Assembly: GCA_944388125.1 (NCBI GenBank)
Contig: CALXHO010000001.1
Span: forward strand, 46,883 to 110,882
Reading direction: 5' to 3'
Length of the DNA stretch: 64,000 bases
DNA from: an uncultured Gemmiger sp.
GTDB taxonomy: Bacteria > Bacillota > Clostridia > Oscillospirales > Ruminococcaceae
In this document: positions 1-64,000 of the stretch, one piece after another
Position numbering within the stretch: the first letter of the stretch is position 1
Layout: each line of letters begins with the position of its first letter
Position numbers and translations under genes: made by a program
The notes under the pieces: generated by a model
What the model saw: only the letters and a program-made list of their open reading frames with translations
What the model was told of the DNA's origin: nothing
Database searches by the model: none

Positions 1-120
1 CAAAACAGTCTCAATGCCCATATCCGCCGCATCCGGGAAAAGATCGAAACCGATCCCTCGAAACCGGTCTCCCTGATCACCATGAAAGGGCTGGGCTACA
101 AGCTGGTCACAAGGAAGTAA
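1..120 (+). CDS. Response regulator, OmpR family, C-terminal end (partial)
   Basis: The window opens inside a gene. The 39 visible residues, ending at the TAA at 118-120, match the last helix and wing of an OmpR/PhoB winged-helix DNA-binding domain: NAHIRRIREKIE is followed by PVSLITMKGLGYKL, the usual recognition helix and the G-x-G-Y wing. The receiver domain lies outside the window. The sensor kinase gene starts 4 bases after the stop codon, so the two are almost certainly one two-component operon. The regulated genes cannot be told from this end alone. Confidence 0.85.
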   Translation, partial: QNSLNAHIRRIREKIETDPSKPVSLITMKGLGYKLVTRK

Positions 121-124
121 GGCC

Positions 125-1492
125 ATGAAATCTTACGCAAAATATATCTCCAAGTTTCTGGTATCCTTTCTGATCGTGATCCTGCTTCTGCTGGCATCCA
201 ACATCGCGGTCTTTTTCTGGATGTTCCGTCAGGTGGTTTCCACCGATTATGGGGAGACCTCTCCGCGCAGAATGCTGGAAAAAGTGGCCGGGGTTGCCAC
301 CTCCGACGGTATTCCGGCGCAGATGGAAGAAGAACTGCATCACCATCAGATATGGGCGATGTATCTTTCCCCTGACGGAAGCTGTCTCTGGCAGGTGGAC
401 ATGCCGCAAGGCATTCCGGACCATTACACCGTTCAGGATGTGGCTTTGTTTTCAAAAGGGTATCTGAACGGCTACCCCGTCTTTGTATGGGCGGAAGATA
501 CGGGCTTGCTGGTCCTCGGTTATCCGCAAAACAGTTACATCAAAATCACCGGAAACTATTACTCCGCAAATCTGCTGGACCTCGTCCCGCCCTTCCTGGC
601 CATTGCCGGAGTCTTTGACCTGACCATGATCTTTTTGATTTACTTCCTGTCAAAACGTAAAATCATCCGGAGTGCTGAGCCCATCATTTCTTCCATCGAG
701 GCGCTTTCCCATGGGACCCCGGTCCAATTGTCCATCCGGGGAGAACTGTCCAGCATAGCGGACAGCGTCAACCGTGCCTCCCGCATTCTGAGCAGGCAAA
801 ATGAAGCCCGGGCCAACTGGATCAGCGGCGTCTCCCACGACATCCGCACACCGCTTTCCATGATCATGGGCTATGCCGCGCGCATGGCGGAAAGCCGGAC
901 CGCGAGCGAGGACATACGGGAGCAGGCGGAAATCGTGCGCAGCCAAAGTGTAAAAATCAAAGAACTGGTACAGGATTTGAATCTGGTTTCTCAGTTGGAA
1001 TATGAAATGCAGCCGCTTCACAGGGAAACCGTTCGCCTGTCCAGACTGCTGCGCTCCTATACGGCAGATCTGCTGAACAGCGGGATCTCCAACGCCTATC
1101 ATCTGGAGATCGACATTGCGTCCGACGCGGAAAATGCTGTTCTGGAAGGCGATGCCCGGCTGCTGAACCGGGCTGTCAACAATCTTGTGCAGAACAGCAT
1201 GAGGCATAATCCGGGCGGATGCAGCATCCGACTTTCCCTTGCAGCAGCCGGGCAGAAACTGGTATTGGCCGTCACAGACGATGGCGTGGGGCTGTCCCCA
1301 GAGACGCAGAAGGCACTGAAAGAAAAGCCCCATTACCTGGAAAGCACCGACGACCGCCTTGACCTGCGCCATGGGCTTGGCTTGCGGATCGTCCGCCAGG
1401 TTGCCGAAGCCCATGAGGGAGCTTTTGCAATTTCCCCCGTTCTGCCACACGGGTGCTGTGCGACGCTGACGTTCCCTCTCCATACCCAATAA
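125..1492 (+). CDS. Two-component sensor histidine kinase (HisKA/HATPase)
   Basis: This 455-residue membrane kinase is the partner of the response regulator ending at 120. It has two membrane helices (about residues 9-33 and 155-178) bounding an extracellular sensor loop of about 120 residues, then a HAMP-like linker (about 180-225). The HisKA box carries the phospho-acceptor in SHDIRTPLSMIMGY (about 238). The ATPase domain shows an N box (NRAVNNLVQNSMRHN), G1 (DDGVGLS) and G2 (RHGLGLRIV), so it looks catalytically complete. An AAGG-containing site precedes the ATG. The ligand is unknown, because the sensor loop has no domain I recognise. Confidence 0.9.
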   Translation: MKSYAKYISKFLVSFLIVILLLLASNIAVFFWMFRQVVSTDYGETSPRRMLEKVAGVATSDGIPAQMEEELHHHQIWAMYLSPDGSCLWQVDMPQGIPDHYTVQDVALFSKGYLNGYPVFVWAEDTGLLVLGYPQNSYIKITGNYYSANLLDLVPPFLAIAGVFDLTMIFLIYFLSKRKIIRSAEPIISSIEALSHGTPVQLSIRGELSSIADSVNRASRILSRQNEARANWISGVSHDIRTPLSMIMGYAARMAESRTASEDIREQAEIVRSQSVKIKELVQDLNLVSQLEYEMQPLHRETVRLSRLLRSYTADLLNSGISNAYHLEIDIASDAENAVLEGDARLLNRAVNNLVQNSMRHNPGGCSIRLSLAAAGQKLVLAVTDDGVGLSPETQKALKEKPHYLESTDDRLDLRHGLGLRIVRQVAEAHEGAFAISPVLPHGCCATLTFPLHTQ

Positions 1493-1504
1493 ATAAAAAA
1501 TGAG

Positions 1505-1555
1505 CCGCACCGGAAAGATTGCCATCAGGCAGCATTCCCGGTGCGGTTTGTTCTT
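1505..1555. terminator. Intrinsic terminator, probably bidirectional
   Basis: Arms CCGCACCGG (1505-1513) and CCGGTGCGG (1538-1546) enclose a 24-base loop. T-rich sequence follows on the plus strand and an A-rich tract (T-rich on the minus strand) precedes the left arm. It lies between the converging kinase gene and the leftward glycosyltransferase gene. Confidence 0.75.
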
Positions 1556-1686
1556 CTTATGGATTGGTGGACAGGGTGTTTGGGAGGCAGGTTTTTTCCG
1601 GCCTGCGGCCTGTACAAGGCACTGACGCAGCGGCCGTTTCTGCGGCTGTGGATTTTGAAAATCAGGAGGCCGGAGGAGCATCCCGT

Positions 1687-3204
1687 TTACTGGCGGCATC
1701 TCCACCAGAGATAGCTCAGGTTGGTCGTGAAATACCGTTTGAACAGCCTCCGCGGGTCCTGCATCAGGCGATACAGCCATTCCAGATTGCGGCGCTGCAT
1801 CCACAGGGGAGCGCGCCTGATGTTGCCTGCCTCGTAATCAAAGGCAGCGCCCACACCGATCATCAGTGCATGGACCTCGCCCTCGTGGGCCGCCATCCAG
1901 AGTTCCTGTTTTGGGGCCCCCAGGCCGACCCAGACAAAATCGGGATGGGCGGCGTTGATCTGCTCCACGCAGGCTGCGTCCTCCCGGGGCGTCAGCGTCC
2001 GGAACGGCGGGCTGTACATGCCGGCAATGAGGATGCCGGGGTAACGTTGGCGGATCTTTTGCTCCAAAAGTTTCAGCGTTTCCGGGGTTGCACCATAAAA
2101 GTAATGCCGCCACTTCTTTTGCGGGGAGATCTTCAGGATTTCTTGCATCAGGTCCGGGCCCGTGACGCGCCGGGCCTCCGTATACCCCTGTTCCCTGCTG
2201 TACTGGGACAGGGGGCCGCCGTCCGGCAGCGCCATGGCCGCCCTCTGCTGGATCGCCTGATAGGCTTTGTCCCTATGAGCGGTCACCGTCGTATGTACGT
2301 TGGCCACACAGATATATCTGCCGCGCCATTCTTCCAGTTTTTCTTCGATGGTCCGGATGGTCTTTTCCATGTCGGTGACGGCAATGTCCACTCCCATGAT
2401 ATTACAGGTGTCCATCATCTTCACCTCGATCAGGCGAAGCCCTTCCTCCATATGGGTCTGTGACCGGCCGCCCACAAAACTGTTGTACACCGGAATGACC
2501 GACACACAGATTTTGTACGTATCCGCAATGGCAATGATATGCTGCAGCTGGACGGCGCTCTGGGTATCCTGCGCAACAATGATCTGATCCACCGCAACAG
2601 ATTGCAGAACCTTCCGAAGCTCCCCCTCTTTTCCCAGATAGTTCGGCAAAACCGGCGAGGGCTGCTCGGCCAGATAACCGACATAGTGCATTTCAAAATG
2701 TTTCCTTCGCACAATATTTGTATAGTACTGCCGGGCTGTGTCTGCGCTGCCGATAATCAAGACATTGGTATGTTCTTTTTTCCTGTGCTCATGCACCGCA
2801 GCCAGCCTATCCACCAACTGCCTTTTCATGAGGATCAGCAGCGTGGTGAGGAGATAGAAATACAGGAGCAGCAGGCGTGAGAACTGGGACAGGCGAAAAA
2901 CAAACAGGACCGCCCCCACCAGGGCAAGGCCCAGTATATTGACGACGGCAAGCCGGAAGCCATCCCGGAACAGACCGGAACAGTGCAGGCTCCGGTAGCA
3001 GTTGGTTTGCGCATAGCAAAGCACCATAACCACAGCGTAAATCAGCGCGATGGGGAAAAAACGGGACAGATCAACCGGCAAGAACCGGCTGCCCAGCGGA
3101 ATCACCATCCGAAGAAGTCCCGCCAAAAAGAAGGACAGCAGCAACAATACAAAATCCGCCATTCCATTGAGCAATGCAATGGGACCGGGTGTTTTACGAA
3201 GCAT
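1687..3204 (-). CDS. Chimeric membrane glycosyltransferase: WbaP-like N-terminus plus WecG/TagA/CpsF (GT26) domain
   Basis: About 505 residues. Residues 1 to about 130 hold four to five hydrophobic helices. Residues about 135-265 form a Rossmann-like domain (VLIIGSADTARQYYTNI) as in the CoA_binding_3 region of polyprenyl-phosphate sugar-1-phosphate transferases. The usual bacterial sugar-transferase domain is missing. In its place is a full GT26 domain (NVHTTVTAHRD, ALPDGGPLS, FYGATPETLKLLEQK, VWVGLGAPKQELWM, GVGAAFDYEAG). GT26 enzymes add ManNAc-type sugars to lipid-linked precursors of teichoic acids or exopolysaccharides. I chose the ATG at 3204 because AGAGGGTG lies just upstream; an in-frame ATG at 3258 lacks a site. 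The enzyme is probably active at the membrane on an undecaprenyl-linked substrate; the donor sugar is inferred. Confidence 0.8.
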   Translation of the reverse strand: MLRKTPGPIALLNGMADFVLLLLSFFLAGLLRMVIPLGSRFLPVDLSRFFPIALIYAVVMVLCYAQTNCYRSLHCSGLFRDGFRLAVVNILGLALVGAVLFVFRLSQFSRLLLLYFYLLTTLLILMKRQLVDRLAAVHEHRKKEHTNVLIIGSADTARQYYTNIVRRKHFEMHYVGYLAEQPSPVLPNYLGKEGELRKVLQSVAVDQIIVAQDTQSAVQLQHIIAIADTYKICVSVIPVYNSFVGGRSQTHMEEGLRLIEVKMMDTCNIMGVDIAVTDMEKTIRTIEEKLEEWRGRYICVANVHTTVTAHRDKAYQAIQQRAAMALPDGGPLSQYSREQGYTEARRVTGPDLMQEILKISPQKKWRHYFYGATPETLKLLEQKIRQRYPGILIAGMYSPPFRTLTPREDAACVEQINAAHPDFVWVGLGAPKQELWMAAHEGEVHALMIGVGAAFDYEAGNIRRAPLWMQRRNLEWLYRLMQDPRRLFKRYFTTNLSYLWWRCRQ

Positions 3205-3305
3205 ACAGTCACCCTCTTTCTCATTCATATGCCGGTATTTGCCTGTATCCGGAAGCATAGCACGCTGGGAAGGAAAAAGCTGACGAAAACCGTTTTACAA
3301 AATAA

Positions 3306-3341
3306 AACAAGCCATCCGGACACGCTTCCGAATGGCTTGTT
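3306..3341. terminator. Intrinsic terminator, bidirectional
   Basis: Perfect 10-bp arms AACAAGCCAT (3306-3315) and ATGGCTTGTT (3332-3341) are extended by partial pairing inside. There are A residues on one side and T residues on the other. It separates the nucleotidyltransferase remnant from the downstream glycosyltransferase gene, both leftward. Confidence 0.75.
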
Positions 3342-3370
3342 TTCACTATGTTTGGGGATTCGTTCCCTCT

Positions 3371-4010
3371 TCATCGCTTCCAGAGAAAGCGCTGTTCCCC
3401 TAGAAACCGTTTGACTTTTCCGTGGGCGAGATTGTAGACAAGGCGATAGCCACAGGCAAACGGCATCAGCCGGGGATGCCACAAAAAGAACGGCGCATCG
3501 TGACGGCACCACATCTCCATGAAGGTCCGGTCCGGGAAGAGCCGCCGCAGGCTGTACTGAAGTTTGGTCATTGCCGTAACGGGCTGCTCGTCCCCGGCCA
3601 TCTTGACCAGTTCGTTCCGGGCACGCTGGCTGACCGTACCATAGGTGCCCGATGTGAGATAATAGGCAAGCTTCCGGGCGTCTGCCGGACACAGGGGGGC
3701 GTCGCTGTCAAACACCTGTTTTGCCAGGGCACAGGTCTCCCGGTCAAAATCGGTGAGGCTCAGCTGTTCCAGTCCCTGCTGCAGGGCGTTCTGATCCAGT
3801 TGTTTCTCATGGGCACGGCGGAACAGAAAGATGTCCAGCAGCGAACGGATTCCCGTGCCGCTGATCTCGAAATGCTTGTACATGTGCGCCAACGTATACA
3901 GGTAAAAGTCTTCCGGCGTAAAGCTGCGCCCCCAGCGGGTACCTTCTTTCGTCAGCGTCCTGGTTTTCAGGGCTTTTTCAAAATAGGCCGACCACTCCGG
4001 GTAAGGTAGT
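3371..4010 (-). pseudogene. Nucleotidyltransferase-family protein (NTP_transf_5-like), 5'-truncated
   Basis: The frame ending at 3371 reads PEWSAYFEKAL, then TPEDFYLYTLAHMYKHF and ISGTGIRSLLDIFLF. This resembles the C-terminal half of the uncharacterised nucleotidyltransferase family found in capsule and teichoic acid loci (PF14907-like). The catalytic GSxxxD region, which should lie 150-200 residues upstream, is absent. The open frame continues upstream only into the 3' end of the giant adhesin in another frame, with no start codon or ribosome site. A TTG at 3892 could initiate but would give only 173 residues. The gene is best read as the 3' remnant left by a deletion that joined it to the adhesin gene. 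Confidence 0.6.
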
Positions 4011-7000
4011 TGGCCATACGGACACAGGCGTTGGGGTTGGAAGTGTTTGCCGTGGTCGCGGTCAGCGCCGTACGCAGGGCTGCATTTTCGTATGCAGTCA
4101 GCGAGGAGATCTCAGCCGTGCCGCTCAGGTGGGGTTTGATGAGTTTTTCCAGCACATCGTACATGGGCAGCGGGTAGTAAGCCAGTGCTTTGGAGATGCG
4201 CCCCGCCAGGGCGAGGTAATCCGCCGAGGTCTTGTCCTGACTTTCGTACATGCGGACCATGTCCACCCAGGTATCAAAGTGGTAACTCTGGGCCGAGAGA
4301 GCTGCCTCATAGATGGCAGCCTGGACATCCCAGCTTCCCTCATTGCTGAAGGAATCTGCCAGCAGGTTGAGACGCTGTGCCGTAAAATAATGCACCTCGT
4401 CGTTCAGGGCATCCTGCGCCATATTGATGTAGCTGACGCGGTTGGGGCTGCCCCAGTTCTGAGTGCCCCAGCCGCAGGGCAGGCGCTCGCCGCGGGCGGA
4501 TTCCGGCCAGCCGAAGATATCGTTGTAGATATCATAGCGGGCGATGCCATTTTTCTCATCCGTGTAGACATAGCGCAGATAGGCTGCGTGTCCGGGCTGA
4601 CCGACCACACCGGCCGGAATGCCGTACACACCCAGCAGGTTGGTACCGGTCTTGGAAATACCGCCGCAGACGGCGCCTTCCTCAAAGACGGCCCACAGTT
4701 TGGGATGGCCGGACTGATAAGCGACATTGATATTCTTGTAAATGTCCAGCTGATCTTCCGGCTGCATGGAGGCATAGGTCAGGCCGTACTTTTTCTGCCA
4801 GTCTGCCCGATTGCTCTCCTCAAAGTACTTGGCACGGTTGTAGTTGTAGCCGAAGGTATAGCGGATATAGGTATAGGGGCCGCCCTTCATGTTGTTGGGG
4901 GTGATCTCGACCTTGGTCGGGTTCACGGTCCCGTAGCTCACCTTGCGGTTGGACCAGTTCAGCCACTCGATCTCGTTGTTGTCGATGATGTTGTTCATGA
5001 CCATGCGCATCTCTTCGACGTTCAGGGTCTCGAACGCCTTGACGAGCAGGCCGTTGCCATGCATGCGCTTGTAGATGTCGTAGCGCTCCACCACATTGGC
5101 GGCATTGGACACCTGGGAGGGATCCACCCAGAAGGCAATGTCATTGGAATGGGTCAGCGCCAGAGCCATCATCATGCGCAGGTAAAGCTGGCTGTTCACA
5201 TTGGCTGCGGCCATATCTCCGCCGCGCTGGGTATACAGGTTGGCCAGGGCCTGAATGGCACGGCCGTAAGCGCCGTCGGGCGCACCGCCGCCCACAAACA
5301 GTTCCAGGGCGTTCTTATCATTGAAAAGCCATTCCAGTGTCTTGGCGGTATCCTCAGTCTGCATCAGGGCATCCAGCAGGGAGTATCCGGCGTCATTCAC
5401 CAGCGCACGCTGATAGACCAGCTTGCGCAGTTCCTGATCCTCGTTCAGCATCTCCTCGTAGCCCATGCCTTTATGGGAGGCAACCAGTTCCTGAATGCGA
5501 AGGTCGTACTCCTCCACCGGCAGGAACACCTGCTGGTCACTTTCTGCCTCCTTGTAGTCGGCAGTCACCAGCTTGAAGTCCGCCATGTCGGTATAAACAT
5601 AGGCGCTTTTGCCGCTGAGCTGGGTCATGATCCGGATGTTCAGTATATTTTCCGGCAGCATGACGTCCACCGCCACCGATTCGCTGGTCTTGCGCAGGAC
5701 CGGTGTCTGCTGCAGTGTGGTCCACTGCAGGAAACCGTCGGATCCCCTCGTTGCTGCAGCGACCGTAAAGATGGCACCGTCGGTGTTGCCGTCGTAATCC
5801 TGCACAGCGTCAACACCCACACGGGCGATGAAACGATCCAGGTGATAGTACTTGACGTAGTTCATCACGTTGTACACGATGCTGGAACTGGACAGTCCGC
5901 CAAAGCCTTTGAGGTAGTATTTGATCTGACCGTCCACCCGCAGCGCCAGGTTGCCGCCGGCGTAGTTCTTGTCCACACGCATGGGACGGCCGTCGCCGCC
6001 GTTGGTGATCAGGCAGTAGCTGTCGCTCAGATCGGAGACGTAGAGCACATCCCCCTCAAAATTGACCAGGTCATCCGGGAAGGTCCCCTTGGCATAGACA
6101 AGCCATGCCTCGCTGGTCAGGGTCTGGCCGCCTGTGGTGATCTGGACGCGGATATACTTGTTCAGGTCATCGCCGGTCAGCGTGTACTTGCTGTCCGTGG
6201 CGCCGTCGATATTGGTAAAGCTGCTGCTCGCGGAAGCACCGCGCTGCCACTGACAGGTGAAGTTCTCATCCGAGGAACCCAGCAGGCCGGCACGGAGAGT
6301 CACATCCACCGCAGGCGGGCCGTACATCAGGGCGGTAACCCCAATGCTGACCGGCTCGGAAGCCACCGTGGCAGTGACGCCCTCGGCGGGTTCCACGCTG
6401 ACCTGAACGCGGAGATACCGGTTGGTTGCCTCAGCCGGAATGACCAGGGTGGGCTGGATTTCGCCGGAAAGATCGGTGAATTCGCCGTCCGCCGTATCCC
6501 CCACCTGCCACTGATACCGCAGGGTGAGGTCCTGACCGGAAGCGTACTGCAGCACCGCATTGGCAATGCCGCCCACGCGGGTCTCCGCCACTTCAAACAG
6601 GCCGCGGTAAACATCGGACAGCAGCGTGCCGATGTATTTGCCGGAGGCATCGCGGGCAACGGCCCGCAGATAAAGGTCCCTGTCCCCTTCCTTCACGGTG
6701 TAGGTTGCATCGGTGGCGCCCTCGATATCCGTGAAGTTCTTGCCGTCGGTGCTGGACTGCCACTGATAGGCCCAGTTTTCCACCGTCTGGTCCTTGCCGG
6801 ATGTGGCGGTAACGGTCAGAGTGGCCCCGGGAACGGCAATTCCGCTGATTTCTGCCTTGCCGGCGAGAACCGTGTCCTCGTCGCGCAGCAGCACCAGTTC
6901 GGCGGCGCTGGCCCAGTTGGGGAGGTCGCTGTACTGGGATTCGGTAAATTCAAAGCGCAGCGCCGTCAGCGTGACGCTTTCGGGCCGCGTGAAAAGAACG

Positions 7001-7409
7001 TAACCGGTCTTGAGGCTGGAAACCGCGACGACGATCTCACGGAATTCCGCTTCCCCCTCATAGATGCCGTAGACAGTCAGCCGGGTGGGATAGCCCTTTC
7101 CCTGCTGGGTGCGGCGGGTCGCGTAGAGAATGCGGTCCAGGGTGACAGCCTTGCTGAAGGTCACCTCGATGGCGTTGTCCGCAGCGGCCTTGCTGGTCTC
7201 CCAGAAGGTATCCCAGTTGCCGTCGAAGGCCTTGTCCACTGTGCTGGACGCCGACCACTGACCGTGGCGGCTGGTGGCCTCAGTGACGTACCCGTATTCG
7301 CTCTCAGTCATGTCCACACGGTGGTTGCGCCAGTAATCCTCGCTCAGCAGAGCGCTGCTCTCCGACACATCCGAGACAGTGATGCGGTTATGTACCACAA
7401 CATGGGCAC
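3967..7409 (-). CDS. Giant surface adhesin, segment 3 of 3: F5/8C, Ig-like, NPCBM and transglutaminase-like domains
   Basis: This frame of about 1,147 residues continues the adhesin after a one-base shift at the C6 tract 7410-7415 (minus strand). Domains in order: a discoidin/F5-8C carbohydrate-binding fold (about residues 15-170, GQWSASSTVDKAFDGNWDTFW), several Ig-like modules (about 175-440, repeated YQWQ), an NPCBM-type carbohydrate-binding domain (about 445-620), and a helical region with a transglutaminase-like core (GAVCGGIS with Cys, GQPGHAAYL with His, then RYDIYNDI). The catalytic reading of that last region is tentative. No LPxTG signal, dockerin or membrane helix is present at the C-terminus. 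The last dozen residues are encoded by nucleotidyltransferase-type DNA in another frame, which suggests the true end was lost by deletion. Confidence 0.75.
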
Positions 7410-10400
7410 GGGGGGCTGGCCGTTATGCCCAGCTGGCGGCCTTCGATCTCGTTGATGACGAGGGCATAATAATATCCGTCTTCCGCCTGGGCGGTATGGA
7501 AGCAGTACTCCGGGCTGGTGGCTCCCTGGATGGGAGTGCCGGTCTCTTCCTCATTGTCGGCGCGATACCACTGATAGGTCATGGTACCGCCGTCCAGCAC
7601 GGAGGCTTCCACAGCGAGGGCTACGTCATCCCCCACAAACAGATTGGCGCTCTGCGGTGCCTTAGTGATCTGGGGGTTCATGGCGTGGCTGTTCGAAAGA
7701 AGCTTCACCGAAATGACTTCGGTCTTCACGTCCACTGCGCCGTCGCCGGTGACCAGGCAGTAATAATAGTGCATGCCCATGGCGTGAGGGTCGGTGGGCC
7801 GCGCCAGCGTGTCGGCGTTGCCGTCCTCCACCGGGCGGGGGTTGGTGCCGTTTTCATCGTCACACACATACCACTGATACGCAATATTTTCTGCGCCTTC
7901 CGCCGTCAGGGACAGCGTTGGGGAGTCCTCAATGAGGTAGATGCCGCTCTGGGACACATTGCTCAGCAGGATGGCTGCCGTCGCGCTGTTTTGCCAGTGG
8001 GCATAGAGGGTGATATCGGCACGGAAGGTCATGGGCATTTCCGCCCGGACCGCTTCCCCGCCCTCTGCCTGGGTGAACCAGCCGAGGAAGGTATATCCGT
8101 TGCGGGCGGGACCGGCAGGAAGCTTGTCCCCGAAGGTCTCCAGGAAATGCAGGGCAACCGCGTCCGGGCTGGCCGCGCCGTTGCCGTCAAACCGCACGGT
8201 GAAGCTGTGCCCGAAGGAGCAGCTGCCCATGTACTGCGGATCAATGGTGGTGCCCAGGGTGACGGTGTCGGTCACAACCACGTCAAAATCCTTGGCGTTG
8301 CCGATGATGGAGCCGCCGGTCGCCTCGATGGAGCCGAAAGTCTGCTGGGTGTTTTTGTAGACACCGCCGCCGGTCTGGGCAGTGTTGCCGGTGATGACGC
8401 CGCCGGCGATGGTCAGCTTGCCGCCGGAGGAGGCGATGCCGCCGAAGGAGGCGATGCCGCCGCCCGTGGTGCCGGTGGAGTTGCCTTCGATCCGGGCATT
8501 CCCGCTCAGGGTGAAATTGCCGTTGTTGTGGACAATGCCGCCACCGCCGCCGTTGCCATTGGCGCCGTCGGCGCGGTTGTTGATGATCCGGCCGCCCGTC
8601 ATGGTGAAGGTACCGTTGATGAACAGACCGCCTGCACGGCCGCGGGTATAGTTGTTGCGGATGGTACCGCCCTCGATGGTCAGCTTGGCGCCGCTGTCCA
8701 CACAGAGACCGCCGGAAGAACTGTTGGCCTGGTTGCCCCGGACCTCGCCGTCCTTGATGAGGATGGTGCTGCCGGAACCGGTGGCATACAGTGCACCGCC
8801 GTGGCTGCCGCCATAGCAGTTCAGCAGGCTGCCGCCGTCCAGGGTCAGAGTACCGCTGGTCATATTGATGGCGCCTGCACCGGAGGGGTTGGAGTTGTTC
8901 TGCAGGGCGGAACCGGTTTTCAGCGTGACCTTGCCCCCCGTCAGGTTGAGAATCGGAGTGGAGACGTCATTCTGGGTCGAAGTTCCGCGCTCCAGGTAGG
9001 TGTTGGCATTGCCGCTCCAGGCCGCGCCGCCGTCGAACTTCACATTTTCAACGGTCAGTTCGCCGCCGGTCACCCGCAGCATGGCGCTCGCCTTGAAACC
9101 GGCCGCTCGGGTCACCGTGACGGCGTTGCCATCTGCAGAGATGGTCAGCGTGCCGGAGGACAGGGTGATGGTCTTGGAGAGGGTATCGTCCCCTGCCAGG
9201 ACCAGCGTCTTTTCAGCAGCGGAGGAGGCGTTCAGCGCAGTGACCGCATCGTCCAGCGTTGCGTAGGCAGTGCCGTTGAAATAGGCATTTGCCGCAAGGA
9301 CCTTTACATGAACGGTGTTGGTCTGTGCCGTGGCGGTGGAAGGGTTCTTGTCCGCCTCGGTGTTGGTCACGACACAGTAGTACCAGCGATCCGACGGCTC
9401 CTCGGTGGAGAGGGTAAGCGTAGCGGAAGTGCCGTTCTCTACCTCGGTAAAGTTTCCGTTCTGGGAAGTGGCAACGTACCACTGATAGCTCAGCTCACTG
9501 CTGGCGCTGCCGCCGTCAGCCTTGGCCTCCACCGTCAGGGATGCCGCCTTGCCAAGGCCCCACTCGCCGCCCTGGGGCTGTGTGGTGATGAGCACCGGAG
9601 CTGCGGCGTTCTGATCCTGGACCTTGACGGCAACAATGTTCGTCCACGTCTCCGCGTAACCGTTGGCCGACAGGGTACAATAATAATAGGTACGGCCGAC
9701 CTTGTCCGTCGGTGCGTTGTAGCGGGACGAGGTCGCATCGGCAATGGCCTGCGCGCCCGAGCCGCTTTCGTCGGAACAGGCGTACCACTGGTAGCGCACG
9801 CCTTCCACTGCGGTCTCCACCGACAGGGTGGCCGTGGTGTTCAGTCCGATATTGTCAAACGCCTGGGGCTGTGCGGTGATCTCGATCTCCGGCAGTTTCT
9901 GGAGCTTGGCCGCGCCGGACTCGAATTTCAGGCCGAAAGCCGTGCTGTGGAGAACCAGGTGATCGACGTCGCTCTGGTTCAGCGTGTATCCGCTGCCCCG
10001 GGCAATCTCCCGGCCGTCGGAAAGGCTGCCGCCGGCCGTCACTTTCACGGTGCCGGACAGCGCCCCTGCAACCGCCAGGTACTTACCCGAACCGATGTAT
10101 GCATCGTCAAATGCAGCCGCCCCGGAGACCGTGGTCCAACCGTAATTGGAGTTGGAATCGTCGGGAACGAGCACCGCGTCGGCGCCCGTCCGGGCCGCAT
10201 TGCCGGTGAACGTACCGCCGCGGATCTGGATGGCGCGGCTCTCATAGCTGACCGCAGCGTAGAGGGCACCGTCCTTGTCCGCACGGTTGTCCGTGAAGGT
10301 ACCGTCCTCAATGAGGGATTTGCCGTCCAGCCAGAGCGCACCACCGTTGCCGCCTGCGGCATTGTGGGTGAACTCGCCCCGGATGCTGTTGGCAATACCG

Positions 10401-11150
10401 CCGCCGTACAGATAAACGGCGCCGCCGTTGCCCGCCGCATAGTTGCCGGTGAGCCGGGCCGTTTCATACACAGTAATGTAGCTGTTGCCGCTGTACACAC
10501 CGCCGTTGCCGTCGATGGCGTTGCGGGTCATCTCACCGTAGAGATGGATCTTGGCGTTGCCGCCCGCCGTGGTGGCGATGGCGCCGCCGTCGGCACTGCT
10601 GTGGTTGTTCTGCAGCACGGCGGTTTCCTGCACATACAGGTCGCCTTTGGTGACCGTGATGAGGGCGGCTGCGGACGCGGCGTTTCCGTCGTAGGCATCC
10701 GGGACCGCGGGGCTCTCCGCCGCAACGGTTTCCATCTGCTCCTCGCCCTGCTCATCCAGCACGGCGCGGCCCTCATCGTCCGTCACGACCCGATCCACCA
10801 GCCAGTTTGCACCGCCGTCCAGCACCAGCGTACCGGCACTGTCCGTTTTGCCCTCGCCTAGCCTGAGCGTACCGTTGGTCTGTACAAACAGCGCCCCGGT
10901 GTAACCCTCCCCGCGGGAGATGGTGACAACGGCCCCGCTCCGGGCAACGATCGTCAGGTTCTTGCTGATGGTGACGGCCGCGCTCAGCTGCACGTCCTTC
11001 AGCAGGGTGATCGTCTGTCCCGTCGCGGCTGCCGAAACGGCCTCCGGCAGGCTGGCGTAGTGGGTCTCGCCGATCTGTGCGACACCCTCCTCCGCCTGAG
11101 CCTGTACAGAGTCAGCTGCCGCATCCGCCGACGGTGCAGTGGTTTCCGCA
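7388..11150 (-). CDS. Giant surface adhesin, segment 2 of 3: beta-helix, Ig-like and InlB-type repeats
   Basis: The meaningful frame runs from the C6 tract 11151-11156 to the stop at 7388. An open frame extends to 11353, but that upstream part is not adhesin-like. It contains a first right-handed beta-helix (GNGGAVYLYGG-type turns), two Ig-like modules with the YQWY core, a second Gly/Asn-rich beta-helix (GGALYATGSGS, GGLFINGTFTMTGG), one Listeria-Bacteroides/InlB-B repeat (GYTFLGWFTQAEGG), and two further Ig-like modules. Such proteins are secreted or wall-bound adhesins or glycan-binding factors. The frame stops just past a second C6 tract (7410-7415); removing one C would join it to the downstream frame as GITASPRAHVVVHNR. 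Confidence 0.8.
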
Positions 11151-11447
11151 GGGGGGCTGTTCCCCGTCGGTCTCCCCTGCCCCATCCTTGGGCGAAGAAT
11201 CCGCCTGAGCAGTATCTTCCGCCCCTTCCTCCCCGGGAAGGGATGCAGTGTCCTCATTATGGGAAGCCCCTTCCAGAACAGTGGCTTCCTCCTGTACATT
11301 CGTAGAAGCGCCCTGCTCCTGGACAATGACGCCGGAATCCACAGGTTCCTCAACGCCCTCCGCCAAAGCGGTGAACGGTGTAGCCATGGACAGCGTTATC
11401 GCACCCGTCAGAAGCAGGGAAAGAATACGTTTCCGCAAATTGTTCAT
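11112..11447 (-). CDS. Giant surface adhesin, segment 1 of 3: signal peptide and acidic linker
   Basis: The ATG at 11447 begins MNNLRKRILSLLLTGAITLS, a clear Sec signal peptide ending near TPFTALAEG. An acidic low-complexity linker (EEPVDSGVIVQEQGAS) follows. The frame runs off into unrelated sequence after the C6 tract at 11151-11156. Removing one C would give SPPAETTAPS and lead straight into segment 2. An AAGGAG motif lies upstream and a consensus promoter at 11490-11518. The three segments make one gene of about 7.5 kb (about 2,490 codons) that cannot be read through as written. Confidence 0.75.
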   Translation of the reverse strand: MNNLRKRILSLLLTGAITLSMATPFTALAEGVEEPVDSGVIVQEQGASTNVQEEATVLEGASHNEDTASLPGEEGAEDTAQADSSPKDGAGETDGEQPPCGNHCTVGGCGS

Positions 11448-11489
11448 GCCTTATGATTCTCCTTGAGATTAGTTACTGTTGCTCCCGAG

Positions 11490-11518
11490 ATTATATCATT
11501 GCGCCGTGGAAACGTCAA
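11490..11518 (-). promoter_or_regulatory. Sigma-A promoter of the giant adhesin gene
   Basis: On the minus strand TTGACG is followed by a 17-base spacer and TATAAT, with the -10 at 11490-11495 and the -35 at 11513-11518. It lies about 45 bases upstream of the adhesin ATG. Confidence 0.8.
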
Positions 11519-11884
11519 TTCACACTTTTTCAGTATGTTTATTCTTTTTCTGTCAATAATTTGGTAGTTTTGCTCACAAAAAAACTCTTTCCCTTTACTA
11601 CCAAATAGGTTATGATAATACCTGCCTTTTTCGGCCGTTTTTCCGCGTTTCAACGCCTGCTGAAAGCGCATCCCAAAAAAGCCGTGCCGATGGATAAACT
11701 TTTATCAAGGAGAAGGAATGTGCAGAAAAGTGAAGTAATCTTCGAGAAAATCGGTTGGAAATTTTCACCACGTGCGGAAAAGGCGAATTTCCTCATGGAG
11801 ATCCGTTACCGGGACTGTTCCGCCCGTCCTCCCGACCATGTTTTTTCCCTCCGGCATTTTCTGCCGGGATTGTTACGATACATA
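11519..11884. other. Intergenic region between divergent surface-protein genes
   Basis: AT-rich non-coding stretch. No open frame here has a ribosome site plus recognisable protein sequence. A short hairpin (CCGGCA and TGCCGG, about 11851-11867) lies in the leader of the rightward gene. I could not identify a convincing -35/-10 pair for that gene. Confidence 0.5.
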
Positions 11885-11912
11885 TTATTATAGAGAACTT
11901 ATTATAGAGAAC
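11885..11912 (+). repeat. Tandem 14-bp direct repeat in a leader region
   Basis: TTATTATAGAGAAC occurs twice back to back (11885-11898 and 11899-11912), ending 16 bases before the start codon of the GLUG-repeat protein. Each copy holds an AT-rich -10-like hexamer, so copy number could affect expression. Confidence 0.8.
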
Positions 11913-11928
11913 GCAAAGGAGCAACTAC

Positions 11929-14151
11929 ATGTATAAGAACTCATTGCTGCCCCGGCGCACAGCGTTCCTGGCGGCCTTGCTGGCACTGTTTGCCCTGCCG
12001 TCGTCTGCGGCGGAACTCAGCGGGGACGGTTCCGCACAATCCCCCTACCTCATCGCCACTGAGGCAGACCTGATTGCCTTCCGCAGCAAGGTCAACGGCG
12101 GTGAAGCCAGCGCCCACGCCAGGCTGACATAGGATATCACCCTCGCTGGCTACTGGACAGCCATCGGCACGCAGGACGCCCCCTTTACCGGCACGTTCGA
12201 TGGTGACGGGCATTCCATCGGCAATTTTATGACCGCCTACTACGATCCCCTCGCAGCGCTGTTCGGTTACAACAGCGGTACCATTCAGAATCTTACTGTG
12301 GATACCGGCTACAACTATCTTTTCGGCGGGGATTATACGGCAGCCATCTGTGCAGTCAACCGCGGCACCATCCACAACTGCACCAGCAAAGGCTACATTT
12401 ACGGCTACGTTGACCGTACCTTTGTGGGCGGGATCACAGCGGTCAACTTTGGCACAATCACCAACTGCACCAACACCGCCATTGTGGGCGGCGGCGCCGA
12501 TGCCTGCGGCGGCGGTATCGCCGGCGTCTCCGCTGCGGGAACGATCTCGGATTGCACCAACATCGGCAGCGTCAGTGTTGCCGATGCCCCGAAACAGCAG
12601 ACCGAGCTCTGCGCCGGCGGTATTGTGGGATTGAACTACCAGTCTTCCATCGACCGCTGCACCAACACCGGCGTCATCTACTCCGACAGCCCCAAAGGAT
12701 ACACCGGCGGTGTGGCAGGGCTGAACAACGGCATCCTCAGCAACAGCCTGGACACCGCAAGTATTACCAGTACCGGTCTGTCCGGCGGTGTGGCCGGTTA
12801 TGTATTCACCAACACCGATACCGGCATGACGGCGCAGGTGCGCAGCACGCTGGACACCAGCGGCAATGTGGTATATGGAAAAAACACCGGCGGCTTCCTC
12901 AGCGGCAATTACTATAAAGCCAGCGCCGGCGGCAATTCCGGCACGGACCAGACTGCCGTGACCGACGCCCAGCTGAAAAGCGGTGAAGTGACTTACCGCC
13001 TGAACGGCAACAACACCACCGATCCTGTCTGGGGGCAGAATCTTGCCTCGGATGCAGCTCCTGTGATCGGCGGCAGTGACGTGGTTTACGCCCGGTATCA
13101 GAGCGGCTCGATCATCGGCTACACCAACGACCCGAGTCAGTCCCACACCCATGATTTTGACGAGAGCGGAAAATGCACCGTTGACGGCTGCGGCTATGAG
13201 TCGGTGCGGCTGGACGGCTGGACTCTCACCCTGGACGGTGCCCTGGGCGTCACCTTCTATTACGAGATCGATCCTGCTTACCTTACGGAAGACTGTGACG
13301 TCTTTGTCACCTTCACCATGGACAACAAGGATACCAGCATATCCCTGGACGAAAATTACAGCTATCGGACCGACGGCAAGACCGTCTACGGGTTCCGCTT
13401 CTATGTAGATTCCGACAAGGCCACCCACGAGATCACGCCGGTTCTGACCGTCCGCAAAGGCGACGAGGCAGTTGTCACCCTGTCCCAGCAGGAGCCGTAC
13501 CGGATTTACGACTACCTGAAAACCATCATCAACGCCGAGGACGGAACCTACCCGGCAGAGCTGGTGGAGCTTGCCCGGACCCTGGCAACCTACGATTACT
13601 ACGCCAATGAGTATTTCAAGTACAGTCCGTCGTATACGGCCGAACTTGAGCTGCTGCCCCTGAACGGCGTCACAGCCGAGGTTCTGGCCCCCTACGCGCA
13701 GACCCTGGATTCTGCTGACGATGAGGTGTATCCGGTGCTCTATTACGGTTTCAACCTGTATCTGCAGGATTCCGTATTCCCCCGCTATTACGCCACTCTG
13801 GCAGATCCTGTTGCGAATCCCGTGGATACCAGCAATCTGTATATGGGCTACCGCACTACCGGTTCCGGCGATCTGTACACCTACGTGAAAGCTGTAAAAT
13901 CCGGCAACTATTATGTCGGCAGCATGGCCAAGCGCCCCGCCTCCGACCTGGGTGTCACCTATGACATGGCATTCTTTGTCAAGGAAGACGATACCTACCG
14001 GCAGGTCAGCCAGGTCCGGCACCTGAGCATCTATTCTTACATCTACACTGCCGTGACCAACAGCGCTGCGAAAGAATCGCTCCAGAACGCCATGAAAGCA
14101 CTCTATCTCTATGGCGAGGCCGCAAAGACTTACTTTGACAGCGTGAACTGA
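11929..14151 (+). pseudogene. GLUG-repeat secreted surface protein, interrupted by an in-frame amber codon
   Basis: The ATG at 11929 follows AAAGGAG and opens a signal peptide (RRTAFLAALLALFALPSSAA). The frame reads normally to codon 67, meets TAG at 12130-12132, then continues in the same frame without another stop for about 670 codons. Residues about 100-300 are GLUG-like repeats (NSGTIQNLTVDTG, NRGTIHNCTSKG, NFGTITNCTN), typical of secreted beta-structured proteins. The remainder is an uncharacterised extracellular region. CAG to TAG would be a one-base change. An internal ATG at 12229 would give a product lacking a signal peptide. No membrane anchor or sorting motif is seen. Confidence 0.75.
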
Positions 14152-14162
14152 GGGAGATTGCC

Positions 14163-14686
14163 ATGAAAAAACAGTTTTGGTTCCTAATCGCCATCGTCCT
14201 GGTGGTATTGCTCCTCGGCGGCTTCGCCTGGATGCGCCTTTCCAAGGACACTTCCGACGCGGCATCCTCTCCCAACGGCGAGACCGAGATCATCCCTGAT
14301 GACCCCAACGAGCCCTGGCCGGACCTCACGGCGGATGCTTCCCCGGATGCTTCTGACGGGACGCATTCCTCCGCTTCAGATTCCTCCAACCCCGGCCAAC
14401 GCCGGGAACGCCTGCCCCCGGCAGTCCGGCTCTCCCGGGAGACACGGCAAATTCCGATTCTTCTTCTGACTCCTCCGGCAGCGCGTCTTCTTCCGGTGGA
14501 TCTGCTTCTGCCGGCGGCCCGGTTTCCGGGAACGGTTCCTCTTCCTCCGGCAGCCCGGATATTCCTGACAACACTCCCGGCGGCGGGGTCCCGTCCGAGC
14601 CGGATTCCGACGCAGGGGACGACGATTCTGTGGTCTCGCAAGCAGAGCTCCATGAATACGAGCTTCCCTATATTCCCCTGTCGTAA
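14163..14686 (+). pseudogene. Ser/Gly-rich single-pass membrane protein, frameshifted
   Basis: It starts 11 bases after the GLUG-protein stop, with GAGGGAG before the ATG. Residues 1-24 form a membrane helix or uncleaved signal (KKQFWFLIAIVLVVLLLGG), followed by an acidic Ser-rich stalk. After about residue 76, near a C4 run at 14390-14393, the frame turns into Pro/Arg/Leu-rich nonsense and ends at 14702. The neighbouring frame instead continues the low-complexity stalk (SDSSSDSSGSASSSGG) and ends HEYELPYIPLS at 14684-14686. A one-base loss would explain this. It probably partners the GLUG protein; its function is unknown. Confidence 0.6.
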
Positions 14687-14719
14687 CCGTTCACCATTCT
14701 GATCTACTTTTGAAAAGAG

Positions 14720-14755
14720 CGCGCTTCAGATGCTGTCTGCAGCGCGGTCCTTTTA
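14720..14755 (+). terminator. Intrinsic terminator after the surface-protein pair
   Basis: Arms CGCGCT (14720-14725) and AGCGCG (14741-14746), extended inwards by CAGA/TCTG, are followed by GTCCTTTT. Apart from this and the next terminator, the 14.7-15.0 kb gap shows nothing recognisable. Confidence 0.6.
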
Positions 14756-14914
14756 TGATATAGACAGGAAGGACGCAGGATCACTCCGCACAAAAAGGAT
14801 GATATACTGAAAACCGCGCCGGGTTACCATAAAACAATTTTTCCGTTCCCTTTTGCACTGCCGCGGAAACCGATTCTCCAGACTCCTGAAACGAACTGCA
14901 TCCGGGCAAAAATC

Positions 14915-14955
14915 AAAGGGCCTGCCATCTGCTTTTCACAGACGGCAAGCCCTTT
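14915..14955 (-). terminator. Intrinsic terminator of the capsule-control operon
   Basis: On the minus strand AAAGGGC and GCCCTTT, with further paired bases inside, close a hairpin that is followed by GATTTTTG. It lies 70 bases after the last gene of the operon. Confidence 0.75.
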
Positions 14956-15024
14956 GAATTCATCTTATGAACAATTTACCAAGGGGTACTCCCCTACCGA
15001 CTTTCTGCAGGTCCTCGGAATATC

Positions 15025-16083
15025 TTACTTCTTGCCTGCGGTAGTGGTCTTCTTCTTGCGAGTCACAACAACAACCGCTGCGATGACGACCACAACAACC
15101 ACGACAATGGCGTAGATCCAAAGATTGCTGCTGCTTGCAGCTTCTGCGGTATCCTCCGAAGGAGCCGGAGTTGCTTCCACAGTTGCATCATCGGTGGTGG
15201 CAGGCGCCTGCTCAGCCGGCTCAGTCACTGCGACCTCAGTTTCTGCACGGGTCAGAATCATAACCGGGGAGAAAGAGGTCATGGTCAGGGTGACCATGCC
15301 GTCACCTGCAACGCAGGGCAGGACCTCAACGGTCATATCGTCAATCACGGCGTCGGCATTATTTTTCAGTTCTTCCGTCAGGGCCTCCGCATCTGCAACG
15401 TCGCCCATAAAGTGCAGTGCCAGAACATCGCTGTCTGCCGTAATGCCATCCACCTTGACGGAGACTTCCACGCTGCCGCCATCGGCCAGCATCTGCTCCA
15501 TATCACCGCTGACACTCACATCAAACAGGGCTGCAGGTTCGTAATTGTCCATGCTGTCATAATCTGCTGCCTCTGTTGCGCTGATCTGGGCATCCACCTG
15601 CGCCAGTTCCTGCTCTGCTGCGGAGATTTCATCCGCACTGGCACCGTCAGCTTTCAGCTGGTCGACCTTGGCGGAGAGCTCGTCACGCTGTGCATTCAGG
15701 CGTTCTACCTTGGCGGTCTTGTTTGCCGCGATCTGGGTCTCAATTGCAGTGGTCACTTCCGCGGTGTTCGAGAACTTGCCCATCAGTTCGCTGGTAGATT
15801 TGGTGGCAGTTGCAGCAGCGTAAACCAGATTCATTTTGGCATTGCTGGCTGCATCCAGAGAGCTGGTGCCGTCCAGCGTGTTGGCAACGTTTGTCACAAT
15901 GATGTTGCCGTTATCCGCTGCGACAGTCGTCTTTTCTCCTGCGGCACTGGTCACGGTCACCTCATTGTTTGCCAGCGTTGCACCGGTCTGTGCCCGGCTG
16001 GGATGCCATTCCGCCGCCAGAGCACTCGTTGCCAGCGCCATCGTCACGGCAAAGGCTGTAAGTACAGAAACTGCTTTTTTCAT
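15025..16083 (-). CDS. Secreted coiled-coil protein with C-terminal membrane anchor
   Basis: 352 residues. The ATG at 16083 follows GGAGGG at good spacing. It has a signal peptide (MKKAVSVLTAFAVTMALATS, cleavage near ALAA), a mixed region, a predicted coiled coil (about residues 120-170, ERLNAQRDELSAKVDQLKA), a beta-rich region, a Thr/Ala/Glu/Pro stalk and a C-terminal helix of repeated valines followed by the basic tail TRKKKTTTAGKK. It is therefore extracellular and membrane-anchored. It starts 14 bases after the BY-kinase stop and is the last gene of the capsule-control operon, so a role in polysaccharide export or surface retention is inferred. I do not recognise the family. Confidence 0.8.
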   Translation of the reverse strand: MKKAVSVLTAFAVTMALATSALAAEWHPSRAQTGATLANNEVTVTSAAGEKTTVAADNGNIIVTNVANTLDGTSSLDAASNAKMNLVYAAATATKSTSELMGKFSNTAEVTTAIETQIAANKTAKVERLNAQRDELSAKVDQLKADGASADEISAAEQELAQVDAQISATEAADYDSMDNYEPAALFDVSVSGDMEQMLADGGSVEVSVKVDGITADSDVLALHFMGDVADAEALTEELKNNADAVIDDMTVEVLPCVAGDGMVTLTMTSFSPVMILTRAETEVAVTEPAEQAPATTDDATVEATPAPSEDTAEAASSSNLWIYAIVVVVVVVIAAVVVVTRKKKTTTAGKK

Positions 16084-16097
16084 TGAAAATCCCTCCA

Positions 16098-16832
16098 TCA
16101 CTTTGTTTTGGTAGAATGCTGGCCATAACCATATCCTTTGCTGTTATAGTAATAGCCTGAGCGATAATACCGATGATAATATACATTCGATTTGCCGCTG
16201 ATGTCCGCACGGTTGAGAACGATCCCCAGAAGGGGCGTCTCGGTACGTTTGAGCAGCTGAACCGAATTATCAACCATTTTGCGCGGAGTCGATCCGCTCC
16301 GCACGACCAATACAGTGCCGTCGCAGTGTGTCGCGATGTTCAGTGCATCTGCCACACTTCCGATCGGCGGTGTGTCGATCAGGATATAACCAAACATCTT
16401 TCGGCAGGTTCCAATCATTTTGGCAAAGCGAGGTCCCTCAAGAAGAATTGTCGGGTTCGCAATGGCAGAAGCCACCGGCAGAATGTAGCCATTGGGGATG
16501 TTGGTCTGATAAAGAACCTCTTCCAGCTCCGCCCGGCCGGCCAGATAATGGGCACTGCCCATCAGTTTTTCCGTACTGCTGATGCCATACTTGCTGCGGA
16601 GCTCTGAATTGCGCAAATCGCAGTCGATCAGCAGCGTGGGTGTTCCCACCTCCGCGATCTGTTTCCAGAGCTGCATGGCCACAAAGCTTTTGCCTTCGTT
16701 GGGAACGCTGCTGGTCACCATGACCGTCTTGACCTGGTCTCCGCAGAAACCAAGATTCACGCGGAGTTGATTGAGCGCTTCCGACATATCAAAGGGGAGT
16801 TCAGGCATATTGCGGATCTGTAATTCTTTCAT
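16098..16832 (-). CDS. cpsD: Capsular polysaccharide BY-kinase (CpsD/CapB/YwqD family)
   Basis: 244 residues, a cytoplasmic P-loop tyrosine kinase that autophosphorylates and controls polysaccharide chain length and export. It shows Walker A (SSVPNEGKSF, Lys48), Walker A' (LLIDCDLR), Walker B (ILIDTPPIG) and a C-terminal tyrosine cluster (YYHRYYRSGYYY and further Tyr). The start codon overlaps the stop of the upstream transmembrane activator by 4 bases, the standard split arrangement of Firmicutes in which CpsC/CapA activates CpsD/CapB. All catalytic motifs are present. Confidence 0.92.
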   Translation of the reverse strand: MKELQIRNMPELPFDMSEALNQLRVNLGFCGDQVKTVMVTSSVPNEGKSFVAMQLWKQIAEVGTPTLLIDCDLRNSELRSKYGISSTEKLMGSAHYLAGRAELEEVLYQTNIPNGYILPVASAIANPTILLEGPRFAKMIGTCRKMFGYILIDTPPIGSVADALNIATHCDGTVLVVRSGSTPRKMVDNSVQLLKRTETPLLGIVLNRADISGKSNVYYHRYYRSGYYYNSKGYGYGQHSTKTK

Positions 16833-17629
16833 TTGGCATCCCCCTTTTTACGTTTGCTTTTTTTCTTTTCCCGTTTCCGCCCGGCGCTGTTAAAACCTCC
16901 CAGATCTCCTTCGGGAATGGTAGCCAGCGGCTGGACGCCAAAGTACTTGGCGATATCATCCGGCGTAACGAAGGTGTCATTCATCAGGAAGCGTACCAGC
17001 AGAACCGCACAGCAAAGGACTGCACCGGCCAGACCTCCCAGCATGGTATTTTTCGAGTAGCTGGGGCTGGACTTGCTTGCAGGTGCGACCGCACTCTCGA
17101 CGAGGTTCGGTGCGTCTGTTTCCATAATGTTCGGAAGATAAATGCCTGCCTGATTCACCAGCTCATTGGCAATATCGGCGGATTCCTGAGGATCCGGGCT
17201 GGTCACCAGGATTTTCAGGATACGGGTATCCGTGGTATTCGTAATGCTGATCATGCTCTCCAGAGTATTATAATCCATGTTCAGGGAGAGGTTATTGATC
17301 ACATCCTGCAAAAGCGGGCGGCTGAGCAGCAGTTCCTGATAGTCGGCGGTCAGTGATGCACCGATCTGCAGGTCGGACAGGTTCACCACCGAATCATTGG
17401 AGGCTGACACGATATAAATTTTTGCCGTTGCCTGGTAGAGCGGCGTCACCAGGAAATAGGTATACGAAAATGCCACCGCCGCGCCCAGGATCAGGCACAG
17501 GATGATCTGCCAGAGGTGCCCCCAGAAGAGGTAAAACACTTCCACCAGATCAATGGTGTCTTCCGCCTCCTGCCGCATCGCAGCCACCTGCGGCTCGACC
17601 GGGTATTCGTTTAACGTCTGTCGCTGCAT
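16829..17629 (-). CDS. cpsC: Chain-length/BY-kinase activator protein (Wzz/CpsC/CapA/YveK family)
   Basis: 266 residues. Two membrane helices (about residues 38-60 and 193-214) flank an extracellular Wzz-type domain (ATAKIYIVSASNDSV, ILVTSPDPQESADIANELV). The cytoplasmic tail is strongly basic (KREKKKSKRKK), placed to contact the kinase encoded next. The protein is known to activate its cognate BY-kinase and to set polymer length. It follows the LCP gene by 16 bases. Confidence 0.9.
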   Translation of the reverse strand: MQRQTLNEYPVEPQVAAMRQEAEDTIDLVEVFYLFWGHLWQIILCLILGAAVAFSYTYFLVTPLYQATAKIYIVSASNDSVVNLSDLQIGASLTADYQELLLSRPLLQDVINNLSLNMDYNTLESMISITNTTDTRILKILVTSPDPQESADIANELVNQAGIYLPNIMETDAPNLVESAVAPASKSSPSYSKNTMLGGLAGAVLCCAVLLVRFLMNDTFVTPDDIAKYFGVQPLATIPEGDLGGFNSAGRKREKKKSKRKKGDAK

Positions 17630-17645
17630 ATTTTTGCTTCTCCTA

Positions 17646-18671
17646 TCAGCTATCGCTTGTCTCGTAAAACAACGTCAGCATTGTCTGCTGCAAACTGTCC
17701 TCATCCAGATAATAGGCAATATAGCCATCCTCCACCTTACTTTCCCCATCAATGGTCAAAAGGTCCAGCTCGGTATATTTCTTCATGTATTGTCCGATCT
17801 CGGTGACGGTTTTGCTTCCCATATCCGTCACCATATAATCGAACACCGCATCGTAGGCGCGCACCGCGAAATCTGCATCCTGCTTTTCCATCTGTTTTTG
17901 GAGCGCTGCCAGATACTGACGCTGACGTGCCATGCGGGAAAGGTTTGTCTGATCATCCACATCCTTGCGGGTACGGACGAACGTCAACGCCTGATCCCCC
18001 TGCAGAGTCACAACCGTTCCTTCCTGAAGGGAAGGATCCACGGCGGAAAAATCAGAGGTAATTTCAACCGGAACACCGCCGACCATATCATTGAGGATTG
18101 CCACGGCATCCATATTGAGTGCCATATATCCGTCAATTTTCTGGCCGTCAAAGAGGTTGGAAACGGTCGTCACAGTGTTCTGGCAGCTTTTCTTTTTGCC
18201 GTCACCATAGGAATGGGCCAGCGTAAGCTGCTCAAACTCTGTTCCGATGACCTTGCCGGTAACGCCAAGAACGGGGACCTCCACCATGCTGTCGCGGTTC
18301 AATTGCAAGATCTGCCAGGTTTTGTTGATGTGATCGATCACAAGCAGCATCTGCAGATCGGCCTGACCGCCGCCGATGTAGCTTTCCGTGCCGACTGCTT
18401 CACCGCTCTCGTCGATGCCCATCAAAAGCCAGGTCTGGAGACCTTCGCGCTGGACATAATCAACGCCGTTGTATGTAACGTGCTTGCGCTGCTGTGCAGC
18501 GGTCTCCAAGGTTGCTTCTGCGCTGACCGGGATATCGTATTGCTGATGTTCCCAGCTCTTGATCCCCAGAAACCCAGCCGCAACGGCTGCCAGAAGAAGA
18601 ACCCCGGCCACGGCCGCCCGGATCGCGTCCTTGCGCCGGATCTGTCGATGTGAATAATTTGTATGCTTCAT
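17646..18671 (-). CDS. LytR-CpsA-Psr (LCP) family cell-wall polymer ligase
   Basis: 341 residues. A basic N-terminus and one membrane helix (about 18-36) are followed by the extracellular LCP domain. Signature residues are in LNRDSMVEVPV and in VRTRKDVDDQTNLSRMARQRQ, the arginine-rich site that binds the pyrophosphate of polyprenyl substrates. LCP enzymes attach capsule or teichoic-type polymers to peptidoglycan. The start overlaps the phosphatase stop by 4 bases. Confidence 0.9.
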   Translation of the reverse strand: MKHTNYSHRQIRRKDAIRAAVAGVLLLAAVAAGFLGIKSWEHQQYDIPVSAEATLETAAQQRKHVTYNGVDYVQREGLQTWLLMGIDESGEAVGTESYIGGGQADLQMLLVIDHINKTWQILQLNRDSMVEVPVLGVTGKVIGTEFEQLTLAHSYGDGKKKSCQNTVTTVSNLFDGQKIDGYMALNMDAVAILNDMVGGVPVEITSDFSAVDPSLQEGTVVTLQGDQALTFVRTRKDVDDQTNLSRMARQRQYLAALQKQMEKQDADFAVRAYDAVFDYMVTDMGSKTVTEIGQYMKKYTELDLLTIDGESKVEDGYIAYYLDEDSLQQTMLTLFYETSDS

Positions 18672-19459
18672 ACCGATTCAAAACGCGGCTGCAACAGCAT
18701 CTGGGCATTCTGGTCCATATCGGAAAGAAACTCGCGTCCCAGCTTGCGTTCCACCACGCTTCTCCCCTCCCAAAGGTTCGGTGCACGGCTTTTCAGATTG
18801 TGGCAATCGCTCCCCAGCAAAGGCTTTGCTGTATTCTGGAGGATTTCCAGGGCGCCGCGTCGTGTTCTCCACTGCCGAAGTGCTCCTGCATTCACCTGCA
18901 TCGGCAACGAATACAGCATGTGGAGATATCTCTTGTTGTTTGCTCCCATCGTCAGCCGCTCCGGGTGCACGAGGACTACGTCAAATCCGCAATCCCACGC
19001 CAATGACATGACCTCATCAATTTGAAAAGAGTTCCAGTCGCTGTAGGGCATTTCCAGCAGAAGGGTATTGGTTCCTTCCAGACAGAGCTGGTGCAGATTT
19101 TTTTCTTCGCTGATGCCGGAATAATAAGTAACTTCCGCGCCAAGGACAAGGGGCACGGGCAATGGCTGCGCCTGCTGCAGTCTCTGCCATGCCGCATCGC
19201 GCCGTGAGAGAAAGGTTTCCACGTCCGTTCTGTCCCGGTAGAAATGAGGCGTGGCACACACAACATCGACGCCATGCTGTGCCATCCGGTGGAGCATCCC
19301 GGCCGAGGTTTCAACGCTGTCACTTCCGTCATCAATTTTAGGCAGGACGTGAGTATGTAAATCAATGACCGTTTGCGCTCCCCCCAATCCGGCTCCGATG
19401 CCCATTCTGTGACAATTTTTGATGGTCGCACAAGAGCCTCGCAATGTACACCTGTACAT
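18668..19459 (-). CDS. cpsB: Protein-tyrosine phosphatase of the PHP family (CpsB/YwqE)
   Basis: About 263 residues. The metal-binding PHP motifs are visible: IDLHTHVLPKIDDGS near the start, CATPHFYRD, LVHPERL and LGSDCHN. CpsB dephosphorylates the BY-kinase and so opposes CpsD. It is the first gene of the leftward operon CpsB-LCP-CpsC-CpsD-surface protein. I chose the ATG at 19459 because AGGAG lies five bases upstream. This gives an N-terminal extension of about 30 residues relative to the usual start; an ATG at 19405 or an unusual codon just before IDLHTH is possible. Confidence 0.87.
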   Translation of the reverse strand: MYRCTLRGSCATIKNCHRMGIGAGLGGAQTVIDLHTHVLPKIDDGSDSVETSAGMLHRMAQHGVDVVCATPHFYRDRTDVETFLSRRDAAWQRLQQAQPLPVPLVLGAEVTYYSGISEEKNLHQLCLEGTNTLLLEMPYSDWNSFQIDEVMSLAWDCGFDVVLVHPERLTMGANNKRYLHMLYSLPMQVNAGALRQWRTRRGALEILQNTAKPLLGSDCHNLKSRAPNLWEGRSVVERKLGREFLSDMDQNAQMLLQPRFESV

Positions 19460-19460
19460 T
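19443..19460. promoter_or_regulatory. 18-bp palindrome overlapping the cpsB start codon (operator candidate)
   Basis: AATGTACA (19443-19450) and TGTACATT (19453-19460) are perfect inverted half-sites separated by two bases. The palindrome covers the chosen start codon. It could bind a dimeric repressor or fold at the translation start. Confidence 0.5.
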
Positions 19461-19473
19461 GTTACTCCTGAAT

Positions 19474-19502
19474 ATGTTACCATGTTAGCGGCCAAAAATC
19501 AA
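19474..19502 (-). promoter_or_regulatory. Possible promoter of the cpsB operon
   Basis: On the minus strand TTGATT, a 17-base spacer and TAACAT. It would give a very short leader before the AGGAG site, so it is weak evidence. Confidence 0.35.
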
Positions 19503-19980
19503 CGCCAAAACATTTTATGGAAAATATTTTGACATCATTCTATATATTAAACAAAAAGTTTGTCGATTCTCAGACACGGTTCGTCAAATGGATTATGATA
19601 CTTACAACTAGTAACAGTTATCAACGAAAGATCGTCCAAAATTCTGCCATAACTTTTTTACATTTCCTTTTCATTTTCTGCGTTTCCATGTGTTTTTGGC
19701 ATCCATTTGCCAGTTCATTGCCAGATCTGCGCACTTTTTTTGCGCCAGTTGCCTTCATCTGCTGCATTCTTCCTGTTCGATCAGCCGCAAACGGCAGCCA
19801 GACGGCAAAAAGAACCTGTGCCGTCCGGCTGCCCGCACGCGAAATACCAATTTTTTTCACCGGTCTGCCATGACCACGCCATTGTTCCGCACAGCCTTGC
19901 TTCTTTCACCTTTCCCGGTGTGCAGAAGTCCCCTTCAATATCCTATCCAGCGGCGACTCCGCAGGCGGACCTGCATATCG
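19503..19980. other. Non-coding stretch with a strong hairpin
   Basis: AT-rich in its first 200 bases. Arms at 19793-19807 and 19819-19833 (GGCAGCCAGACGGCA and TGCCGTCCGGCTGCC) pair over 15 bases with one mismatch. A T7 run follows only about 20 bases later, so this is not a clear terminator. No supported gene. Confidence 0.5.
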
Positions 19981-20526
19981 TCACTGCTTCTCTCTTCCGT
20001 CAGTATGTCCCTCTCCGGTGCAGGAGGCAATGTCGGCAAACAGTTCTTCGACAACGGCCCAGGACGCCCGGTCGAAGATTACCAGAAACACCGTCAATTC
20101 ATGTTTCTGCAAAAAGGCTTCGATGGTCTCCACCGCCACTTTGAGGGCCTGTTCTTTCGGGTAGCCGTATACGCCGGAGGAGATCAGCGGAAAGGCCACC
20201 GTATGGCAATCATGGGACACGGCCAGTTCCAGTGCGTTCCGGTAGGCGGAGACCAGCAGCTCCCTTTCTCCATGGCTGCCGCCCCGCCAGACCGGTCCCA
20301 CGGTGTGGATCACATACCGGGCGGGCAAATGATATCCCCCGGTGATTTTGGCCTGTCCCGTCCGGCAGCCGCCCAGTTTGCGGCACTCCGCCAGAAGCTG
20401 CGGCCCGGCCGCGCGGTGAATGGCCCCATCCACACCTCCTCCCCCCAACAGGCTTTCGTTGGCTGCGTTGACAATGGCATCCACTTTCATGGTGGTGATA
20501 TCCTTTCGGACGATTTGAAGCGGCAT
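19981..20526 (-). CDS. Macrodomain protein, ADP-ribosyl or O-acetyl-ADP-ribose hydrolase
   Basis: 181 residues, a single macrodomain of the MacroD/YmdB type. Motifs: [23 protein letters not shown] (nucleotide-binding loop with catalytic-loop Asn and Gly residues), [25 protein letters not shown] and [11 protein letters not shown]. These enzymes remove ADP-ribose from acyl groups or proteins in the cytoplasm. The ATG at 20526 follows AAGGAGG, which is preferred to the longer upstream frame. It stands alone with its own promoter. Confidence 0.92.
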
Positions 20527-20553
20527 AAAAGCACCTCCTTGTCTGATGGCTTC

Positions 20554-20582
20554 ATCATACCACGAAGCTTTTCTCCTGACAA
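20554..20582 (-). promoter_or_regulatory. Promoter of the macrodomain gene
   Basis: Minus strand TTGTCA (20577-20582), 17-base spacer, TATGAT (20554-20559), about 30 bases before the start codon. Confidence 0.65.
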
Positions 20583-20609
20583 ATTGAGTCGTTTTTCCCT
20601 GACGGATTC

Positions 20610-20639
20610 TTCTGTGCGCAGAGTGTTCTGTGCTATAAT
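20610..20639 (+). promoter_or_regulatory. Promoter of the esterase gene (extended -10)
   Basis: TGCTATAAT with TATAAT at 20634-20639 is an extended -10. The -35 (TTCTGT, 18-base spacer) is weak. It lies about 93 bases before the esterase ATG. Confidence 0.5.
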
Positions 20640-20731
20640 GATCGCAGAATTTTTTCTGTTTCAAGCGGCCGGACGTTCTCCTGCCGCCCGTCCCCCACAG
20701 AAGGTCACACGCGAAGAATGAGGCGATATCA

Positions 20732-21475
20732 ATGGCGCACAGCTTTTCCGTTCATGGCAAGACCGTGTCCGTCTTTCCCGGCACGGCACCGGATGCTCCC
20801 GCAGTGTATCTGAACACGTTTGCCGGGGAAATTCCCCAGATCGTCTCCCAACTGCACGGACAGGAGCTGCCCGATTTTTCTCTGGTTGCCATCAGCGATC
20901 TGGACTGGAACCATGACATGGTGCCGTGGGACCAGCCGCCTGTGTTCAAAAACGCGGTTCCCTGCACCGGCGGCGCGGATGACTACCTCCGTCTGCTGAC
21001 GGAAACCATCCTGCCCCTGGCAGAGAAAGAGCTTGCCGGTGTGCCCCGCTGGCGCGGCCTGGCCGGATATTCTCTGGCCGGCCTGTTCGCCCTCTACGCC
21101 ATGTACCGGACGGATGTGTTTTCCCGGTTTGCCAGCATGTCCGGTTCGCTCTGGTTTCCGGGGTTTCCCGAGTATATCCGTACCCACGGGCTTCCACGCC
21201 TTCCGGACTGCATCTACTTTTCCCTTGGGGACAAGGAAAGCAAGACACGCAACCCTGTACTGAAAAACGTCCGGGATAATACCGAAGCCATCCAGGCATA
21301 TTACCAGCATCTGGGTATCCGGTCGGTGTTCCGGTTGTACCCCGGCAATCATTACAATCACGCCGTTCAGCGCACGGCAGATGGCATTGCATGGCTGCTG
21401 GAACAGCCCTCCGCATCGTGCGGCGTCACCCGGCTTTCTCAGACAGATAGCCAGCGTCCTACAGCCTCACCGTAG
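20732..21475 (+). CDS. Alpha/beta hydrolase, putative esterase
   Basis: 247 residues, no signal peptide. The nucleophile elbow is GYSLAG (about residue 113), followed by the helix [24 protein letters not shown], and the catalytic His is probably in GNHYNHA (about 210). The fold resembles the IroE/Fes type of esterases. Substrate unknown, cytoplasmic. GAGGCG precedes the ATG. Its neighbours diverge, so it is probably monocistronic. Confidence 0.8.
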
Positions 21476-21660
21476 AAGGCGCCCGGACCGCATTTTTTCC
21501 CGACAGAAAAGCCACAGATTTTCAGGCCGCGAATTTTTTCCTTGGGGCTTTTCCGATGGGCCAGGATATGCTTTTCCACAATTTTGCGCAGGACCTGGCC
21601 GCACGCATCCGGGCCGAATCGGCCACCTTCCAACGGTTTTCCCATACCGCCATATCAAGA

Positions 21661-21709
21661 CACCCCACCCTTGAAGGTCTGCAAGACCTGCCGGGCGGGG
21701 TGTTCTTTC
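21661..21709. terminator. GC-rich hairpin between converging genes
   Basis: CACCCCACCC (21661-21670) pairs with GGGCGGGGTG (about 21693-21702), followed by TTCTTT. It is a plausible terminator for the converging esterase and DUF4317 genes. The poly-T is short. Confidence 0.5.
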
Positions 21710-21770
21710 GATATTCCGTCTTCTATTCAAAGGGTTGCCGGGATGTTCGCATTGCGTGATTTCTGCATGC

Positions 21771-22895
21771 TCACACCTGGACCGGCAGGCCGTTGACGCT
21801 CATGTTCTCCGCCGGGATCAGCAGATACTTGCGGCCGTTGATCTCGGTGGTTTCCAGCAGGCTGCTGCGCTCCGGGTCCACCGATATTTTGGCTTCCTCG
21901 GTCTCCAGCTCAAACTTGCCCACATTCATCAGGTTGGCGGGGTTCAGTGCGGCACTGCCGAAGTGTTCAGCGTACTGCGCGGCAAAGGCCTGCACCTGTT
22001 CCTCCGGCACCTGACAATCCTGCAAAACGGCGCTCACGTCCGCCGCCGTCACGGTGAGAGGCTCGTCCTCACGGCTTTCTTTGTACTCTTCCACCTTGTC
22101 CCGCATCCATTCGTGAAGGGACTGGGCCACCTGCAGGGTGCAGCCCTCTCCCAGGCTCTCGGACAGGACGCTCTCAAAAGTCTCCCGCTGCTCGACTGCC
22201 GACATGGGAGCCTCGGTGTGGAAGATGCCGTCGATGAACTCCTGATGGAGCTGGTCCGGCTTGCGGGTATAGAACAGCGCATTGTAGATATTGGCGGCGC
22301 GGTCATCAAAGGCCGGGAAAACGAATCCCAGATCCGGCTGGGCCACCGTCTGGTTCGTGCCGTAGCTGTGGAACTCATTCTGGGCAGAGTAGAAGCCCAG
22401 GGCAGCCTTGCCCTCCTTGACCGGGCAGATGCAGCAGACCACATAGTGGAACATGGTATCCGACACCTGATCGAAGGTCAGGCCGTCCTTGGCCTTGAAG
22501 GGCACATCGTAGGCGTCATGGGCCAGAAGCACCAGATAATTGCTGTTGTCCATGTCCAGGGATTCGATGACCTTGTCGTAGAAGGCCTGGCGCACCGCCG
22601 GGTCCTTCAGCTCGGTTTCCCGCAGATTCATGAGGAGTTTGTGCTCCTCGCTGTCGGCCACCTGCTGGGTGGAAAAGACAATGTCGATCAGGTTCTTGCC
22701 CAGCGTGCCGGACATGGCCTTTTTGAGGAAGCCCAGGTATTTTTCGGCTTCTTCCGGGGGCATGGTGGCCAGAGATTCGTCCAGGTAGGCAATGATCTCC
22801 TTCTTGGTATTGACATAGCAGCCATAGATATGGCCGATGGAATTCTTGTCCGGGTTGAAACGGCGGCGCAGTTCACTGATTTCTTTTCGATTCAT
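21771..22895 (-). CDS. DUF4317 family protein
   Basis: 374 residues, cytoplasmic, no membrane segment. The opening MNRKEISELRRRF and GHIYGCYVN, and later features such as HDAYDVPFKAKDG and CICPVKEGKAALGFYSAQNEF, match my recollection of the DUF4317 family, which is widespread in Clostridia and of unknown function. Length is normal for the family. It is transcribed alone from a promoter at 22942-22970. Confidence 0.8.
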   Translation of the reverse strand: MNRKEISELRRRFNPDKNSIGHIYGCYVNTKKEIIAYLDESLATMPPEEAEKYLGFLKKAMSGTLGKNLIDIVFSTQQVADSEEHKLLMNLRETELKDPAVRQAFYDKVIESLDMDNSNYLVLLAHDAYDVPFKAKDGLTFDQVSDTMFHYVVCCICPVKEGKAALGFYSAQNEFHSYGTNQTVAQPDLGFVFPAFDDRAANIYNALFYTRKPDQLHQEFIDGIFHTEAPMSAVEQRETFESVLSESLGEGCTLQVAQSLHEWMRDKVEEYKESREDEPLTVTAADVSAVLQDCQVPEEQVQAFAAQYAEHFGSAALNPANLMNVGKFELETEEAKISVDPERSSLLETTEINGRKYLLIPAENMSVNGLPVQV

Positions 22896-22941
22896 GGCGA
22901 TACCTCGATCCAGTATAAATTGAAAGCAACGTTGGAAATCA

Positions 22942-22970
22942 AGTATATCACATTCCGGGCCGTCTGTCAG
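22942..22970 (-). promoter_or_regulatory. Promoter of the DUF4317 gene
   Basis: Minus strand CTGACA (22965-22970), 17-base spacer, TATACT (22942-22947), about 45 bases before the start. Confidence 0.6.
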
Positions 22971-23121
22971 GAGATGGCCGCCCGTGATCTATTCTCCCGC
23001 ACCAATTTTCAGCGGATCACCTTCCATGGTTTTCTACCAAACCAAATACTCCCCTCACGACTTCCAGCTTTGCCGCTGTACGCCATGAAGGGAGCATGCA
23101 GAATCCTGTTTCTGCTAAGTA

Positions 23122-23583
23122 TTAGCCGTTAATGCGAGTGCCGCAATTCGGGCAGAAGAGTTCATTATTTTCCAGCTTGGTCCCGCACTTGGGGCAGACT
23201 GCCGCCGGGTGATTGGGCTGCAAATCAGGGATCGGAGACGGATTACGGCTAGCACCGCATTTGGGGCAGAAATTCACATCCGCATCCAGGGTTGCGCCAC
23301 AGTTCGGGCAGATATTCGCCTTGCGCAGGGCTTCTACGGTGTCCTGATTTTTCGCAATTGTCGCTTTCAGGTCATTGACCTTTGCAATTTTTGCCTGGAT
23401 CTCCGGCACATCCTGCAACAGTCCATTTTCCACCACATACTGGCCGATTTCGTTTACAATCTGTTTGACATCGCTCTCATAGTTACTGATTTCGATGTTG
23501 ATCCGGGTGATCTCAGCCATATATTTGCTCTTGGTAACTGCATTTTGCGTCAGTTTCGAAAGTTTTTCAGCCCATCCTGCCAT
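23122..23583 (-). CDS. Coiled-coil protein with two zinc ribbons
   Basis: 153 residues, starting at the ATG after GGAGGT. Residues about 15-90 are amphipathic helix or coiled coil. The C-terminus carries two double-Cys zinc-ribbon pairs, CPNCG with CPKCG and CPKCG with CPNCG. It is the last gene of the long leftward run that begins with the Tad pilus genes. Zinc-ribbon proteins of this type often act as adaptors; no enzymatic motif is visible. Confidence 0.8.
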   Translation of the reverse strand: MAGWAEKLSKLTQNAVTKSKYMAEITRINIEISNYESDVKQIVNEIGQYVVENGLLQDVPEIQAKIAKVNDLKATIAKNQDTVEALRKANICPNCGATLDADVNFCPKCGASRNPSPIPDLQPNHPAAVCPKCGTKLENNELFCPNCGTRING

Positions 23584-23625
23584 TTTTATTACCTCCTCGA
23601 TCATTCATCGCTTTAAGAGAGTATT

Positions 23626-24993
23626 TTACCCGGTGATCGGTTGCAGCTGGCCGTTTTGCAAACCAAGCGTACTTCCGTCTTCCAGTGTAACACAAAGCAT
23701 ACTGTCTGCATAGTACATATCGGTTACTTTACCATTATTTCCGGCAGAAGTCACACCGCCAGCGGAATAGATATACAGACTTCCGTCCGAACACAAAAGC
23801 AATGTGTCGCTGCCATCGCTGGCCACCGAGACAACCTCCAAATCAGGGAGAACCGTTCCATCTTCTTGCGGAGTCCATCCCTCGGGAGCGCTCATTCCAA
23901 AGTTGCTGCCAATGCTGTTTCCACTCGTCAGCCAGATCACACCGGCGTCGCTAGCTTGGAAATCGGTAACCTCATCCGCGACCAGCATCCACCCGGCATC
24001 CCCATAATAGGAGTAGCCGTTGCTTCTGCTCGCATACAGACTTCCGTCGGTTGTGAGAACATACAGCGTTTGTCCATAAGAATCGATTTTCATGACCGAG
24101 TCAAAACTGGACACGCGACTCATCGTCTGGCTCGAACCATAACCAGCTTCCCACAGACTGCAGTCCGCTCGAAGGACCAGCATCCGTCCAGGAGCCCCGG
24201 CAGCATCAAGTACGTCTCCCGTCGTCGTAAGCTGTATCCATCCGCTCTCAGGCAGGGTCGTGGCATAACTATCGCCCATCTGCCCCCAGCGGTTTTCGCC
24301 CGCGGCCCACAGGTTGCCTGAGCCATCCAGCACGTAGCTGGTACGCCCAGCACAATAGACACTGTGGGGAGTGCCGGGAAACTGGGCCGAAGCAAATTCC
24401 GTCTGTTCGTACTCCGAATCTCCCAGACCATTGCTGGTTCCCAGCTGGCCAAGCGTGTTGTGGCCGCGGCTCGTCACGTTTCCGTTGGAAATGGACAGCT
24501 CCTGGTCTGTGCCTGCCGCCCAAGTACGGGCGCCCGAGTGCCACTCGCGCATCAGATTTTCCCGCTGCTCATAATATTGATCATCATCCGTCAAGTCGAT
24601 CAACTGGCTGACAATCTGAATGGCTTTGCCGTAATTTTTAGCCTGGTAATAAATGTTTGCCAGGGAGGCCGAGATTTCCTCATCCGGCTGATAGGGATCC
24701 TGCACGTCTTCCAGCACATCGGCGGCGAAGCTATAATTGCCGGTTGCCATATAGGCAGTAGACAAGCCCTGGCGAGCTTCACGGCTGCTGGGGTTCATTT
24801 CAATCGCATTGGTGAATTCCAGAATTGCTTCCGAATAATTCAAGTCATTCAAATACCGTTGTCCCATGGAAATATGTTCTGCAGCAGAACCAATGCCAGA
24901 TACCAAATTGATGGCAATTCCGGCAATCAACGCCAGCAGGACAAGAATCACGCAAAAAAGCATGGGAAGCCGATACCGTTTAAATTGTTCCAT
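23626..24993 (-). CDS. Membrane-anchored TPR protein with RCC1-like beta-propeller repeats
   Basis: 455 residues. One N-terminal membrane helix (about 10-34), then TPR motifs (about 38-150, MGQRYLNDLNYSEAILEFTNAIEMNPSS), then a seven-bladed-type repeat region (about 160-450) with RCC1-like turns (GHNTLGQLGTSN, LWAAGENRWGQMGD, DGSLYASRSNG). The repeats face outward. It is likely a protein-interaction module in the pilus/phospho-signalling cluster. It starts 18 bases after the VWA gene. Confidence 0.8.
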   Translation of the reverse strand: MEQFKRYRLPMLFCVILVLLALIAGIAINLVSGIGSAAEHISMGQRYLNDLNYSEAILEFTNAIEMNPSSREARQGLSTAYMATGNYSFAADVLEDVQDPYQPDEEISASLANIYYQAKNYGKAIQIVSQLIDLTDDDQYYEQRENLMREWHSGARTWAAGTDQELSISNGNVTSRGHNTLGQLGTSNGLGDSEYEQTEFASAQFPGTPHSVYCAGRTSYVLDGSGNLWAAGENRWGQMGDSYATTLPESGWIQLTTTGDVLDAAGAPGRMLVLRADCSLWEAGYGSSQTMSRVSSFDSVMKIDSYGQTLYVLTTDGSLYASRSNGYSYYGDAGWMLVADEVTDFQASDAGVIWLTSGNSIGSNFGMSAPEGWTPQEDGTVLPDLEVVSVASDGSDTLLLCSDGSLYIYSAGGVTSAGNNGKVTDMYYADSMLCVTLEDGSTLGLQNGQLQPITG

Positions 24994-25011
24994 GTTTCGC
25001 CCTCCTCTGCC

Positions 25012-27786
25012 TTACTGCTGAATCAGCTTAACCTGGTCTCCATCGGATTGCAGCAAATAGCTGCCTGCCACAACCATATTAGAAACCGAATCATCATAGC
25101 CGCTGTCGTTATAGTTCAACGATGCAGAACCACCTCCCTGCAGGGGAATGCTGGGATCAAGAACTACCACATCATCATAGGATAGCGTCGCCAGCAGGGC
25201 TTGGAAACTATCGTAATCCACCTGTGTAAACAGCGTTCCGCTGAAGTTCATGGACAGTGTAACCGACGTACCGGCTGTATTCGCCTCTGCCGTGGAATCG
25301 TCAAGGTAGCCGTCCGTCAATACCAATGTTCCATCATTCAACAGGGTAGCACTTGCGCGGATATGCAGACGGCCAAATTGATAGTTGTACCCGGGCAGAA
25401 CCTCGCCAACCACCAGCATATGTTCAAAATTCTTGGTCGTCCCATCATCGCTGGTCAGAACAATGGTTTGCCATCCAGCCGTCAACTGGGGGGAGAACTC
25501 AACATTCAGCGAAGTGTCCATCCGGCTGTCTTCATTGATTTGCGCAGTCTGTCCTCCGACCGTCACGCCCGTGACATTCTGCAGCCCAGTACCAAACAGG
25601 ACCAAGTTCAGACTTTGTCCCGATTCCTGTGCATATGTCAGCTCATTCATGGTAAAGCGGGATCTGCTCACACCAGTGAGATTCGGTCCTTCTTCCTTCG
25701 GGAAAGAATAGTTCACCCGAACGCTGACGTTTTCCTCTTCTTCCCGCAGGAAGAAATACCGCTGGTCCTCCTCCGGCAGATCCGGAGCCGTGTAATGAAC
25801 ACGGAACTGGTTTCCAATCATACCAACCAGGCTCAGATAAACACTGGTCAGTTCGGAGGAACTATCTGCGCGGATATACTGGCCTCCTGTGGTATCCGCA
25901 ATTTGCTGGAGCAAGTCGTCATCCACGCTGCCGAATCCGATCGTATGGATAATCATCCCGCGATCGGCGGCTTCCTGCACAACGTTCATATCAATGGAGC
26001 TCTGACCGTCGGTCATCAGCAGCACGGTCGTGCTGCCCTCCTTGCCATTCGCCACATCCAAACCTGCCTGGATTCCGGCTGTAATGTTCGTACCGCCGCC
26101 GTTGCCCAGCAGATCTACCGCCGCCAGTTGCGAAGATTTGTCATCTCCCATTTCTGTAAGGATGCGGGCCCCATCGTCAAAGCTCACCAGGGCCATATTC
26201 AGGTCGTCATCCAGGGAGGAGATGAATCCCCGCAATGCCGTCTGGGCGTCGCGAAGAGGCGTGCCGGTCATGCTTCCGCTTTCGTCCACAATGCAAATCA
26301 CATTGCGCTGGGTGCTTTCCGCCTCTACCGCCTCGATGGTGTAACTTACATCCTGATGCGTATCCCGTACAATGAGCTGACTGCCCGAAACGATCTTTTC
26401 AACCAGGGTATCCCGGCCAGACAGCGAGACGACAACATCAGGATAGTTGCTCAAATCAATGTCGGTGGCGTACAGATCCCGGCCATAGTTACGCAGTTCG
26501 CTGATAATGTAATTGGTAAAGCTTTCCGTCAACGGGGTAACGCTGATTCCTGCATAGTCCATTGCGCCCGAGGTCAGAACCGTGTTGATTGCACTGCGGA
26601 ACTCCTCAGACTGAGCTCCCAGCGTGTCTCCCTCGGTGTAGCTGGTATTCAGGACATTCAGTGCATTGCGAAGAGAGGCATTCGGCGTCAAACGTGCCGG
26701 CAAGGAAGTACTTGCCTGTTGAAGCACATCCACTGCTTTCGCATAATCGTTCATGGCAAAATACAAACGCGCCCGAACAATCGCCGCATCCAGGCTGTAA
26801 ATATCCGCAATGGAATTAAAGGCCCGGTGCGCATAAATATAATCATATTGGTTTTGCAGTTTCTGCTGCTGAGTTGTGAGCTCCTCCTTTTGTTCGGTCA
26901 GCTCAGCAATTTTCCCTTCCTCGGTTTCGCCTTGCAGCAATGTATCCAGATCGTCTACCTGTCCGGAAATTGCATCCAACTGTTCCGACAGTTCCTTGCG
27001 CTCTGTATCCTCTTCCGGCGCTTCTTCTGTATTGTAATCGGCGAATTCGGCGCCGTTGAATACATAACCTCCGTAAGTCGCTTCTGCAACGGCTTCCGCC
27101 AGCAGGAGACGATTTTTTGCAGAGGCATTGTTTTCCACCAGCGACACAGCGCTTTGCACCGCACTGCCATAGTTGGCATTGCCCAGGTCACGGCTGACCG
27201 TCTGGCGGATGCTCTCTTCCATCGCTCCCGCGTCCGTGTCCTCGACCGTCATGTCAACGCCTTCCAAATAATAGCCGCTTTCCGATACAAATCGCGCATC
27301 CAGCTTCTGGGTATCACTTTCGGACAGGTTCACTGTATCCAATAATGTCTGGACCATGTCCTGGGATGCCTGGGTATCCGTACCCAAAGCTCCCAATTTT
27401 ACAGTGATCGCTTCCTGTGAAGAATCCTTCACCATCGTATTGGCGCCGTCCAGTTTCATGCGCGCAAGCACATCGTTGCTGCGCATGGTCTCCAAAAGCG
27501 CTTCTGTACACATGGACTGAAAGGTATCTGTACCAACCTTTTTCAGATAGTACGATGCCGTGCTTGTGTCCGAATTTTGCAGGTAGCGGAGAGACAAATA
27601 GACATATTCCTGATCCGTCCGCTGTTGCTGCCACGAACCATAAGTAAAGGCGCCGCCAATCCCTGCTACCAGAATGGCTCCGGCCAGCAGTCCCGCTCTC
27701 CAGGCGGCAGGGAGTTTTTTCCATAGCACTACCGTCACGACAGCAAGCAGAATACCCGCTGCCACAATTGCGAGCCTTGCAATCAT
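25012..27786 (-). CDS. Membrane-anchored von Willebrand factor A (VWA) domain protein
   Basis: 924 residues. Two N-terminal membrane helices (about 4-20 and 30-48), a helical region with a coiled coil (about 260-325, ELSEQLDAISGQVDDL), then a VWA domain (about 480-660) with an intact MIDAS: DESGSMTG (DxSxS), the Thr in GNGGGTNITAG and Asp in LMTDGQSS. A beta-rich C-terminal part of about 260 residues includes an IPT/TIG-like stretch. VWA proteins bind metal-dependent ligands and can sit at pilus tips. The start ATG overlaps the upstream stop by 4 bases and follows GGAGG, so it is translationally coupled. Confidence 0.85.
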   Translation of the reverse strand: MIARLAIVAAGILLAVVTVVLWKKLPAAWRAGLLAGAILVAGIGGAFTYGSWQQQRTDQEYVYLSLRYLQNSDTSTASYYLKKVGTDTFQSMCTEALLETMRSNDVLARMKLDGANTMVKDSSQEAITVKLGALGTDTQASQDMVQTLLDTVNLSESDTQKLDARFVSESGYYLEGVDMTVEDTDAGAMEESIRQTVSRDLGNANYGSAVQSAVSLVENNASAKNRLLLAEAVAEATYGGYVFNGAEFADYNTEEAPEEDTERKELSEQLDAISGQVDDLDTLLQGETEEGKIAELTEQKEELTTQQQKLQNQYDYIYAHRAFNSIADIYSLDAAIVRARLYFAMNDYAKAVDVLQQASTSLPARLTPNASLRNALNVLNTSYTEGDTLGAQSEEFRSAINTVLTSGAMDYAGISVTPLTESFTNYIISELRNYGRDLYATDIDLSNYPDVVVSLSGRDTLVEKIVSGSQLIVRDTHQDVSYTIEAVEAESTQRNVICIVDESGSMTGTPLRDAQTALRGFISSLDDDLNMALVSFDDGARILTEMGDDKSSQLAAVDLLGNGGGTNITAGIQAGLDVANGKEGSTTVLLMTDGQSSIDMNVVQEAADRGMIIHTIGFGSVDDDLLQQIADTTGGQYIRADSSSELTSVYLSLVGMIGNQFRVHYTAPDLPEEDQRYFFLREEEENVSVRVNYSFPKEEGPNLTGVSRSRFTMNELTYAQESGQSLNLVLFGTGLQNVTGVTVGGQTAQINEDSRMDTSLNVEFSPQLTAGWQTIVLTSDDGTTKNFEHMLVVGEVLPGYNYQFGRLHIRASATLLNDGTLVLTDGYLDDSTAEANTAGTSVTLSMNFSGTLFTQVDYDSFQALLATLSYDDVVVLDPSIPLQGGGSASLNYNDSGYDDSVSNMVVAGSYLLQSDGDQVKLIQQ

Positions 27787-28520
27787 ACTCCCGCCTCCAA
27801 TCTGCAGCCGCACTTTGTACAGAATTTAGCCCCGGCGCGAACCATACTGCCGCACTTAGGGCAGATGACGCCCGACGTCGGCTGTTTTGGCTTCGGCTCA
27901 TTTACTACAGGTCTTGCAGGGATCTCCTCCCGCAAAGTTTTCCCGCCAATTGTCCAGGAATTATTCTCAAAGTCGGACGCTGTGTCACTTAAAACAGGAG
28001 ATTTTTCTTTGGGCATCGGCATGGTAGGCCCTGCCGCAGTTCCGGCCGGTTTTTCTATGGGCATGGGCATCGTCGGTCCCGTCGAAGGCTCAGCCGGTTT
28101 TTCTGCGGGCATCGGCATCGTTCCCCGTTTGGGAGGGATCTTCTCCGCTCCATTGTCCGGCATAGGCATAGTAGCGCCCTTGGGCGGGATTTTTTCTGCC
28201 GCCGCCGGCTTTCCAAACAATTTCTTTGGTTTCTTCTTTGCGCCTTTCGGACTCAACGCAGCGGAGGTATCTGCAGCAGCCTCTGTCATTTTACCTTTTT
28301 TGCGCCTGGCAGAAGACCACCGCCAGATCAGGATCACAGCAACAATCCACAGAATAATTGCTGCCAGAAACGTCACCTGCCGGCTGACGGCAAGTACTGC
28401 CCCCAATTGGGAGTTCATGCGATAAACGCTCACTCCATGAATCAACACGGTTGCCACCGCAGTATAAACGGTGACCACGGCCAGAAGAACCAGAAATATC
28501 CGTTTGACGATTTTTTTCAT
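27783..28520 (-). CDS. Two-helix membrane protein with TMPMP repeats and zinc ribbon
   Basis: 245 residues. Two membrane helices (about 8-30 and 47-67), then a long cytoplasmic Pro/Lys-rich tail with four copies of the pentapeptide TMPMP (Thr at about 117, 134, 150 and 166), two preceded by KIPPK, and a C-terminal zinc ribbon (CPKCG and CTKCG). The regular Thr repeats are unusual and could be phospho-acceptor sites for the neighbouring Ser/Thr kinase. KIPPRG also occurs in the FHA protein of this cluster. The family is unknown to me. Confidence 0.75.
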   Translation of the reverse strand: MKKIVKRIFLVLLAVVTVYTAVATVLIHGVSVYRMNSQLGAVLAVSRQVTFLAAIILWIVAVILIWRWSSARRKKGKMTEAAADTSAALSPKGAKKKPKKLFGKPAAAEKIPPKGATMPMPDNGAEKIPPKRGTMPMPAEKPAEPSTGPTMPMPIEKPAGTAAGPTMPMPKEKSPVLSDTASDFENNSWTIGGKTLREEIPARPVVNEPKPKQPTSGVICPKCGSMVRAGAKFCTKCGCRLEAGV

Positions 28521-28629
28521 CAGGTGGTTCCTTTCCGTCTCTCTCCTTGAACACTAAAACAAATGCGTGAGTTGCCCGGCAGGCCTGCAAACCAGGGAGG
28601 CAAGCCCAGACAATCTCACGCCTGAAAAA

Positions 28630-29007
28630 TCAGCGCAGAGACAGCGATTTACGGTAAGCCAGGAAAGCCAACAGGCCGTAGACAATCAGATAAACAAGAA
28701 CGCCGTAAGACAAATAACGGTACAGAATCAGAGACCGCAGGAACGAGATCACATAATAAAGTGCATACAAGCCAAATCCGATGGCCAAGGGCAGGAACTG
28801 GCACTGTGCCAGGACAAGAATCATCATCACAATACCCACACAGAATGCCAGAGCGACCACGACAGAGCCTACTGAGACCAGGGAGTTCAGCGCATACAGA
28901 GCACCGCAGATATACAGGATGATAGCAGACAGGGGCATCAGAATGCGAACGATGGAAAATTGCATGACATATTCTTTCAGGTACTGACTAAATTGTTCGA
29001 TTTTCAT
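28630..29007 (-). CDS. Small four-helix membrane protein
   Basis: 125 residues, nearly all hydrophobic, with about four membrane helices (around 18-36, 40-60, 65-90 and 95-115) and a short N-terminal cytoplasmic stretch. No recognised family. A GAGGAAG-type site precedes the ATG. It sits inside the leftward run between the small single-pass protein and the zinc-ribbon protein, so a structural role in the same membrane complex is possible. Confidence 0.7.
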   Translation of the reverse strand: MKIEQFSQYLKEYVMQFSIVRILMPLSAIILYICGALYALNSLVSVGSVVVALAFCVGIVMMILVLAQCQFLPLAIGFGLYALYYVISFLRSLILYRYLSYGVLVYLIVYGLLAFLAYRKSLSLR

Positions 29008-29046
29008 TTTCTTCCTCCAACACTTGATAATATAGTTTTATATTAG

Positions 29047-29193
29047 TCAAATTCCAGTGTCTGTATATTCACTGTGAATCTGAGCTTCGATTTTTTTGCG
29101 CTTGCCACGCAATACAATGAATGAGATCAGACCGATGAGCAGGAACAGTACAATTCCCGCCGCACCTGCCAGAAACAAGATTCGGTACGTCAC
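29047..29193 (-). CDS. Small single-pass membrane protein (48 residues, GTG start)
   Basis: The GTG at 29193 lies behind GGAGGG. The 48-residue product has one membrane helix (about 4-28, ILFLAGAAGIVLFLLIGLIS) followed by a basic cytoplasmic tail (RGKRKKIEAQ). The stop TGA is at 29047-29049. The gene fills the otherwise empty gap between the kinase gene (15 bases upstream) and the four-helix protein, with strong spacing and orientation support. Probably a regulatory or assembly subunit; no homologue recognised. Confidence 0.65.
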   Translation of the reverse strand: MTYRILFLAGAAGIVLFLLIGLISFIVLRGKRKKIEAQIHSEYTDTGI

Positions 29194-29208
29194 AGGAAAT
29201 CCCTCCTT

Positions 29209-31311
29209 TTACAGCCAACCCGCATTCTGCAGCTGAACGACCAGATCATCCAATCGGACCATTTCAGCATCCTGGGCCGCTGCATTCTTATACAGTTGCT
29301 GGGCTGTCTCGTAGTTCTCCGCTACTTTTTGATACAGAGCCCGCCGTTCAGCATCATCTGAGAGTTCTCCTGCCTCATCTGCATAGAGCAGACCAAGTCT
29401 CATGGGGACCCGATAATCATAGGGATAGTCAGCCAACATATCGTTGAGCACTGCCTCAGCCTCATCAAAGCGATCCAGATATTCCAGTATCACCGCCTGG
29501 TTCTGGCGGATTGCAAAGGTGGAATATCCCCTGCTTTCCAGCTGCTCCAGGCAGCTCAACGCCTTGTTATAGTAAGCCGCTGCATCCGTATTGGGCTGCG
29601 CCGCCTTGCTGATATACGCCTCCGCCAGCATTTGATACGGCACACTGCTTGTTGTCGCGTCCAGCCGATTGCATGCGGTTTCCAGCAGAGTAATCTCTGT
29701 GTCAAGCCACCCTGCTCCCAGCTGCTGGCAGCAGCGGGCTGCCTGAATATAACACCGGGAAGCCACCGTATTGTCGGTAGTGAGTTCAGCCGCCTGGCAA
29801 AGGTTCTCGTAGGCTGCCTCATAGTTTCCATAGGCGAAATCGATTTCCCCCGTCACCATGGAAAGCAATTCCTGCGGGCAATTTTCGGCCTGCAATTGGG
29901 TCAACATGTCCTCTGCCATTTCGCGATTGCCGGTTTTGGCATAGCAGATGGCCAGTTCACATTGATACTGCTGCTGATCAGGAATAAAATGTACCGCCAG
30001 CTGGTAGTTGGTCAGCGCACTGGCATAGTCCTCCAGCTCATAGTAACAGTTCGCCAATATGTAAGCGACTTGCCCTTCCGCCTCTTCAAAAGCCTTGGTG
30101 TCCAGGGCATCGGAAGTCTGGAATTCCACTCCGTCCATCAGGTCGACTGCTTGCTGATATTCCCCTTCCTGATACAGCAGGGTTCCCAATATCAGATAAG
30201 CATCAATCCGTTTGGGTTCCATCGCCACAGCGTCCATCAGAAGATCCGTGGACTGGTCATACTGCCCTTCTTCCTGCAGCCGCCGGGCCTGTTCTACCGT
30301 ATCCAGATAAGCGGTATTTTGCTCCTTTTGGAGCGCCTGGTAACCCAGAAAGACTGTAAAAACGCTGGCCGCCAACCCAATGCCAACGATAAACGTCATC
30401 AGATTGACCTGCCTTCGCCATCGGCGATAGCGGCGGTCAATCGTCGTGAGGTTATTCAGCGCTTTCAGCATGGCCGACGCCGTAGCGTAACGGTCTTTGG
30501 GATTGACCTGCATTGCCTTTTCTATGACCGTGCGGAAGGCATCTCCCAATACAATCTGGAATCGTGTCAAGGGTATGACGCCTTCATTCCAGATTTTCGG
30601 ATCGTAGCCTGTCAGCATAAAATAGGCCAATGCGCCAATGGAATAAATATCCGTTCGATAGCTGACCTTGCCGTAATTCTGTGCCGCTTTGACCGCTGAT
30701 AAATAGGGAAAATCCGGCGGGAATCGGTTCAGAGGCAAGTTAAACTGCTCCGGCGCCGCATACCCGGGCGTCGCACCAATCGCGTCTCTCTCCTGATCCG
30801 CTTCCTCCACTTCCAGCGAAGCGTTAAAATCAATCACACAGATGTCATTTTCCGGCGTAATCATCACATTTTCCGGCTTCAGGTCACTGTGGATGATGCC
30901 TTTGGGCTTATGCCCATGCATATAGGCAATCACCTCACACAGCTGCCGCGTCCACTTGAGTACGAGCTGCTGCCGCAGTGCTCCATGCAATTCCACATAC
31001 TCCCGCAAAGTACAACCCGGGATTTTTTCCATGATGGTGTAGTTGTAACCATCGCTGGCCAGCTTGACGTCAAATACCCTGGGAAGATACTGGTGGCGCA
31101 GGGCTGTGAGGATTTTCGCCTCGCTTTTATCATCCATATGGCCGTGGTAGATCTTGCGCACCCGCTTGATTACCACGTCTGTATCCAGGCCGACTTTATG
31201 CCCGGAAAATAAATTACTGAACCCGCCCTGCTGTTTTAGCGGTTTAATATCAACAATGTCGTCTCCCAACACTTCAGCAGGGATTGGGGCCAGCACTTCA
31301 CTCTGATTCAT
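29209..31311 (-). CDS. Membrane Ser/Thr protein kinase with extracytoplasmic TPR domain
   Basis: 700 residues; the start ATG at 31311 follows AAAGGA. The kinase domain (about 20-310) has a Gly loop (QGGFSNLFSG), Lys49 in VVIKRV, catalytic loop HSDLKPENVM (Asp143), metal site DFNAS (Asp161) and YAAPEQ. The usual HRD is HSD and DFG is DFN, so it is a non-RD kinase, but the catalytic Asp and Lys residues remain. One membrane helix (about 325-345) is followed by about 350 residues of TPRs on the outer side. It lies next to the PP2C and FHA genes, forming a complete kinase/phosphatase/reader set beside the Tad pilus. Confidence 0.9.
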   Translation of the reverse strand: MNQSEVLAPIPAEVLGDDIVDIKPLKQQGGFSNLFSGHKVGLDTDVVIKRVRKIYHGHMDDKSEAKILTALRHQYLPRVFDVKLASDGYNYTIMEKIPGCTLREYVELHGALRQQLVLKWTRQLCEVIAYMHGHKPKGIIHSDLKPENVMITPENDICVIDFNASLEVEEADQERDAIGATPGYAAPEQFNLPLNRFPPDFPYLSAVKAAQNYGKVSYRTDIYSIGALAYFMLTGYDPKIWNEGVIPLTRFQIVLGDAFRTVIEKAMQVNPKDRYATASAMLKALNNLTTIDRRYRRWRRQVNLMTFIVGIGLAASVFTVFLGYQALQKEQNTAYLDTVEQARRLQEEGQYDQSTDLLMDAVAMEPKRIDAYLILGTLLYQEGEYQQAVDLMDGVEFQTSDALDTKAFEEAEGQVAYILANCYYELEDYASALTNYQLAVHFIPDQQQYQCELAICYAKTGNREMAEDMLTQLQAENCPQELLSMVTGEIDFAYGNYEAAYENLCQAAELTTDNTVASRCYIQAARCCQQLGAGWLDTEITLLETACNRLDATTSSVPYQMLAEAYISKAAQPNTDAAAYYNKALSCLEQLESRGYSTFAIRQNQAVILEYLDRFDEAEAVLNDMLADYPYDYRVPMRLGLLYADEAGELSDDAERRALYQKVAENYETAQQLYKNAAAQDAEMVRLDDLVVQLQNAGWL

Positions 31312-31343
31312 TTGCTCTATCCTTTCCCCCTTGCTGCGCAAAT

Positions 31344-32225
31344 TTATTCCAGCGGCCTTGCATGGATTGAAATCACTTTTGCCACGCAATCCATCGCATC
31401 TGTTTTCACATTCTCATCTGAAACGGATAACGGCAGTGTACTGCGTTGGCTGGAGGGCGTACCATCCCAGCGCAGAATCACAGTTGTTATATTATCCGTT
31501 TCTCCAAGATGACGGGCCCGGGCCACCATCTGGCCGACCTCTTGCTGCAGCTCGGCACGGGTAGACGTCCCGATCAGCATTTGATGCATTTCCTCCTGCT
31601 GAACGGTGTGATAAAACCCGTCGCTGCAAAGCAGCACCGCACCGCATATTGGTTTTTGTCCGATCCGAAATGCCGGTGTAATGGTCCTGTCTCCAATGCA
31701 CTGAAGCAGCACATTTTTTCTGGGGTCCCGTTCATACTGCTCGGAAGAGATATTTCCTGCCTCAAATTCCCGCATTGCCAGCGTCTGATCTTTCGTCAGG
31801 AGCTGTAATTCTGTCCCATCTTCCAGGTAAGCGCGGGAATCCCCGATATGCAGTACATAATAACTGTCTGGCGTAAGCAAAACGGCGGATAGCGTAGTGC
31901 CCCAGCGGATCTGCTGAGCCAAAGCCGACTGTTTTAAGCGATTATGGCAGTCCTGAAGCATTCGGTTCCAGGAAGCAAACACCTTTTCCGGCAGAAGACG
32001 GTTGTCCTGCAAAAGTGCCGGCAGTTGCTGTACAAACCAGTCCGAGAAGTCCTGTATCACAGTAGCGCTGGCAACTTCCCCGTTGCTGAGTCCCCCCATA
32101 CCGTCGCAAACAGCCAGAAGGGAAAAAGGTCCTGCCACAGTGTTTGCGGAAAAAGCGCAGTAGGCATCCTGATTGGTTGCGCGTACCGGGCCGCAATCTG
32201 AAAAATGGATAAGCTGTATCGCCAT
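31344..32225 (-). CDS. PP2C-type Ser/Thr protein phosphatase (Stp/PrpC family)
   Basis: 293 residues, cytoplasmic. PPM/PP2C metal-binding motifs are present: TNQDAYC, VCDGMGGLSNGEVAS, WGTTLSAVLL, HIGDSRAYL, LLCSDGFYHTV and GETDNITTV. It should reverse phosphorylation by the kinase encoded 32 bases downstream. It starts 16 bases after the FHA gene, so the three genes are one transcription unit. Confidence 0.93.
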   Translation of the reverse strand: MAIQLIHFSDCGPVRATNQDAYCAFSANTVAGPFSLLAVCDGMGGLSNGEVASATVIQDFSDWFVQQLPALLQDNRLLPEKVFASWNRMLQDCHNRLKQSALAQQIRWGTTLSAVLLTPDSYYVLHIGDSRAYLEDGTELQLLTKDQTLAMREFEAGNISSEQYERDPRKNVLLQCIGDRTITPAFRIGQKPICGAVLLCSDGFYHTVQQEEMHQMLIGTSTRAELQQEVGQMVARARHLGETDNITTVILRWDGTPSSQRSTLPLSVSDENVKTDAMDCVAKVISIHARPLE

Positions 32226-32241
32226 AAGGGGAACCTCTGTA

Positions 32242-33780
32242 TTATCTCACAATGAACGTCACATCAGCCATACGGATCACAGTTCCCTGTTCAATGGGGA
32301 CTTCCGTGCCAGGAGTAATCCGCTGACCGTTTACCCATGTTCCATTGAAAGAATTGTTGTCCACCACAAACATCCGGCCACCATGACACACAAAATAGCA
32401 ATGGTCGGATCCCATGTAAGGTGTGGCGGTCAGGACTGCATAATCCACAATATCATCGGTATCCAGCTTGCGCCCCACATGGAAATTGTCGTGGGTAATT
32501 TGGACTCGATTGCCGCTGTTTTTCTCTTCGAGCCAGACTACAGGGAATCCAGCGGGCTGATCCTTACCACCTGCGCCAAACCCGTCTCCCATCGCCACGG
32601 TAGCTTGCGGACCCGAGTTCGAATACGCCCCCAGATCAATCGTGTATCCACTTCCGGCAGGAGATTGGCGCATACCACTCTGTTGAGGTTGCACGATAGG
32701 CTCCGGCTGCACCTTTTTTTGAGGCGCTGCGTCCACGCTAAAACTGTTTTTCTGGGTGAATGGATTGCCTGTATCCTGCTCCTGGGAATCCTCCCATTTG
32801 GAATTCTGGGATTTGTTTCCTCCTAGGCCAAAGAGCGCCCCCAGCCCGCCTGCCTTGCGGTGTTCCGGCTTCACGGTTTTCTCTTCCGGCTCAGGCTGCG
32901 CCGCCACTGGACCCCGCGGTGGAATTTTCCCACCTGTTGCAAACGGATTATCGCAGGTTTCTTCCTCTGTCAGATGGACTTCCTTCTTGGGCTTTTTCTT
33001 CTTGTTGGCGTCTTTCTTTGCGCCAAATCCAAACAGGCCCTTCTTCTCTATCGGTTCATCCTGCCGTTGCTCTGTCTTCGGTTCACGGCTTACTTGGAAA
33101 GCAGGCGCTACAACCTGAGGCCGGCTCTCGTGCTTGAATTGCTGTGCCGGTTTTTCCTCCTGCTGAGGCTGGGATGTACGAACATCCGTCTGGGGATGCG
33201 GCTTCGGAGAAGGCTGCTGGGATGCTTGAGAACGGTTGTTCAGGCGATCCAGTCGTTCAAGAAATTCTGCCGGTACAAAATCATCCTGGAAACTTTCCCT
33301 GAGGAGCACATTGACAAGCGGACTGTCCTGCGGCAATTCGCGCACTGCACTGTGGATCAACTTGTTCAAAAATGCTTTTGGAGTTGCGTCCGAATGATAA
33401 TCCAGCAGCGGCAGATAAATGACCGAAATATCTCCCGTCGCTGCCCGGACAAAAACATACTCCTGGTTCAACAGCATGCAGCCTTGTTCCAGCAGGTATT
33501 CCTCGCTTTCCATCATCATCTGGCAGTAACTGCGAAACAACTGCATCAGGCGCCGTTCATCTCCAAAAATTCCTGCACAATGGACCAACGGTGTCAGCGA
33601 GGAGACCGTGTAATACAGGGCAAAACTCTGCTTTTCCCAGCGCTTGGTTACCGGCGAGATTCCCTGGATTCGGTTGTTGCTCAGCATTCCCATCGCCATG
33701 TCGTCTATGACATCCGTCGGCTGCAGACGCAGTACCAAATAGTTCACATTCCCCTGTATCTCTCTGGTAAATTCGTACAT
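32242..33780 (-). CDS. FHA-domain phosphothreonine reader with DUF6382-like N-terminus
   Basis: 512 residues; the ATG at 33780 follows AGGAG. Residues about 1-165 are a globular domain (YEFTREIQGNVNYLVLRL) like DUF6382 proteins that carry C-terminal FHA domains. A long low-complexity linker (about 170-420) is rich in Pro, Gln and Lys. The FHA domain occupies the last 90 residues (HVGRKLDTDDIV, SDHCYF, NSFNGTWVNGQRI). It binds phosphothreonine peptides and would recruit partners phosphorylated by the neighbouring kinase. It lies between the pilin-like genes and the phosphatase, linking the two halves of the cluster. Confidence 0.87.
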   Translation of the reverse strand: MYEFTREIQGNVNYLVLRLQPTDVIDDMAMGMLSNNRIQGISPVTKRWEKQSFALYYTVSSLTPLVHCAGIFGDERRLMQLFRSYCQMMMESEEYLLEQGCMLLNQEYVFVRAATGDISVIYLPLLDYHSDATPKAFLNKLIHSAVRELPQDSPLVNVLLRESFQDDFVPAEFLERLDRLNNRSQASQQPSPKPHPQTDVRTSQPQQEEKPAQQFKHESRPQVVAPAFQVSREPKTEQRQDEPIEKKGLFGFGAKKDANKKKKPKKEVHLTEEETCDNPFATGGKIPPRGPVAAQPEPEEKTVKPEHRKAGGLGALFGLGGNKSQNSKWEDSQEQDTGNPFTQKNSFSVDAAPQKKVQPEPIVQPQQSGMRQSPAGSGYTIDLGAYSNSGPQATVAMGDGFGAGGKDQPAGFPVVWLEEKNSGNRVQITHDNFHVGRKLDTDDIVDYAVLTATPYMGSDHCYFVCHGGRMFVVDNNSFNGTWVNGQRITPGTEVPIEQGTVIRMADVTFIVR

Positions 33781-33820
33781 AACTCTATCTCCTCTCAGCC
33801 AAGGCACTGCTTTGACTTTG

Positions 33821-34384
33821 TCAGTCTGAACTGCCCCACAATCGTGAACATACACTTTGTGTGGTGGTAAACTCTCCCAGATGGAAAGCATCTGCCCGAA
33901 TCAGCAAAGCGATTTTATACGTAACACTCATTGTAAGGTCAGACCCGTTCACCCCGGTCTTGCTGAAGTCCATCCCTTCCAGCCCCTCCTGAACGCCCAG
34001 AGCTTTCAGTATGGCATCCGCGTTTTCCTCGCTCCCTCCAAGGAACGCTGCAAACCGGGTTTTGGAAAGGTCCTGCACCGTATTCTGGTCTGCCTTGGCG
34101 ATCGTTTCATCCGTAGTGAACAAATCATTTCTTTCGGGACTGGTCGTAAACAGTTTTACCAGGGAAACAGGCACTTGAGAAACACTCCAGGCGCCGTCGG
34201 ATTTACTGGTGCTGTAATTTTCCAACGCCAGGCTCTGACAACTCTCGCTCAACGCATGACCGATGATGCTCTGTGCAGAAAACAGGGTAACCATGCTGTA
34301 CAACGCATACATAATGATCATGAAAAACGTCAGGCTGACGCATGCCTCAATGGCCATCACGCCACTGGTATCGTCCTGATGCAT
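33821..34384 (-). CDS. TadE-like pseudopilin
   Basis: 187 residues. The N-terminus GVMAIEACVSLTFFMIIMYALYSM is a TadE-type start: a short leader, a Glu five residues into the hydrophobic helix and a single membrane segment. The rest is extracytoplasmic. TadE-like proteins are processed by the A24 peptidase and join or assist Flp pili. It is one of two TadE-like genes in this operon. Confidence 0.78.
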   Translation of the reverse strand: MHQDDTSGVMAIEACVSLTFFMIIMYALYSMVTLFSAQSIIGHALSESCQSLALENYSTSKSDGAWSVSQVPVSLVKLFTTSPERNDLFTTDETIAKADQNTVQDLSKTRFAAFLGGSEENADAILKALGVQEGLEGMDFSKTGVNGSDLTMSVTYKIALLIRADAFHLGEFTTTQSVCSRLWGSSD

Positions 34385-34416
34385 GGTACACCTCCTTGTA
34401 AAGATAAAAGTTACTG

Positions 34417-37044
34417 TTAATACCCACGATAGATAACGCGATCAAAGTGGAACATACTGTTCGTCGACAACGACGGAACCGGCAGCACTTGCACCGTAGA
34501 GCCGGTAGCATGGACCCGCAGCGCCGTGTACGCTTCGTCGATGTTGAAATCGTAATATTTTCCAGAGACTTGCTGTTGAATGGTCGCGTTGCCCACCGGA
34601 TTCCGCTGGGTCATTTCGCATTGAATCAAATCGGCCAGTCGTTTTAGGTATGTATCATTACTGCCGGCCAGGGACATCAGAATCAGCAGGTGTTCTGTGT
34701 AGTCCAGTGCCAGGATTTCCTCTCCCCATTCACTGAAATCAATGAGTGGTTTTTTGGTATCGGTCGTCGTTGTTGTTGTGGAACTGCTTTTCTCCTCCAC
34801 CTCAACTCCGGACCATTTTTGGGCTTTCTTCGTAAGATCTGCTTTTTTACTGTCGGTAATTGCTATTTCGCTAATTACCTCTACCAGGTCAAAAATACCG
34901 GAAGGAGACAGATACACCTTGGTTTTGTACAGCGGTACAGACTCTCCATTCACCAGGACGTAGCAGTCCAGCAAGGGTTCAAACAGAATTGCCGTTATCT
35001 CGCCAATCAGCCACAGGATCGGGCCTACATAAGGAACTCCCTGCAAAGAGCTGAGCATCTGCTGCAGCTCCGTATTGGTGAGTACCGGCGCCAGGTCCAA
35101 TATAATGCGCGTTCCCCACAGATAGACAAATGCCATAGTCTGATTATACGACTCGGAGGCATTGCCAAACATGATGTACTCCAGCTCCGCGCCATTGAAG
35201 CAATAGTTTACCTGCTGTGGAAGTGTGCCGCCGTAAAGCGGAGCATTGCTTTTGTCTGCGGTGGGAGCCAGTGCAATGTTAGAGAAAGAATATCCCGTCA
35301 GCGTAGTGCCGCTGGTAAAGTTCGTCCGATTCGGCATATTGTAGGCCAGGTATCCCATCAATACCTCACGCTGGGCAAAGCTTTCCAGCGCATTGACCAT
35401 CAGCGTCCCCAGCCCCGACATCTGAAGGCAAAGATCCGCGCCGTAAGCCATGGTATTGGCGCAGGCCTTCATTTTGTCAAACAGGCTTGAAGAAGACTGA
35501 ATGGACGACAAACTATTCACGAAATTCTGCAGGGTTTGGATAAACCGTTCCATTTTGGACATGCCGGTACTGTCATATCCGAAAGGATCATCCGGATTAT
35601 ACTCTGGGTCAATGGCTGCAAGATACTCTTTTGCCCGTTCCTCGTCCTGCGCCACGAAACTCGGATCGACAGGAGCACTCTTACTGCTGGGTAAACCGCC
35701 ATAGGCAGATTGATAATAGTCGAGATTCAGCCGGGAGTTCAGCCGTCCGTCCCATATCAATTCTGTGCTGAACATTTCGGTCAGCAAATCAAACAGTGCA
35801 AAGAGGGAACCGGTTTTCGAATCGTCTTCTATCCCGGCATTAATCTCGGTCAAAAGGGTCTTCATTGCTTCCGAATTTGTAAACTTGCTCAAATCGGTAG
35901 CATGATAGGTAGAAGAATTCAACTCCGAAGAGGCCCCGGTGATGGAATTCATATCCAGCTTCTTTGTTTCATCCAATTCCTTTTGGAGATCCGAAATTGC
36001 TTGCCGGAAACTGTCATCGGTAAAGGTATCCGTCACCGTGGAAACCACATCGGAAACATCCTTCGCGGCACTGGTCAAAGAACTATTGACGGCAGTTATG
36101 TTTTTATAAGCTGTTTTTTCTGAATCAGAGGCTCCCTCTTCCGGGTCAAGGGCAGCTGCACCGGTAGCATTGGCAAAAGACGCCGTCTGTGCCGCCATGG
36201 CAGTTGCCTTTTCAACAACGCCGGCCATGTTGTCATGCAGATCCTGCAGCTCATCAATGGCGTCCTGTATTGCTTCCTGATACGCTTCCTGCGCATCCGT
36301 TGCCTCCTCGCGCAGCTTTTCCGCTGTGGAATCCCAATCACTTGCTCCCGCAGCATCCTGGGCCGGGTCGGGTTTGTCAGTAGCCAAATGGCTGATCAAG
36401 GCGTTTACTTTATCAGAAAATTCGGTGTATTTGGAATCATACTCTTCCTTTTTCTTCTTTACACCGTCCAGTTTTTTGTCTGCGGATTCCAGTTCGCTGA
36501 ACAGATCTGCTTCGGAAGAAACCAGGCTGGCTCCTGCCGAAAGCTGATCTGCTATCTTAGAAATGCCAAGGCCTTTTTCCAGTTGGGAAATGATATTATC
36601 AATTTCCGCCACTTCCACTGCAAATTTGGCAGGCGCCATCACAGAGGCCGAGTCCAGCACCTGCTGCTTCAAGATGTCCACATCAGACAAGGGATAGACT
36701 CCCTGCGCTTCCACCTTGCTCACGTCCACGCCGCGAACATCCACCGTATTTTGTAAACTCAGATACCGATTGACTTCATCATTGATCAATTCGGCGTCGT
36801 CTGTCTGCCGAACTGCCAGCAAACCAAATCTCTCCTGCAGGTAGCTTTCATATTCAGCCAGTGTTGAGATTGCGCTGCTGCCCAGCGCAGTGTCCAAAGC
36901 CTTGACCGAATTTTGATAACGGCCCGCCTCCACCAGCACGGCAGCCAGAGAATAAAACGGCAACAGCAATACTGCCAGCAATATAGAAATTGCGCCCTTG
37001 GAACATTTCCATATTTTTTCTTGAAAACGTTTTTTGTGCCGCAT
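34417..37044 (-). CDS. DUF5702-type TadG-like pilus protein
   Basis: 875 residues. One N-terminal membrane helix (KGAISILLAVLLLPFYSLAAVLVEAGR) has the TadG/DUF5702 pattern. A large extracytoplasmic region includes helical stretches (about 190-230 and 345-375), Ser/Thr-rich parts (SSSTTTTTTD near 740) and a second hydrophobic segment near 650 (LWLIGEITAILFEPLL). In monoderm Tad loci the protein sits next to TadE and is thought to join the pilus base or tip. Its start lies 68 bases after the upstream TadE-like gene. Confidence 0.75.
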   Translation of the reverse strand: MRHKKRFQEKIWKCSKGAISILLAVLLLPFYSLAAVLVEAGRYQNSVKALDTALGSSAISTLAEYESYLQERFGLLAVRQTDDAELINDEVNRYLSLQNTVDVRGVDVSKVEAQGVYPLSDVDILKQQVLDSASVMAPAKFAVEVAEIDNIISQLEKGLGISKIADQLSAGASLVSSEADLFSELESADKKLDGVKKKKEEYDSKYTEFSDKVNALISHLATDKPDPAQDAAGASDWDSTAEKLREEATDAQEAYQEAIQDAIDELQDLHDNMAGVVEKATAMAAQTASFANATGAAALDPEEGASDSEKTAYKNITAVNSSLTSAAKDVSDVVSTVTDTFTDDSFRQAISDLQKELDETKKLDMNSITGASSELNSSTYHATDLSKFTNSEAMKTLLTEINAGIEDDSKTGSLFALFDLLTEMFSTELIWDGRLNSRLNLDYYQSAYGGLPSSKSAPVDPSFVAQDEERAKEYLAAIDPEYNPDDPFGYDSTGMSKMERFIQTLQNFVNSLSSIQSSSSLFDKMKACANTMAYGADLCLQMSGLGTLMVNALESFAQREVLMGYLAYNMPNRTNFTSGTTLTGYSFSNIALAPTADKSNAPLYGGTLPQQVNYCFNGAELEYIMFGNASESYNQTMAFVYLWGTRIILDLAPVLTNTELQQMLSSLQGVPYVGPILWLIGEITAILFEPLLDCYVLVNGESVPLYKTKVYLSPSGIFDLVEVISEIAITDSKKADLTKKAQKWSGVEVEEKSSSTTTTTTDTKKPLIDFSEWGEEILALDYTEHLLILMSLAGSNDTYLKRLADLIQCEMTQRNPVGNATIQQQVSGKYYDFNIDEAYTALRVHATGSTVQVLPVPSLSTNSMFHFDRVIYRGY

Positions 37045-37112
37045 GGTTTGCCCTTCCTCCTGTCACGCACCGCAACGGGTAACGATACAGTTCTTTTTCA
37101 CTCTGCCTTTTG

Positions 37113-37760
37113 TCAGGATCCAAACAGGTTGGCCACTTTATGGATCATAGAGAAAATACTATCGATTGCCCCCACTGTTTTGCTGTCCACTAGTGTGAAC
37201 AGGTTATTTAACGTATCCACGGAGTGAATATAATTGCTCAGATCCACACAGGATCCATATCCCACTGCATGGTAGGTCACCGTTCCCGGGATTCCAAAAT
37301 AGACCAGTGCTCCGCCAAATGGGATCTCATAAGTAGCGGAAATTTCCACTTCCACATGCCGTTGTGCAAAGGAATCGCTTAAAGTACGTACTTCAATTTC
37401 CGGCGCTGACACTTCATTGGCGAAACTAATCTGCTCCAGGCTCCACCTGGCATAGGTCTCGCCCTTCTCTGCATTTTTGTCAGATAAATGGCCTGTAAGA
37501 TACCGAAAGGGGCTGACCGAACACTTCATCGTCCGGCTGATAAATCCCATCACCGGGTCAGAATCCGGGTAGGCATAACTTTGCGCCAGGCGGGAAGCCG
37601 TATCATTGGCCACGCTGTACACCGCCAGCTGCTGATACAACAAGAACCCAAACGACAAAAACATGGTAAGGACAAAAACCATGATCGTCATGACGATCAT
37701 GCCTTCTATCATCTCCATCCCCTTTTCGTATCGGAGCAGAGATGCTTTCAGCCAACGCAT
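37113..37760 (-). CDS. TadE-like pseudopilin
   Basis: 215 residues. A short basic leader (RWLKASLLRYEKG) precedes MEMIEGMIVMTIMVFVLTMFLSFG, the prepilin-like helix with Glu near its start. The extracytoplasmic domain has little similarity to known folds. It lies between the DUF5702 gene and a small membrane-protein gene with 17-base spacing, consistent with one operon. Confidence 0.78.
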   Translation of the reverse strand: MRWLKASLLRYEKGMEMIEGMIVMTIMVFVLTMFLSFGFLLYQQLAVYSVANDTASRLAQSYAYPDSDPVMGFISRTMKCSVSPFRYLTGHLSDKNAEKGETYARWSLEQISFANEVSAPEIEVRTLSDSFAQRHVEVEISATYEIPFGGALVYFGIPGTVTYHAVGYGSCVDLSNYIHSVDTLNNLFTLVDSKTVGAIDSIFSMIHKVANLFGS

Positions 37761-37777
37761 TGCCAGCCCTCCTTACA

Positions 37778-38209
37778 TCATTGAAAAACCAGATAATAGA
37801 ATGCGACCCACAGTGCCAAAGGGAAAAGGGACGCCAGGCTGTATACAACACCGGGGGTGCGGTCGCTTTCCAATACCGCTTTGTTTGGTCTGCCCTCCGG
37901 GTAGTACAGCATGAGAGTTTGCGGGGGTTCACAGCGCAGGCGCGCACGGTATGTATAGGAAATGCCATCCACCTGATACTCGTAGACAACCAAGTACAGG
38001 TTTCGTCTTTGATATAAATCCCCGGACGGGTCACCAGACAGGAATTTTCTTTTTTTCAATGTCGCCACAACGACTCTGCCCGCCTGCTTGGCCTGGCGAA
38101 CGGTTTGTTCCCCCGCCGTCGTAAGACCACGCCGAAATGCCATCATCAAAATTGGGACAGATACCACCACCGTGGCAACCAGCGCATAGAAAGCGGCCTG
38201 TGTGTCCAT
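37778..38209 (-). CDS. DUF3592-like two-helix membrane protein
   Basis: 143 residues. An N-terminal helix (about 6-26) and a C-terminal helix (about 122-141) flank a soluble beta-rich domain (LYLVVYEYQVDGISYTYRA, LMLYYPEGRPNKAVL). The pattern of two helices and a Y-x-V-x-G-x-x-Y stretch resembles DUF3592. Function unknown. It lies inside the Tad operon. Confidence 0.65.
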   Translation of the reverse strand: MDTQAAFYALVATVVVSVPILMMAFRRGLTTAGEQTVRQAKQAGRVVVATLKKRKFLSGDPSGDLYQRRNLYLVVYEYQVDGISYTYRARLRCEPPQTLMLYYPEGRPNKAVLESDRTPGVVYSLASLFPLALWVAFYYLVFQ

Positions 38210-38231
38210 GGCAATCCTCCCATTCCGTAAA

Positions 38232-39575
38232 TCAATGCGCCACGCTCCAAACGATCAGATGCCACTCCGGCGCGTCCTCATTTTCCAAAACAGGACATGT
38301 CCCGGATTCTGGAGAAAAATAGCCTGTGTCCGCAAAGTTTCCATCTACGACAACATTTCCCTGTGTATCAATAAAGTCCCAACTTCCGTCAACATAAATG
38401 GCCGCCACGCCGCCGGAAAAGCTGTGTGCCGATTCGTAAGCAGGCTGAATCAAAACGGTTCCATCCGTATTTACAAATCCCCACTGGCCCGCCTGACAAA
38501 ATGCAATGGGCTCTCCATTGGAGCAGAAATCAATGCCCTCGCAGGTAAAGCCCTCCACGATTTCCCCGGAATGATCGGCAATTTTCCAGCTTCCATCCGT
38601 CTGAATCAGCATCACATCATCTTGCATCCAACGTCCCATCGGATCCAGGCGGACATTCTCCCATGTGGTATCGCTGGTCTGTGTTCCATCTTTGCCAATC
38701 AAGCACCACTCGCCGGTATCCAGTTGAACGGCAGCGGTTCCATCCTGAAAGCACCCGGCCTGTTGATAACCGCTGAGTACCTCATTGCCCTCAAGGTCCA
38801 AATAGCACCAGTCCTGCCGTCCCTGAAGGCGCGCCGGGATCAGATCTTCGCTGTAGGCCCGGGCCTCCTCCACAGTACCGGGGAAGCGTCCGATCATAAC
38901 TCCATCCGCATCAAATATCTGGACTTCTCCTTCCACGGTGGAGCAGAGAACCACACCGTCTTCCCCGACCGGGCAGGTATAGCTGTAATTCATCGCCACA
39001 ACTTCGCTGCCGGAAGAATTTACAGCGCCATACAGATCCCCGGTCTGTACCGTGTAGGCATCCTCATTTTCCAAAGGCGTGATGCTTTCATATTTCTGAT
39101 ACTGTTCCTTTACACTGTAATAGGCCTGAACCCACTGTGCGGACAAGGTGTCGCTGCTTACATTTTCACGTTCTGCTTGGCGAAGTGTGTCCACTGCCTT
39201 GGAGAAATCACTGTCGTCCAAGTATATCTGCACATAACGTTCCCAATAGGAAACTTCATCTGGGTATGCGGCCGTCGCCGCATTGTAAGCTGCCAAAAGT
39301 GTGTTTTCAACAGCGTTGGTCGGCCTTTCCTGATAATAGGATTCGCAGGACTGCACCAGCGAATCATACAGTTCCCGGCTGGGACTCTGGGCAATGGCAT
39401 TGTTATAGGATTCGATGGCCTTTTCGTATAGACCGCGCTCCTGATAGGAATGCCCCTGATCGATTAAACTCTGAAGGTTTCCCATTGTATCTGCCAGTTT
39501 CCGGCCCACCAAAAACCAGCTAAAGGCACACATAGCGATCAGCAAGACAATGACAGCCAAACGTGTTTGTTTCAT
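38232..39575 (-). CDS. Membrane-anchored TPR and WG-repeat protein
   Basis: 447 residues, starting at the second of two close ATGs because GGAGG then has proper spacing. One N-terminal membrane helix (about 5-25), TPRs (about 35-150, GLYEKAIESYNNAIAQSPS) and WG-type beta repeats (about 190-430, WCYLDLEGNEVLSGY, WGFVNTDGTVLIQPAY, WDFIDTQGNVVVDG). Its architecture parallels the TPR/RCC1 protein at the other end of the cluster. Probably an extracytoplasmic scaffold. Confidence 0.8.
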   Translation of the reverse strand: MKQTRLAVIVLLIAMCAFSWFLVGRKLADTMGNLQSLIDQGHSYQERGLYEKAIESYNNAIAQSPSRELYDSLVQSCESYYQERPTNAVENTLLAAYNAATAAYPDEVSYWERYVQIYLDDSDFSKAVDTLRQAERENVSSDTLSAQWVQAYYSVKEQYQKYESITPLENEDAYTVQTGDLYGAVNSSGSEVVAMNYSYTCPVGEDGVVLCSTVEGEVQIFDADGVMIGRFPGTVEEARAYSEDLIPARLQGRQDWCYLDLEGNEVLSGYQQAGCFQDGTAAVQLDTGEWCLIGKDGTQTSDTTWENVRLDPMGRWMQDDVMLIQTDGSWKIADHSGEIVEGFTCEGIDFCSNGEPIAFCQAGQWGFVNTDGTVLIQPAYESAHSFSGGVAAIYVDGSWDFIDTQGNVVVDGNFADTGYFSPESGTCPVLENEDAPEWHLIVWSVAH

Positions 39576-39632
39576 ATCCATTCCTCCGCGATAATTGCCT
39601 TACTTGTCCCAGCAAGCAACGCATGGGGATGA

Positions 39633-40265
39633 TCAAAAACTTCCCAAGAAAACTGTAATCAGCAACCCAAGATAAAAAAAAGGCGCAAAAGCGATACTTT
39701 CCTTCATGGTAATGCGGCGCAAAGCCAGCAGTACAAGCACCAGGACCACCGCAGTGAGTTGTGCAAACAGCAAAACGCTGAATCCGCCATACAAACCGAT
39801 CAGGCAGGTCAATGCCGAGATCAGCTTGATGTCGCCTCCTCCTATGCCGCCGTGAGACAAATGACTGCACAGACGCAAAAACCAATACACCACTGCGCCC
39901 CCCAGCACGCCGCCAAGAAGGGCCAGCCACTGGACATTCTGCATTGCCTTGTCCAGGCCGGTACATAGCACAAATCCTGCAAGTAAAATAGCCGGATAAA
40001 GATTGGGGATTCGGCGGGTTTTTATATCGCAGCGCGCCGCACCAGCCAACGCGCCGGCAGCCAGAAGCAGACGCAGGCAGGAAAAGGGATTGCCTTCCAC
40101 ACGTACAAAGCCAAGCCAGCCAATCAAGCCGCCGGAAAGGAGTGCTCCCACCAGCTCAAGCCAAAAAGGCCAGCCGGCAAAAGACAGATTCAAAAATCGC
40201 TTGCGGGAAAAGCATACCCCAGCCGCCACAGCCGCAGCCGTGAGGATCGTCCAAATATAAATCAC
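39633..40265 (-). CDS. tadV: Type IV prepilin peptidase, A24 family (TadV/CpaA-like)
   Basis: 210 residues with about six membrane helices. The two catalytic Asp residues are visible in ARCDIKTRRIPN and in GGIGGGDIKLISA (GxGD). It cleaves the leader of the Flp pilin and TadE-like proteins. The likely start is GTG at 40265, with AGGGGA upstream. An in-frame ATG at 40313 lies inside the hairpin region and has no site. It follows the pilin gene across two hairpins. Confidence 0.88.
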   Translation of the reverse strand: MIYIWTILTAAAVAAGVCFSRKRFLNLSFAGWPFWLELVGALLSGGLIGWLGFVRVEGNPFSCLRLLLAAGALAGAARCDIKTRRIPNLYPAILLAGFVLCTGLDKAMQNVQWLALLGGVLGGAVVYWFLRLCSHLSHGGIGGGDIKLISALTCLIGLYGGFSVLLFAQLTAVVLVLVLLALRRITMKESIAFAPFFYLGLLITVFLGSF

Positions 40266-40293
40266 AAAAATCCCCTTTCCGCAGCAGGTTTCT

Positions 40294-40366
40294 GCTTCCC
40301 AGGGGCTGTACAACAGCCTATCGTACAGCCTCTGGGAAGCAGGGCCTGCCTGTGGCAGACCCTGCC
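40294..40366 (-). promoter_or_regulatory. Twin hairpins between pilin and peptidase genes
   Basis: The first has arms 40294-40310 and 40324-40340 (17 pairs with one G-U). The second, about 40339-40366, pairs GCAGGGcCTGCC with GGCAGaCCCTGC. Neither is followed by a good T run on the minus strand. They fit RNA-stability or partial-termination elements that let the pilin be made in excess over downstream gene products. Confidence 0.6.
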
Positions 40367-40408
40367 GTCAGCGCTTTTTCCGTTCAACGACTGAATTTCC
40401 AAACGGAT

Positions 40409-40627
40409 TTAGCCGCCGAAGACGCTCATAAAATCATCAACCTGCTCGGAGACCGCATCCGTGATACGATTGCCAAAACCAATAAACAGCGCAATCAGTC
40501 CCAGACCAATAGCCAGCAAAATGAGAACCTGCAGAATCTCCATGCCTGCATCTTCCTCTTTGGTTTCCATCAGGCCGGCGCGTGCTTTCATAACTGCAAG
40601 CATTGCTTTTTCCTTAAAATTAGACAT
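40409..40627 (-). CDS. Flp-type pilin, major subunit candidate
   Basis: 72 residues; the ATG follows AAAGGAGG. A polar leader (MSNFKEKAMLAVMKARAGLM, then acidic KEED) precedes AGMEILQVLILLAIGLGLIALFIGFG, a prepilin hydrophobic helix with Glu near the cleavage point, and a short C-terminus ends FMSVFGG. Size and pattern fit Flp pilins of monoderm Tad systems. It is the only such gene in the window and is placed between TadC and the prepilin peptidase. Confidence 0.82.
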   Translation of the reverse strand: MSNFKEKAMLAVMKARAGLMETKEEDAGMEILQVLILLAIGLGLIALFIGFGNRITDAVSEQVDDFMSVFGG

Positions 40628-40704
40628 TCTATGTTCCTCCTTTGATGAACGAGATCTTTGTTTTCTATGCAAACCGCAAAAGGAAAACCACCGATAATGA
40701 GCCA

Positions 40705-41604
40705 TTACAGGCTCAGATTCATACTGGCCAGCGCCGCCACGAGAATGATCGCCATGATTCCTACCAGAATCAACGTGGTGGGAATCAGCAACTGGGCTGC
40801 AGCTTCATCGCCGCGCCGCAACATCAGCTGCCGACGCTGCGCCCCCATCTCCTGGGCCTGTTGCCGCATAAACACGGTCATATCCGAACCGCCTCGGGCC
40901 GCATTCTGGATAATAATGCTGGCGAATTTACGGATTTCCGGCGAAGCTGTCCGAACGCCAAAATTATAAAGTGCGCTTTCCAGCGGAACGTTATTGTCCA
41001 TATCCACGGAAGCTTCTTGCATCAGATCGTAAATCGGTCCCTTCTTGCTGTACGCCACCGTGCGCCAAGCTTCGATGATCGTTTCATTGCAATTCAGAAG
41101 CAGGGCAAGTTTGGCCACAACATTGGAGAATTCCAGCAGACAGGCGGTGCTGCGTTTCTTGATCTGTTTATCCATCTCATTGGCGCCCTGGTTGTACACC
41201 GCATAAACGCCCACAACCCCAACAATCAAGGTTGCATATACCATAACGCCGTCCATCCAGGATGCTGCACAGAAGACAAATGCCAAGACAAGCAGGGACA
41301 GGGACAACGTCCGCGCCCAATACAGTCTAGCCCAGTATTCTGCAAATCTGCCCTGGTTTTCCGGGTGAAGAATTTGCGCCTGGGCCATCAGCTTCCGCCC
41401 AATTTTCGACTTCATGCTCAGCCATGGGACGCGATATTGCAGGAAGTAGCCTGCCGAAAACAGTTCCTTGTCGCTATAGCCTTCGTCAGGTAAGCCTTCG
41501 ATCTTGTTGTCGTAACGGCTTCCGCGCAAAAGCAGGAAAATATATACCATCGAGAGAACAGTACCGATGGCCAAAAAAATCACTTTTGTCATCATTCTGC
41601 TCAC
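40705..41604 (-). CDS. tadC: Tad inner-platform protein TadC (T2SSF domain)
   Basis: 299 residues with about four membrane helices and a GspF-like cytoplasmic domain (LLEFSNVVAKLALLLNCNETIIEAW, GGSDMTVFMRQQAQEMG). TadB and TadC form the membrane platform on which the TadA ATPase assembles the pilus. It overlaps the tadB stop by 4 bases. Confidence 0.88.
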   Translation of the reverse strand: MSRMMTKVIFLAIGTVLSMVYIFLLLRGSRYDNKIEGLPDEGYSDKELFSAGYFLQYRVPWLSMKSKIGRKLMAQAQILHPENQGRFAEYWARLYWARTLSLSLLVLAFVFCAASWMDGVMVYATLIVGVVGVYAVYNQGANEMDKQIKKRSTACLLEFSNVVAKLALLLNCNETIIEAWRTVAYSKKGPIYDLMQEASVDMDNNVPLESALYNFGVRTASPEIRKFASIIIQNAARGGSDMTVFMRQQAQEMGAQRRQLMLRRGDEAAAQLLIPTTLILVGIMAIILVAALASMNLSL

Positions 41605-42497
41605 TCTCCTTGCTTTGCACTGGTAACAATTTTCTGTCCCATCCGATAGGCCAGGTAAAACAGCCCTAACGCAATCGTCATCACAAGAACGCCTAAAGGA
41701 GTCCCAAAATTTTCCGAGAATGTCTGATTGGTGACCCGCAGCATGAGTACAATGACAAGAGGCGCCACTGTAATCACATTGAGCTCCACTTGGTTGGAAC
41801 TCATCTTGCTGGTGATCTCATCCTCAATTTCCATCTTTTCGCCGATGATATCATGCGTCTGCCTGACAACCTGGGCAATCTTTCCGCCCCGGCGCCTGCT
41901 CGCACTGAAAACGTTGCTGAAATCCTGAATATCCTCGCATCCACTGCGTTTTGCAAAGTCTTCGAGCATGATTTCCAGGCCGATTTCATTGTTTCCGGCG
42001 GCCACGATTTCCCGCATTTCTTTTGTGATGTAAGCCTCGTCTCCATATTGGATCACCATGTCCCGGTAGGAGGCCCGGAAAGATTCCTCCACCGTATCAA
42101 CGGTCATGGATGTGGCCAACGACTCCATCAGGCTGCGAAACTGAGATCTCAAGACCAACTGTCGGTGATTTTTCAGCTGCTCCTCCCGGATGGGCAGAAA
42201 GACCTTGCTTGCCACAATCCCGGCCAGTACAAATACCACCACGTTCGCAATGAATGTCAGAGAGGTCGGTTTGCCGTCTTGGCTGAACAGGCCTCCATAA
42301 AACACCAGTCCCGCGGCGCCGCCCAGAATAAAGGACAGCAGAGTATAGAGCAGTTTCTCACCGGGGGTCATATGATACACCCGATAGTTCAGCACATCCT
42401 CCTGTGCAGGGTTCTTTACCCACTGAGGTTCACGCTGCTTTTTTGCCTTGGCCTTCTTTTTTCCTTTTTTCTTTCGATCTTCCGGCTCCTTATTCAT
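41601..42497 (-). CDS. tadB: Tad inner-platform protein TadB (T2SSF domain)
   Basis: 298 residues. A very basic N-terminus (DRKKKGKKKAKAKKQR), two membrane helices (about 48-95), a GspF-type cytoplasmic domain (SLMESLATSMTVDTVEESFRAS, FSNVFSASRRRGGKIAQVV) and C-terminal helices. It pairs with TadC. It overlaps the tadA stop by 8 bases, indicating translational coupling. Confidence 0.88.
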   Translation of the reverse strand: MNKEPEDRKKKGKKKAKAKKQREPQWVKNPAQEDVLNYRVYHMTPGEKLLYTLLSFILGGAAGLVFYGGLFSQDGKPTSLTFIANVVVFVLAGIVASKVFLPIREEQLKNHRQLVLRSQFRSLMESLATSMTVDTVEESFRASYRDMVIQYGDEAYITKEMREIVAAGNNEIGLEIMLEDFAKRSGCEDIQDFSNVFSASRRRGGKIAQVVRQTHDIIGEKMEIEDEITSKMSSNQVELNVITVAPLVIVLMLRVTNQTFSENFGTPLGVLVMTIALGLFYLAYRMGQKIVTSAKQGE

Positions 42498-43827
42498 CGG
42501 GCAGCACCTCCTTCAGAACCAATGGGTGACCACTTTTTTCTTCCAATTGTTTGGCCGCCGGGTTGGGCGCTGGAATGTCATTTAGGGTATATCCGGCGCG
42601 GAGCAGTTTGTCCACTTGGGTCATGGGGTGATGTGTACGGGTCAGCTTGCCGGATACTTTTTTTACTGTGGAGGTATCATCCTCATAAAATTTGTAAAGG
42701 GTATTCAGCCGGACGTTGCCTTCGGCATCCAGGCCGGGCAATACCTCGGAAATGGTCATCGTCTTTCGGCTATGGTCACGCAGACGCGACAGATGGATGA
42801 TAATATCTACCGCACTGACGATCTGCTGCCGCACCGCCTTTAAGGGCAGGTTGGCGGCTCCCTGAAGAACCATCGTTTCCAAACGGCTGATCATGTCTTC
42901 CGCAGAATTGGCATGTCCCGTCGAGAGGCTTCCATCATGACCCGTGTTCATTGCCTGGAGCATGTCCAGTGCTTCAGCGCCACGTACCTCGCCTACGATG
43001 ATTCGATCCGGGCGCATTCGCAGGCTGGAACGGATCAGATCACGGATGGTAATCTCTGTGCTTTCATCAGACGAAGCCGTTTTATTCCGCGTTTCCAACC
43101 GTACAATATTCGGCACTTCTTTAATCTGCAGTTCGGCAGAATCCTCAATGGTAATAATGCGCTCGTCCTTGGGGATATAATTCGACAACGCATTCAGGAA
43201 CGTAGTCTTGCCGGAGCCCGTTCCGCCTGCAATAAAGATGTTGTATCTGGCCTGGACCAGTTTGTGCAGGAAGTCATTCACCTCCGGCGTGATGGAGCCA
43301 AAATCCATCAGCATCTGCATGGTCATGGGATCTTTTGTGAATTTTCGGATGGTGACGGTCGATCCATCCAGCGAGATCCCATTGAGCACGACATTGACAC
43401 GGCTTCCGTCTTTCAGCCGCGCATCCAGAATGGGTTCTGCCTCCGTGACTTCCCGCTTGGCAATCTTGGCAATGCGGTCAATGACGTCTCTCAGTTCCTT
43501 CTCGTCCTGGAAATGACGGTCCAGCCGTTGCAGCCGTCCCTTCTTTTCCACAAAGATATTCTGGGAGCCGTTGATCATCACTTCCGTGATTTCTTCATCC
43601 TTCAGGATTTCATCCAGCAGTCCTCCAAGACCGCGGTAGGAACTGAAGATATGATCCACAATGTCCAGGCGCTGCGTAGGCGTAATATATTCGCCTGCGG
43701 CCTTCTGCCGTACCAGGTCCTCAATTCCCTTGCGAAGCTCTTCATCTTTCATATGAGCGACTTTCAGCTCGCGGCCCACGGAATCGGCCACTGCCTGCTG
43801 CAAAGCCGCCAAACGATCTGGTGTCAT
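42490..43827 (-). CDS. tadA: Tad pilus secretion ATPase TadA/CpaF
   Basis: 445 residues, cytoplasmic hexameric ATPase of the type II/IV secretion family that powers Flp pilus assembly. Walker A is [14 protein letters not shown], the Asp box is [12 protein letters not shown], Walker B lies in [19 protein letters not shown], and the His box is SLSTGHANS. Length and motif order are normal. It follows tadZ by 12 bases. Confidence 0.95.
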
Positions 43828-43839
43828 GGCAATCTTCCT

Positions 43840-44943
43840 TTACTTTTCCAGTTCGTCAAACGAATTCCCTTTTGCAATCTCTGCAACAATATCCTTTTGC
43901 AGAGCATTGCCATAACGCGGGATTTCTCCCAATTTCTTTACGTAATCCGGTATCTTTTCCGCATTCCTGGCACGGCTGCCAAACTGATTGTACAAAACTG
44001 CTACCTCGCAGTTCATTTTTGCTTCCTGCGATCCTTGAAGTACCTTTAAAGACTCCAGCATCCGCGACATGGCCAGATTGCATTTGGGCGTCCCGTCGCT
44101 CACAACCGTCATCCATTGTACGCATGGCAGCACTTGCATCAGCATTTCGTTTAACTGGCTGTCTGCATCGACAATGCAATAATCATACTGTGCAGCCAGT
44201 ACATTCACCAAATCTGCCGCCTCACTGCCTGTAAAGTCCATTGCATCCACAGGCAAAGTAAAACTGGTAAAATAGTCCACGCCTGTATGCGCATCCGTAA
44301 CCAGCAGGCTTTTCAGCTTTAACTGCAGACTGCGTATGTTTTCAGAACCATTCTCCTGAGTCGGGATACGCTGCCACTCCTGATAGGCATAATGCACATC
44401 GGACATCGACTTTCCCTGCTCGCCAAAAAACAGTTCCGGCATTGCATTTTGCTGCAAGCTGAAATAGACCACTCTTTTTCCCTTGGCTGCCTGGTGTACT
44501 GCACACGCCATCGCCGCTGTAGAGCATCCAACGCCGCCACAGGCGCCTATAAAAAGCAATGCTGTTCCGCTTCCGCCCAGAGTGTAGCTGCCGCCGGCAT
44601 TATGAATGCCCGCAGCTAACCCCTGAATGGAACGCAGGAACAGCGATGCTTTTTGATATTTACATATTGCAGGGTGATCCGCCCATGCCGTCATGGTTTT
44701 GTCGTCGCTCAGATAGGCAAGAATCGGTTTCCGTACAAGCGCAGTGGGATCAGGAAGAAGTTCTGGGGTCGCCAGAAGGATATCCAGCCGAGAATTCGTT
44801 GAAAGATATGCGTTGCATTCTTCCAAACTGGCAAACAGGCACAGTTCCAGACGCATTGCTTCATCCGCATGCGCTGAAATGTAGGCCGCTATTTTATTGA
44901 GATATCTCTCATCCCGATCCAAAAGCCCCAGACGAACAATCAT
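43840..44943 (-). CDS. tadZ: TadZ/CpaE-like localisation ATPase
   Basis: 367 residues; the ATG at 44943 follows GGAGGA. An atypical receiver-like N-terminal domain (about 1-120) is followed by a ParA/MinD-type ATPase domain (GACGGVGCSTAAMA as deviant Walker A, YDYCIVDADSQLNEM as Walker B). The Walker A has Cys-Ser-Thr where KT/KS is usual, so the P-loop lysine is missing; CpaE-like proteins are often degenerate here. TadZ marks the assembly site for the pilus. It is the first gene of the operon, about 220 bases after the promoter. Confidence 0.85.
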   Translation of the reverse strand: MIVRLGLLDRDERYLNKIAAYISAHADEAMRLELCLFASLEECNAYLSTNSRLDILLATPELLPDPTALVRKPILAYLSDDKTMTAWADHPAICKYQKASLFLRSIQGLAAGIHNAGGSYTLGGSGTALLFIGACGGVGCSTAAMACAVHQAAKGKRVVYFSLQQNAMPELFFGEQGKSMSDVHYAYQEWQRIPTQENGSENIRSLQLKLKSLLVTDAHTGVDYFTSFTLPVDAMDFTGSEAADLVNVLAAQYDYCIVDADSQLNEMLMQVLPCVQWMTVVSDGTPKCNLAMSRMLESLKVLQGSQEAKMNCEVAVLYNQFGSRARNAEKIPDYVKKLGEIPRYGNALQKDIVAEIAKGNSFDELEK

Positions 44944-45165
44944 AATGATTCCTCCCACAGTGGGAAACGAACCAGAGAATATGCCCTCAGAATATCTTTA
45001 TGTTCAACGTTACAGGCATACCTTCCTGTCTCATCCCACCCCAAGCAAAGAAAATTACCACAATTGCAAAGATTTTTGATTCTGTCTGCGCAATGTTGCC
45101 GCAAGCGCATTCCGCAGGAAAACAATAGGAAATATAATAGCGAATACTTGTATTTTATGAAGAAA

Positions 45166-45194
45166 ATTATATATTTTTGATTATGACGTGTCAA
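45166..45194 (-). promoter_or_regulatory. Consensus sigma-A promoter of the Tad/phospho-signalling operon
   Basis: Minus strand TTGACA (45189-45194), 17-base spacer, TATAAT (45166-45171), both hexamers perfect. The leader to tadZ is about 215 bases long and holds no supported ORF, leaving room for RNA-level control. Confidence 0.85.
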
Positions 45195-45795
45195 CCCAAA
45201 AAAGGCTTTTATCCTACCCATTTTTTGTTGGCGCGCCTCCTGAAGGCATGGATTAATGTTTCTCCCTTTTCGGAGAAAAAATGATTGCATAAATTGAAGT
45301 ATTTTTCGATGTTTCAAAATCCTTATCGAATAACAACGATGCCGCGGCATTTCATGTGACGCCATATTTAAAATTGTGCTCTCACCCAACGCCGCGAAAA
45401 GACGTTGCTCCCCTCTTATCTTTTCAAGAATGATTTATAGGAAATCATTCTTGAACTGACAGCCGCCTGCAGCCTGATCCTATCTTAAACGTGAGCCGGA
45501 ATGCCAGCAGCCGGTGAAAACGGACGCCAGCACCGGCATTTTCCTGTGGGCGATACCGTTTTATTACACCAGCCGAACCGATGGTTTCCCTGCAAAAACA
45601 GGACCAGCCCGGTCACGGCAAAGGATATGCCGCGATCAGGCCGGTCAGCAGAAGAGAAAGAAGAAGAGAGGAAATTAGCTTTACTGGTCAGGAGAATGCT
45701 TGTTTTGCAGGAAAGCAAAGTCTTTGCTTTCCGCCAGGGCTCCCCATTCAATGGTTAGGTCCTGCGTTTCTCTGTTTCAAAGGTTGGCTCTGCAA
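45195..45795. other. Intergenic region between the GH3 gene and the Tad promoter
   Basis: About 600 bases without a supported gene. Overlapping open frames on both strands (for example 45485-45758) have no ribosome site or recognisable sequence. The one clear element is the inverted repeat at 45424-45454. No terminator for the leftward GH3 gene would be expected here, since that gene ends at 45796. Confidence 0.5.
45424..45454. repeat. Perfect 13-bp inverted repeat
   Basis: TCAAGAATGATTT (45424-45436) and AAATCATTCTTGA (45442-45454) with a 5-base loop. There is no adjacent T run on either strand, so an operator or RNA element is more likely than a terminator. Confidence 0.7.
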
Positions 45796-48700
45796 TTATA
45801 CAGAAAGCTGCTTTTTCTTTCTGGCGGACAGAGCGCACCAGGCAAGAGAAGCCACCAAGCCCACGCCGGAAAGGATTTGCACGGCAAGCAGAGCCGTCTG
45901 CCACCAGGGCGTCACATGTTCAATGGTGGTGTTCACCGAGATGCCGTTCATGGCGTTGGAGTGGACCACCGTGTACAGAATGCGGTGCATGGACTCCCGC
46001 AGGGCCCAGGCCACATCGGAATGCCGGTTGCCGGTAGCACAGGCCGCCAGATGTTCGGCGTCCATCATGCCGTCGATGAGATTGCCGCCTGCCAGCAGCA
46101 TCTGAGGAAGATTCATGTAGGGGGATGCCGTGCCGTACCACATATCGGTGACCACGATGCCGGTCATGCCGCATTCATCCCTCAAGAAATTGGTACACAG
46201 ACCCTTCTGCATGCCGCTCCAGTGCAGGCCCATGCGGTTGAAGGCCAGCATCACGCCGCTGGCCCCTTTCAGGGTAACGGTCTCGCCGCTGTCGGTGGTA
46301 TATTCCGTGCCGTCAATGATGATGGGCAGCTCAAAGGCCCGCATGTAAATTTCACGGATGCTCTGCTCGTTGGCCCAGGTGCAGATGCCGCGGCGCAGAT
46401 CTTCCTGATCGTTGAGGCCGATATGCTTGTTGTACACATACAGGCCGTGGCCTTCCATGGCGGCAGTCTCATAGGCGCAGATCGTGCCGCTGAGGTAACC
46501 GTCCTCCGAGTAATACTCGAAATTCCGTCCCGAATAGGGGGTGCGCTGGATGTTGGAGCCAGGTCCGTACAGGCCGTTATAGCCAGCCCACAGGGCATCC
46601 TCCCCGATCAGATCGCCGATGTCGTACATCAGGTCCACATTGAAGGTGGCCGACAGGATACCGCCGCAGGGATAACACATGGCCTTGGAATCCTTCAGAG
46701 GATCGTTGGTATCGGTGGCCAGGCCGCGGCTGTTGGCGGAATAGGATTCGGTCAGGCCGGAAGGTCCGTTATGGTCCAGGGTCTCAGGCTTGTTGATGGC
46801 CGGGATCTGGGCGGTACGGCGCATGCCGAAGGTGATCAGGTCCACGCAGTCGTCCCAGGACAGCTGATCCAGCAGGGAATCCCAGCGGGGATCGTCGTAA
46901 GGGATGGGATCGCCGTTTTCATCCACGCGCAGGTCGATGAGGCTGATGATGTCGTCCTCGCCGTTGACATAGGTCTCGTAGGCAGGGTACTCTCCGTCCA
47001 CCTCGGGGACTTTGGTCTCGCCCTGGCGGCCGTACTTGTTCTCGTCGGCCTCAATCTGGTCGCTCCAGTGCAGCACCACGCCGTCGTCCCAGTTTTTGGG
47101 AGTCGTGCCCTCCCAGTCTTCCCGGGTCATGTAGGTGACGCTGTCCTGGCCTTTGTTCTCATAGAGATTGAAATCGGCATAGCTGAACTGGTTGGTAATG
47201 TCCACGCCGGTAGCCGGAGAGGTGGAGTAGGTCTCTGCGTCCAGGGTATAGGCCATGGGCTGGGTGACCAGCTCCGCGTTGCCGTCGGCGTCCATGCGGC
47301 CAGCTGTATTTTCCACCGTGTAGCCTTTCCGGGCCAGGAAATTGTTGACTGCATCGTGGGCGTTTTTGGCTGCGGTCAGGTAATAATTGCCCTCGGTGAT
47401 TACATACGTGCCGGCATTGTAGGCATCGTAGGAAGCGAACTGCCGCTCCTTCACCGGGATGGTGAGGGTCTGGCTCTGACCAGGCTGCAGCACATCGGTC
47501 TTGTCGAAGGCAACCAGTTCCGCCGAGGCCGCCTCCACGTCATTTTGCTTGTTATAGTCTCCGTAGGGTTTCTGCAGATAGATCTGCACTGTCTCCTTGC
47601 CGGCGGTGCTGCCGGTGTTGGTCACCGTGACGCTGACCTGATAGACAGGCTCTGTGCCGGACGTGTCCTTGGTCACCCCAAAGCCGGAGTAGGCAAAGTT
47701 TGTATAGGAAAGTCCGTAGCCGAAGGGATAGGACACCGTCCGGGCATAGTCATAGTTGCCGGTATTGGGCGTGTCCATGACGAAATCCTCATAGCGGCTC
47801 TCGGTGTAGCGGTATCCCAGGTAGATGCCCTCCTGATACACCACATAGTATTTGTCCTGCTGGGGAGAGCCGTCGGAGTTGACAGCGTCGGGAGCTCCCT
47901 CATAGGCCGTGGTTCCGAAGTTGGCCAGGCTGGGGTTCTGGTCGTGGGTTCGCCAGAAGGTGGTGCTCAGCCGGCCGGAAGGATTCACATTGCCGGCCAG
48001 GATCTCGGAGACGGTATAGAGGCCGGTCTGGCCGGGCGTGCCGATCCACAGCGCCGCGTCAATGCCGTAGGCGGGGTCATCCAGGAAGTCGGCCTCCACC
48101 TGGTTGGCAAAGTTCAGGATAACGATCACCTTTTTGAAGGTTCCTGCATCCTTGGCCGCCTTGACTCCTTGCAGAAGTCCCATCTCCTTGGGGGAAAGTT
48201 TCAGGTAATCGCCATCGGTGGAATCCCCCGCCGAGCCGTCCACATCGTCCAGGGTGCTCAGGGAGCGGTCGCCCCGGGGCATGTCGCTGCCCTCGCCGCC
48301 CACACGGGAAAGCACCACGATGGCCGCGTCCCCATACTGGGCAAAGCTGGCGCTGTTGGCCGCCTCCACCTCACTCCAGGGAGCCTCGCCAATGACCTTG
48401 ACACCGGTAACGCCGGGGCCGGTCTCGCCCATCACATGCTTGTAGCCGGCCTGTTCCTCGGCGGAATACCAGTTCCACAGGGTATCGTTGACGGTAAAGT
48501 TGCCGTTTCGCTCCAGGGCTGCCTTGAAGGTGGGAGCGGTGGAGGCGTCCACCGAGCCGGAGCCCGTGCCGCCATAGACCGGATCCACACTGCCGATGCC
48601 AAACAGGCTGACCTTGCGCTCGCTGGCTGTCAGGGGCAGGGCGCTGTTGTCATTTTTCAACAGCACGGCGCCTTCTGCCATGGCCTGCTCGCCCAGGGCA

Positions 48701-49305
48701 CGGCCTGCGGCGATCAGTTCTTCCAGGTTGTTGAACCGGGACTTGAAATACTCGGTGTCCTCTGTTCCGTCGCCGGTATCGATGGTGCGGAAGGGAGGGG
48801 TATTCAGCACGCCGTTGATCTGCGGGGCGTTCTCCCCTGCAATCACACCGCCCGTCACGCTGACGCCGCACAGCACCGCCATCACCAGGGCCAGAGGTTT
48901 GCACAGACGGGATACCGTACCCACCGCGGCAAAGGCTGCAACGATATTGACGATGAGTCCTGCCAGGTAGAGAATCAGGGTGATAAAGAAGTCCACCTCC
49001 CAGGTGGAGTCGATGCCCACAAAGGCCGCCGAGATGTAGGGGTACATCCCGTACAGGTAAAACAGGAAGGAGATGAACTGGGCAGCCGCCAGTACCGGCG
49101 CAGCCCAATGGGCTTTCTTGAGGGCAAACAATGCCACTCCGATCGCCAGTCCGATTCCCATGGCCCAAACGGCCTGCCAGGATATGCTGTCCATACTGCG
49201 CTGTACCGTACCGTACAGCAGAACATAGGCGATCACCCCCACCAGAGACAGCCCTGCGCCCAGGACTGTGAGCTTGACCGCGCGGTTCTTGAATAACTCT
49301 TTCAC
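45796..49305 (-). CDS. Membrane-anchored glycoside hydrolase family 3, reversed domain order
   Basis: 1,169 residues from a GTG start at 49305 behind GGAGG. There are four N-terminal membrane helices (about 10-160). Then comes the GH3 C-domain (about 205-500, AEGAVLLKNDNSALPL), an FnIII-like domain (about 620-720), and only then the (beta/alpha)8 GH3 N-domain (about 830-1090, YNKHIGLNDQEDL, with the probable nucleophile Asp in GIVVTDMWYG). A final membrane helix ends ARKKKQLSV. GH3 enzymes remove beta-linked glucose, xylose or GlcNAc from glycans, and this one would act at the outer face of the membrane. It has its own promoter downstream of an AgrA/AgrC-type pair. Confidence 0.88.
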   Translation of the reverse strand: MKELFKNRAVKLTVLGAGLSLVGVIAYVLLYGTVQRSMDSISWQAVWAMGIGLAIGVALFALKKAHWAAPVLAAAQFISFLFYLYGMYPYISAAFVGIDSTWEVDFFITLILYLAGLIVNIVAAFAAVGTVSRLCKPLALVMAVLCGVSVTGGVIAGENAPQINGVLNTPPFRTIDTGDGTEDTEYFKSRFNNLEELIAAGRALGEQAMAEGAVLLKNDNSALPLTASERKVSLFGIGSVDPVYGGTGSGSVDASTAPTFKAALERNGNFTVNDTLWNWYSAEEQAGYKHVMGETGPGVTGVKVIGEAPWSEVEAANSASFAQYGDAAIVVLSRVGGEGSDMPRGDRSLSTLDDVDGSAGDSTDGDYLKLSPKEMGLLQGVKAAKDAGTFKKVIVILNFANQVEADFLDDPAYGIDAALWIGTPGQTGLYTVSEILAGNVNPSGRLSTTFWRTHDQNPSLANFGTTAYEGAPDAVNSDGSPQQDKYYVVYQEGIYLGYRYTESRYEDFVMDTPNTGNYDYARTVSYPFGYGLSYTNFAYSGFGVTKDTSGTEPVYQVSVTVTNTGSTAGKETVQIYLQKPYGDYNKQNDVEAASAELVAFDKTDVLQPGQSQTLTIPVKERQFASYDAYNAGTYVITEGNYYLTAAKNAHDAVNNFLARKGYTVENTAGRMDADGNAELVTQPMAYTLDAETYSTSPATGVDITNQFSYADFNLYENKGQDSVTYMTREDWEGTTPKNWDDGVVLHWSDQIEADENKYGRQGETKVPEVDGEYPAYETYVNGEDDIISLIDLRVDENGDPIPYDDPRWDSLLDQLSWDDCVDLITFGMRRTAQIPAINKPETLDHNGPSGLTESYSANSRGLATDTNDPLKDSKAMCYPCGGILSATFNVDLMYDIGDLIGEDALWAGYNGLYGPGSNIQRTPYSGRNFEYYSEDGYLSGTICAYETAAMEGHGLYVYNKHIGLNDQEDLRRGICTWANEQSIREIYMRAFELPIIIDGTEYTTDSGETVTLKGASGVMLAFNRMGLHWSGMQKGLCTNFLRDECGMTGIVVTDMWYGTASPYMNLPQMLLAGGNLIDGMMDAEHLAACATGNRHSDVAWALRESMHRILYTVVHSNAMNGISVNTTIEHVTPWWQTALLAVQILSGVGLVASLAWCALSARKKKQLSV

Positions 49306-49464
49306 TTGTTGCCTCCTCGTTTTTTTTGCAAAGCCCGATGCCCTTTTCCAGGGTCCTGCGGGCATCGGCACAATCACATCCAGAAGGTTTCTTTGCAGGA
49401 AAAGTTTTGCCTTCTGTGTTTGGGATTCCTGCCTCCTTTCAGCGGGGATTTCGTTCTGGCAACG

Positions 49465-49493
49465 AGTATATCGGCCTTTTTCAGGCAGTTCAA
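49465..49493 (-). promoter_or_regulatory. Promoter of the GH3 gene
   Basis: Minus strand TTGAAC (49488-49493), 17-base spacer, TATACT (49465-49470). The roughly 150-base leader contains a hairpin (CCGATGCCC at 49335-49343 with GGGCATCGG at 49360-49368) just before the ribosome site, a possible control element. Nothing else is seen between 49306 and 49601. Confidence 0.7.
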
Positions 49494-49601
49494 TCGGTTT
49501 GGCCCCGTCGGTCGTTTTTGCGCCCTGGGCGGATTTTCCTTCCGGCAAGCCGCACAATTTAGCCGCATTCTGCCGCATTCTATTTGTGTGTTTCGACAGG
49601 C

Positions 49602-49644
49602 AAAAAAAGAAGCCGCACACCGGGCGGTCAAGTCCGATGTGCGG
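49602..49644 (-). terminator. Intrinsic terminator after the first AgrA/AgrC-type pair
   Basis: Arms CCGATGTGCGG (49634-49644) and CCGCACACCGG (49613-49623), one mismatch, followed on the minus strand by CTTCTTTTTTT. It separates the kinase gene from the GH3 gene, which therefore needs its own promoter. Confidence 0.85.
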
Positions 49645-49648
49645 TCTG

Positions 49649-50929
49649 TCAAGATTTTGTTGGTCCCGTTTTTTCCCGTGCGGGAAACAGGCAGCGTACC
49701 ACGGCGCATCCCTGTTCCACGCCGGAAAAGAGCTCTGCGCCGTACTTGTGCAGGATGTCGGAGATTTCTTCAGGCAGGGCACGGCCCGAACCCTGCGCCC
49801 CGCTTGTCAGCAGCACGGCGGTTTCCAGAACCACCACGCCCTGGCGGCGGTAGACCTGCAGGTCCAGCTCCCGTTGTTCCGGGTCGGCGATCTTTCCGGC
49901 CCGGGCGGCCGCCTGCTGCAAAAGGCCGGTACACAGGGTATAGAGATCGGCTTCCTCCATGAACTGGAGCTGTGCCCCGTCGGCCACACAGTGCAATCGG
50001 ATCCCCTGCTCCCGGCAGGACAGGCTCTGTTCCGCCAGGACCATGTCCAGAACATCGTGGCCGGTGGCCAGGCTGCTGTCGTAAATTTGCACCGCCTCGC
50101 TCAGGCGGGACAGGCACTGCTTCTGTTCCCCGGAAGTTCGTGCCCGTTCCAGATCTGCCAGCTGCACTTTCAGTTCATGGCAGCGGCGGTTGATCAGGGC
50201 CACATTGCGCTTGGCCGCCTCGTACCGTTCCTTCTGACTGCGGCGCAGGGCATTGGCCACCGCCAGTTCCGCCTCCGCCTGCCGCTTGACAAACAGGGTG
50301 TGCGCCAGATACAGCGCCACCAGAAGGCAGATGCCGTTCATGAGCACAAACTGATAGTTCTGGCCAAGGCCTGACGTCCCGTCCACTCCGATCTTGATGT
50401 CCGGCACGCCCTGCACCAGTTCAAACTCGATGAACAGCGCCGCCGCAATGGCCAGATGGCGGTGACCCACATGATAGTTTCCCTGGGACAAGGGCTTTGC
50501 CAGGCCCCAATAGGTCAGGGGGAGCGTTACCACCATCCAGACCAGCAGATATACCCCATAGCGGGAGACAATCCCCCACCCCAGCAGGTAATTGAGCAGC
50601 ACGCTGCTGGCATTCTGCAGGGTCTGCTGGGTCATCATGGCCCAAAGGGAGGCATACAGCACCTGAGCAGGGGTTGCGGTGGTGGTCCACAGCATCAGTA
50701 TCGCCGCCAGGATTCCCATCAGGGTGCGTATGAAGAGCGGCACGCTGATCACAAAGGACTGGATCAGCAAAAGCTGCCGTCCCACGGTAAACAGAAAAAT
50801 GGACGCCGGCAGCATCCGCAGCCAGAACCGGCTGCGGTGGGGCAAGCAGCAGCCGAATACCAGCACCTGCGCCACCATCCACAAACTGACGTAGTAGCGG
50901 CCGTCCGGCAACAGATTTGTCAGGGTCAT
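49649..50929 (-). CDS. AgrC-like membrane kinase with degenerate ATPase domain
   Basis: 426 residues with six to seven N-terminal membrane helices (about 12-225) and a coiled-coil dimerisation helix. The His region reads NRRCHELKVQLADL, like the AgrC HDLKHQ box. The N box is lost: DLYTLCTGLLQQAAARA stands where DLYALLGNGVDNAVE is found in its neighbour, and no Gly-rich G box is visible. It may bind a signal yet be unable to bind ATP. It overlaps the response regulator by 4 bases. No AgrB or AgrD gene is nearby. Confidence 0.8.
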   Translation of the reverse strand: MTLTNLLPDGRYYVSLWMVAQVLVFGCCLPHRSRFWLRMLPASIFLFTVGRQLLLIQSFVISVPLFIRTLMGILAAILMLWTTTATPAQVLYASLWAMMTQQTLQNASSVLLNYLLGWGIVSRYGVYLLVWMVVTLPLTYWGLAKPLSQGNYHVGHRHLAIAAALFIEFELVQGVPDIKIGVDGTSGLGQNYQFVLMNGICLLVALYLAHTLFVKRQAEAELAVANALRRSQKERYEAAKRNVALINRRCHELKVQLADLERARTSGEQKQCLSRLSEAVQIYDSSLATGHDVLDMVLAEQSLSCREQGIRLHCVADGAQLQFMEEADLYTLCTGLLQQAAARAGKIADPEQRELDLQVYRRQGVVVLETAVLLTSGAQGSGRALPEEISDILHKYGAELFSGVEQGCAVVRCLFPAREKTGPTKS

Positions 50930-51639
50930 TGCTGCCCACCACCTCCCAAATAGCGGTTAAAGGCGGCCAGAAGTTCCTGGCGGCAGCCCCGGCTTACCGG
51001 AAGTTCTGTCTCCCCGATTTTCAGTGTCCTCAGGCCGATCTCGGTGACCTGGGCCAGGTTGACGATGTACCAGTAATTGCCCTTGGCAAAGGGGAAATCC
51101 GCCAGCTGTTCTTCCGCGCTTTTCAATGTTCCCCGCAGGGTGTAGTCCTCCAGCTCGGTGTGGTAGCAAAGCCGTTTTTGCTGTACTTCCACATACCGGA
51201 TACTTCGCACCGGGACCCGGACCTGACGCCCTGGGCAGTCCAGCAGGATCTGCGCTTCCCTCTGCCGGTCGATCCGCCCCAGTGCCCGGGCGAACCGCAG
51301 GCGGAAGGACAGATAGGACACCGGCTTGAGAATGTAGTCCATGGCCTGCACGGAATACCCCTGAATGGCGTACTGGGTCATGTTGGTGATGAACACGAGC
51401 ACCACCTGGTCATCCAGCTGGCGCAGGCGGCGGGCTGTCTGCATTCCATCCGCGCCGGGCATTTCAATGTCCATGAAGATCAGGTCAAACCGGCTGTCAT
51501 ATCCGTTCAGCAGATCCTCCCCACGGGTGAACTGCTGCACCGAGAAGGTCTCTCCGCTCTCCTGTCCATAGCGCCGGATATAGCCATCCAGTTCCTCCCG
51601 GATGGCCGCCTCATCCTCCACAACAGCAACGCGAAACAT
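50926..51639 (-). CDS. LytTR response regulator (AgrA type)
   Basis: 237 residues. Receiver domain (about 1-120) with acidic pocket VVEDEA, phospho-acceptor Asp in LIFMDIEMPG, and the conserved Lys in YILKPVS. LytTR DNA-binding domain (about 140-235, IRYVEVQQKRLCYHT, NYWYIVNLAQVTEI). It is transcribed leftwards from 51669-51698, divergent from a paralogous regulator, so the two may cross-regulate through the shared intergenic region. Confidence 0.92.
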   Translation of the reverse strand: MFRVAVVEDEAAIREELDGYIRRYGQESGETFSVQQFTRGEDLLNGYDSRFDLIFMDIEMPGADGMQTARRLRQLDDQVVLVFITNMTQYAIQGYSVQAMDYILKPVSYLSFRLRFARALGRIDRQREAQILLDCPGRQVRVPVRSIRYVEVQQKRLCYHTELEDYTLRGTLKSAEEQLADFPFAKGNYWYIVNLAQVTEIGLRTLKIGETELPVSRGCRQELLAAFNRYLGGGGQQ

Positions 51640-51668
51640 GCTCTGTCCCCCTTTTTTACGATGCTACT

Positions 51669-51698
51669 ATTATACCAGACTGCAAAATCGTCACACAA
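51669..51698 (-). promoter_or_regulatory. Promoter of the leftward regulator pair
   Basis: Minus strand TTGTGT, 18-base spacer, TATAAT (51669-51674). Confidence 0.6.
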
Positions 51699-51761
51699 GT
51701 TCTCCGGACCGGCTGTACAGAAATGAACGGATTGCGGGACTCTCTCGCCCCGGGTCCAATC

Positions 51762-51790
51762 TTGCGGCAGATGTTTTTTCCCGATATAAT
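51762..51790 (+). promoter_or_regulatory. Promoter of the rightward regulator pair
   Basis: TTGCGG (51762-51767), 17-base spacer, TATAAT (51785-51790). The two promoters point away from each other with about 60 bases between the -35 elements. Confidence 0.75.
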
Positions 51791-51822
51791 ACAGAAAAAC
51801 GAGCGTTTATTTTTGTGCGGAG

Positions 51823-52539
51823 GTGTGTCTGGCGCTGCGTGTGGCCATTGTGGATGACGAACAGTCCTGCCGGGATCAGCTGAAAGATTACATCGGTCGG
51901 TTCAGCAAGCAGTGGCAGGTGGAATTTGAGGTCACTTCCTTTTCCAGCGGCACAGATATTGTGGAGCACTACCGTCCCGGCTGGGACATCATCCTCTTGG
52001 ATATCCGGATGGCGGGCATTGACGGCATGGAAGCCGCCCGGCGCATCCGCAGCCTGGACGAGGACGTGGTTTTGATTTTCATCACCAACATGGTCCAGTA
52101 TGCTCTGAAGGGATATGAGGTCAACGCCTACGATTTTGTGGTAAAGCCCCTCACCTATCCCGCCTTCGCCATGAAATTCCAGAAGATCACCCGATGGCTG
52201 GAACGCCGCCGGGAAAAGTACATTGTCCTTTCCGTCCCCAACGGCATGCGCCGGGAATCGGTATCCGATGTGTATTACATCGAAGTGAGCAACCACCGCC
52301 TGCTCTGCCACACGGTCGGCGGCGTCTATCCCCTGGTATCCGGCACGCTCACCGCCCTGGAAAAACAGCTGAACGATCCGGGGTTCTACCGCTGCAACAA
52401 CTGCTATCTGGTCAACATGCGCCATGTGACCGGCATCGGCGGCGATACCGTCCGGGTGGGCGGCGATGAACTGGCCGTCAGCCGGGCGCGGAAAAAAGGC
52501 TTTCTTGCCGCGCTGACACAATTTGTTGGGGGGATCTGA
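51823..52539 (+). CDS. LytTR response regulator (AgrA type)
   Basis: About 236-238 residues. Receiver domain with DDE pocket (VAIVDDEQ), phospho-acceptor Asp in IILLDIRMAG and Lys in FVVKPLT, then a LytTR domain (VYYIEVSNHRLLCHT, NNCYLVNMRHVTGI). The start is uncertain: the GTG at 51823 touches the GGAGG site, and a CTG two codons later has better spacing. It is paralogous to the leftward regulator and paired with the intact kinase that begins two bases after its stop. Confidence 0.9.
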   Translation: MCLALRVAIVDDEQSCRDQLKDYIGRFSKQWQVEFEVTSFSSGTDIVEHYRPGWDIILLDIRMAGIDGMEAARRIRSLDEDVVLIFITNMVQYALKGYEVNAYDFVVKPLTYPAFAMKFQKITRWLERRREKYIVLSVPNGMRRESVSDVYYIEVSNHRLLCHTVGGVYPLVSGTLTALEKQLNDPGFYRCNNCYLVNMRHVTGIGGDTVRVGGDELAVSRARKKGFLAALTQFVGGI

Positions 52540-52541
52540 CC

Positions 52542-53870
52542 GTGGAATGGATTATCCTGCTGAACTTTGTGACCATTTTTGTCTCCGTACTGGTGTTTGT
52601 CCTGCCAATCAACCGCGGGAAGGCCTTTGTCCCCCGGTTTGTTCTCTTTGCGGCGGCGAGCTGCGCTGTCTATGGTCTGCTCCTCTGGGGCACAGATTTC
52701 TTGTCCTTTGACGCTTACTGGTTTGTCCGCCCCTTTGCTGCCTTCGGGCTGATCTGTGCCTGCGTCAGGTTCTGTACCGGCCTGGACTGGGAGGAGACGC
52801 TGTATCTCTCCATCTGGTCCTTCCTGGCAAGGGAATTCTGTTTTGACGCCACCCAGGTGGTCACCTACTATCTGGACATCAATGTGTTTACGGACGCAGA
52901 CGGCATTGTGCTGACCCTCGTGTTTGACCTGGCGGTGCTGCTGGGGCTGTACTTTTTTGTGGCCCGCCGGCTGTCGGTGGAGGGGCATCTGGTCCTGACC
53001 CGGGAGCAGCTCCGCTCTGCCCTGCTGCTCGCCTGCCTGGTGACGGTGATCAAGCCCATCGCCATCTGGGCCCGCCAGACGGAGGGCTACAACGCCTTCA
53101 CCCTGTTCCAGGTAATCTGTGGCTTTTTTGTGATGGCGGTACTCTACTCCCGTTCCATGGAGGAAAAGCGCACCGCTGTAGAGCAGGAACTGGCCACCCA
53201 GCGGCAGCTCTGGCATCAGCGCAAGGTACAGCTGGAAGCCGCCCAGGAAAATCTGGATCTGCTCAACTGCAAGTACCATGACCTGAAACACTATATTGCC
53301 GCTCTGCGCAGCCAGAATTCTCTTCAGGATTCCGCCTCGGTTCTGGACGAGCTGGAGGAATCGGTCAAGGTCTTTGACTGCGCCGTCCGCACCGGCAATA
53401 CCATTCTGGATACCGTTCTGACCGAAAAGAGCCTTCTGTGCGAGCGCCGCCAGATCACCATGACCTGTGTGGCCGACGGAAAGCTTTTGCAGGGCATGAA
53501 CACGGTAGACCTGTACGCCCTGCTGGGCAACGGCGTGGACAATGCGGTGGAATGCGTCAGCCAGCTGAGTGACCCGGAGCGCCGGGTCATTTCCATCGAG
53601 ATTTTCCGGGTGGGGGATCTGGTCAAGATTCAGATTGAGAACTTCTATGGCCGACAGCCTCAGTTTGAGGGCGATCTGCCCGCCACCACCAAAAGCGATC
53701 GGGAGTACCATGGCTTCGGCCTGAAAAGCATTCGCCGCACCGCCGAAAAGTACGGCGGCTACATGTCGGTACAGGCGGAGGACGGGCTGTTCCTTCTGCA
53801 CATTCTTCTGCCGGCAGAGCGGGTCGTGGGCAGCGATTCTTCCGATTACGCAGAAAAATCAACCAGTTAG
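52542..53870 (+). CDS. AgrC-like sensor histidine kinase (GHKL)
   Basis: 442 residues from a GTG start behind GGGGGGAT. Six to seven membrane helices (about 1-205) are followed by a coiled coil and an intact kinase core: HDLKHYIAALR (phospho-acceptor His), N box LLGNGVDNAVECV, and G box GFGLKSIRRTAEKYGG. It is the partner of the preceding LytTR regulator. AgrC-type kinases usually sense peptides, but no peptide or AgrB gene is present here. Confidence 0.9.
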   Translation: MEWIILLNFVTIFVSVLVFVLPINRGKAFVPRFVLFAAASCAVYGLLLWGTDFLSFDAYWFVRPFAAFGLICACVRFCTGLDWEETLYLSIWSFLAREFCFDATQVVTYYLDINVFTDADGIVLTLVFDLAVLLGLYFFVARRLSVEGHLVLTREQLRSALLLACLVTVIKPIAIWARQTEGYNAFTLFQVICGFFVMAVLYSRSMEEKRTAVEQELATQRQLWHQRKVQLEAAQENLDLLNCKYHDLKHYIAALRSQNSLQDSASVLDELEESVKVFDCAVRTGNTILDTVLTEKSLLCERRQITMTCVADGKLLQGMNTVDLYALLGNGVDNAVECVSQLSDPERRVISIEIFRVGDLVKIQIENFYGRQPQFEGDLPATTKSDREYHGFGLKSIRRTAEKYGGYMSVQAEDGLFLLHILLPAERVVGSDSSDYAEKSTS

Positions 53871-53880
53871 TAGAGCTTCC

Positions 53881-54498
53881 TTGTCTTTGTATCGTTACCA
53901 GATTTCCCGCGACAATGTGGAGTACATCAATGAAAAGGTCCACGACCTCAAACATCAGGCTGCCGCGCTCAAGCAGCTTGTGATACAGAACAACTGCAGC
54001 CCTGAAATCCGGGAAAAATATGCGGACCTGGAAAAGGTGATTCAGGTTTACAACAACACAGTGCTGACGGGGAACGGCGTGCTGAATGCACTGCTGACCG
54101 AGGAAGAACACCTGTGTAGAAAGAATAACGTTCAGTTCGACTTTTCTATCAATGGGGAGACATTGGATTTCATCGACCCGGTTGACCTGTACATTCTTTT
54201 TGGCAATGCACTGGACAACGCCATCGAGAGCGTCATCAAAATCGCGGACCCTTCCAAACGGGTGATCTCCATCCACGTCAGCAGAAAGGGAAAACTGATC
54301 CACATCGAGTTTCTCAACCCCTACACCGGCCACTTGATCGTCCGCAACGGCATGCCCTGTACCAGCAAGCAGGGGAAAAATTATCACGGGTTCGGTATCA
54401 AGAGTATCCTGCACATTGCCAAAAAATACGGCGGCAATGCAGCCTTCTCCGCAGAGGACGGACAGTTCCGCCTGGCCATTCTGTTGCCCGCAAAATAA
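53881..54498 (+). CDS. Sensor-less AgrC-type kinase core, probable gene fragment
   Basis: 205 residues from a TTG, with stop codons just upstream and no ribosome site. It contains only the kinase core: VHDLKHQAAALKQ (His), N box LFGNALDNAIES and G box GFGIKSILHIAKKYGG, all intact. The membrane sensor region expected of AgrC is missing. It starts 10 bases after the full kinase. It is either a 5'-deleted paralogue or a soluble kinase made by translational coupling; the lack of a start signal favours a remnant. Confidence 0.65.
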   Translation: MSLYRYQISRDNVEYINEKVHDLKHQAAALKQLVIQNNCSPEIREKYADLEKVIQVYNNTVLTGNGVLNALLTEEEHLCRKNNVQFDFSINGETLDFIDPVDLYILFGNALDNAIESVIKIADPSKRVISIHVSRKGKLIHIEFLNPYTGHLIVRNGMPCTSKQGKNYHGFGIKSILHIAKKYGGNAAFSAEDGQFRLAILLPAK

Positions 54499-54559
54499 AG
54501 CTGCTATCCTCTGTTCCATCCGGACAGGCAGGTCGGTGTCCCGATACAAAACACAAGAA

Positions 54560-54601
54560 AACAGAACGGGAGCCCATCCATGGATGGGCTCCCATTCTGT
54601 T
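54560..54601. terminator. Bidirectional intrinsic terminator
   Basis: A 12-bp perfect stem (GGGAGCCCATCC with GGATGGGCTCCC), extended by AACAGAA/TTCTGTT, with T-rich sequence on the minus side. It lies between converging genes. Confidence 0.85.
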
Positions 54602-54617
54602 CAGAAGAAGCGGTCAG

Positions 54618-54950
54618 TTATCCGTTTGCCGGGAAGATTGTCGGCCAGACAATGACACAACCAATGAAGATACAGGAAAGGATGAATGCCATAATGCTGC
54701 CCAACATCAGGATATCCTTGAGGATTGGAGTGTAGGTCAGTTTCTTGGACACCACGCAGATGGCGATGTATGCGATCAGACCCACAATGACCAGTGCCAG
54801 ACCGACATAGGTCACAGGCGAGATATTGGTATTGATGCCGATGCCTACCGGGGGAGAAAGCAGCAGGCCGCCAATCAGTTCCAGTACCACGCCAATGCCG
54901 ATGAGGGCAAGCAGGGCATAGAAGATTGAATTGTGTTTCGGCTTAGCCAT
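54618..54950 (-). CDS. Small three-helix membrane protein
   Basis: 110 residues; the ATG at 54950 follows GGAGA and overlaps the GH3 stop by 8 bases. Membrane helices lie at about 10-32, 45-70 and 82-105. No catalytic motif. Coupling to the GH3 remnant suggests it once served that enzyme at the membrane. Family not recognised. Confidence 0.7.
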   Translation of the reverse strand: MAKPKHNSIFYALLALIGIGVVLELIGGLLLSPPVGIGINTNISPVTYVGLALVIVGLIAYIAICVVSKKLTYTPILKDILMLGSIMAFILSCIFIGCVIVWPTIFPANG

Positions 54951-56391
54951 TTGCTTCACTCTCCTTTTTCTGCTTCTTGTATGCCTTGACCATAAAGACC
55001 TCGGCGGTGATGAAGCCGGCCACGATCAGAACATTCACGACTGCCAGCACGATGATGTAGACGGGGAAGCCTTCCGAGCCGCCGCTGCTGCCCACGGTGA
55101 TGCCGTTCATGGCGCTGGAGTTGACGACGTTGTAGCAGACACGGTGCATGACCTCACGCATCAGGTTCTGGTACTTGTTCTCGTCGGTGGTGGTCAGCAG
55201 GCACATGCCGGTGGTCAGCATGGTGTCGGCGCCGGAGGAGAGCATGCCGTCGGTGAGAGTGCCGTCAGAGGTGATATCGGAAACGACGATTCCGTGGAAG
55301 TTCCACTCGTTGCGGAGGATGCCGGTGGTCATGCTGTAGTTGCCGATGGCCTTGATGTAGCCGATACGGTTCATGCCGGTCATGACGCCGTTTGCGCCGC
55401 CTTCCTTGATGGCCATCTCAAAGGCACGCAGGTAGATTTCACGGATGGACTGTTCGGTTGCCCAGGTGCAGACGTTGTTACGGTTGGTTTCCTGGTCGTT
55501 CAGGCCGATGTGCTTGATGTAGACGATCATGCCCTTGGACAGAGCGCCCTTGCACATGGCGGCTGCGCAGTAGCCGGACAGGATGGGGTCTTCGCTGAAG
55601 TACTCGTTGTTGCGGCCGGAGAAAGCGGTACGGTGCAGGTCGAAGGAAGGAGCGTACCAGCCGGTGGCGGCGGAGCGCAGGCCGTCCTCACCGATCAGCT
55701 CGCCGTAGCGCTGCTGGATATCCTTGTTCCAGGTGGTGGCGATAATCGTGCCGGAGGGGAATTCGAATGCGGCCCAGCCGTTGAGCATGTTCCACAGGCC
55801 GGCTGTACCGTCACAATCGAAGGTCTTGGGTTTGTTGATGGACTCGATCTTAGCAGTGTTGTAACCGGCGGTGGCGATCAGCTCGTGGGCCTCGCTCAGT
55901 TTGATCTGGTCGAGCAGGTCGTCCCACATGGGATCATCGTAGTCCTTGCCGCGCAGCTGGATCAGTTCCAGGTCGCCTTCCTTGCCCCAGACCACGTCCT
56001 CATTGTTTTCTGCGGAGGCTGGGATGCCGGAAGATGCCCAGCCGACCTCGTCGATCTTGGCTTTCAGATCATCGCTCAGCACATGGGTGGCGCTCAGGAC
56101 GCCGTTGGCGGAAGTCTGGGCCACATCGCCGTAAACCAGGCTGTTGTCATCCATGAGTGCCCAGTTCTCTCTGGTCAGGTAGACAGCGTCGTCGGGCGTT
56201 GCGTAGTCAAACTGGTTGGTAATGGGGTTGCCGGTGAGCAGGTCCTTGTCGATGACAGTGAAGGTGTTCACCGTGTATTCCTTGACCAGGTCCACATTGC
56301 CGTTGGCCTGAACCCCCTTGGCCTGCAGGATGTTGTTCATGGCGTCGTGGGCATCCTGGCCGATGGTGATGTAGTAGGTGCCGTCATCCAT
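54943..56391 (-). CDS. Glycoside hydrolase family 3, 5'-truncated paralogue
   Basis: 482 residues from an internal ATG; the frame stays open upstream to about 56420. It aligns along its length with the last 480 residues of the GH3 enzyme at 45796-49305 (TRENWALMDD, KHIGLNDQET, MHRVCYNVVNSSAMNG), with the probable nucleophile in GIVVSDITSDG and the same C-terminal membrane helix. The N-terminal membrane helices, GH3 C-domain and most of the FnIII domain (about 650 residues) are missing, and the sequence abuts the stop of the MATE gene. No ribosome site is seen before the ATG, so it is likely a non-functional remnant of a deletion. Confidence 0.7.
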   Translation of the reverse strand: MDDGTYYITIGQDAHDAMNNILQAKGVQANGNVDLVKEYTVNTFTVIDKDLLTGNPITNQFDYATPDDAVYLTRENWALMDDNSLVYGDVAQTSANGVLSATHVLSDDLKAKIDEVGWASSGIPASAENNEDVVWGKEGDLELIQLRGKDYDDPMWDDLLDQIKLSEAHELIATAGYNTAKIESINKPKTFDCDGTAGLWNMLNGWAAFEFPSGTIIATTWNKDIQQRYGELIGEDGLRSAATGWYAPSFDLHRTAFSGRNNEYFSEDPILSGYCAAAMCKGALSKGMIVYIKHIGLNDQETNRNNVCTWATEQSIREIYLRAFEMAIKEGGANGVMTGMNRIGYIKAIGNYSMTTGILRNEWNFHGIVVSDITSDGTLTDGMLSSGADTMLTTGMCLLTTTDENKYQNLMREVMHRVCYNVVNSSAMNGITVGSSGGSEGFPVYIIVLAVVNVLIVAGFITAEVFMVKAYKKQKKESEANG

Positions 56392-56426
56392 GATATAGGC
56401 CTTTGCACCCTTTGCGTCGTATGTTC

Positions 56427-57791
56427 TTATCCCACCAGGGATTGTCTCAGCTTTTTCATGGTATGCTGGTAGAAGAGGAAAGAGATCACAATGGTGATGC
56501 TGTCCGCCAGCAGCTGGGTCCAGATAATGCCGTACAGTCCCACCAGCCGGTTCATGAGAAACAGCAGTGGGATATTGATGATGCCCTGGCGGCAGGAGGT
56601 GAGCAGCAGGGATTCCGCGCCCTTGCCCATGGCCTGGAAGGTATAGCTCATCTGGAAGTTGCAGATCATCAAGGGCGTGGCCAGCACATTGATGCGCAGA
56701 AAATCCACGCCGTAGCGCACGGTTTCTGCATCATTGATGAACAAAGTGATGATCTGCGGGGCAAAGAGTTCCATGACCACAATGCAAATGCCGGCAAAGA
56801 CCACTCCGGACAGGCGGGCCGCGTTGGTAAAGGCGCCCATCCGCCGGTAGTTCTTTGTAGAATAGTTATAGGCGACCATGGGGACCATGGCCTGGCACAG
56901 TCCCATCCCCACATTCATGGGGAGCATGTCGATCTTTTTCACAATGCCCATAGCCGCCACGGCGTAGTCGTTATATCCCGAGGAGAGCTTGTTGACCACC
57001 GTGTTGGACAGGCAGGCCATCAGGGAGCCGATGGCCGAGGGAATGCCCACCGAAAAGACATTGCGGACGGAGGATTTTCCGGGGAGCATCATCCGCGGGG
57101 AGATGCACAGCACCGTATCTTTGCGCAGATGCAGAAACATGAGGGCGAAATAGACCAGCGCCGCACAGTTGGACAGCATGGTGGCAAGGGCCGCGCCCAT
57201 GACTTCCTGGCCGGGGCGCATGATGACGAACATGAACAGCGGGTCCAAGATCATATTGAGGATTCCGCCGCCGCTGAGGCCATAGCTGGCATACCTGGCA
57301 TAGCCCTCGCTTCGGAGTAGATGGGCCATGGTCATGGAAAGGCAGGAAGGAACACCGCCCACCACAATGACCCACAGGGTATACTGGCAGGAATAGGCGA
57401 TGGTGTTGTCGGTCGCTCCCAGCAGCCGGAGCAGAGGATCCATAAAAGCCAGGCAGCCCAGGGAATACAGCAGGGAGATGCAGATGGTCCCGTAAAAGCT
57501 GAAAGAGCAGACCTTTTTGGCTTCCTCAAAGCGCTGTTCCCCCAGCAGGCGGGAGATCTGGCTGCCACCGCCCACACCGAACAGATTGGACAGGGCCGTC
57601 AGGATAAAGAACAGCACATAGGACAGCGAGGCCGCTGCCACCATGTAAGGATTGTTGGTCTGGCCGATGAAATAGGTATCCGCCAGATTGTAGATCATGG
57701 TGATCAGCTGGCTGATGATGGTGGGAATGGCCATTTTTGTCAGGGCTCTGGCCACCGGCATGGTCTCAAACAATTCCTTGTTTTCATCCAT
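56427..57791 (-). CDS. MATE family multidrug exporter
   Basis: 454 residues with 12 predicted membrane helices. MATE features include MPVARALTKMAIPTIISQLI, ADTYFIGQTNNPYMVAA, FGVGGGSQISRLLGEQRFEEA and MLPMNVGMGLCQAMVPMVAYNYS. It exports cationic drugs by ion antiport. The ATG at 57791 overlaps the MarR gene by 8 bases, so regulator and pump form one operon. Confidence 0.9.
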   Translation of the reverse strand: MDENKELFETMPVARALTKMAIPTIISQLITMIYNLADTYFIGQTNNPYMVAAASLSYVLFFILTALSNLFGVGGGSQISRLLGEQRFEEAKKVCSFSFYGTICISLLYSLGCLAFMDPLLRLLGATDNTIAYSCQYTLWVIVVGGVPSCLSMTMAHLLRSEGYARYASYGLSGGGILNMILDPLFMFVIMRPGQEVMGAALATMLSNCAALVYFALMFLHLRKDTVLCISPRMMLPGKSSVRNVFSVGIPSAIGSLMACLSNTVVNKLSSGYNDYAVAAMGIVKKIDMLPMNVGMGLCQAMVPMVAYNYSTKNYRRMGAFTNAARLSGVVFAGICIVVMELFAPQIITLFINDAETVRYGVDFLRINVLATPLMICNFQMSYTFQAMGKGAESLLLTSCRQGIINIPLLFLMNRLVGLYGIIWTQLLADSITIVISFLFYQHTMKKLRQSLVG

Positions 57792-58242
57792 CCCGCTCAC
57801 ATCCTTTTTCCCGGAAACCGGACATGTGGGCCAGGGCGATTTCCAGCAGCCGGTCAAACTCCCGCTGTTCCTCCGGCGTCATGCCCTCCATAATCCGGCG
57901 CTGGGTCTCCAAAGCCGTCTGCTTGAGCATGTTCTCCAGTTCCAGCCCCCGAGCGGTGGGATGAAGGCTCATTTTCCGGGCATCCCCATCCACCGCGGTC
58001 TTTTCCAGCAGTCCCTTGCCCTCCAGCCGCTCCAGTATGCCCGCCACCGTGGACTGGGACAGGCCCAGCCGCTTTTTCAGCTCCGCCGCTGTGATGCCCG
58101 GCTCATGGAGAATGGCCCGGATCACATCCCCCTGGGCGGAGGTCAGGCCGTATTCCTGCATTTTCCGGTTCCGGTAGTAGGTCACCGCATTGCCCAGCCG
58201 CACAATGACGGACGCGGTTTTGAACTGTGACGCCTCAATCAT
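57784..58242 (-). CDS. MarR-family transcriptional regulator
   Basis: 152 residues with a winged helix: LTSAQGDVIRAILHEPGITAAELKKRLGLSQSTVAGILERLEGKGLLEK, then the wing VDGDARKMSLHPTARG. MarR proteins repress drug-efflux genes until a ligand binds. It is co-transcribed with the MATE pump and lies just downstream of an inverted repeat that covers the -10 element, consistent with autorepression. Confidence 0.92.
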   Translation of the reverse strand: MIEASQFKTASVIVRLGNAVTYYRNRKMQEYGLTSAQGDVIRAILHEPGITAAELKKRLGLSQSTVAGILERLEGKGLLEKTAVDGDARKMSLHPTARGLELENMLKQTALETQRRIMEGMTPEEQREFDRLLEIALAHMSGFREKGCERDG

Positions 58243-58256
58243 GGTATCGCCTCCAT

Positions 58257-58294
58257 AAATGCATCGTATGCGATTGTTCGCTTACGATGCATTT
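58257..58294. promoter_or_regulatory. Inverted-repeat operator candidate for the MarR regulator
   Basis: AAATGCATCGTA (58257-58268) and TACGATGCATTT (58283-58294) are perfect 12-bp arms 14 bases apart, between the promoter -10 and the ribosome site. Confidence 0.65.
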
Positions 58295-58319
58295 TACACT
58301 TTCCGCTGTATCCTGTCAA
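58291..58319 (-). promoter_or_regulatory. Promoter of the marR-MATE operon
   Basis: Minus strand TTGACA (58314-58319), 17-base spacer, TAAAAT (58291-58296). The -10 overlaps one arm of the operator candidate. Confidence 0.8.
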
Positions 58320-58362
58320 GGCATGGCCTTCCCCTGCCTGCCGCGCCTTTTTCGCTGCAACA

Positions 58363-58408
58363 AACAAAAAAGGCGGATGCACCGTGGCAATGCCGCAGCA
58401 CATCCGTC
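58363..58408 (-). terminator. Intrinsic terminator of the ABC exporter operon
   Basis: GACGGATG (58401-58408) and CATCCGCC (58372-58379) close a hairpin followed on the minus strand by TTTTTTGTTTG. Confidence 0.75.
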
Positions 58409-58433
58409 TTGTACTGGATTGTTTTGGATGGGA

Positions 58434-60251
58434 TCAGATCCGGCGCATCCGTTCCTGTTCGAACTGGCGGCGGTAGAGATTCCGGTAATAGCCTTTTTTG
58501 CGGATCAGTTCCTCGTGGGTTCCCTGCTCCACAATGGCGCCGTCCCGCACCACCAGGATCAGGTCGGCACGCCGGATGGTGGACAGGCGGTGGGCAATGA
58601 GGAAGGAGGTGCGTCCTTTGAGCAGCAGCTCGGTGGCATCCTGGATCAGGCGCTCGGTCTTGGTGTCGATGGAGCTGGTGGCCTCGTCCAGAACAAAGAT
58701 GCGGGGGTCGGCCAGCACAGCCCGGGCAAAGGAGATGAGCTGCTTTTCGCCGGTGGAGAGGCGGTCACCGCCCTCTCCCACATCGCTCTGGTAGCCTTTC
58801 TCCAGCTTTTGGGCGATCTGGTCCACCGAGACTGCCTTGGCCGCCGCGATGACTTCCTCATCGGTGGCGTCCAGCCGTCCGTAGCGGATGTTCTCCATCA
58901 CCGTGCCGGAAAACAGATGGGGGCTTTGCAGCACATAGCCGATGCTGCTGTGCAGCCACAGCTGGCTGCGCTCCCGGTAGTCCTTCCCGTCAATGAGGAC
59001 CTGTCCGGAGGTGGGCTCAAAGAAGCGGCAGGCCAGGTTGACCAGCGTACTTTTGCCCGCGCCGGTCTCCCCCACGATGGCAATGGTGGAGCCCGCCGGG
59101 ATTTTCAGATTGAAATGGCTGAGCACGTCCTCATTGCCGTCGGGGTAGCGGAAGGAAACATCCCGGAACTCGATGTCCCCACGGATGGGCTCCCAGTTTT
59201 CCTTTTTGGGGGCAAAGACCGTGCCGTATTTTGCCTCCACCTGTGGGGTATCGGTGATGAGGGGTTTCTCTTCCAGCAGCCCCATCACCCGCTCGATGTT
59301 GGCCTGGAGGGAGAGGATGTCCGCAATGTTTCGGGCAATCTGCTGGATGGGCTCAAAGATGCCCACCGCGTAGGAGGTAAAGGCCGACAGCGTGCCGATA
59401 AGCATCCGGTGTTCCAGGGCCATCGCCCCGCCCCGGGCCAGCACAATGGCGGTAGTCAGAGAGCTGAAAAAGAGGACCAGCGGAATATAGACGGCAGAGA
59501 GCCGGGCCGCCCGCACGGAGGAGACCCGCATATCCTGGGTGACTGCCTCGAATTCCTGGCTGTTCTGTTCCTCGATGACCAGCGTCTTGGAGGTGCGGGC
59601 GCCCATGATGCCCTCGTTGTAGGCGCTGGTGATGCGGGAATTCATCTTGCGCACCCGACGGTTCCAGCGGAGAATCCGGTCCTGGAACCAGGCGGTGAGC
59701 AGGGAGATCACCGGCACAATGAGGATCACTGCCGCGGCCAGCCCCGGGTCCAGCAAAAACATCATGCCGAAGACGCCCAGCACGTAGAAGACCGCCCACA
59801 GCATGTCCACCGAATTCCAGGCAATCATGCCGGCAATGCGGTTGGTGTCGCTCATGATGCGGGAGAGCAGATACCCCACCGGCGTGACATTGTAATAGGA
59901 CAAGGACAGAGTCTGCAGGTGGACAAAGCAGGCCCGCTTCATATCCCGGCCCACCTGCATCTCAATGCGCATGGAGCGACGGGTAAAGAGAATGACCGAC
60001 AGCGCCTGCAGGGCAATGATGACCCCGTAGAAAAGAGCAAAGAAAGGCAGGCCGGAAAGTTCTTCCGTCTGGATGAACTGGTCAATGGCATACCGCTGGA
60101 AGAGCGGCAGAGCAATGTCGATGACGGCGCAGAATACATTGAGCACCAGCACCGCCGCGATGATCCCCCGGTAAGGCCGCAGAAAGGGCAGCAGCTTTTT
60201 CCAGGAGCGGATATCAAAGGATTTTGTGTATTCCTTCTCCTCATAGGCCAT
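58434..60251 (-). CDS. ABC multidrug exporter half-transporter, catalytically canonical Walker B (BmrD-like)
   Basis: 605 residues; the ATG at 60251 follows GGAGGGG. Six-helix membrane domain (about 20-320), then the nucleotide-binding domain: Walker A GETGAGKSTLVN, Q loop YVLQSPHLFSG, signature LSTGEKQLISFARA (non-canonical), Walker B IFVLDEATSSID with the catalytic Glu, and H loop IAHRLST. The pairing of a weak signature here with a Walker B lacking Glu in the partner is typical of heterodimers with one degenerate ATP site. It overlaps the partner stop by 11 bases. Confidence 0.93.
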   Translation of the reverse strand: MAYEEKEYTKSFDIRSWKKLLPFLRPYRGIIAAVLVLNVFCAVIDIALPLFQRYAIDQFIQTEELSGLPFFALFYGVIIALQALSVILFTRRSMRIEMQVGRDMKRACFVHLQTLSLSYYNVTPVGYLLSRIMSDTNRIAGMIAWNSVDMLWAVFYVLGVFGMMFLLDPGLAAAVILIVPVISLLTAWFQDRILRWNRRVRKMNSRITSAYNEGIMGARTSKTLVIEEQNSQEFEAVTQDMRVSSVRAARLSAVYIPLVLFFSSLTTAIVLARGGAMALEHRMLIGTLSAFTSYAVGIFEPIQQIARNIADILSLQANIERVMGLLEEKPLITDTPQVEAKYGTVFAPKKENWEPIRGDIEFRDVSFRYPDGNEDVLSHFNLKIPAGSTIAIVGETGAGKSTLVNLACRFFEPTSGQVLIDGKDYRERSQLWLHSSIGYVLQSPHLFSGTVMENIRYGRLDATDEEVIAAAKAVSVDQIAQKLEKGYQSDVGEGGDRLSTGEKQLISFARAVLADPRIFVLDEATSSIDTKTERLIQDATELLLKGRTSFLIAHRLSTIRRADLILVVRDGAIVEQGTHEELIRKKGYYRNLYRRQFEQERMRRI

Positions 60252-62070
60252 GGGTATCCCCTCCTTCCTGGCCAAAGAGCAGATCCCGGTCCTCCCCGGT
60301 CATCTGCAGGTCGTAAATTTCACGGTAAAGTCCATGGCGGGCCATGAGCTGGTCATGGCTGCCGCACTCGGCCACCCGGCCGTCCTGCAATACCAGAATG
60401 CAGTCGGCCTGCATGAGGGTTGTGATCCGGTGGGAGACCAGAATGACAGTGGCGGAGCCCTTCGCCTGATGGAGGGCGTCCCGGATTTTGGCGTCGGTCT
60501 CGGCATCCACGGCGGAGAGGGAGTCGTCAAAAATCAGGATGGGCGCATCCAGCATCAGGGTCCGGGCGATGGCCACACGCTGTTTCTGGCCGCCCGAGAG
60601 GGTGACGCCCCGCTCGCCGATGATGGTGTCGTAGCCGTCGGCAAATTCCAGGATTGCCTGATCCACCTGGGCCGTCCCCGCATGGAGGCGGACCTCCTCC
60701 AGGGTCGCCTGAGGCCGGGCCGCGGCAATGTTTTCCCGGATGGTGCGGGAGAACAGGAAGGGTTCCTGCAGCACAATGCCGATGTTTTTCCGCAGATAGG
60801 ACCGGCTGATCTTGGCAATATCCACCCCGCCGATGGTGATCTTTCCCTGTTCCGGCGGCAGGTCGTAGAGTCGGTCCAGCAGGTGCATGAGGGTGGACTT
60901 GCCGCTGCCCGTAGCCCCCAGCACGGCAAAGGTCTTGCCGGCGGGGATGGTGAAGCTCACATCCTGGAGCACCGGCTGCTCCCCGTAGGCAAAGGAGACA
61001 TGGTCAAAGACAATATCCTGATCCATGGGCGGGGTCAGGGCGTCGGCGGGTTCTTCCTCGGGGCTGGCATCCAGGATATAGGCCAGACGGTCGATGGAAA
61101 CGCCCGCCTTGCTCATCTCGGAGAGAATCCGCCCCAGGCCACGCACCGGCCAGACCAGGGACTGGTTGTAGGAGACAAAGGCCAGAAACTCGCCCAGGGT
61201 GATCTGCCCGTGCACCGTCTGCACCACGCCCACCGAGATGACGGTGAGAATCTGCAGGCCGGTGATCAGGTCGCCGATGCCCCAGTAGGCGCTGAGCAGC
61301 TTTCCCAGCTGGATCCACAGGGAGGCAAACCGCTGGTTCTTCTTATCGAAGCGGTCCACCTCCCACTTTTCCCGGCCGAAGGCCCGCACCACCCGCACGC
61401 CGGTCAGGTTTTCCTGGACCAGAGTGGAGAGCTCTCCTTCCGCCTCGTCGGCGGTGAGAAAGCGCTTGGCGATGCGGGTATAGAAAAAGAGGGAATACAG
61501 CAGGATGACCGGCAGAAAAGCCACGGCGATCAGGGTCATGCTGACGTTCATGGAGGCCATCACCACCAGGGAGAAGCCCACCAGAAAGACCACCCGGAAG
61601 ACTTCCAGCAACTGGTTGGTCACGAAATTGCGCACCACTTCCACGTCGGAGGTGCAGCGCTGGATGATCTCCCCTGTGCTGTGGCGGACATGCCAGGCAT
61701 AGGGCAGGCGCTGGATGTGCCGGAACAAGGCATCCCGCAGCGCCTTGACGAAATTTTCCGACCCGATGGCGGTTCCCATCCGGCTGCCGTAGGTGCAAAG
61801 CCCGGACAGCACCGCCACCACAAGCAAAAATCCCGCCGCGGCCAGCAGCTGGGTCAGGGGCCCTGCGGCCAGCAGGGCATCGGGCGCAAGGGTCGTCACC
61901 ACCTTGGGCAGGGGTTCGCCGCCCAGAATGGAGTCCACCGCCACACGCACCACCTGCGGGGTCAGCGAGCTCAGCACCGTGTTTCCCATGGAAAACACCA
62001 GGGTGAGCGCAAAGATCCAGAGACAGGGCCGCAAGAATCTCCAGATCAGCGTTTGTTTGGATTGTTTCAA
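60241..62070 (-). CDS. ABC multidrug exporter half-transporter, degenerate Walker B (BmrC-like)
   Basis: 609 residues from a TTG start behind AAGGAGG. Six-helix membrane domain (about 15-310), then the nucleotide-binding domain: Walker A GATGSGKSTLMH, Q loop IVLQEPFLFS, canonical signature LSGGQKQRVAIAR, Walker B ILIFDDSLSAVD with Asp in place of the catalytic Glu, and H loop VSHRITT. This matches the BmrC/YheI half of heterodimeric exporters. It is the first structural gene after a leader ORF and terminator, suggesting attenuation control. Confidence 0.93.
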   Translation of the reverse strand: MKQSKQTLIWRFLRPCLWIFALTLVFSMGNTVLSSLTPQVVRVAVDSILGGEPLPKVVTTLAPDALLAAGPLTQLLAAAGFLLVVAVLSGLCTYGSRMGTAIGSENFVKALRDALFRHIQRLPYAWHVRHSTGEIIQRCTSDVEVVRNFVTNQLLEVFRVVFLVGFSLVVMASMNVSMTLIAVAFLPVILLYSLFFYTRIAKRFLTADEAEGELSTLVQENLTGVRVVRAFGREKWEVDRFDKKNQRFASLWIQLGKLLSAYWGIGDLITGLQILTVISVGVVQTVHGQITLGEFLAFVSYNQSLVWPVRGLGRILSEMSKAGVSIDRLAYILDASPEEEPADALTPPMDQDIVFDHVSFAYGEQPVLQDVSFTIPAGKTFAVLGATGSGKSTLMHLLDRLYDLPPEQGKITIGGVDIAKISRSYLRKNIGIVLQEPFLFSRTIRENIAAARPQATLEEVRLHAGTAQVDQAILEFADGYDTIIGERGVTLSGGQKQRVAIARTLMLDAPILIFDDSLSAVDAETDAKIRDALHQAKGSATVILVSHRITTLMQADCILVLQDGRVAECGSHDQLMARHGLYREIYDLQMTGEDRDLLFGQEGGDTHGL

Positions 62071-62092
62071 AAGATTTCCTCCTTTTGGGGCA

Positions 62093-62124
62093 CAAAAAAG
62101 CCCCCGGCTTTTCCAGCCGGGGGC
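62093..62124 (-). terminator. Attenuator-type terminator upstream of the ABC operon
   Basis: A 9-bp GC stem (GCCCCCGGC with GCCGGGGGC, loop 62109-62115) is followed on the minus strand by TTTTTT (62094-62099). It sits between the leader ORF stop and the ribosome site of the first transporter gene, so it must be read through for exporter expression. Confidence 0.88.
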
Positions 62125-62150
62125 GCTTTCCGCATCAAAACAAAACCCAC

Positions 62151-62237
62151 CTATTTCCCAGGGCAGGGCAAGAAGGCGGACAGAGTTTTCCCTCGGCCAG
62201 TAACGATCATACGACGGTTGTAAATCAAGTTCATCAT
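62151..62237 (-). CDS. Leader peptide of the ABC exporter operon (28 residues)
   Basis: A strong site (AAAGGAGG, 62246-62253) precedes tandem ATG codons at 62237 and 62234. The product starts MMNLIYNRRMIVTGRG and ends PCPGK before TAG at 62151-62153. It lies about 35 bases after a near-consensus -10 and 27 bases before the terminator hairpin. A segment within codons 14-16 (GGCCGAGGG) could pair imperfectly with the terminator's 5' arm. The layout matches leader peptides such as BmrB of Bacillus subtilis, where ribosome stalling by antibiotics allows read-through. The peptide sequence itself is not one I recognise. Confidence 0.75.
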   Translation of the reverse strand: MMNLIYNRRMIVTGRGKTLSAFLPCPGK

Positions 62238-62273
62238 TCTGTTCGCCTCCTTTCTTGTAATTCAGTATGTCCC

Positions 62274-62302
62274 ACTATACCCTACCTGGACTGACTTGTC
62301 AA
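62274..62302 (-). promoter_or_regulatory. Promoter of the leader peptide/ABC exporter operon
   Basis: Minus strand TTGACA (62297-62302), 17-base spacer, TATAGT (62274-62279). Confidence 0.88.
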
Positions 62303-62411
62303 GAAAATTTCAAATGACCTGCTGAATTGTATGATGCTTCAAAGAAGCAATCTTGTCTTGAATAGGGTTTCCCCGCAGGCCCGGAAATCTTTTTGTCCAT
62401 ACGTTCCAAAA

Positions 62412-62447
62412 GGAATCGCCGGCTGAGAAATCTCAGCCGGCGATTCC
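62412..62447. terminator. Long perfect hairpin, terminator
   Basis: 17-bp perfect arms (62412-62428 and 62431-62447) of sequence GGAATCGCCGGCTGAGA and its complement, with T-rich flanks on both sides. It lies downstream of the leftward aminotransferase remnant. Confidence 0.75.
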
Positions 62448-62539
62448 TTTCGGTGTTTTCCCGGGCAGAAAATGTCTTGCGCGGCATCTTCTCCTGCAAG
62501 TCTGGAAGTCAGTCCCTTACCGGGATTTTCTGCATCGAA

Positions 62540-63262
62540 TTACTGTTTTTCTGCACTGGCAGAACCGGCCCTGTTTTTCGGATGCCGTTCGAGGGCTTCC
62601 TTGATGAGTTCCACCGCATGGATGCACTCTTCCCTGTCCTGCAGCGTTCCGAAAATGATGCGGATATGGGTCGGGTCACAGTATGCGGCGCCGGTGCTGA
62701 CCAGAACATTGGCCTCCTGCACCAGATAGCGAATCACTTCTTCATCCGTCCCGTAGAAAGAGGTATCCACCCAAAAGAAAAAGCCTGCTTCAGGTTTTAC
62801 ATAAGAAATATGCGGGATGGTGTCCAGGATTTTCCCCAGAATCCGGGCACGTGCCATCCACTCCTGGCGCATATCCTCCATAAACCTGGTGTCCCGCAGG
62901 CCGGCGGTAATGCCCGCCTGGGCCATGGTATTTGTGGCTCCGATCACAAACACCGCCGTCTGGTGAAGCACATCGGTGATCTCTTTGGAGGCCACAATAT
63001 ACGCAACCCGGAAACCGCACAGCCCCATTCCTTTGGAAATGGAACCGATGGTAATTGTGCGCTCAAACATCCCGGGCAGAGACATCATGCTGACATACTC
63101 ATTTCCGTCATACACGCTGTCCTCAAAGCACTGGTCCACAATGCAGATCAGGTTGTGCCGGATACAGAAATCCGCCAGCTTCTCCATCGTTGCCCTCTTG
63201 TAAACCGTACCCGTGGGATTGTTCGGGTTGGTGAACATAAAAATCCTTGTCTTGGGAGATGT
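62540..63262 (-). pseudogene. Class I/II PLP-dependent aminotransferase, 5'-truncated
   Basis: The frame from about 63262 reads EHTSPKTRIFMFTNPNNPTGTV, then VDQCFED, SISKGMGLCGFRVAY (PLP Schiff-base Lys) and continues to a normal C-terminus. The first roughly 150 residues of the fold, including the part that binds the PLP phosphate and stacks on its ring, are missing. An ATG at 63238 could start a 232-residue fragment but has no ribosome site and would be inactive. The break coincides with the edge of the hairpin at 63263, so an element insertion followed by deletion is likely. Substrate unknown. Confidence 0.7.
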
Positions 63263-63375
63263 ATGCTCTAAGTGACTTCTTAATCATGGTTTTTTGTCAT
63301 GGTTAGTGAAGCAGTCACTTAGAGCATTTTCATTTCAGGAGGTACAGCCATGAGAAACGAGAAAATCACCCCTCT
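63263..63375 (+). mobile_element. Mobile-element scar: hairpin plus first codons of a recombinase-like gene
   Basis: Perfect 15-bp arms ATGCTCTAAGTGACT (63263-63277) and AGTCACTTAGAGCAT (63313-63327) are followed by a very strong ribosome site (CAGGAGGT) and ATG at 63350. The first residues, MRNEKITPL, resemble from memory the N-termini of large serine recombinases of Clostridia integrative elements, which normally continue into a YxRLSxDD motif. Here the reading changes at about 63375 into antisense of the next gene. The stretch looks like one end of an element whose remainder was deleted. The element's identity is not certain. Confidence 0.5.
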
Positions 63376-64000
63376 GGATACCCAGCAGCAGCGAATGAAA
63401 GTCCCAGTAAATGGTGGGCTTATCCAGCAGCTCGATATGGTAGCTGGGGGCGATCCCGCCAAATGCGGCCATGGCTTTGCGATACAGACCCCGTGCGTCC
63501 TCGTCGATGGAATCATAATCATTGTAGTACAAAATGGCGGTACTTAGCGTAAAGGCCCAGTCCTTGAACTGCTGGGCAACCCAGTCGTAGGGTTCCGCAT
63601 ATTCCCGCTGGAAACTCATGTTTTTCGCCATCGGTTCGTCCATGAAGGTCATGGTCAGGGCAATCATCGTCCGGTCACCAGACACATTCCACGTGGATGC
63701 TATGCCTTTCTTCACCAAGTCCAGCTGGTCAAAAGGATAAAACAGGGACAGATATTTGTCCGTCGCCATGGATTCTTCCTTGATGAAATGGTTTTTCGGC
63801 AAGTACACCGCCTCATAGTCCATAAAAGACGGTGTGGTAGGCAGAGCGGTCATCAGCCCCAGCAGGCCGTACCGGGTGATAAACTCCATTACCGCCTTTT
63901 CCACTTCTGCTTCCGGCTTGCGCCCCATCATCAGCATCCCCACATTCAGCGCATCCAGCACAATGTTGGGGACCTCTTTCAGCGGATTGTAGACATCCGG
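63376..64000 (-). pseudogene. Uncharacterised Clostridia protein (possibly DUF6076), 3'-truncated and running off the window
   Basis: The leftward frame is open from the window edge (YNPLKEVPNIVLDALNVG) to TIYWDFHSLLLGIQ at about 63378, then reads into the scar and stops at 63335. From memory, related proteins are longer and end in a Cys-rich segment (CKHCG-like), which is missing here. No membrane helix or enzyme motif is seen. The abrupt end at the scar implies truncation. Confidence 0.6.

Follow-up and report, generated by a model that had tools for sequence, protein, structure and literature searches.

The leader of an ABC exporter operon in an uncultured Gemmiger sp. is probably a three-state transcription attenuator in which a ribosome on a short leader open reading frame (ORF) acts as the sensor. 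The operon lies on the minus strand of the window, by which we mean the whole stretch of 64,000 nucleotides that was analyzed. The evidence for this reading consists of the anatomy of the leader and its conservation, covariation of both the helix between its Shine–Dalgarno sequence (SD) and an anti-SD and its terminator, and a match between a further segment and its own terminator that exceeds chance over groups of leaders.

The leader starts at a promoter composed of TTGACA (62302–62297), a 17-nt spacer, and TATAGT (62279–62274), which together (62274–62302, minus strand) match the consensus at 11 of 12 positions; in the interval 61500–62700 one promoter of this quality was seen against 0.4 (sd 0.5) expected. 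Downstream is an ORF of 28 codons and a TAG stop (MMNLIYNRRMIVTGRGKTLSAFLPCPGK; 62151–62237, minus strand) that begins with tandem ATG codons and is preceded by a strong SD (AAAGGAGG). After a gap of 26 nt follows an intrinsic terminator (62094–62124, minus strand) composed of a stem–loop at 62124–62100 with 10 pairs, nine of them GC, and a loop of 5 (5′ arm, 62124–62115), and T6 at 62099–62094. An SD-led leader ORF between promoter and terminator, and an intrinsic terminator before the structural gene, are defining features of a ribosome-mediated attenuator of the bmrB/vmlR kind. Such attenuators also have an antiterminator that excludes the terminator and an anti-antiterminator that blocks it, and both are present here as predicted structures backed by comparison. 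The SD and its spacer (arm A, AAGGAGGCGAACAGA; 62238–62252, minus strand) would form the 5′ strand of the anti-antiterminator, as its duplex with arm C and covariation suggest; arm B (GGCCGAGGG; 62190–62198, minus strand) would form the 5′ strand of the antiterminator by pairing with the 5′ arm of the terminator; and arm C, an anti-SD late in the leader ORF (TCTGTCCGCCTTCTT, with the core CUGUCCGC; 62170–62184, minus strand), is the candidate 3′ strand of the anti-antiterminator, based on its duplex and on folding. The sequence AGGTGGG at the leader stop (62146–62152, minus strand) is predicted from the window fold to pair with arm C when the leader is in its read-through fold and occupies the place of a stop-codon hairpin of the relatives, which is weak in the window. 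The leader folds with a z score of −2.86 relative to shuffled sequences, 2 of 200 of which folded equally well; the minimum free energy fold contains the terminator, and the centroid contains the terminator and the SD:anti-SD helix.

Half 1 of the exporter (60241–62070, minus strand; 609 aa; Pfam ABC_membrane and ABC_tran) has a canonical LSGGQ signature and FDD at the place of the catalytic DE, and half 2 (58434–60275, minus strand; 613 aa; assigned by Pfam and motifs) has a degenerate LSTGEKQ signature and a canonical LDEA. An earlier note, made from the sequence, had claimed a near-consensus promoter, the 28-codon ORF with its strong SD and tandem ATG, a GC-rich terminator with T6 ahead of the exporter pair, and a degenerate/canonical site split between the two halves, all of which were confirmed. 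One degenerate and one canonical ATP site is the arrangement of heterodimeric ABC exporters of the BmrCD, TM287/288, and TmrAB kind. Close orthology of the halves to BmrC and BmrD is not supported, as TmrAB, TM287/288 (for half 2), and P-glycoproteins outscore BmrC/BmrD (YheI/YheH) among solved exporters. We do not count a MarR gene (58242–57784) as part of the operon given that its own promoter-like and terminator-like sequences precede it (by eye) and that it had no match in the DNA around 15 loci (L013–L027), compared mostly to about 1.2 kb past half 2 and with less reach or none in L014, L019, L023, L026, and L027. Between the operon promoter and an aminotransferase gene lies a hairpin of 19 pairs with a 4-base loop (62409–62450), and an inverted repeat with 19-nt arms that are 95% complementary (63263–63327) separates an ORF identified by Pfam as an aminotransferase fragment (62540–63238) from an ORF with no Pfam match (63335–64000); these two ORFs may derive from a single interrupted gene.

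A protein scan of genome contigs returned 39 loci encoding relatives of half 1, and those other than L028–L051 were examined. In the 11 close orthologs (L013–L023; 80–87% identity; labeled Gemmiger, Fournierella, Ruthenibacterium, and others), a promoter, an SD-led ORF, and a terminator precede half 1 without exception, with a TTGACA and a TATA-type −10 whose position is unchanged in every case; half 2 follows in 10 of these loci, and the eleventh (L023) ends within half 1. The same kind of leader is present in all three genus-mates with a half-1 ortholog of 60–61% identity, and in L228, from a different family of the class, the element lies ahead of a half-1 homolog of 58% identity. The earlier note had proposed conservation of the leader ORF and terminator before homologous operons as a check, and these comparisons bear it out. 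Half 1 itself is patchy in the genus, where 4 of 35 genomes, the window's included, match it at E ≤ 1e-100, and the window copy is nearer to those of other genera than to those of its genus-mates, a pattern that suggests horizontal transfer. In the window's family, 66 of 396 genomes encode a half-1 homolog at E ≤ 1e-150. RNA models were built from 11 (R1) and 21 (R2) sequences. Applied to 69 half-1 loci, R2 scores at least 52 bits in 13, all of which are training sequences, contigs that by their length are those of training sequences, or a near copy (L152), and 22–32 bits in four, of which L166, L167, and L177 show an SD, an ORF, and a terminator by eye; a match above 20 bits is absent from 52 of the 69, so many half-1 homologs have other upstream regions. 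Six other half-1 homologs (L191, L194, L196, L197, L201, and L203) share an upstream GCCGTTACC stretch in place of the leader, and these upstream regions have no Rfam match in L191, L194, L196, L201, and L203.

Sequence comparison indicates that the best supported pairing is that of the leader SD with the anti-SD (A:C), which is absent from the earlier note. The window duplex (62252–62238 with 62184–62170) contains one A–C mismatch and is predicted at −21.6 kcal/mol (p = 0.004 and 0.002 in two dinucleotide-shuffle tests). RNAalifold, given 11 sequences and unprompted, returned A:C, the stop-codon hairpin, and the terminator, with two-sided changes in 8 of 29 pairs; both this hairpin and the terminator stem show compensatory changes among relatives. 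The close clade and the genus-mates differ on both sides of A:C (GCGGACAG/CTGTCCGC vs. GCGCGCAC/GTGCGCGC), and the mean duplex energies are −16.8 and −17.7 kcal/mol within clades and −10.6 and −11.1 kcal/mol across them, i.e., about 6 weaker. Given that a MAFFT alignment of both clades shifted the distant clade's arm C by two columns, pairs were counted in a model-fitted alignment of 21 sequences; although the fit leans towards structure, two-sided changes occur in 19 of its 27 pairs (4 of 8 in A:C) and in only 5–6 when the partners are offset by one, two, or three columns. Over 32 leaders, a set without the late finds L162, L166, L167, and L177, A:C reaches p ≤ 0.05 in 25, and Fisher's combination over nine group representatives gives p = 5e-12, a statistic that is partly circular for groups found with RNA models, in which A:C is present partly by construction. 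The representatives found without RNA models (window, L142, and L024) have A:C p values of 0.002, 0.017, and 0.012, respectively. L020, a near copy of L019, was excluded from alignment A1 and from every leader count.

The antiterminator proposed in the earlier note, GGCCGAGGG with the 5′ arm of the terminator, is supported across clades and weak in many single sequences. In the window this duplex is predicted at −14.4 kcal/mol (p = 0.010 and 0.040 in the two shuffle tests), and over the 32 leaders B:terminator has p ≤ 0.05 in 9 and p > 0.05 in 23 (e.g., 0.96 in L227 and 0.78 in L091). This weakness, and the greater support for A:C, would agree with an alternative in which SD:anti-SD pairing merely limits translation of the leader or re-initiation on it, the terminator is of fixed strength, and the exporter level is set by the promoter or by the level of read-through. 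We regard this alternative as unlikely in view of three results. First, the fit of B to its own terminator exceeds that of shuffles over the nine representatives (Fisher p = 9e-5), and none of the RNA models included B as a pairing. Second, an unconfined search of 16 half-1 leaders sets B at codons 13–15, just 5′ of arm C, in 14 (the exceptions are L013 and L024). Third, folding of the window contrasts early with late ribosome stalls more strongly than in all of 200 shuffles (see below). A search confined to 29 nt likewise ends B at most 7 bases from arm C in 29 of the 32 leaders; other clades have an equivalent segment 5′ of arm C that is complementary to their own terminators, and examples of B are GGCCG-AGGG in the window, GCAAGGGGC in L142, and TCAGAGG in L228. 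B of the close clade pairs with a mean of −11.5 kcal/mol on its own terminators and −6.8 on those of the genus-mates, whereas B of the genus-mates has a mean of −14.8 on its own and still −14.1 on those of the close clade, so that the effect of the swap is one-sided. In a ranking over the nine groups, the own B comes first on its own terminator in five and 5th, 2nd, 3rd, and 8th of nine in the other four.

The folds of the attenuator were predicted at successive RNA lengths and with a ribosome placed along the leader ORF. In all 32 leaders P(A:C) is 0.65–1.0 once arm C is transcribed. When the RNA ends at the terminator 5′ arm, P(A:C) is below 0.4 in 19 leaders and at least 0.58 in the other 13; at full length, it regains values above 0.5 in 14 of those 19, with a terminator probability of 0.67–1.0 in the 32 leaders. 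For the window, P(A:C) is 0.69 once C is made, declines to 0.45 ahead of the terminator and to 0.0 when the RNA ends at the 5′ arm, and recovers to 0.53 for the full-length leader, where the terminator probability is 1.00. Since A:C falls at the 5′ arm and returns at full length, the folds are predicted to compete in the manner of a classical attenuator. At equilibrium, naked window RNA that ends at the 5′ arm has a probability of 0.94 for the antiterminator and 0.0 for A:C, so an OFF state would require earlier formation of A:C, on which the case with no ribosome relies, or the prior passage of a ribosome. In the stall scan of the window, a ribosome at codons 1–9 leaves the terminator 5′ arm sequestered by upstream RNA with a probability of 0.94–0.95, which drops to 0.14–0.15 with the ribosome at codons 12–15. 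The contrast between early and late stalls (codons 2–8 vs. 12–14) is matched by none of the 200 shuffles in the window and has p ≤ 0.02 in 11 of 15 leaders and p > 0.1 in four (L013, L023, L149, and L144). With the ribosome at codons 16–21 the 5′ arm is predicted to be sequestered again through other pairings (0.73–0.86 in the window and, likewise, 0.5–0.7 in several relatives), a modeled behavior that is contrary to the simple scheme.

Based on these predictions, we hypothesize that the SD (A) of the nascent leader pairs with the anti-SD (C) near the end of the ORF, that the A:C helix traps B in the adjoining loop, and that the terminator would then form (OFF). A ribosome held at the start codon or on the first nine or so codons would cover A and leave B and C free; B could then pair with the terminator 5′ arm and C with the RNA around the leader stop, and in this antiterminator fold the polymerase would continue into the exporter pair (ON). 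A ribosome that reaches the stop would free A behind it, so that A:C would re-form (OFF). The likely signal would be a drug or a stress that holds ribosomes at initiation or in early elongation. Translation of the leader ORF, the timing of these steps, re-formation of A:C behind the ribosome, the compounds that act, and induction by drugs are the parts of this scheme that we infer. Codon 2 is a threonine codon in 15 of the 32 leaders, and this may be relevant to drugs that stall ribosomes after certain residues.

The element (SD, ORF, anti-SD, and terminator) also occurs before genes other than half 1, as identified with R1, R2, and, for L207, a DNA pattern. In five genomes it directly precedes the gene for the RNA ligase RtcB (L091, L214, L217, L219, and L220; L091, L214, and L217 match Pfam RtcB, and L219 and L220 are 81–84% identical to L217); in L091 it lies at 1501–1658. 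The leader peptides before RtcB, such as MTIAYIITKEHCSKRLCICEVYPPAISF, resemble one another. It precedes the ribosome-rescue GTPase HflX in two genomes (L218, 1501–1660, and L221, 1501–1655; NCBIfam GTP_HflX), GNAT acetyltransferases in three (L216, L229, and L227), and two further types of ABC exporter (L092/L207/L215 and L094/L211, with L211 and L215 assigned by likeness only). The HflX and GNAT leaders were absent from the training sets of the RNA models. In L216 and L229 the pairing takes in the leader start codon (GGACAAAATG with CATTTTGTCC). Leader ORFs range from 16 to 59 codons across elements and from 23 to 59 before exporter half 1. At E ≤ 1e-6, R2 matched 38 of 396 family genomes, some matches being false, and at E ≤ 1e-7 it matched 5 of 291 class genomes, including the window's; of these, L230 is false by eye and another is the L228 locus described above. 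Among 13 further R2 matches that were inspected (L214–L226), the eight scoring at least 36 bits are leaders by eye, L223–L226 (32–33 bits) were rejected as terminators or coding DNA, and L222 (33.8 bits) is borderline. A DNA pattern of SD and anti-SD occurs in 74 of 396 genomes, apart from known leaders mostly in coding DNA by eye; of four such places inspected more closely, L207 is a real leader, and L208–L210 were rejected.

The RNA, rather than the peptide, is what is kept in these leaders. The peptides of close relatives have a common C-terminal stretch, SR(R/W)xxLSAxxxCPV-like, that is encoded by the RNA of arms B and C. In L014 the conserved RNA is read in another frame and the ORF continues uninterrupted to a stop at a similar position, a frame change that argues for constraint on the RNA, which would be the simpler reading of the C-terminal likeness. 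The leader peptide matched nothing in Pfam or NCBIfam at E up to 10, and tblastn in 35 genus genomes found its own copy and 11 matches at E 0.10–0.87 that we took as chance. Conservation of the leader therefore holds for the RNA and for the presence of an ORF, and not for the peptide itself. An amino-acid attenuator of the trp or his type, in which regulatory codons of the leader peptide sense charged tRNA, would share the leader ORF, terminator, and antiterminator, and several leaders have arginine codons; it is very improbable, however, given that by eye there is no run of a single residue and no residue kept at codons 2–9 across clades, and that the downstream genes encode exporters, RtcB, HflX, and acetyltransferases rather than biosynthetic enzymes. 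Rfam has no match in the window, permissive matches over the leader being far below the gathering threshold, and no family at threshold in 20 further loci; eight more loci gave a single match, to a TPP riboswitch at another place in L215. A ligand-binding riboswitch that overlaps an ORF by accident is the least probable reading despite a structured, conserved leader with a terminator, given the lack of an Rfam match, a conserved pairing that uses the SD of an ORF found in 32 of 32 leaders, and, between the arms, a variable ORF segment and no aptamer-like conserved core.

Taken with the attenuator reading, the spread of the element makes it reasonably probable that an SD serving as an anti-antiterminator arm defines a portable class of Clostridia RNAs upstream of six or more kinds of gene (ABC exporters of three types, RtcB, HflX, and GNAT), a translation-stress set ruled by the ribosome alone. 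The common element would point to one stress, stalled or damaged ribosomes. If this is true, RtcB in element-bearing genomes would be controlled by ribosome stalling, and its role in these bacteria becomes directly testable. In Escherichia coli, RtcB is linked to ribosome-targeting antibiotics through RtcR in the excerpted accounts of PMC12606134 and PMC5175333. Within open-licence literature, we found no paper on RtcB with transcription attenuation, and a looser search gave none naming RtcB among the matches listed. The design would be simple, with the occupancy of one SD deciding transcription, and it would add a group of gut anaerobes to the bacteria with ribosome-sensing attenuation, a mechanism known in detail from Bacillus.

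By analogy, the attenuator would work like the bmrB and vmlR leaders of Bacillus subtilis while failing particulars of both. Pairing between a leader SD and RNA farther along the same leader is described for E. coli trpL. The bmrB leader of bmrCD also combines a leader ORF, a predicted terminator, an antiterminator, and an anti-antiterminator before a heterodimeric ABC exporter pair, and its drug response, in the excerpted account of PMC4191407, requires bmrB translation for induction of bmrCD by ribosome-targeting drugs. In that account, however, the bmrB terminator is inside the ORF, whereas the window terminator starts at 62124, 26 nt after the ORF end at 62151, and the role of the bmrB anti-antiterminator is left open (PMC4191407). 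The earlier description of the window leader as BmrB-like stands for the layout and the antiterminator, and not for the terminator, which is outside the ORF, or for the SD:anti-SD anti-antiterminator, which it missed. The vmlR leader likewise has an anti-antiterminator hairpin, which holds its uORF, a pause hairpin, and a terminator, and early stalling of a ribosome on its uORF prevents the anti-antiterminator, as stated in the available sections of PMC9226507. There, the uORF is a tripeptide whose SD is single-stranded before the hairpin, in contrast to the window, in which the SD is itself a predicted anti-antiterminator strand and the ORF has 28 codons (PMC9226507). The same sections report virtually no expression of vmlR when the SD or start codon of the uORF is mutated (PMC9226507), and by analogy with bmrB and vmlR we predict that expression of the exporter would depend on leader translation. 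A search of open-licence literature combining uORF, Shine–Dalgarno, and anti-antiterminator returned the vmlR paper only (PMC9226507). Compared by its description in part of PMC8632094, the uORFC-6-1 motif before hflX, mainly of Bacillales, is likewise a structured uORF candidate before a ribosome-rescue gene; its structure is entirely downstream of the start codon, whereas in the leaders described here the upstream SD is inside the structure.
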